Shown: positions 1 to 23,483 of the stretch, piece by piece | Numbering within the stretch: the first letter of the stretch is position 1 | Layout of the letters: each line of letters opens with the position of its first letter | Virus record (IMG/VR): IMGVR_UViG_3300043448_000258 | Location: 1-23,483 of that record | DNA: 23,483 nt | DNA from: a virus | Reading direction: 5' to 3' (one strand) | Notes under the pieces: generated by a model | The model's database searches: none | Seen by the model: only the letters and a program-made list of their open reading frames with translations | Told to the model about the DNA's origin: nothing | Program-made: the position numbers and the translations under genes

Positions 1-1030
1 GCACAACGTCGCTCAGATCCCGAACGCTGAAGTTCGGGTCTTTGCGCTGCGCCTCTGCGATGGCTACGGCACAGGCCGACCTCATGCGCTTCAGGATGTC
101 CTGAGACAGATGCTCAAGCAGCGGACGGTCAACGATTTCGTCGAGATGGAGCACCACCCCGCCCGGCGTGCGGTCGAAATCCTTGATCCGCAGTTCCGTC
201 TTCTGCTTGCGGCTGAGCCTGATCTTGGCCTGCTCCGCTTCCTGCCGGACCAGCGCCATGGCCGTGTCATCAACAGCGATATCCGTCTCATGCTTGGCCG
301 ACCACTGGTTGACGATATGACGCGCCAGGATGGCGTCCACGTCCGACCCGCCCGTGATTGATGACCCGCCCGTACCAAGCACGCTCACCAGGCCCGCGCC
401 GGTCTGGATGATCGAAACGTCAGTGGTCCCGCCGCCAACGTCCAGCACAGCAATCCTGCGGACCTTCTTGAAGTCATAGCCATAGGCCAGCGCCGCCGCG
501 GTCGGCTCGTCCATCAGCTCAATGTAGGTCAGCCCCGCCAGCTTGCCCGCTTCCTCCACCGCCCGACGCTGGGCAGGTGTGAAGGTGGCCGGCACGCAGA
601 TCACCGCGCCGTCGGGCTTCTGGCCCTTAAGCTTGTCCACCGCTGCATCAAGCAGCTTGCCGATGACTTCGGCGCAGAGTTCAACCGGGCTGTATGTATG
701 CCCGTCCGGCCCCTGATAGTGCGTAGTTCCGTCCGGGCCTTCGACGGTCTGATAGCCGGTGTCCTCGTCAGCGTGCCACATGTCCGCCAGGCGGCGCTTG
801 AAGTTGCGGAAGCAGAAATCCCGATAGCGCTTTCCGGCCTCGATGGCGTCCTGTCCGACGAACACCTGATCCTCGCCGGGACCGACCGCATCGCCGGGAA
901 CAATGGTGACGACGCTGGGCAGCAAGGGCGCACCGTCCACCGGGATGACTTCCGGCGCCCGACCGTTCCAGCGCGCTATGCTGCTGTTGGTCGAGCCCAA
1001 GTCCAGACCCACGACTTTAGAGAGTTTCAT
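1..1030 (-). CDS. DnaK/Hsp70-like molecular chaperone ATPase (C-terminus cut by window edge)
   Basis: The 343 visible residues form an Hsp70-type actin-fold nucleotide-binding domain. The phosphate-1 motif VGLDLGSTNS is at residues 7-16. A lysine in RNFKRRL (K78) sits where DnaK K70 lies. The block PATFTPAQRRAVEEAGKLAG is at about 147-166, DEPTAAALAYG at 174-184, and the phosphate-2 motif DVGGGTTD at 197-204. The IIB-like helix EAEQAKIRLS follows. The window ends at LSDVV, just before the expected third signature (LVGG), so the substrate-binding domain cannot be judged. Known Hsp70 proteins couple ATP hydrolysis to holding and releasing unfolded polypeptide. The ATG overlaps the stop of the upstream membrane-protein gene as ATGA, implying translational coupling. 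The gene is last in a tail module, so a role in virion assembly or at the membrane is inferred. No DnaJ or GrpE gene is visible. Divergent Hsp70-fold relatives are possible, but the motifs are close to DnaK. Confidence 0.93.
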   Translation of the reverse strand, partial: MKLSKVVGLDLGSTNSSIARWNGRAPEVIPVDGAPLLPSVVTIVPGDAVGPGEDQVFVGQDAIEAGKRYRDFCFRNFKRRLADMWHADEDTGYQTVEGPDGTTHYQGPDGHTYSPVELCAEVIGKLLDAAVDKLKGQKPDGAVICVPATFTPAQRRAVEEAGKLAGLTYIELMDEPTAAALAYGYDFKKVRRIAVLDVGGGTTDVSIIQTGAGLVSVLGTGGSSITGGSDVDAILARHIVNQWSAKHETDIAVDDTAMALVRQEAEQAKIRLSRKQKTELRIKDFDRTPGGVVLHLDEIVDRPLLEHLSQDILKRMRSACAVAIAEAQRKDPNFSVRDLSDVV

Positions 1031-2217
1031 TCTGCCGCCACCTTCACCTGCGCCGCGTCAACGGTCGAAACCGGGCCGATGACAAGCAGCCTTTCCTGCT
1101 TCTCAGCGCGCCGGTTGTGCTGGGCTGCCAGCCCGCCCAGACGGGCCGCGCGCTGCTGTTCCGTCAGCTCTGGGGGCGGGGCCGGGGGATCGACCAGCAC
1201 AAGCGGTTCGGGCTCTGGCGTGGCCGCTGGTGCGGGTTCGGGCTCCGGGGCGGGGGATGGGGCCGCAGGCGTCATGGCCGCGCGCATGGCCGCGACTTCC
1301 TGCTGGTGACGCAGCTCGGCCAGCTCGTCCGAACGCTCCCGGTCGCGCTTGGCATCGCGTGCGCTGATGTCCGTGATAAGCGCCCAGAGCGACAGCGAGC
1401 GAGCGGTTTCCAGCACGCAGAGCATGAAGATCAACCAGACCCATGCCCAGAAGGCTTGGGACGCTTTGTCGGCCTGCTCGATCTGCAACAGGCGCTTGTC
1501 TGTCGTGGCCTGCTGGACGGGGCTTGCCTGCCCTGCCAACAGCCCTGTCTCGCGGGCCTTGAGCACGGCCAGTTCCGCGCCGATCTCCTCGCCGCGCCTG
1601 CGCATGGCCGCTTCGGTCAGATCCTGCCGGATGCCATCGACGCGCCCGAAATACTTGCCCTGCGCCAGAAGCAGCGCCTGCGCTTCAGCCACGCCTTCGG
1701 GGCTTTGCGCCGCCATCTTGCGTTGCTCGACTTCCAGATTGGCGATCTGCGTCCTGACGCGTTCCAGTTCCGCGCCGGTGCCGCTGATGGCCGCCTGCTG
1801 CGCCTCGCCCAGCGTTCCGGCTTCCTCGCCTGCAAGCTGCGCCTTGGCAGCCAGCGAGGATGAGCTTTCGGCAAAGCGATCCGGCCAGACCACCTTTGCG
1901 CCGTTCTCGGCATTGTGGACACCGACCGCGGCAAGGCCAACGAAGATGAACGCGCCGGCCACCTTGCGCCATGTGGTCGACGCGGTGAGCATGCGGATAA
2001 AGGCGACCGTCGCCAGAAGCTCCGCGCCCAGCACGGCCACGATCATCCCGAGAATGGGAAGGAAGCTCAGCCAGTTCCAGTCAGCCGTTGCAACGATGCC
2101 CGTGACAGACAGCGACGCCAGACCGAACGTGATGATGACGACCGCGAACAACGCGAACTTGCGCGTTGCGTCAGCCTCGTTCTTGAACTCCAAGAACTTG
2201 TCCAGAAACTTGCTCAT
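1027..2217 (-). CDS. Multi-pass membrane protein with long coiled coil and proline-rich tail
   Basis: I do not recognise a family. The ATG at 2217 (MSKFLDKF) is chosen because AGAGGG lies about 7-8 nt upstream; an in-frame ATG at 2268 would add 17 residues overlapping the preceding gene. The 396-aa product shows hydrophobic segments at about 21-46, 48-74 and 83-104. A charged, Ala/Glu-rich, probably coiled-coil stretch follows to about 255. A fourth hydrophobic segment (AFWAWVWLIFMLCVLETARS) is at about 259-278. The tail is charged and then Pro/Glu-rich (repeated PEPEP and PAPPP). This suggests an inner-membrane protein with a large soluble coil between membrane segments. Its TGA overlaps the start of the DnaK-like gene as ATGA, and a second membrane/coiled-coil gene lies 19 nt upstream, so the three may act together. 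A role in DNA entry, exclusion or lysis cannot be assigned. Confidence 0.85.
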   Translation of the reverse strand: MSKFLDKFLEFKNEADATRKFALFAVVIITFGLASLSVTGIVATADWNWLSFLPILGMIVAVLGAELLATVAFIRMLTASTTWRKVAGAFIFVGLAAVGVHNAENGAKVVWPDRFAESSSSLAAKAQLAGEEAGTLGEAQQAAISGTGAELERVRTQIANLEVEQRKMAAQSPEGVAEAQALLLAQGKYFGRVDGIRQDLTEAAMRRRGEEIGAELAVLKARETGLLAGQASPVQQATTDKRLLQIEQADKASQAFWAWVWLIFMLCVLETARSLSLWALITDISARDAKRDRERSDELAELRHQQEVAAMRAAMTPAAPSPAPEPEPAPAATPEPEPLVLVDPPAPPPELTEQQRAARLGGLAAQHNRRAEKQERLLVIGPVSTVDAAQVKVAAE

Positions 2218-2236
2218 GTCCCAGCCCTCTTGTGCG

Positions 2237-2680
2237 CTACAGGCGCGCGGTCGTCTCCCAGAACACAAACAGCGCGCCCAGGATCGACAGCACCGCGCCG
2301 AGGATCAGGAACAGGAATTGCTGCCGCGTCTTCTTTGCCTCGTTCGCCGCCGCTTCCCGGTCGCGCGCAAGCATCAGCTCAACCTGCGCCAGAATTGCGC
2401 TGGACTGGCTTTCATTCGCCGTCGCGAAGTGGTCGCGAATACCGTTGATAGCTTCACGCAATCCGGTCTCCCATTCTCGTTTCAGTTCCTTGATGTCCTC
2501 AGCGGAAACCGAGCGTTCCAGTTCTTTGAGGAACGTATCAAACGCCGCTTCAAAGCGTGTCCGCAGAACGGCAACGTCACGCTCGACCGTGTTGATACGG
2601 TCGTTATTCCGGTTGGCGTCGCGCTGACGCTCGATCTCGACTTGCTCTTTCAGCAGCAATTCCATGCCCAGCCCGCCCAC
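2237..2680 (-). CDS. Small coiled-coil protein with C-terminal membrane anchor
   Basis: Up to 147 aa. The first ~115 residues are highly charged and helical (for example EQVEIERQRDANRNNDRI and ELMLARDREAAANEAKKT). One hydrophobic segment, QFLFLILGAVLSILGALFVF, is at residues 121-140, followed by only seven residues. This looks like a tail-anchored membrane protein. The start is uncertain. GTG at 2680 has GAGGT about 10 nt upstream, while ATG at 2665 (MELLLKEQ) has only a poor ribosome site. A third ATG at 2684 is out of frame. The gene lies 6 nt after the possible fibre-assembly gene and 19 nt before the multi-pass membrane gene. The topology is opposite to Rz-type i-spanins, which carry an N-terminal anchor, so I do not call it a spanin. 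Function unknown. Confidence 0.8.
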   Translation of the reverse strand: MGGLGMELLLKEQVEIERQRDANRNNDRINTVERDVAVLRTRFEAAFDTFLKELERSVSAEDIKELKREWETGLREAINGIRDHFATANESQSSAILAQVELMLARDREAAANEAKKTRQQFLFLILGAVLSILGALFVFWETTARL

Positions 2681-2686
2681 TCATGA

Positions 2687-3181
2687 TTAAACCTCGCCGC
2701 GACGCGTCAGCAGCCCCAGCAACCTGTCAATCTGCGCACTCCTCGGGTTCGCCACGCCCGTTGCCTGATGCTCGCGGTCCAGCCTTGCCCGCTCGACGTT
2801 CAACTGCTCGCTGATGTGCTTCTGTCTCAGCGCCGACAGCGTCTGCACCAGCAACGCCGCCGCTTCCTCGTCCTTCTCGAACGCGCTCAGAAGCTGATCG
2901 CCTGTCAGCTCCTCGACCGGCTCGGCGTCGAAGTCCAGGAGGTCATCGCGCGCACGTTCGGGCTGGGCGATGACGGATGCGCCTAGCCGGACATAGCGGG
3001 GCGGCTCTGGCGGAATGTCCATTCGATCCCCGCGAATGACGGCACGCACTTCGCCGCGCCAGCTTCGCCACTCCGGCGAAATTGTCAGACCTTCGTCTGC
3101 CGCTTTGGCGTCGACATGGTCCACAGCCTTGAGCGTGCGCCAGGCTTCGGCCTTCAGTTGGCCGTGCGCTTCCTGATCCAT
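2687..3181 (-). CDS. Hypothetical protein next to tailspike, possible tail-fibre assembly chaperone
   Basis: 164 aa, starting at ATG 3181 with AAGGA about 8 nt upstream; the gene lies 11 nt after the tailspike stop. The segment PEWRSWRGEVRAVIRG (about residues 36-51), followed by DIPPEPP, resembles the W-x-x-(W/Y)-R...R pattern and following Pro-rich piece of small tail-fibre assembly proteins. Position supports this: such chaperones normally lie directly downstream of the fibre or spike they help fold. The remainder is acidic in the middle (DLLDFDAEPVEELTG) and helical at the C-terminus (a Leu/Arg-rich stretch ending LLGLLTRRGEV), without membrane segments. The family match is a reading of a short motif only, so the functional call is tentative. 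The gene itself is firm from its packing and ribosome site. Confidence 0.75.
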   Translation of the reverse strand: MDQEAHGQLKAEAWRTLKAVDHVDAKAADEGLTISPEWRSWRGEVRAVIRGDRMDIPPEPPRYVRLGASVIAQPERARDDLLDFDAEPVEELTGDQLLSAFEKDEEAAALLVQTLSALRQKHISEQLNVERARLDREHQATGVANPRSAQIDRLLGLLTRRGEV

Positions 3182-3192
3182 GTAAATTATCC

Positions 3193-5556
3193 TTAAGCCG
3201 GGGTCACAGACGCGGAGCCGTCAGCAACGTGCCAGTTGCTCACGTCAGTTGTTCCGCTGGCGACCATCAGGCGGTTGTTTGTCGTGTCGTAGACGATCCG
3301 ACCGGCATATTTGCCCTTTGTGTTTATATCGTTCGTCTTGTCGGCAATCTGCGTCGCCGTGCGCGTGTTTGCGTATATCTCGCTGGTGTTGCTTGATCGT
3401 CCCATCTCGTGCCAGTTCGTTCCGAACATGGCGAGCAAGGTGATCGTGTCTTCGCTTGTGGACGACGGAAAGAAGTGTTTTCCACCATTGAGATAAAGCT
3501 GCGTCGTATCGTAAAGACCTGCTGTGCCGGTAAAGACCAGCGTGACTTTGCGCCCGATCCGGTTCGGAACGCCTACCTGAGCAGTCGCCGCCGCACCGGA
3601 CCCGCCACCGCCGCTGAATGACACCGTCGGCGTGGACGTGTAGCCCGAGCCGTGATTGGTCATCAGTATGGAGGTCACGGCGCCACCCGTACCCACATAA
3701 GCCGTTGCGGCAGCGCCAGATCCACCGCCACCAGAAAACGAGACTGTTGGGGCAGATGTATAGCCCGACCCGCCGTTAGTGATTTCAAGCCACGCGACTT
3801 TTTCGTGGTACAAATTCTGGCTGTAACTGCGTATTCCACCAGTGATGTCCGTCGAGCCGGTAATCGACACCACGTCGCAATAATCGGGAATAACCAGCGT
3901 CGCCGCCGACGCGATGGCGTGGCCGCCTATGGTTGCGTCGTTGACGCGAACGTTGTTATCCGCGCGAATAGAGTCGGTCTCGAACAGGAATGCAAGATTA
4001 GCCGATCCACCACGAACCGAATTGTTCTGAACAACAAGGCCATCTCCACCCTGCTTTACGTAAACGCCTCCCTGCGTCGAAACCGTCAAAACGATCATGT
4101 TATTGCAGATTGAGACGTTGCTGGTTCGGTACGGGAAGCCAGCGCCAGAGCCGCTTAACTCATAGGCCGCGCACTGAATGCCAATGCCAGCGCCAGCTCC
4201 AAGCGCGCCATTGTTTATCAGAACGTTGTCGTCACAAGACGTGTCGGTCGAACCGCCAATGTTGATTCCCACTCCACCATTTGCCGTGGCGTTGCCGTTC
4301 GTTGAACAGATGTTGTCGCAGACAATGCTATCAACCGAACCGCCGGCATCGATTCCATAAAATGCGTTGCTGTTGCAGATGTTGTTGGAGCAAATCGAGG
4401 AATAGGCGTTGAACAGTATCCCGCCGTAAAAGCCGCTGGTTGTTCCGCCGTTTTCGTAACACTGGTTGTTGATGCACTCCATCAACTGCCCTTGAAGGCC
4501 GATGCCGTAAGCGGCGTTCCCGCGGCATCTGTTGCCTGACACAATGATGTTGAACGCCTGCAGGCTCGAATAGACTGGCATGATATTGTCAGTCGTCGTT
4601 CCAAGCACCGCAATTCCAGAGGCGGAATTGTCAAGGCATACATTGTTTATGATTGAAATGTAGCGCTGTGAGGCTGGCTCGATGGGAGCATCCAGGTTCA
4701 CCAAAGTAATGCCGGCGCCGCCGTTGTTTGTTGCGCGGTTTCCGTCGATCGTGACGTTCCAACACTCGTCAATTGAAACTCCGGCGCCATCGTTCTCAGA
4801 CGAAACGCACCCTAAAACCTGAGTAACTGTGTCGTTGGTCTGGTCGCTGGTAGACGAAATCGCAAGCCCGGAGCCATAGCCGCTGGCCGCTTTGGCGTTC
4901 TTGAACCAGACGCGCTCAAGCTGATAATTGTAGCCGCTGGTTATTGAAACGTTGTTTGACCCGAGCGTCTGGTTTGCCTTGTTTCCATCAACGCAAAGGT
5001 CTCGCAACGTGACGCCAGTTGCGGTGAGATTGACCACTGAAGCGTTACTTGCCGCGCTGTTCGGTCGCTTCAGGATAGAATCATGCATCCCGTCGCCATA
5101 GACCAGCGTATTGGTTGGCGGCGTCCAGTTGTTTACAATGTAGGTTCCACCTGGAATGTAGATGGCTCGACCGGCTGCGGCGGCAGCCGTGCCCGCTGCG
5201 GTGAAAGCTGCTGTGTCGTCCGTTGAACCGTTCCCGGTCGCGCCGTACAGAAGGACGTTGTAGTTCTCGCTGTCGTCGGCGTTATCATTAGCGTAGTCGC
5301 GCGTCGCCAGCGTTACGCCTGAACTGTCTTTGTACACCAGCTTGACAATGATCCCATCGGAAATCCACCGCTCTGGGAGACGCCCGGCTGCATCCGACGT
5401 GATCTGATAGCCCGCCGTCGTCGTCAGCGCGCGGTCAGAATAGACCGTTCGCGGCGTCGTGGTTCCGGCGTCATAGACCTCGATAGTCCCGCCCGGTTCC
5501 AAAGCTCCGCTATCGTCCAGCAAGGTGTGGACGAGCCCAAACAAGTTCTTCGCCAT
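3193..5556 (-). CDS. Tailspike protein, pectate-lyase-like right-handed beta-helix
   Basis: 787 aa. Residues ~1-95 (from MAKNLFGLVHTLLDDSGAL through DAAGRLPERW to ATRDYANDN) match the N-terminal virion-attachment domain common to phage spikes. LLYGATGNGSTDDTAAFTAA at about 102-121 is the typical entry into a Pectate_lyase_3-type beta-helix. Repeated Asn-rich turns (NNGGAGI, NNVCLDNSASGIAV, NNICNSNAFYGIDAGG) continue to about residue 540. Two near-identical modules containing GSGYTS.PTVSFSGGGGSG follow at about 591-665. The C-terminal region ends with RIVYDTTNNRLMVASG...WHVADG. Such spikes are usually trimeric and bind or cleave surface polysaccharide; catalytic residues and substrate cannot be read here. 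The beta-helix part is visibly less GC-rich than neighbouring genes, consistent with exchange of the receptor-specificity region. The ATG starts 3 nt after the upstream stop and has no strong ribosome site. Confidence 0.93.
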   Translation of the reverse strand: MAKNLFGLVHTLLDDSGALEPGGTIEVYDAGTTTPRTVYSDRALTTTAGYQITSDAAGRLPERWISDGIIVKLVYKDSSGVTLATRDYANDNADDSENYNVLLYGATGNGSTDDTAAFTAAGTAAAAAGRAIYIPGGTYIVNNWTPPTNTLVYGDGMHDSILKRPNSAASNASVVNLTATGVTLRDLCVDGNKANQTLGSNNVSITSGYNYQLERVWFKNAKAASGYGSGLAISSTSDQTNDTVTQVLGCVSSENDGAGVSIDECWNVTIDGNRATNNGGAGITLVNLDAPIEPASQRYISIINNVCLDNSASGIAVLGTTTDNIMPVYSSLQAFNIIVSGNRCRGNAAYGIGLQGQLMECINNQCYENGGTTSGFYGGILFNAYSSICSNNICNSNAFYGIDAGGSVDSIVCDNICSTNGNATANGGVGINIGGSTDTSCDDNVLINNGALGAGAGIGIQCAAYELSGSGAGFPYRTSNVSICNNMIVLTVSTQGGVYVKQGGDGLVVQNNSVRGGSANLAFLFETDSIRADNNVRVNDATIGGHAIASAATLVIPDYCDVVSITGSTDITGGIRSYSQNLYHEKVAWLEITNGGSGYTSAPTVSFSGGGGSGAAATAYVGTGGAVTSILMTNHGSGYTSTPTVSFSGGGGSGAAATAQVGVPNRIGRKVTLVFTGTAGLYDTTQLYLNGGKHFFPSSTSEDTITLLAMFGTNWHEMGRSSNTSEIYANTRTATQIADKTNDINTKGKYAGRIVYDTTNNRLMVASGTTDVSNWHVADGSASVTPA
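3590..3785 (-). repeat. Two-copy repeat in the tailspike C-terminal half
   Basis: Two modules of about 40 residues contain NGGSGYTSAPTVSFSGGGGS and NHGSGYTSTPTVSFSGGGGS, each followed by GAAATA. They are about 41 codons apart, near residues 591 and 632. This GSGYTS.P motif is a known recurring piece of phage tail proteins. It lies between the beta-helix and the C-terminal domain and may be a spacer or carbohydrate-contact module. Confidence 0.75.
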
Positions 5557-5559
5557 GAT

Positions 5560-6270
5560 TTACGCTGTCCAGGTTACAGTCATCGCGCCCGACAAGGCGC
5601 TGACTTCAGTGCTTCCGCTTGCGCGTTGAATGTCGAAATCGATGTCGACTTGTGCCGCCTCATTGGCTGCGATCAGGCCGGACGGGAGCCCGGTAAAGGA
5701 AGTGAAGGTAAAAGCCGGAATGGTGACAACTTCGCTTCCGCCCTCACCCAGCTCAACAGTTGTGGACGGGGTGTAGGTGACGCTGAAAGTCCCGCTGTCG
5801 AGCGTGTGCAGCGTGCCGCCGCCGGAAAGCTGTTCGGTAACGCGCCAGTTTCCGTTGAAAGTGTCAGTCCCGCCGCTTGCCGGCGTAATCGTGCCAAGGC
5901 TGGAGTCAGGCGTTACCGCGATGGTGTAGTCTCCCCCGGCCCCTGTCGGCGTCACCTTGAGCGTTTTCAGCGTCACCCATGACGCGCCAGAACTTGCGCC
6001 GGCCGAGTATGTGCCGCCGTTGGAAACCCCGGAGCCGTCCCCGCTGGCGCTCGCCGCGTTGTCCCCGGCAATCCGAGCTGCAGCCTCGGCAGCGATTTGT
6101 GACTGAAGCTCTGCCGCGCCGTTGATAACGCCCAGAATAGCGTTGTCGGTTTCCGTTCCTGTGCGCAGGATCAGTGCATTGAGCGCATTCCGCAGCCATT
6201 CGGTTGGCGTCCCATCCGGGTTGACGATCTTGTCCCCAACGCGAATCAACGGAACGTTGTCGGCGCTCAC
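5560..6270 (-). CDS. Small tail protein between hub and tailspike
   Basis: 236 aa. It starts with GTG at 6270, supported by GAGGGG 8 nt upstream, and overlaps the preceding gp10-like stop as GTGA. The N-terminal ~70 residues (VPLIRVGDKIVNPDGTPTEW, then a helix with AELQSQIAAEAAARIAGDN) resemble the attachment segment of small podoviral tail proteins. The remainder is Gly/Ser/Thr-rich and probably all beta (TLKVTPTGAGGDYTIAVTPD, SGTFSVTYTPSTTVELGEGG, ending SGAMTVTWTA). The position between tail hub and tailspike suggests an adaptor or small fibre on the tail tip. A tail-needle role like P22 gp26 is possible by position, but there is no long coiled coil, so I prefer the general call. Confidence 0.83.
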   Translation of the reverse strand: MSADNVPLIRVGDKIVNPDGTPTEWLRNALNALILRTGTETDNAILGVINGAAELQSQIAAEAAARIAGDNAASASGDGSGVSNGGTYSAGASSGASWVTLKTLKVTPTGAGGDYTIAVTPDSSLGTITPASGGTDTFNGNWRVTEQLSGGGTLHTLDSGTFSVTYTPSTTVELGEGGSEVVTIPAFTFTSFTGLPSGLIAANEAAQVDIDFDIQRASGSTEVSALSGAMTVTWTA

Positions 6271-7808
6271 GACTTCTGCCCCTCATTGATCCACGCGCCA
6301 TTGATCGAAATGCCGACCGGGTCGGTCATGCGGATCGAGATGTTCGTCGCTTCGCCAGGTGGAGCCATGCCAAGCCCCCAGATGACGGGCTTGCGATAGA
6401 CCCCGTCTGCGCCAAGCTGCAGCATGATCTCCGAGCGCCCGTCATCGCTGATTGTGCGCCCGTTGGTGGAGACCTCCACCATAATGGTGGGATTGGACCC
6501 TTGCCCGCTTGCCGGCCGTCCGAACGCCTGCAGGTCAACGCAGAGCGAGCCTATCGTTTCATAGTCCGGGAAAGCTGCACGCAGCGTAATGATGCGCTCG
6601 ACCGTGTTCCCGGCATCGGTGAAAACCGTATTGTCCAACGTGTAGATTTTGCTGCCACCCGCATCGGCCTGAACCTCATACCCGTAAGCCGACGCGTGAT
6701 ATTGCGGCAGGTATGTGCTCTGCTCCCACGATTGTTCGCGATGCCAGAAGCCGGTCGTCGTGTTGAGAACGTAAGCCGCCTTGGACGGAATGCGGACCTT
6801 GAAGAACTCGTTGGAGCCGTACTGGTAGGCCATGCAGCGCACCAGAGCGCGGTCAGCAGCGCTGAGGGCAAGCAGGTCGTCTTCCATCTCGCCATTGCGC
6901 GGCAAGGGGCTCAGGCTGAAGCCGTTCATCACATAGGGGGAGAGATTGCCGCCGACGATGAAAAGCTTGTCGCCCCGGATGGCCCATGAGTATTTGCTGA
7001 GAAAGCCGCTGGTCTCATCGATCGACTGACCTGTGATATTGGCAAAAGGCAGCGTGGTTGAACTGGTCGCGCGGATAATCTCGATGCTTGCTGCGCCGCC
7101 CGCAATGATCTGGCCCGACAGGTGAAGCATCTGGCGGATTTCGTCCGGCCGCTGTTCGGCTGTGGCAAAGCCCAGCGCCTCCCATGATGTGCCGTCGAGA
7201 ACCGCAGACCAGTAATAGGTATCCGCACCGTCTTCCGAGGCGACAAGGCGCTGCGAGAGCACGAGCAGGCTTGTCGCGTTCGGTGCGTCCACATCCGACA
7301 CCTGCGTCAGTGCAGAGCCGTTATAGCGCCATGGCTTGTCCGCGCGGGCGACATAGAGATTGTCCCGCAAGCCTGCAAAGACCGCATCCCCGGTTCCGCC
7401 AATTGCGCCGAGCGATGTCGCCACCCATGACGAGGAGATGCTGTAGAGCGTGCCGCCTGCGACCGCGAACAGCGCACCATTGCGCACGCCAGGCTCGCAA
7501 TAAATGCCCTGTATCTCTGCGCCAAGATCCAGCCGCTCGACACGGCCCGGCGTCGGCACAAGAGCCAATCGCACAGGCTTGCCCGTCTCCGCTGGAATGG
7601 GAACGGCGAACATGTTGAGCAGGCGCAGGGGCGCCATGCCGTACCGCTGGCGGCGGTCGGCTATCGGGACAACGGGGATGTAGGGTATGTTCGGCCCCTG
7701 ATTTGCTGAAGGGGTTGTTATGCTGGGACTGGTCGGACTTGGTCTGGTGCTCTGGGGCCTGTGGACAGGATTGGGTGGCTGGCCGTTCCTGTTCACCGCA
7801 GCCGGCAT
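6267..7808 (-). CDS. P22 gp10-like tail hub / packaged-DNA stabilisation protein
   Basis: 513 aa from ATG 7808. The conserved part begins at about residue 41 (IPYIPVVPIADRRQR...LNMF.VPIP......LVPTPGRV), matching the N-terminus of P22 gp10-type proteins, where a (Y/Q)R...NLY...PTPG pattern recurs. Beta-propeller-like segments follow (GTLYSISSSW, DAVFAGLRDNLYVARADKPW, DKLFIVGGNLSPYVMNGFSL). The family closes the portal channel after packaging and forms the tail hub. The order adaptor, ejection proteins, hub, spike agrees. The start is a problem. Residues 1-40 are Pro/Ser/Thr-rich and lie partly antisense to a well-supported plus-strand gene, while the first ATG inside the conserved part (7637) would remove family residues. 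An ATA codon at 7688, with AGGGG 6 nt upstream, sits exactly where homologues would start. The stop overlaps the next gene's GTG. Confidence 0.88.
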   Translation of the reverse strand: MPAAVNRNGQPPNPVHRPQSTRPSPTSPSITTPSANQGPNIPYIPVVPIADRRQRYGMAPLRLLNMFAVPIPAETGKPVRLALVPTPGRVERLDLGAEIQGIYCEPGVRNGALFAVAGGTLYSISSSWVATSLGAIGGTGDAVFAGLRDNLYVARADKPWRYNGSALTQVSDVDAPNATSLLVLSQRLVASEDGADTYYWSAVLDGTSWEALGFATAEQRPDEIRQMLHLSGQIIAGGAASIEIIRATSSTTLPFANITGQSIDETSGFLSKYSWAIRGDKLFIVGGNLSPYVMNGFSLSPLPRNGEMEDDLLALSAADRALVRCMAYQYGSNEFFKVRIPSKAAYVLNTTTGFWHREQSWEQSTYLPQYHASAYGYEVQADAGGSKIYTLDNTVFTDAGNTVERIITLRAAFPDYETIGSLCVDLQAFGRPASGQGSNPTIMVEVSTNGRTISDDGRSEIMLQLGADGVYRKPVIWGLGMAPPGEATNISIRMTDPVGISINGAWINEGQKS

Positions 7809-7857
7809 CGTCCTGCTGGTCGCAGAAGACGAAAGACGGCGGCGCTCTCGGCTCTAG
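7720..7857 (+). CDS. Tiny plus-strand membrane protein (holin-like size, function unknown)
   Basis: 45 aa on the strand opposite to all structural genes. A strong Shine-Dalgarno GAAGGGG at 7708-7714 is 5 nt from the ATG. The peptide has two hydrophobic stretches, MLGLVGLGLVLWGLWTGLGG and WPFLFTAAGIVLLVA, separated by a Gly-rich turn, then a highly charged end (EDERRRRSRL). That layout fits a two-pass membrane hairpin with a basic cytoplasmic tail, as in small holins or other phage membrane microproteins. The size alone does not prove a lysis role. It overlaps the first 89 nt of the longest reading of the gp10-like gene in antisense, which casts doubt on that reading. A second plus-strand membrane gene starts 51 nt later. 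No clear promoter is visible. Confidence 0.6.
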   Translation: MLGLVGLGLVLWGLWTGLGGWPFLFTAAGIVLLVAEDERRRRSRL

Positions 7858-7908
7858 TCGGCTGGTGCGATTGCTGTTAACTATTTGCCTTCTGATGTGG
7901 AGGCAGCT

Positions 7909-8088
7909 TTGAGGCTGTGGATTGCTGGTCTGTTGTGCGTGGCGTTCGGCGTCTACGGGTTCTTTCCCGCGTCGTTTCAGACCTGGATCATGCCAATCTG
8001 GATGAGCGTCGTCTTGATCATCGCGGGCGGCGCCATGATGCTGTTCTCACGGGATGTTAGCGCTGCGCCGGATAGCGTCGAGGATTAG
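7909..8088 (+). CDS. Small plus-strand membrane protein, TTG start
   Basis: 59 aa. The TTG at 7909 is chosen because GGAGG (7899-7903) lies 5 nt upstream; an in-frame TTG at 7885 has no comparable site. Two hydrophobic segments are clear: LWIAGLLCVAFGVYGFF (about residues 3-19) and WIMPIWMSVVLIIAGGAMML (about 25-44). A short polar tail (FSRDVSAAPDSVED) follows. It follows the 45-aa membrane gene by 51 nt, so the two may be a bicistron. Its last 42 nt are antisense to the 3' end of the large ejection protein gene, so the two meet tail to tail. A holin/antiholin-type pair is one possibility, but no endolysin lies beside them. Function unknown. Confidence 0.58.
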   Translation: MRLWIAGLLCVAFGVYGFFPASFQTWIMPIWMSVVLIIAGGAMMLFSRDVSAAPDSVED

Positions 8089-11000
8089 CGCCTGATCGGC
8101 CTGAGCCTTTTTGACGTTAGGCCGCGTGTACTCGTAAGGCATCTTGAACGCTCCAGCCGTTCGGGCAAGCGCCGCCACCTGTCCAAAACGCTGAAACGCG
8201 ATAGCCGCAGCTTCGGCATTTTTCGCGCTTTCCAGACGCGCCATAGCAATTTCCAGATTGGCCGCGTTGCCTTCTTCCTGCGCCTTGTCCACAGCCGCCT
8301 GCGCTTGCTTTGCTTCCTCGTGAAAGCCCTTCGCAAGATTTCCAGCGAATTCGGATTCCGCCATAGATGCTCCGATGACGGCCATGTCCATCATCTTGAA
8401 ATGCTTCGTGCCAGGCTTGAACAGGTCAAACGCTTCCTTCGCGTTCGGCCTAGCCATCCAGTCGCCGTTGTCGTCCATCATGAATGGGACGCCCTTCTTT
8501 GGCTCCATTCCGAGACGCTGTTTCAGGTTTTCCGCTTTTCCAGCTCCACCCTGATAAAAGAACTCGTTCAGGTTCGTGGCGCGTTTGCCCATCGCCTTTC
8601 GTCCTGCCATTATGTCGGACGTTGTCGGCGTAGCGTCTGAGACAAGCCTGTTAAGCGATGCGGCCTTAGTGGCTGACTCCGCTGCGGTCTTCTTGACTGC
8701 GCCTTTACGCATTAGCGCGCCAGCTAGAAAGCCCGCACCGATGCCGACCCACGGTCCCAGCTCGCGCGCTAGTTCTGTCATGCCGTCTGGCTTCGTGCGA
8801 TCAAACGCGCCTTTCATTTCTATTTCTGCGCGCCGATTTTCCGCTTTGGTTGAAAGCTCGCGCTCTGCGGCGCGCGCCTCGCGAATGGCGCTTTCCAGAT
8901 CAAGACGAGCCTTGGCGATGGCCGCGCGCGTTTCAGGGCCAAGCTTTCCGTCCGGCCTTCCATCAGCGCTGATCTTGAGGCCGCGCGTCTCGGCCAGATA
9001 AGCCTGTTTTTCTTCAACGGTCCCGTTCTCGATGATATTCAATTCCGCTTCCAGCTTCTTGATGCGGTCGCGCTCTTGAGCCAACGGGCCTAGGAATTCG
9101 TTGTTTCCTTCTGCCTCCTGCGCGTTGGCAACGCCACCGAGCCCGGTTGCCAGAACACCGCCCACAACGCCGCCCGCCACTGAGGATGAAGCTGTGCCGC
9201 CTAGCCCGGTTGTCGGGCCTGCTGGTGGTGTCGCGGAAGCGCCGCCACGAGGCTTCTTGCCGGCGAAGATGCGAGCCAGGTTCTCCGGTGTTGCGCCGTC
9301 GAGAAGCATCTGGCCCATGAGGTCGCGCTGGGCTTTGGTGTAGCTGCCCGACTTCGAGATAGCGGCAAGAACGCTCCTGAACGGGCTCGTTCCATATTGC
9401 CAGCCAGCTTGCAGCAGTTCTGCCGCCTGCTGGACGCCACCACCGCCGCCCATAGCCGCCTGCGACGTTGCAGAGCCCACGTTCGGGTTCATGCGAGATG
9501 CGTTCTGGACGAGCGCCGCGTCAGCCGCGAAACGCGCCTGGATTTCGTCGGCCTTGTCTTTGCCGAATACCGCCTCAAGCTGTTTCTTCGCGCGCGTGCT
9601 GCGAAGGGCCGCAACTGCGGCTCCCGCGCCTTCGGTCTTGCCGAGGATTGTACGGATTGCCCCAGACTGTGCCGCAGTAAGAGGAGCGCCAGTGTATTCG
9701 CTGATCTTTGCCGCTACTTCATCGGCGCTAAACCTGCCGCCGATATAGGTCTGGCCTTCCTTGAATGCGCCCCTGATCTTCGGAGCCTCGCCGCCAAGCT
9801 GACGCGCGGCAGCATAGTTTGGAATGAGGCCGTCCAGTTCCTTGACCAGCGCGGCGCGGGCGCTTTCCAGCTTGCGAAGCCGGATGTCGTCCATCGTCGC
9901 TCCAGAATTGATGAGCTGCTGCTCCTTAGCGTCGATGTCCCGCTTGACCAGATCCCAATACTCAAAGTCTCCGACCTCGCGCCCTTCGTTGGCCTTTGTC
10001 GCCGCCCGGTAATCGTCAACCGCCTTCGTGTGCTGCCCGATGCCTTCGATCTGCGTCAGGCGCGGGCTGTTCAAGCTGCCTTCGGGATATTGAGCCCGAA
10101 GCGCGTTATACTCAGGCGTTGCCTTTTCCATCGCCTCTTTGGCGAGTTGCTCGATGTCACCCGACACCGCAGCCGTGGAGAAGCCGGTTGATTGCTCCAC
10201 GTCACGCGCAAGGCGTCCAGAGCGGCTCTCGATGAGGTCTTCGCCACGCGCCCTTGCCGCTTCTCCGGTCGCACCCGGCAGACGCGAGATACCCGCAGTT
10301 GTGCTGACACCCTCTTGCGTCAGGTCGGCCACAGATGCGGGCTTGTCGCCAAACTTGGCGCGGGCAGCGTTCAAGGCATCCTGCTCGGACTTGATGCCGC
10401 CCGAAAGAAGCGCCTTGCGCACAGCGCGGGCCGCGACACCTTCGTCAAAGGACGCACGCGCTCCGGGGGCCTGCGTCATGCGCGCCGCAGCACGGAAGCC
10501 ACGGCTTCCCGCTGCTGCCAGCGCGCGAGGTCCGAATATGCCGATGGCCGCACCAGTTGCAGCACCACCGGGAAATCCTCCGCTGTCACCATCACCCGGA
10601 GCAGCGGCAGCTTCGCCTGTGCCGCCGAGGGTAGCTCCGACACCACCGCCCACAATGCGATCCAGGTTCCGGCGCACGACACCGCGCCCGATAGGCTCGG
10701 GCGGGGCTGAGAAGGGCTTGGGAGCCTCGCTAGGCGGGGTAATGACGGGCTCAGGCTTGGCTTGCGGCTTCACCACCTGTGGCGCGCGTGAGGCTTGTAC
10801 CGCTGCACGCTGCGCACCGGCCATCGTCGTGGGCGCCGCGCGTCCGCTCAAGCCCTTGAGCGTCATCGAGCCCGGAAGCATCTGCATGGCCGCATAGCTG
10901 CCTTGGATGGACGCCTGCTGCGCGCCCTCGGCTGCCTTGCCCATGTCGCCTTCGATCAGGCCCGCGCCCGCCTGCTTCACGCCCTGATAGGCGCGTCCGA

Positions 11001-11493
11001 GGTCGTCCACGGGGCTGATGAAATCCACAGCCTCAGCAGCGCCGCGCACAGGGTCAGCCTGCATCGTGCGACCCCAGCCCTCAAGGGCGCCGCCCGTTAG
11101 GCCAACGATGGGAGCTTCAAGACCGCGCATAACGTCAGCGAACGGGCTGTCTGTTTTGCCCGTGTCCGCCATTGGGGCTTCGGGCGCGCGGGGCCTTGAA
11201 TAGCCTGACTTGGCAAGAGGGTCAGGCGTATAGCCCAGAGCCGCCATGCGCTTCGGGTCTGCGGGCTTGGCTGCGAAAGCTTCGTAACCGCCCGGAATGG
11301 CCGCAGCCGCTTCCTCAATGATGGCGTCAGTCTCGGAGCGAAGAGACGGGCCAGCAGGTGCGGACGTCGCAGAAGGCGCGGGCTTCGGCACAGGCTGCAA
11401 GTACTTGCGGTACTTGTTCTGCGGCGCCGGTTCCTGCTCCTGTTGGTCGGCAGGCGTCGGCTGCTTGTACTTGGCGTACTTGTTAACGACCAC
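8047..11493 (-). CDS. Large internal virion / DNA ejection protein (P22 gp16-position)
   Basis: 1148 aa, third of three consecutive ejection-type genes. GTG at 11493 has GAAGG 9 nt upstream and the gene overlaps the preceding one by 11 nt. The N-terminus carries a duplicated motif, NKYAKYKQP (4-12) and NKYRKYLQP (26-34), then a Pro/Ala-rich low-complexity region. Gly/Ala-rich hydrophobic stretches occur at about 765-785 (VAGGVVGGVLATGLGGVANA) and 910-930 (WVGIGAGFLAGALM), with long charged helices between (including ARLDLESAIREARAAERELS). Around 835-865, GLKISADGRPDGKLGPETRA resembles the DG..GP.T core of PG_binding_1 domains. Ejection proteins leave the virion and form a conduit across the envelope. 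Large size, Ala/Gly richness, coils and membrane-prone segments fit, but this is mostly from order and composition. No lytic transglycosylase motif was found. Confidence 0.8.
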   Translation of the reverse strand: MVVNKYAKYKQPTPADQQEQEPAPQNKYRKYLQPVPKPAPSATSAPAGPSLRSETDAIIEEAAAAIPGGYEAFAAKPADPKRMAALGYTPDPLAKSGYSRPRAPEAPMADTGKTDSPFADVMRGLEAPIVGLTGGALEGWGRTMQADPVRGAAEAVDFISPVDDLGRAYQGVKQAGAGLIEGDMGKAAEGAQQASIQGSYAAMQMLPGSMTLKGLSGRAAPTTMAGAQRAAVQASRAPQVVKPQAKPEPVITPPSEAPKPFSAPPEPIGRGVVRRNLDRIVGGGVGATLGGTGEAAAAPGDGDSGGFPGGAATGAAIGIFGPRALAAAGSRGFRAAARMTQAPGARASFDEGVAARAVRKALLSGGIKSEQDALNAARAKFGDKPASVADLTQEGVSTTAGISRLPGATGEAARARGEDLIESRSGRLARDVEQSTGFSTAAVSGDIEQLAKEAMEKATPEYNALRAQYPEGSLNSPRLTQIEGIGQHTKAVDDYRAATKANEGREVGDFEYWDLVKRDIDAKEQQLINSGATMDDIRLRKLESARAALVKELDGLIPNYAAARQLGGEAPKIRGAFKEGQTYIGGRFSADEVAAKISEYTGAPLTAAQSGAIRTILGKTEGAGAAVAALRSTRAKKQLEAVFGKDKADEIQARFAADAALVQNASRMNPNVGSATSQAAMGGGGGVQQAAELLQAGWQYGTSPFRSVLAAISKSGSYTKAQRDLMGQMLLDGATPENLARIFAGKKPRGGASATPPAGPTTGLGGTASSSVAGGVVGGVLATGLGGVANAQEAEGNNEFLGPLAQERDRIKKLEAELNIIENGTVEEKQAYLAETRGLKISADGRPDGKLGPETRAAIAKARLDLESAIREARAAERELSTKAENRRAEIEMKGAFDRTKPDGMTELARELGPWVGIGAGFLAGALMRKGAVKKTAAESATKAASLNRLVSDATPTTSDIMAGRKAMGKRATNLNEFFYQGGAGKAENLKQRLGMEPKKGVPFMMDDNGDWMARPNAKEAFDLFKPGTKHFKMMDMAVIGASMAESEFAGNLAKGFHEEAKQAQAAVDKAQEEGNAANLEIAMARLESAKNAEAAAIAFQRFGQVAALARTAGAFKMPYEYTRPNVKKAQADQALILDAIRRSANIP

Positions 11494-12925
11494 CTTGCAT
11501 CGCCTTCAAAATGGCCTCGGCAGCGCCCTCTCCGAAGGCTTCATTGAACTCGGCAATCTCCTGCGGGGTTGCAGGATTGGACAGGAACTCGGTGATCGCC
11601 TCGGCCGGCAGGCCGCTATGAGCGGCATAGGCGCGAATGCCCATCTGCATGGCGGGAGTGGAAGCCGTCTTGCCCGCTGGCGCAGGGGCCTCATAGCCAA
11701 GCATGATCCTGTCAGGGCTCAGGCCGTAGTCGGCCGCCCGCTTCTGCGTGGACTGCGCAAGGCGCTGATACGTCTTTTCATACTGGCCGAACATATCGCG
11801 CGCGGCGTCAACGTACATCTTACGGACGCTGTCAGGCAGAAGCGTCTTGCCGCCCGCAAGGCGTGGAGCCCACATGGCGGCTTGCTCGTACAAGCTCTGC
11901 GCCGATTGTGTCAGCGCAACTTCGCCCTCGCGAGCCACAGAGCCCGGATCAAGCATCTTCGTGAACGAGACGATCAGGCCGAGATCGCTTGCGGAATTCT
12001 TGTTTTTCGCCAGCGTGTTGATGCGCCCGAACTGGTTCGCAATGTCCTGAAAGTTGTTCTGGATCGGCATCCACTTGCTGGACAGCGTCGTCTCAAGCGC
12101 AATGATCTTCGGATCAACATCCACGCCGCTGCGCTTCGGATCGGCAGGACCGCCCGGAATAGGCGCAAGAGCCCCTTCTTCCGTCCATGTGTATCCGCTC
12201 GGAGGCTGACGCCCGGCTGCGGCTTTCTGCGGATCGGTGTAAAGCACTTCGGCCTTCGGATCAGATCCCGGACTGACAGCGACAACAGACTGCCCCGTGT
12301 TAAATAGTTGCGGCTTCGACGCCTTCACCCGCTCCGCAACGCTCATTGTCTGCATTGCAAAGTTGTCCAGCTCTTCATCGGTGATGAGGCCATCGGCTGC
12401 GGCCTGCTGGATTTGTGCGAGGATCTGCGGGTTGCCATAGGGCGAGGCTTGCAGGATTTCCATTGCCGCCTGCCCGCGTGCTTCGGGAGGCACGCCTTTG
12501 AGGCCCAGCGCGGTGCTGCTCAGGAACTCCATGCCCTCTGCGACCTGAGCTTTCTGCCGGTCATCAAGCCCATCGACCGCCTGATATGCGCTTTCCATCG
12601 TTGCGAAATCGCCCTGCTGGGCCGCTATATTGGCAACCGCCAGATAGCCCGCACGGCGGTCCTGCTTTGGACCGGCTCCAAGACCCGTCTTGAACGCATC
12701 AGCGTAAGCCTTGGTGCGATCGGCTTCCTTCCTGCGTTCGCCCGCCTGTCCATAGGCGTTGGCATCGTCCATGAGCCCGACGCCCATCAGTGAGGAAACA
12801 GCGCCCTCATAGTTGCCTGAACCGAACGCCTCTGCGGCCTTGACCCGCGCATCGTCCTCGCGCTTGACCTTGGCCTGCTGCTGGCCTGCCATGAGGCCGG
12901 TCTGAAATGCCCTGAACGTGCTCAT
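11483..12925 (-). CDS. Internal virion / DNA ejection protein (P22 gp20-position)
   Basis: 480 aa, starting with ATG 12925 overlapping the preceding stop as ATGA. It begins MSTFRAFQTGLMAGQQQAKV, with helical repeats over the first ~200 residues that look TPR-like by eye (GNYEGAVSSLMGVGLMDDAN, GDFATMESAYQAVDGLDD). A spacer rich in Pro/Gly follows at about 230-270 (GRQPPSGYTWTEEGALAPIP). A helical C-terminal half contains LGLIVSFTKMLDPGSVAREG (about 317-336), a segment I associate with phage internal virion proteins. It lies between the 315-aa and 1148-aa ejection-type genes, the same relative place as P22 gp20 between gp7 and gp16. Role inferred: packaged inside the head and expelled with DNA. 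There is no membrane segment of its own. The stop lies 11 nt inside the next gene. Confidence 0.8.
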   Translation of the reverse strand: MSTFRAFQTGLMAGQQQAKVKREDDARVKAAEAFGSGNYEGAVSSLMGVGLMDDANAYGQAGERRKEADRTKAYADAFKTGLGAGPKQDRRAGYLAVANIAAQQGDFATMESAYQAVDGLDDRQKAQVAEGMEFLSSTALGLKGVPPEARGQAAMEILQASPYGNPQILAQIQQAAADGLITDEELDNFAMQTMSVAERVKASKPQLFNTGQSVVAVSPGSDPKAEVLYTDPQKAAAGRQPPSGYTWTEEGALAPIPGGPADPKRSGVDVDPKIIALETTLSSKWMPIQNNFQDIANQFGRINTLAKNKNSASDLGLIVSFTKMLDPGSVAREGEVALTQSAQSLYEQAAMWAPRLAGGKTLLPDSVRKMYVDAARDMFGQYEKTYQRLAQSTQKRAADYGLSPDRIMLGYEAPAPAGKTASTPAMQMGIRAYAAHSGLPAEAITEFLSNPATPQEIAEFNEAFGEGAAEAILKAMQGGR

Positions 12926-13869
12926 CTGACGCGGCTCCCAAAGCCACCTGTTCGCGCTCGCCCAGCGCTTGTGCCTGCGCTTCCCGCATAGCCAAAGCTC
13001 GTCCCACCCGACCCACCGCTCGGCATCTGGCCCACGCCCCAGCCGATCCAGCTCGCAAGATCGTTGATCCCGTCCGCCTTGGCCTGACCCTTCGCAATCT
13101 GAAGATTGGCCGCCGTCTGCCCGCCCTGCATGGTGATGTTGGCCGCCCGATCCGCAAACGCCTGCCCGCCGCTGGCGATGCCTGTGTCAGCCGAGAAGCC
13201 CCGCTCTGTCACATCGCCAAGCGCGCCATAATAGCCCATGAAATTGCGAAGCTTGGCTTCCTCAGCCACTTCCGACATCCCGCGCGCCGTCCGTCCCGAC
13301 AGGGCTGAACCCTGCGCACCGGCCATGCTGAGAAAATCGTCACGCGCCTTGCCCGCCTCCATAACGCCGATCCGGCCCCATGGGCTTGCCTCATAGGCCG
13401 ACCATGCCTCTTCCTGCGTCTCGGCGTCGGTCTTTGTCGGATCAGCCTGCCCCGGCTGGGCCATCTCCAGCGGCCCGCCCATGACCATGCCGGGGCTCTC
13501 GAACTGGTCGATTTCCATCGTCCCATAACGCCCGTTCTGCATGGGTCGCCCGCCTGCCATGGGACGCCCGAGCGCGCCGGCATAGGGCTGGGGCCGCATA
13601 ATCGGCTGTTGCGCTGGTGCGGCGGGCTTGTTGAGACCGAGGAAGGCATTCTGCCGGCCGCGGGCTGCATTGCCCTCGGTCGAATACTTGGACAGGATCT
13701 GCTTGGCTTCGTCGCGCGCACGCTGCTGGAAGGCGATGGACTCGTCCTGCGATTGCTTCTGCACGTTCCCGGCGTTCTTGATCGCCTTGGACTGCTGGTT
13801 GGACGAGTGAATCGCCGCCGCGCTGCCGATAGCGGCTGACGCAACAATGGCAGTTGTCAACGCAGCCAT
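12922..13869 (-). CDS. DNA transfer / ejection protein (P22 gp7-position)
   Basis: 315 aa. The N-terminus MAALTTAIVASAAIGSAAAI is a hydrophobic Ala-rich helix followed by a polar Gln/Lys-rich helix (HSSNQQSKAIKNAGNVQKQS), the usual opening of gp7-like ejection proteins. The middle is Pro/Gly/Met-rich (about 80-140). A helical stretch with EEAKLRNFMGYYGALGDV and ANITMQGGQTAANLQIAKGQ follows, typical of this class. The tail is Gly/Ser-rich, ending GGFGSRVR. It starts with TGATG overlap after the GNAT gene and ends with ATGA overlap into the 480-aa gene, so all three ejection genes are translationally linked. P22 gp7 is matured by removal of an N-terminal segment; whether that occurs here cannot be seen. 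Confidence 0.8.
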   Translation of the reverse strand: MAALTTAIVASAAIGSAAAIHSSNQQSKAIKNAGNVQKQSQDESIAFQQRARDEAKQILSKYSTEGNAARGRQNAFLGLNKPAAPAQQPIMRPQPYAGALGRPMAGGRPMQNGRYGTMEIDQFESPGMVMGGPLEMAQPGQADPTKTDAETQEEAWSAYEASPWGRIGVMEAGKARDDFLSMAGAQGSALSGRTARGMSEVAEEAKLRNFMGYYGALGDVTERGFSADTGIASGGQAFADRAANITMQGGQTAANLQIAKGQAKADGINDLASWIGWGVGQMPSGGSGGTSFGYAGSAGTSAGRARTGGFGSRVR

Positions 13870-14285
13870 CAGGCAGCCCTCACGTAAGAAAGCTCGGCCG
13901 GCATGTATCCGGCGCGGTCATAGATCATCGACACGTCACGCCGCCCCACGATCATCAGCATTTGCACCAGGTCCGCCGACTTATCCCGCGCCCATGCCTC
14001 GAAGGCCCGGAGCAGCGACAGGCCGTCCGTCTCGGCCCACCAGAAAAGCTCAGTTGCGACCATCACGTCAGGCGAGCACCAGACAGGAGACAGAACCCCG
14101 CCGATGACGCCGCGATCATGCACCAGCAAGGCTGCGTCCTCGTTCTCGATCATCCGGCGCAGCGCCTTGTCCACAGCGTCCAGATCGCGCGGGAACTGGC
14201 TGGTTATCGGGTGATAGGTCAGGAACTCCGCCGCATAGCCCATGAGGCGCGGCAGGTCATCGACCGTCGCCGGGCGAACAGTCAC
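13869..14285 (-). CDS. GNAT-family N-acetyltransferase
   Basis: 138 aa. GTG at 14285 overlaps the preceding stop as GTGA. The opening VRPATVDDLPRLMGYAAEF is the usual beta1-alpha1 of GNAT enzymes. AALLVHDRGVIGGVLSPVWC supplies beta2-beta4, with Arg-Gly-x-x-Gly near the expected acetyl-CoA pyrophosphate-loop region. The end (MIYDRAGYMPAELSYVRAA) matches the final Y...GY.P.E..Y.+ strand pattern of the fold. The family transfers an acetyl group from acetyl-CoA to an amine. The substrate is unknown. GNAT genes placed just before ejection proteins recur in podoviral gene clusters, so modification of a virion or host protein is a reasonable inference. The canonical Q/R-x-x-G-x-G/A motif is not clean, so the catalytic state is uncertain. 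Confidence 0.82.
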   Translation of the reverse strand: MTVRPATVDDLPRLMGYAAEFLTYHPITSQFPRDLDAVDKALRRMIENEDAALLVHDRGVIGGVLSPVWCSPDVMVATELFWWAETDGLSLLRAFEAWARDKSADLVQMLMIVGRRDVSMIYDRAGYMPAELSYVRAA

Positions 14286-14467
14286 AGGTCAGCATACCCC
14301 AGACGCTCGGCCTTCTGCTTGCGCGGGGCCGGGGTGTCGTCCTCGTCCTCAACTTTCTCGCGCTTGGCCGCCTTCTTCGCAGGCTTGGCCGCGCTGATGC
14401 CCAGCTTTGTGCGCAGGGCCTTGCGCAGAACCTTGATCGAATCGTCGGTGAGTTTCTGCTTGCTCAT
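14282..14467 (-). CDS. Small lysine-rich virion-cluster protein
   Basis: 61 aa from ATG 14467, which has GGAG 5 nt upstream and lies 2 nt after the adaptor stop; an in-frame GTG at 14473 overlaps that stop and is less likely. The N-terminal half is an amphipathic helix (KLTDDSIKVLRKALRTKLGI). Then comes an Ala/Lys-rich run (AAKPAKKAAKREK), a short acidic patch (VEDEDD) and a basic end. It is coupled to the GNAT gene by a GTGA overlap. No family recognised. The mixed-charge low-complexity sequence may bind nucleic acid or a partner protein, but nothing in it defines a function. Confidence 0.75.
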   Translation of the reverse strand: MSKQKLTDDSIKVLRKALRTKLGISAAKPAKKAAKREKVEDEDDTPAPRKQKAERLGYADL

Positions 14468-14469
14468 GG

Positions 14470-15141
14470 TCACTCCGTTGAGATTGCAAAGCGCGTGCTG
14501 TATCCGCGGTCATAGCCCAGCAGTTCATTGAGATTGCCCGTGCCGCGATCCAGCGCCGCAGCAACAGGCGGACGCTCGCCAAGGCCAAGGCTCTGCCCTG
14601 TCCGGCCGCCAACAAGGTCCATGAACACATCAAACCATTCCTGCGGCACGTCCAGAATATCGGACGTGTTCACCACATCCTCAGGCACGCGCTCATAGGA
14701 CACCCGCAGGGAGCCTGCCGCGATGGTCGCATCCGGCACAGGCCAGAGATAGATCGTCGTGGCCGTGCGCTGGCGATCGACGGCAAAGATGGTCGGGCGG
14801 CCCGTCGATGTCTTGACCGGGATACGCTCGTAATCGTCCATGTTCCATTGCTGCAGCTCAAGGTCGAAACCCGAACTGTTCCGGTAGTAGACGCGGTGAA
14901 CCCGATCTGGCCGCGGGCTGCATGTGACATAAGCCTGCGCCGCCACCATGGCCGGGGTCTGCGTCGCCCGGCGCCACTCGCTTGGCCCCTGCGTGACCAG
15001 CAGCTTCAGGAGCCCGTTGATGTGGCTCCGCGCCAGCGTCCAGAGATAGGCCGATGCAGTCTGGCCGTCTCCGACGATCTGGACGCGCTTCAGCGCCTCA
15101 TCAACGAACTCGCCCGCGGTGTAGGTAAGGCTGATGCTCAA
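14470..15141 (-). CDS. Head-to-tail adaptor, P22 gp4-like
   Basis: 223 aa. The start is taken as TTG 15141 (MSISLTYTAGEFVDEALKRV) because GGAG lies 6 nt upstream and homologues begin close to this segment; an in-frame TTG at 15153 would add four residues. The N-terminal helix VDEALKRVQIVGDGQTASAY, the central DYERIPVKTSTGRPTIFAVD (about 102-121), IYLWPVPD and SLRVSYERVPEDV, and DILDVPQEWFDVFMDLVGGR near the C-terminus are the recurring blocks of phage adaptor proteins that bind beneath the portal. Its role would be to extend the connector before the hub protein docks. The gene lies 27 nt downstream of a tail fibre gene, an unusual insertion, and 2 nt before the small lysine-rich gene. P22 gp4 also has muralytic activity; that cannot be inferred here. 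Confidence 0.82.
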   Translation of the reverse strand: MSISLTYTAGEFVDEALKRVQIVGDGQTASAYLWTLARSHINGLLKLLVTQGPSEWRRATQTPAMVAAQAYVTCSPRPDRVHRVYYRNSSGFDLELQQWNMDDYERIPVKTSTGRPTIFAVDRQRTATTIYLWPVPDATIAAGSLRVSYERVPEDVVNTSDILDVPQEWFDVFMDLVGGRTGQSLGLGERPPVAAALDRGTGNLNELLGYDRGYSTRFAISTE

Positions 15142-15168
15142 GGCTGGCTCCAAAATCGAGTGATTAGA

Positions 15169-16650
15169 TCAGACCTTGTATGTGATCGCGAAAGTAAACG
15201 CGGTTGTGTTGGTGCAGTTTGTATCATCAATTTCAGCCGTACCCGCCGCCCCAAAATCTCGCGGCACAAACGTAGAAGCTCCTGTGTTCATTCCAAGCGT
15301 AATTGGTGAAGTCAGGCCGCTCATGTTAGCCGCATACGAGATGGAACCAGCGCCGGGCTGCGTCATGGCTGCTGCTGCTATCGGCGCAGAAATTCGCATT
15401 GCACCTGTTGCGGTACCCTTTGACGTCAACACAATGTAGCCCGTTACAAAAACCAGATCGCCAATGCGCGTGTAGCGGCCCTCCTGCGTCGAGTAGGTAA
15501 TTCCCGTCGATGCGCCCCCAAACGATACGACTGGGGTGTACGTGCTGGTTACGTAGGAACTGGCCAGCAGGGTTGTCATGCCGGACCCGAGCCCACTAAT
15601 GCCGGTCGATGCGGGCAGGCCCGTGCAGTTGGTCAGTACGCCAGTTACAACGCCCGAGCCGTCAACTTCGAAACCGTTCGACTTGAATGCCGCCGTTCCG
15701 AACGTGACGGCAGAGAAATCAACGCCGTACTCGGCTTCATAGGCAGGCCCACCAAGCGCGGTTGCCTGTGTGCCGATCATCGTCCCGGTGGACTTGATCG
15801 CCCAGATGCCGTGCGGCGTGCCGAATGCGACTCCGACGTCCCATCCCGGCGCTGTTCCGCCGCTCTGGTTGGCGATCAGAAACGCCTCATCAGCGTCCCA
15901 GCCACTTTCAACATCCGTAGAACGCTGAACAATCTGAAGGCCGGTTTTCCACTTGGGCGCGGTGCCGGTTCTGCACTCGACGTCGATCTCGCGTCCGATC
16001 AGGCCGCTCCAGTACGTGGCACCCGTGAGCAGGCTTGCGGAATCGAAGCCACCTACAATTGTGCCAAGCGGAGTAATGGCCGTGCCATTATCGTTGGCGC
16101 TGGCAATCGCGCGGCTTTCTCCACCTGTGTAAAACAGATTGCCTGTATTACCGGTTGGCGATGAAACAACCGCGACACCTGCCAAGGCCGTCCGATGGCC
16201 TTTAACGTTGGCGCCTCCGACGACCATCCCGCAATAGACGTTATAAACGCCTTGCGCAGCCGTTGCGTCCACATTGTCCGAGTTCAGGTTGAATGTGTGA
16301 AACGCGGCAACGGCACTAGACGAAAGCGTGTGCGTCCCAATCGACCCCGCCGATTGTATTGTGGAGACAGCGCCGCTGGCCCATGACAGGCCGCTGGTCT
16401 GATTGATGATCCGCGCAAATGTCGGCGCGGAGGAAAATACAAGCGAGCCTGTACCCGTTTCGTCCGTGATCGCTGCTTGCAGATTGGCCGATGTTGGGGT
16501 GCTGAGAAAGTCCGCTATACCGGTTCCTGGCGTGTCTGGATATTTATCCAGCTTCAGGACAGCGTCCTGAAGATCGATTGTTGCGGCGCCATCCACTCTA
16601 AGATTGTTTGCCTTAGAAGTGGATTGCGAAAGCCTTCTGCCGAGCGCCAT
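15169..16650 (-). CDS. Tail fibre / receptor-binding protein
   Basis: 493 aa. The N-terminus contains the fibre phrase FLSTPTSANLQAAITDETGT and GSLVFSSAPTFARI (about 47-81), which is widespread in phage tail fibres. The long middle is Gly/Ser/Thr/Ala-rich beta sequence. From about residue 370 the C-terminal module YTPVVSFGGAS..GITYSTQEGRYTRIGDLVFV..YIVLTSKG..TGAMRISAP is the usual host-contact domain of fibres with a terminal jelly-roll. It starts by TAATG overlap with the zinc-ribbon-like gene and lies upstream of the gp4-like adaptor, far from the tailspike at 3193-5556. The virion may therefore carry two receptor-binding proteins. Base composition is locally less GC-rich than the flanking genes, consistent with exchange. 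Confidence 0.85.
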   Translation of the reverse strand: MALGRRLSQSTSKANNLRVDGAATIDLQDAVLKLDKYPDTPGTGIADFLSTPTSANLQAAITDETGTGSLVFSSAPTFARIINQTSGLSWASGAVSTIQSAGSIGTHTLSSSAVAAFHTFNLNSDNVDATAAQGVYNVYCGMVVGGANVKGHRTALAGVAVVSSPTGNTGNLFYTGGESRAIASANDNGTAITPLGTIVGGFDSASLLTGATYWSGLIGREIDVECRTGTAPKWKTGLQIVQRSTDVESGWDADEAFLIANQSGGTAPGWDVGVAFGTPHGIWAIKSTGTMIGTQATALGGPAYEAEYGVDFSAVTFGTAAFKSNGFEVDGSGVVTGVLTNCTGLPASTGISGLGSGMTTLLASSYVTSTYTPVVSFGGASTGITYSTQEGRYTRIGDLVFVTGYIVLTSKGTATGAMRISAPIAAAAMTQPGAGSISYAANMSGLTSPITLGMNTGASTFVPRDFGAAGTAEIDDTNCTNTTAFTFAITYKV

Positions 16651-17012
16651 TAGGGGTCATCCGTTAGAGGTGTGTCGTCTTCGTCTGTGAGCAATTCGCC
16701 GTCCTCATCGATGAGCACGACTTCACCGTCAGGGAATTGCGGGTAGATGCGCGAAACGCCGTCGCGATACTCAAAATCAAGGTCGCTATCCGCAGCCTGC
16801 GGAAACGTGTCCGGCCTTGCGCCCGGAAGCGGCTGCCCCTCGCCCGGTCTCAGAACAGGCGTGGACAGGTGGACGGGTCGCGGATCGTAACAACCGTCAC
16901 AGACCCGCGAATTGCTCCACTCCGTCCGCAGCTCATCCAGGCGGACCTTGGAATAGCATCGGTCGCATCGGGCATAGGGTCGGCCTGCCTGGTATGAGCC
17001 TTTGAAGGTCAT
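16650..17012 (-). CDS. Zinc-ribbon-like four-cysteine phage protein
   Basis: 120 aa from ATG 17012, which overlaps the preceding stop as TGATG; a GTG one codon earlier is less likely. Residues 13-43 read YARCDRCYSKVRLDEL...EWSNSRVCDGCYDP, giving two CxxC pairs (Cys16/19 and Cys38/41) 18 residues apart, a typical Zn-ribbon or knuckle. This N-terminal block, with RCD+C...+L..LR.EW......C..C.DPR, is a recurrent small protein in structural clusters of many tailed phages, function unproved. The C-terminal half is very acidic (DGEVVLIDEDGELLTDEDD). A structural or scaffolding-type contact is possible. There is no evidence for DNA binding beyond the cysteines. Confidence 0.8.
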   Translation of the reverse strand: MTFKGSYQAGRPYARCDRCYSKVRLDELRTEWSNSRVCDGCYDPRPVHLSTPVLRPGEGQPLPGARPDTFPQAADSDLDFEYRDGVSRIYPQFPDGEVVLIDEDGELLTDEDDTPLTDDP

Positions 17013-17392
17013 CACTTGACCATTTCGAGCACGATTGAATACGTGTCCGCCGCCGTGTGGCCGACTGTGGTGAACAGGATATCCCCTGTCACGCCAGAGC
17101 CGCCGTCATTCGACAGACCGCCAAAGGACGTGAAGTCGAGACAGCCCGTGTCATCCGCCGGCAGTATCCACGCCACCACGTCGCTTGTTGCATCCCAGAG
17201 AATGCGAACCGACATGCCGCTTGTCGTGTAGTGGATTTTCATGATGCGGACTTCGGATGGCGCCGAGTCGAGCGCGGACACATCCACCTTGAGAACAGCA
17301 GACTCGCCGGTCCCGTCAGAGATGTTCGTGAACTTCATGACGGTGTTGCGGGGACCGTCAATCAGTGTCTGGGAAGCGACTGCGTCTGCCAT
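17012..17392 (-). CDS. Small virion-associated structural protein
   Basis: 126 aa. It begins MADAVASQTLIDGPRNTVMK, followed by FTNISDGTGES, VDVSALDS and the beta-rich RIMKIHYTTSGMSVRILWDA, ending in SIVLEMVK. I recognise this as a type of small all-beta protein that recurs downstream of capsid genes in phage clusters, without a proven role. Decoration or head-completion are possibilities. There is no signal peptide or membrane segment. The ATG is 3 nt after the stop of the predicted jelly-roll protein, and the TGA overlaps the next start as TGATG. Confidence 0.78.
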   Translation of the reverse strand: MADAVASQTLIDGPRNTVMKFTNISDGTGESAVLKVDVSALDSAPSEVRIMKIHYTTSGMSVRILWDATSDVVAWILPADDTGCLDFTSFGGLSNDGGSGVTGDILFTTVGHTAADTYSIVLEMVK

Positions 17393-17395
17393 GGC

Positions 17396-18112
17396 TTAAC
17401 GCTCCTTGGCGACGTAGATGTAATCGACGCTCAGCACCTTCGCGACCGCTTCGCCGTTCTGAATGCCGAAGCTGATGGTCAGTTCCTCGTCATCAGGAAG
17501 GTTGGTCGTCGCCAGAGATGCGATCTCGGCGCCGTCCTTGTAGAACTCCACCGCGTCCACGCCGTTGTAGTAGAAGGCCAGGATGCAGTAGGTGTCGTCC
17601 GACAGGGTCGATGCAGCCGCCGCCGTGGTCGATGTCGAGTCCTTCGTCACGTAGCAGTCGAGGTTGGCGTCGCCGTCGTCCTTCATGAAATAGACGCCGT
17701 CCGACACCGCCAGAGGCGATGTGTCCGTGATCTGCAAGCCCATGACGAAGTCCGACTGCGTGGCGTCGGAAATCTTCAGCCGGGCTTTAAACCAGAGCTT
17801 CTTGCCAGACTGGAACTTGAAGCTTTCCACAGCGCCAGAAGCATCATCTCCCGACCATTGGAAAAAGTCGTTGTCATTGTCGGCTGCGTCGTTGGTGATG
17901 ACAAGAACGCCGCCATCGAGATTGCCGACCGCCTCAGTCGCGGAACCCGCGCCGGCTTCGGTCGTTGTGATGATCCACTGATCCGCCTCGAAGTTGTCGA
18001 AGTCATCGAACCATACGTGCATGGTCGTCGGGTCGGGCTGCAACAGCATCCGCATCGGACCGGTTGCAGCAGAGTTGGTAACACCTTGGGAAAAACGGGT
18101 AGGAGTAGCCAC
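17396..18112 (-). CDS. Predicted jelly-roll (concanavalin-like) structural protein after capsid
   Basis: 238 aa. It starts with GTG 18112, supported by GAAAGG about 8 nt upstream. After MHVWFDDFDNFEADQW, the sequence follows the rhythm of a lectin/LamG beta-sandwich: LDGGVLVITNDA, KLWFKARLKISDATQSDFVM, GLQITDTSP, DGVYFMKDDGDANLDCYVTK, YCILAFYYNGVDAVEFYKDG, DEELTISFGIQNGEAVAKVL, VDYIYVAKER. This alternation suggests a ConA-like fold, but that is judged by eye. The place immediately downstream of the major capsid protein, beyond a hairpin, suggests a capsid decoration or head-fibre protein. It is read after the hairpin at 18137-18160, so its expression may be lower than that of the capsid gene. 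Sugar binding is possible but unproved. Confidence 0.75.
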   Translation of the reverse strand: MATPTRFSQGVTNSAATGPMRMLLQPDPTTMHVWFDDFDNFEADQWIITTTEAGAGSATEAVGNLDGGVLVITNDAADNDNDFFQWSGDDASGAVESFKFQSGKKLWFKARLKISDATQSDFVMGLQITDTSPLAVSDGVYFMKDDGDANLDCYVTKDSTSTTAAAASTLSDDTYCILAFYYNGVDAVEFYKDGAEIASLATTNLPDDEELTISFGIQNGEAVAKVLSVDYIYVAKER

Positions 18113-18136
18113 TTGGGGCGCCTTTCTTGAAATGAA

Positions 18137-18160
18137 GGCGCGCGGTGTTACCCGCGCGCC
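18137..18160 (-). terminator. GC-rich hairpin downstream of the major capsid gene
   Basis: A perfect inverted repeat with 9-bp arms (GGCGCGCGG / CCGCGCGCC) and a 6-nt loop lies in the 78-nt gap after the capsid stop. Read on the minus strand it is followed by the moderately T-rich TTCATTTC. It resembles a weak intrinsic terminator or an mRNA-end stabiliser that sets capsid transcript levels above those of downstream genes. The U-tract is short, so partial read-through is expected. Confidence 0.55.
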
Positions 18161-18190
18161 CCGTCAGTGGTTGGAGGAAGTCAGCCCGGA

Positions 18191-19099
18191 TTACGCGCCG
18201 GACGTGCCGCGCACGCAGCGCCAGTCGACCCAGCCCGAGATATAGCGCTCGGTTGCCTTGGCCTTGGCGTTTTCCGTGTCGAAGTCGTTGTCCTGTTCCA
18301 TCTCCAGCTTGCGGCGCTGAAGCGTGACCAGGCCTTCCGGCACGTTGTCGATCATCAGGAACCACGCGTTCGCATCGGTCAGGTAGTCCCAGACCGAGTA
18401 ACCGCGCGAGAGCATGCCCGACGAGCGAACCGCGTTGATGTCGTTGTTCGCCGTGCCCGACTGCTTCTCGGACTTCATGAGCCGTTCAGCCACGAAGCCG
18501 AGTTGCGGCGGAACGACCAGTTCACGCGCGCGGAAGTACATCTTCAGCCCGCGGCTGTTGGTCATCAGGCGAGCATTGATCAGCTCGTCTTCCAGCGAGG
18601 CTTCCGACAGATCGGCGTCAACGGTAGGCTTGTTGGCCTTGTTGCCAGCGAGCGTCGGGTGAGAGGTCGAGAACAGCGCAACGCCATCGCCGCCCGTGAA
18701 GGACGCCGAGAAGCCGTTGTTGAAGTGCGCCGCGTGGACGATCTCCTTGGACTGAGCCATCGAGTAGGCGAGGTTACGGGAGCGACGCGAGGCGCGGCTC
18801 TCGTACTGATTGTCCTCGATCTCCTCGCGGGACGCCATCCAGCCAAGGCCCCAGACCACGTTGGTAAGACGGGTCTTGTAGCCTTCGCTGTCGGTGTCGA
18901 AGCGGATCGCCTGGCCTTCGTTCTTGATGTCCGGCAGGCCGAAGGTGGTGCTTTCCACGAATTCTTCGTAGGCCTTGTCCGAAGACTTGTCCTCGAAGTA
19001 GCGCGAGTACTGCTTCTCCATCTGCTTGTAGGCTTTGCCGAAATGGGCCTTGATACCGGGCCACAGGTCGGCGGGGTGCAGAGCACGAGTCATAACCAT
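18191..19099 (-). CDS. Major capsid protein (HK97-fold, Mu gpT-like type)
   Basis: 302 aa. It begins MVMTRALHPADLWPGIKAHF and continues with the features of this capsid class: FGKAYKQMEKQYSRYFEDKS near the N-terminus, then EGYKTRLTNVVWGLGWMASR and EEIEDNQYESRASRRSRNLA. ALFSTSHPTLAGNKANKP is at about 141-158, and PPQLGFVAERLMKSEKQSGT and WFLMIDNVPEGL follow. It lies directly after the scaffold and two small head genes, and has the best ribosome site in the window (AAGGAGG, 9 nt before ATG 19099), fitting a protein needed in hundreds of copies. A hairpin follows the stop. A protease-processed N-terminus is not evident. The assignment rests on these sequence blocks and context. Confidence 0.88.
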   Translation of the reverse strand: MVMTRALHPADLWPGIKAHFGKAYKQMEKQYSRYFEDKSSDKAYEEFVESTTFGLPDIKNEGQAIRFDTDSEGYKTRLTNVVWGLGWMASREEIEDNQYESRASRRSRNLAYSMAQSKEIVHAAHFNNGFSASFTGGDGVALFSTSHPTLAGNKANKPTVDADLSEASLEDELINARLMTNSRGLKMYFRARELVVPPQLGFVAERLMKSEKQSGTANNDINAVRSSGMLSRGYSVWDYLTDANAWFLMIDNVPEGLVTLQRRKLEMEQDNDFDTENAKAKATERYISGWVDWRCVRGTSGA

Positions 19100-19108
19100 G
19101 GTTCATGC

Positions 19109-19115
19109 CCTCCTT
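19109..19115 (-). promoter_or_regulatory. Strong Shine-Dalgarno of the major capsid gene
   Basis: AAGGAGG on the minus strand is a seven-base match to the 16S rRNA 3' end. It overlaps the TAA of the upstream gene and is 9 nt from ATG 19099. It decides between three nearby ATGs: the one at 19106 is only 2 nt away and the one at 19093 is 15 nt away, so 19099 is preferred. Confidence 0.7.
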
Positions 19116-19695
19116 AGATGCCGGCCACGGCGCCGAGGCGGCGCGTGTGCAGGTTGATGGAACAGAGATACTTCGCGTAAGCCGTGGCTTCCTCGTTATC
19201 CACGCGGGTCACGATGTCCCGGATGGTGAGCTGGTAGGTCGCGTCAGCGGCAACCGTGCTGCTGTCGATCATCCAGCCCGACTTCTTCGTGGCCGTGCTG
19301 CCGGAGCCGGAAACAAGCTGCACGTTGAGGCCGATGCTGGCTTCTGCGATAGCGCCGCCGACTGCGTCTTCCTGAAGCTCGAACAGCAATTCCGGGCTGT
19401 CAGCGACGATCGGGAAACGCAGCGTGGACGCCGCGCCATAGCCGAGCGAAACGATGCCGGGGGTTGGTTCAAAGCCGACGATGAAGCCGGTAATCTGGTT
19501 CGTGGCGCCCGCCGTGGCGAGGTTCACGACCTGATGTCCCGACGCACGCGCGCCGGTCACGACAACCGGATCTCCGATGAATAGATCAGTCGCATACGAC
19601 GCAGGGGCCGTATACGTGTTGGCCTGCCCGTTGTAGGGAGCCCCGAGCATAGAAGCGACGGGACGCCCACCAAAGGCGGCGTTTGTGTTCGCCAT
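19114..19695 (-). CDS. Small head protein upstream of capsid, possible decoration protein
   Basis: 193 aa, starting at ATG 19695 with AGGA 7 nt upstream. MANTNAAFGGRPVASMLGAP and YNGQANTYTAPASYATDLFI are followed by GDPVVVTG, TNQITGFIVGFEP, and a long beta-rich body with FPIVADSPELLFELQEDAVG and KKSGWMIDSSTV. It ends YAKYLCSINLHTRRLGAVAG. Proteins with this pattern lie next to the major capsid gene in many phages and are generally annotated as structural; a decoration or head-stabilising role is inferred. The stop overlaps the capsid ribosome site, so its termination is coupled to capsid initiation. There is no membrane or coiled-coil segment. Confidence 0.78.
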   Translation of the reverse strand: MANTNAAFGGRPVASMLGAPYNGQANTYTAPASYATDLFIGDPVVVTGARASGHQVVNLATAGATNQITGFIVGFEPTPGIVSLGYGAASTLRFPIVADSPELLFELQEDAVGGAIAEASIGLNVQLVSGSGSTATKKSGWMIDSSTVAADATYQLTIRDIVTRVDNEEATAYAKYLCSINLHTRRLGAVAGI

Positions 19696-19711
19696 TGTTT
19701 ATCCTGTGGGG

Positions 19712-20269
19712 TTAAGGGGTGTAGCCGCCCGCCGACTTGGTCGGGGTCGCAGCCGTGATGGTGTTGTTGAGAGCATAGCTCTTCCCCGCATCATCGGGGG
19801 TTTCCTGCGGGGCTCGTGCCGCACCGCGTTTGAGAGCCTTCTCACGCTCCCGGTATTCCGCGACTTTCGCGTCCTGGTCTTCATCGAACCAGGGCTTCCA
19901 CTTTTTCATAAGGCGAGCATTCATCGCCTTGCCTTCGCGAGACATGCCCGCAAGTCTGGCCGGATCAAGGCCGTTCATCTCGGCGTCGGAAACAGGTTCC
20001 CATTCCCGCGCCATCAATTGCTGGATGTTGCCCAATTCATCATTGGCCCAGCGATACTGATAGTTGTTGAGGTCCAGATCAGCGCCGGCCGTCGTCAGGC
20101 GCTGGTCGTTGGTGTGATCGGTGACGCCACGCGCCTTGCGCTCGGCGCGGCGCCGCTCCAGTTCAGCGCTTGGCCCATCGGTGCGGGGCCGGAGCGGCTT
20201 GGCGGCGCGGGCTTCCTTGGTGCGGCCATCGATCTTCGGGGCCAGAGCGGGGGCGATGTCGTCAGTCAT
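19712..20269 (-). CDS. Hypothetical head-cluster protein between scaffold and capsid
   Basis: 185 aa. It starts 2 nt after the scaffold stop with AGGA about 9 nt upstream. The N-terminus is Ala/Arg/Lys-rich (DGRTKEARAAKPLRPR), with an Arg-rich helix ELERRRAERKARGVTD. The middle block DLDLNNYQYRWANDELGNIQ, then REWEPVSD, recurs in small phage head-cluster proteins. A charged helical part (KKWKPWFDEDQDAKVAEYRE) and a disordered Gly/Thr tail follow. Basic, partly disordered sequence beside the scaffold fits a minor assembly factor, but no function is proved. Confidence 0.78.
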   Translation of the reverse strand: MTDDIAPALAPKIDGRTKEARAAKPLRPRTDGPSAELERRRAERKARGVTDHTNDQRLTTAGADLDLNNYQYRWANDELGNIQQLMAREWEPVSDAEMNGLDPARLAGMSREGKAMNARLMKKWKPWFDEDQDAKVAEYREREKALKRGAARAPQETPDDAGKSYALNNTITAATPTKSAGGYTP

Positions 20270-20271
20270 GA

Positions 20272-21144
20272 TCAGGCGTCCTGTTTAAGGCGTTCTTCCG
20301 CGTATTCTTCAAGAGAGCCGAACAGGCCCTCCTTGACGAAGCGGGCGCCGATTTCACGTTGAGCGGGGGAAAGGCGTGAGGCGGCAGAGACACCACCGCC
20401 AGCGCCGCGGCCACCGGGGGCCAGAACGGGGGCCTTCTTGGCAGGCCGTGCCGGCTTCTCGTCTTCCTGGTCCATGTCCTCATCCTCGTATCTTTCGGGG
20501 TAGGCCTTGCGCAGCGCGCGATCGGCCTTCTCCAGCGCATCGGCAAACGGAATGCCGCTATCGACATAGTCCAGCATGACTCGCATCGCGTCGGGGTCGG
20601 CGTCATCGTCCAAGATCCAGGCATGGCCTTCGTTGTAGAAGCGCTTCTGAACCTGCGGGTAGGAAGGCGTGAACTTCTCGATCCACTCTTCCTCATCCGT
20701 CGCGACTGTGTCTTCGTCGTCTTCGTCCTCGATCTCGCGCGCTTCAGCCAGCTTGGCGTCGCGCTCCCTGATCAGCTTCTGCTCGGTCGCGTCATCGCCC
20801 TTCTTCACGGCCTCGCGGATATACCAGTCGTATTCGGCGTGAAGATCCCGGATCTCCTTCTCGCGCTGCTTGGCGGATTGTTCCTCCATCCGCTTGATGC
20901 GCTTCTCGGTCTCGGAGCGGAGCTTCTTCAGCTCCTTCTCAACGTTCTTCGCCCGTGTGCGCTGGGATCGGATGAACTCTGCCGCTGAGGCAAAGCCACC
21001 CTCGGGCGGGTCGCCTTTCCACTCGGTTTCGGGCTTCCAGCCTAGCTCACGGGCGACTGTTTCGAGGTCGTCAGCCTTCGGCTCTGACGCGGGCTCGGCA
21101 TCTGCCGCCGCGACGGGCGCCAGTTCTTCGGTGTCAATTGTCAT
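20272..21144 (-). CDS. Capsid scaffolding protein
   Basis: 290 aa from ATG 21144 (MTIDTEELAP; AGGA about 10 nt upstream). An in-frame GTG at 21165 would overlap the upstream gene. An acidic N-terminus leads to LGWKPETEWKGDPPEGGFAS (about 35-54), a block seen in phage scaffolds. A long charged coiled coil at about 58-142 (EKELKKLRSETEKRIKRMEE and on) follows, then very acidic EDEDDEDTVATDEEE. An Ala/Pro/Gly-rich linker and a C-terminal helical piece (SPAQREIGARFVKEGLFGSL) end it. Elongated, highly charged coils with a small C-terminal helical end are the usual scaffold design, where the end binds the coat protein. The position two genes before the capsid supports this. No protease domain is visible. 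Confidence 0.85.
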   Translation of the reverse strand: MTIDTEELAPVAAADAEPASEPKADDLETVARELGWKPETEWKGDPPEGGFASAAEFIRSQRTRAKNVEKELKKLRSETEKRIKRMEEQSAKQREKEIRDLHAEYDWYIREAVKKGDDATEQKLIRERDAKLAEAREIEDEDDEDTVATDEEEWIEKFTPSYPQVQKRFYNEGHAWILDDDADPDAMRVMLDYVDSGIPFADALEKADRALRKAYPERYEDEDMDQEDEKPARPAKKAPVLAPGGRGAGGGVSAASRLSPAQREIGARFVKEGLFGSLEEYAEERLKQDA

Positions 21145-21149
21145 GGTGG

Positions 21150-21356
21150 CTAAATCCTGCCCCACTGCCAGCGTTCGCTGGTGAGCTCATACGTCCACGC
21201 GGGGTCAGCCTTGAGCGCGGCAACGATCGGCTCACGCACGGTTGGTGACAGATTTTCGAGTTCTTCCGCCGTCACAAAGTTAAGCTCGCTCACAAAGGCC
21301 GAGATTGGCCTACCGCCGCGCATGACCCGAATGGCAATGGTGTCGAGGTCGCTCAT
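21150..21356 (-). CDS. Small hypothetical protein between co-chaperonin and scaffold
   Basis: 68 aa, ATG 21356 overlapping the co-chaperonin stop as ATGA; the stop lies 5 nt before the scaffold start. MSDLDTIAIRVMRGGRPISA, FVSELNFVTAEELENLSPTV and AWTYELTSERWQWGRI give a compact alpha/beta look without membrane or low-complexity segments. I recognise no family. Tight coupling to the co-chaperonin and scaffold suggests it is made with the head-assembly proteins. Confidence 0.72.
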   Translation of the reverse strand: MSDLDTIAIRVMRGGRPISAFVSELNFVTAEELENLSPTVREPIVAALKADPAWTYELTSERWQWGRI

Positions 21357-21748
21357 GCCGCCACCTTGGCGCTTTCGGCATCCGCCGTGCGAATGCCAAG
21401 GATCTCCTTGTCCTTCATGACGCGATAGACACGGCCATCGGCGCCCACGAAGGACTTGCCGGCGTAGCGTGCGAACATCACGCGCTCGCCTACCTTCGGA
21501 ATGGCGTCAGGATCGGGGAAATCCTCCTCATTAAACGCCAGCGGCGAGACGGCCACCAGCAGCCCTTCATCCCCGCCCTCGTCTTCACGCTGGGCGCTTG
21601 TCTCAGGCACGAAGATGCCTGACGCCCTCTGACGCTGCACAACACGCGGCAGGACAAGGCAGTTGAACTCAAGGGGCTTCATCCCCGGATTAGTCTCGCT
21701 GACCTTCGGCAATGCCTCGTAGGTCAGGGTAGAGTGATGCAAGGACAT
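21353..21748 (-). CDS. GroES-like co-chaperonin (Cpn10 fold)
   Basis: 131 aa from ATG 21748, with AAGGGA 4 nt upstream. The GroES-like body starts at MKPLEFNCLVLPRVVQRQRA (residues 23-42). SGIFVPETSAQRED occupies the mobile-loop position that contacts GroEL in the known family. GLLVAVSPLAF matches the next strands. IPKVGERVMFARYAGKSFVG and the YRVMKDKEILGI end match the classic GD.V.F..YAG...DG..Y.+....ILA pattern. The first 22 residues and an extra piece at about 70-82 (NEEDFPDPDAIPK) make it longer than the usual ~97 aa, like phage T4 gp31. A role in helping host GroEL fold the capsid protein is inferred from its place just before scaffold and capsid. The N-terminus overlaps the upstream gene by 59 nt; a start at ATG 21682 would avoid this but has no ribosome site. 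Confidence 0.85.
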   Translation of the reverse strand: MSLHHSTLTYEALPKVSETNPGMKPLEFNCLVLPRVVQRQRASGIFVPETSAQREDEGGDEGLLVAVSPLAFNEEDFPDPDAIPKVGERVMFARYAGKSFVGADGRVYRVMKDKEILGIRTADAESAKVAA

Positions 21749-21974
21749 CTGTTCCCTTTCTGTTGATTACGTCATCAAGCGTTCGTGCCTGAATTCTCAG
21801 TTGCCGGAGTTGGTCAGGTGGTGGGTCCGCTTCTGATTCCCATACCGCCCGCGTCCAGTCGGCCTGCAGTTCTTTCTGTTCGCTCAGGAGCGAGTTGAAG
21901 AACGCCTCTGTCATGGGAAGCGTTCGCCAGGCGTGGAACTCTTCCAGCCATTCTTCGCGCTGTTGCGGTGTCAT
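21690..21974 (-). CDS. Small helical hypothetical protein
   Basis: 94 aa, starting ATG 21974 in ATGA overlap with the preceding stop. The sequence is mostly amphipathic helix: MTPQQREEWLEEFHAWRTLP, MTEAFFNSLLSEQKELQADW, and DQLRQLRIQARTLDDVINRK. It ends YPDLRGIAEGQRD. The pattern of two helices with conserved-looking Trp and Arg is seen in small phage proteins next to head genes, but I cannot name the family. Its last 59 nt are shared in another frame with the start of the GroES-like gene. Confidence 0.7.
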   Translation of the reverse strand: MTPQQREEWLEEFHAWRTLPMTEAFFNSLLSEQKELQADWTRAVWESEADPPPDQLRQLRIQARTLDDVINRKGTDVLASLYPDLRGIAEGQRD

Positions 21975-22426
21975 GCAGCGAGCAGCAGGATCATGATTTC
22001 AGTTTCATCCTCATCATTCTTTGCGTCAGTCCTGATTGACGCCGTGAAACTGGACGAGCCGGCGAAGGCGCCCGATATCGAGCCTTCCTCGAAACGTAGC
22101 CGTGCTTCACGTTCCAGCTTTTCCCGCCGCTCGCGTTCCCAGAAGGACGCAAGGGCGGAAACCGGCCAGAAGCGCCGCACGCCATCCAGGACGTTGCGGA
22201 AGTCCTGAGACGGCTTCGCCCCGATCGCCGTAAGCGTGCCGCTGAAAGTGCTCGACCCGGCAAACGTGCCAGAGACTGCCCCTTCTGGCTGTTCGAGCGC
22301 GCCCGTCCATGAAGACGAGCCCGCAAAGCTGCCAGACATCGCGTTGGGATCGACGGCAGTTTCCTGCCCGCCCATCGCCTTGAAGTAGAGTGCTTTCCAG
22401 TATTCGGCTGAGAAGAAGTTGGCCAT
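21971..22426 (-). CDS. Repeat-bearing virion-cluster protein with FAGSS motifs
   Basis: 151 aa, starting at ATG 22426 in TGATG overlap. It begins MANFFSAEYWKALYFKAMGG, a start seen in small phage proteins. It carries three copies of a 14-residue motif: SGSFAGSSSWTGAL (31-44), SGTFAGSSTFSGTL (52-65) and SGAFAGSSSFTASI (118-131). Between copies two and three lies a charged helix (FWERERREKLEREARLRFEE). The motif is shared with the 262-aa protein directly upstream, so the two may assemble together or share a fold. The C-terminus is short and hydrophobic (EIMILLLAA). Function unknown; a virion surface protein is plausible. Confidence 0.75.
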   Translation of the reverse strand: MANFFSAEYWKALYFKAMGGQETAVDPNAMSGSFAGSSSWTGALEQPEGAVSGTFAGSSTFSGTLTAIGAKPSQDFRNVLDGVRRFWPVSALASFWERERREKLEREARLRFEEGSISGAFAGSSSFTASIRTDAKNDEDETEIMILLLAA

Positions 22427-23214
22427 CAGTCGAGGTCGTATGTAATGGCGGTTCGGTTGCCGTCAGTGTCCACCGTCGCGACGATGCGGTCTGCACCGTC
22501 AGCAACAGCATTGCGAATGGTCACGGTCGTGGTTCCGCCGCCGCTGATCTTGCCCGCCGTCGCCGCTGCAACCAGTCTCAGCGCTTGTCTCAGTGTCAGG
22601 CCCGTCTCAATGTCCTCCTGATCGAGCAGGTAGGACGAGAAGCCTTGTGCCTCCAGCGTCACCGCAGGCGCAAATGACCCTGCCAACGAGCCCGACGCGT
22701 ACCGGATCGCCTCGAAACTCGCGACACCCGTAAACGCGCCCGTGATGTTGCCCTTGGCGACCACAGAGCCGCTGAAGCTTGCCACGCCTGCGAATGAACC
22801 CGCCGCGCCCAGAGCCGCCGTGACGTTGCCTGAGAAGGCCCCGACACCTGCAAACGAGCCGACGCCCGAGACGACGAGCTGACCCGTGCCGGTGAACGTC
22901 GCCGCGCCATCGAACGTGCCGACGATGTTCCGACCGGCAGCGATGTTGCCAGACCAGCTTGCAACGCCGATGCTTTCCGAGTGGCTGGACAGACCACCAG
23001 GCTTCTGCGGCAGCATCCAGCTTGACGGGTGCAGGTGTCCCGCTGGAATGCCCGACTTGCCCGAATAGCCTTCTGCCGTGAAGATGTTCCGCTTGGTGCC
23101 CGTCTTGTCCGTGTTTGTGGGCAGCGTGTACGGATAGGCGTTGTTACTGGCCGTCGCTCCAAAGATGCGAACGCCCGCCGAGGCATCCCGGTAGCCGTTC
23201 TGAAGCAGGCCCAT
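22426..23214 (-). CDS. Structural protein with ~20-residue tandem repeats
   Basis: 262 aa, starting at ATG 23214 in TAATG overlap with the preceding gene. Residues 1-78 are a non-repetitive domain (MGLLQNGYRDASAGVRIFGA, LHPSSWMLPQKPGGL). Residues 79-198 hold about six copies of a 20-residue unit, best seen as GTFDGAATFTG (99), GSFAGVGAFSG (119), GSFAGVASFSG (139) and GAFTGVASFEA (159). The C-terminal segment (GLTLRQALRLVAAATAGKIS ... ADRIVATVDTDGNRTAITYD) is a module I recognise at the end of other phage structural proteins. The repeats suggest a beta-solenoid or stacked-strand rod, so it may be a fibre-like virion protein. The assignment is by composition and context. Confidence 0.75.
   Translation of the reverse strand: MGLLQNGYRDASAGVRIFGATASNNAYPYTLPTNTDKTGTKRNIFTAEGYSGKSGIPAGHLHPSSWMLPQKPGGLSSHSESIGVASWSGNIAAGRNIVGTFDGAATFTGTGQLVVSGVGSFAGVGAFSGNVTAALGAAGSFAGVASFSGSVVAKGNITGAFTGVASFEAIRYASGSLAGSFAPAVTLEAQGFSSYLLDQEDIETGLTLRQALRLVAAATAGKISGGGTTTVTIRNAVADGADRIVATVDTDGNRTAITYDLD
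22621..22980 (-). repeat. Tandem repeat of a 60-bp / 20-residue unit inside the structural gene
   Basis: Six units of exactly 20 codons can be laid out without gaps. The core is Gly-(Ser/Thr/Ala)-Phe-x-Gly-x-Ala-(Ser/Thr)-Phe-(Ser/Thr)-Gly, strongest in the middle four and decayed at both ends (GVASWSGN at the start, GSFAPAVTLEA at the end). The DNA copies have diverged at third positions, so selection on the protein is more likely than recent slippage. Confidence 0.75.
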
Positions 23215-23483
23215 TACCCACCATAGGCCCAGTCAAAGTCGGCCATGATCGTACCGCCCGACGTCGTCGCGCCGGTCTGGAACATGAGGAACTGGATGTT
23301 TGCCCCGTCATTGATCCGAGGCAGCGACGGAAAGGCGTTTACGAAGTCCAGCTTCGTGTAAAGGCCCGTCGCCGGGACGGGGATCGTCCACAGAGGCTTG
23401 CACAGGCCGATGATGACCGTGCCTGATGCGTGCGCCGTACCAGACCAGACCAGCGAGACAATGTCGCTGATGCCCGTGTCGCC
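23214..23483 (-). CDS. Structural protein, C-terminal part only (N-terminus beyond the window)
   Basis: The last 89 codons are visible, in frame to the window edge. The sequence is beta-rich: VSLVWSGTAHASGTVIIGLC, KPLWTIPVPATGLYTKLDFV, NAFPSLPRINDGANIQFLMF, ending in FDWAYGG. There is no membrane segment. The TAA shares one base with the next ATG (TAATG), so it belongs to the same transcriptional series. The pattern fits a virion surface or tail-associated beta-sandwich protein, but too little is present to name it. Confidence 0.65.
   Translation of the reverse strand, partial: GDTGISDIVSLVWSGTAHASGTVIIGLCKPLWTIPVPATGLYTKLDFVNAFPSLPRINDGANIQFLMFQTGATTSGGTIMADFDWAYGG

Follow-up and report, generated by a model that had tools for sequence, protein, structure and literature searches.

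A phage-specific, lid-less Hsp70 encoded next to a membrane protein in a probable lysis cassette

The stretch of DNA analysed here (the window) is a linear viral record of 23,483 bp (IMG/VR IMGVR_UViG_3300043448_000258) that begins inside an hsp70 gene. This gene (2..1030, minus strand) starts with an ATG at position 1030 and is open at the contig end, so the window holds just its first 343 codons, covering most of the nucleotide-binding domain (NBD), and no endolysin gene. Upstream, all on the minus strand, lie c3 (1027..2217), coding for a membrane protein of about 396 aa; c4 (2237..2665), coding for a small tail-anchored protein of about 142 aa with a coiled region and one C-terminal transmembrane (TM) segment; c2 (2687..3181), whose product has a variable N-terminus and a conserved C-terminal part of about 60 residues; and a variable tailspike gene (3193..5556) with a pectate-lyase-like beta helix. 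According to hydropathy, c3 has up to four TM segments, arranged as N-terminal TMs, a periplasmic-type coiled region of about 150 residues, a last TM, a cytosolic Pro-rich linker and a conserved cytosolic C-terminal tail (1027..1149, minus; ...RRAEKQERLLVIGPVSTVDAAQVKVAAE), which is co-inherited with Hsp70. A weak PG_binding_1-like motif was seen in c3 (E=0.029; 4/13 members at E<1), and we do not claim this domain. The c3 stop and the hsp70 start overlap by 4 bp in the sequence ATGA (1027..1030, minus), and a Shine-Dalgarno-like AAGGTGG for hsp70 is encoded within the last c3 codons. The c3 protein ends in VKVAAE in the window and in MKVAAE in relatives. Farther along, at 18191-19099 (minus), is a major capsid protein gene of the Mu gpT/Phage_capsid_4 type, related to those of Pelagibacter phage HTVC027P, Roseobacter phages CRP-901/902 and Caulobacter RW-type phages; upstream of the capsid gene, two related records have a gene annotated as GroES.

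The gene at the window end encodes a real, intact Hsp70 ATPase domain, and it is not a piece of host DNA. A first-pass annotation made from the sequence alone had recognised an Hsp70 with all of its quoted ATPase motifs and had suggested a Pfam search. Both points were borne out, as the 343-aa product matches PF00012 with E=2.4e-62 and contains DLGSTNS, DVGGGTTD, DEPTAAALAYG and a Lys at the position of DnaK K70. That annotation had also named findings that would speak against an active Hsp70. One was an actin homologue of the MreB/ParM type, which we rejected on the fold and on the far weaker Pfam match to MreB_Mbl (E=3e-16). An early frameshift was not seen either, and dN/dS is 0.03-0.15. 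A host or chimeric end segment was rejected as well, since the junction is common to the window and 30 other viral contigs. The view that the protein is an active enzyme rather than a relic agrees with the retention of its catalytic residues and the strong purifying selection; judged from sequence, the phage Hsp70 is apparently active.

An initial scan of viral contigs gave 15 relatives that are 74-92% identical, and profile scans together with a scan using the neighbouring membrane protein brought the set to 30 contigs besides the window. The complete Hsp70 in these relatives has about 487-513 aa and consists of an NBD, an interdomain linker and a beta-type substrate-binding domain (SBD-beta), with E=2.1e-91 to PF00012 for a full-length relative. 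What follows beyond position 1 of the window, which is cut before the linker and the SBD, can thus be read from the relatives: the linker and a complete beta-sandwich SBD, both also found in the AlphaFold2 model, are present, and the lid, for which the first-pass annotation had likewise suggested a check, is absent. Residues were compared with E. coli DnaK in 25 distinct full-length relatives. D8, K70, E171, D194, T199 and D201 are identical in all 25, and every one of these proteins ends at DnaK residue 496-497 and hence lacks the lid. At the J-protein interface, R167 is replaced by E, K, D, S or Y, N170 by D, H or E, and E217 by other residues, in each case in 25/25. The VLLLD linker of DnaK reads LT[VI]QD or similar in the relatives, being altered and still of a hydrophobic type. 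The pocket residue V436 is L, M, V or I. Of the three classes into which the Hsp70s and their cognate c3 tails fall, two (A and B) have Arg in place of the arch residue A429. With this substitution the cleft may bind in another way, or may not bind. No gene matching a J-domain (PF00226) or GrpE (PF01025) was detected in a sample of 15 contigs, most of them fragments.

The AlphaFold2 model, built from 42 diverse sequences (pLDDT 90.2, pTM 0.89), matches 5nro (DnaK with bound J-domain) and 4b9q (ATP-bound open DnaK) with TM-scores of 0.87-0.88 and rmsd of 2.4-2.9; the structural match to DnaK is at 32% identity and TM 0.88. In a phylogenetic tree, the Hsp70s of this neighbourhood group in a single clade (support 100/100) on a long stem, separate from DnaK, HscA, HscC and the full-length phage DnaKs; HscA and HscC are themselves long branches, and our claim is confined to the unity of the group. 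The label DnaK given in the first-pass annotation did not hold: the score against the NCBIfam DnaK equivalog (TIGR02350) is 316 bits for a cut-off of 648, the lid is absent and the J-interface residues are replaced. Membership in HscA or HscC was rejected because the clade leaves out both and because the scores against the HscA models (262-265 bits) are below their cut-offs (620-709). The protein is thus a member of the Hsp70 superfamily that is neither DnaK, HscA nor HscC. A scan of cellular genome contigs returned just DnaK-like matches at 31-32%, and no donor can therefore be named.

The neighbourhood of the gene is strongly conserved. The genes of the relatives run from a variable tailspike through c2, c4, c3 and Hsp70 to an endolysin gene (c1). 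The window shows c2-c4-c3-Hsp70; its endolysin presumably lies beyond the contig end, as judged from its relatives, including the closest one (L002, 92%), where the gene is present. Counting near-duplicate contigs, a membrane protein bearing the tail stands directly before Hsp70 in 31/31 contigs, Hsp70 comes next wherever a c3-bearing contig continues beyond c3 (28 of 28), and the endolysin is downstream in 29/29 Hsp70 contigs that extend far enough. Even Hsp70s that are merely 37-50% alike, recovered with c3 as the only query, are still in the cassette. A complete c4 is present in the cassettes of 20 of the 24 relatives compared, some of the others being cut by the contig end. The 4-bp overlap between c3 and hsp70 is common to the window and classes A and B, and in class C the two genes are 3-11 bp apart, or about 0.6-0.8 kb in one contig (L105). 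Searches of cultured phages and plasmids gave no match to c3, and the cassette was not found in cultured phages. Based on the endolysin, the TM-bearing neighbours and the position, we consider the c2-c4-c3-Hsp70-endolysin neighbourhood a probable lysis cassette; TM segments are present in c3, in c4 and in the endolysin tail, none of which matched a known holin or spanin family. The first-pass annotation had placed the gene at the end of a tail module within a virion operon. A late phage operon is agreed, and by position the gene does come after the tailspike; three small genes nevertheless intervene and an endolysin follows in the relatives, which points to lysis rather than to the tail.

The endolysin of the relatives combines a Phage_lysozyme domain (PF00959, E=4e-32) with a Pro-rich region and a TM segment at the C-terminus. 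Among NCBIfam models it comes closest to BgtA and SpmX, with scores far below the equivalog cut-offs, a hint of alphaproteobacterial hosts. The muramidase part partly follows Hsp70 (rho 0.66-0.76), and the C-terminal TM part shows a correlation of about 0 and shuffles freely. Across all the relatives, the same muramidase is joined via the Pro-rich linker to one of several C-terminal membrane domains, which appear unrelated to one another and shuffle independently. Nine endolysins (L110, L115, L104, L117, L091, L105, L107, L111 and L113) have a Glu where T4-type lysozymes carry their catalytic Thr (LCEGGAWE.SYG versus CPGDKLTIGYG), a T26E-like change in an alignment made by eye, with the catalytic Glu kept. 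In three contigs, including that of the window's nearest relative, an HNH homing-endonuclease-like gene lies on the opposite strand between hsp70 and the endolysin gene (L002:2945-3511(-), L043:3639-4442(-) and L015:11524-12207(-)), and the intergenic stretch that carries it measures about 660-820 bp. The Hsp70s of these three contigs have the end GGVxFGxS in common although their NBDs fall into different groups, a pattern suggestive of homing in which the hsp70 3' end was co-converted.

The last ~40 residues of c3 segregate with Hsp70 rather than with the remainder of c3. Class A tails read ERLLVIGPVSTLD...KVAAE and class B tails NRVLILADRSNAQAMKVAAE, and class C tails are of the LIVIPSFLARD or YIVVPSLVARD types. 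The identity of the tail follows that of Hsp70 with a rank correlation of rho 0.85, against 0.23 for the tail and its own c3 body; as partial correlations, the two values become 0.84 and 0.02 (permutation p=0.001). Individual pairs illustrate this pattern. The c3 bodies of L101 and L111 are 96% identical, with tails at 32% and Hsp70s at 33%, and those of L002 and L100 are 100% identical, with tails at 43% and Hsp70s at 40%, the break falling within the Pro-rich linker. A natural chimera was found in L054 (4619-6004, plus strand), where an unrelated body with four TMs and a coiled coil is joined to a c3 tail; homology to c3 is restricted to the last 68 aa (E=9e-11), and in the tree the L054 Hsp70 is nearly identical to that of L101. 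No second contig with the L054-type membrane body was found. The stable core thus consists of the tail, Hsp70 and, more loosely, the muramidase, with exchangeable membrane modules on either side.

It should be kept in mind that the tail and Hsp70 are encoded by adjacent DNA. A breakpoint in the Pro-rich linker of c3 moves both, and their co-inheritance could reflect linkage rather than binding. Two observations nonetheless argue for function, without proving binding: the tail is under purifying selection, and L054 has swapped its membrane body. In class A, conservation is poor in the linker and good in the basic stretch and core of the tail. The tail codons vary synonymously, which indicates that the conservation of the tail is not only a DNA signal, even though the last few codons also carry the hsp70 Shine-Dalgarno. 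The tails of classes A and B resemble NRLLLTG, the peptide crystallised with DnaK (motif described in PMC2717214), as in ERLLVIG and NRVLILA (shuffle p 0.002-0.012). Class C tails show no such resemblance in the same scoring, and the likeness is therefore supporting only. Taken as a whole, a dedicated partnership between Hsp70 and the tail-bearing membrane protein is well supported.

Our main reading, to which we assign a probability of roughly one half, is that this phage-specific, lid-less and J-independent Hsp70, a fixed part of the probable lysis cassette, binds the c3 tail and controls how the lysis machinery is assembled, held or released. Both tail binding and lysis control are inferred. 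The SBD-beta cleft would bind the hydrophobic core of the tail, behind its basic residues, much as HscA holds the LPPVK motif of IscU. Binding and release driven by ATP, with no J-protein involved, would then control the assembly or restraint of a c3/c4/endolysin complex at the inner membrane, such that lysis begins at the right time. A more specific version, which we put forward tentatively and as less probable, is an ATP-driven switch: Hsp70 might hold the cytosolic tail of c3, and perhaps the muramidase, and release it when cellular ATP or membrane energy falls, thereby firing lysis.

Other roles were weighed against this reading. Hsp70 might be a chaperone dedicated to folding or secreting the endolysin, holding this signal-less, membrane-tethered muramidase in an inactive or translocation-competent state until lysis, with only an incidental part for the c3 tail. 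The constant presence of the endolysin downstream and the tracking of Hsp70 by its muramidase part, and not by its TM part, fit this idea, which we nevertheless find rather doubtful: the c3 tail is the more tightly linked partner (0.82-0.89), some endolysins do not respect the Hsp70 classes (identities of up to 0.65 from one class to another), and the HNH-bearing stretch parts hsp70 from the endolysin gene in three contigs. A non-chaperone, structural or scaffolding actin-fold protein, comparable to the closterovirus Hsp70h of the virion tail, appears unlikely. Such a role would suit the lost lid, the altered pocket and linker and the co-chaperones that were not found, and closterovirus Hsp70h is among the matches in a viral fold library, but all catalytic residues and the ATP-docked fold are retained, and the tie to an endolysin and a membrane protein is not that of a particle protein.

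The first-pass annotation had proposed a dedicated client such as the tailspike or the ejection proteins. A dedicated client is indeed likely, but a chaperone for the morphogenesis of such virion proteins seems quite improbable, even if assembly in phages often depends on chaperones and the gene belongs to a late operon directly after the tailspike gene. Tailspike genes vary while the Hsp70 cassette is constant and tied to the membrane protein and the endolysin; the J-interface residues are replaced; and Hsp70 is absent from Pelagibacter HTVC027P, Roseobacter CRP-901/902 and Caulobacter RW phages, which are cultured and have a related capsid protein. Very improbable, finally, is counter-defence in which the protein acts as a DnaK decoy, titrating J-proteins of the host or immune sensors that depend on chaperones, as proposed for the DnaK/DnaJ of moraphages (PMC12619734) and for which bNACHT25 and DnaJ offer a comparison (PMC12169576). 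The residues that a decoy would need for J-binding are replaced in 25/25 relatives, and a fixed late position in a lysis cassette would be odd for such a function.

The timing of phage lysis is usually credited to holins alone, and Hsp70s are regarded as general, J-dependent chaperones. If our main reading is true, an Hsp70 without lid and J-interface, set between a membrane protein and an endolysin, adds an ATPase to the lysis machinery; if the switch is true, it would be the first Hsp70 whose dedicated task is to time phage lysis, and it would do so without J-proteins or GrpE. With its three classes, the pair of Hsp70 and cognate tail also offers a small natural two-part system for testing Hsp70 client specificity, and the cassette shows how membrane modules are exchanged in nature while a core of tail, Hsp70 and muramidase stays constant.

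Among the open-licence papers searched, none describes an Hsp70 as part of a lysis cassette. To our knowledge, the MS2 lysis protein L and DnaJ provide the only link between lysis and a chaperone. L interacts with host DnaJ (PMC10688784), and that system differs from ours in relying on a host J-protein and single-gene lysis, with no phage Hsp70; in a lysis paper of 2024 (BMC Microbiol), DnaK is a blot control only. Phage Hsp70s are known as the full-length DnaKs of very large phages (PMC12619734), such as Lak phages and moraphages. Those in our set (L069-L090) are likewise phage-encoded, but they have about 610-637 aa where complete, many are in very large genomes, and no c3 or endolysin neighbours were found for them; full-length phage DnaKs (~630 aa) are not part of the c3/endolysin cassette. 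An UNVERIFIED record of Pseudomonas phage Y6 (L017, OQ572408.1) contains a DnaK of ordinary type (639 aa), which probably stems from host DNA carried over into the assembly. Closterovirus Hsp70h is also a viral Hsp70 homologue encoded in a block with structural and membrane genes; it is a virion-tail protein of plant RNA viruses, mostly at <25% identity in the fold search. The endolysin is nearest to the SpmX/BgtA-type muramidases of Alphaproteobacteria in its lysozyme domain, Pro-rich part and C-terminal TM, although SpmX is a cellular localisation factor. Compared with DnaK (PF00012, TIGR02350), the phage Hsp70 is alike in fold, ATPase residues and the order of the SBD-beta, and it differs in its early end, its replaced R167 and N170 and its altered linker. 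The working analogy is HscA with the LPPVK motif of IscU, a specialised Hsp70 that is dedicated to a single client motif and whose pocket and arch residues are altered (in the alignment, HscA has M at the V436 position); HscA, however, has a lid and a J partner, HscB, its client is not a membrane protein, and it falls outside the cassette clade.
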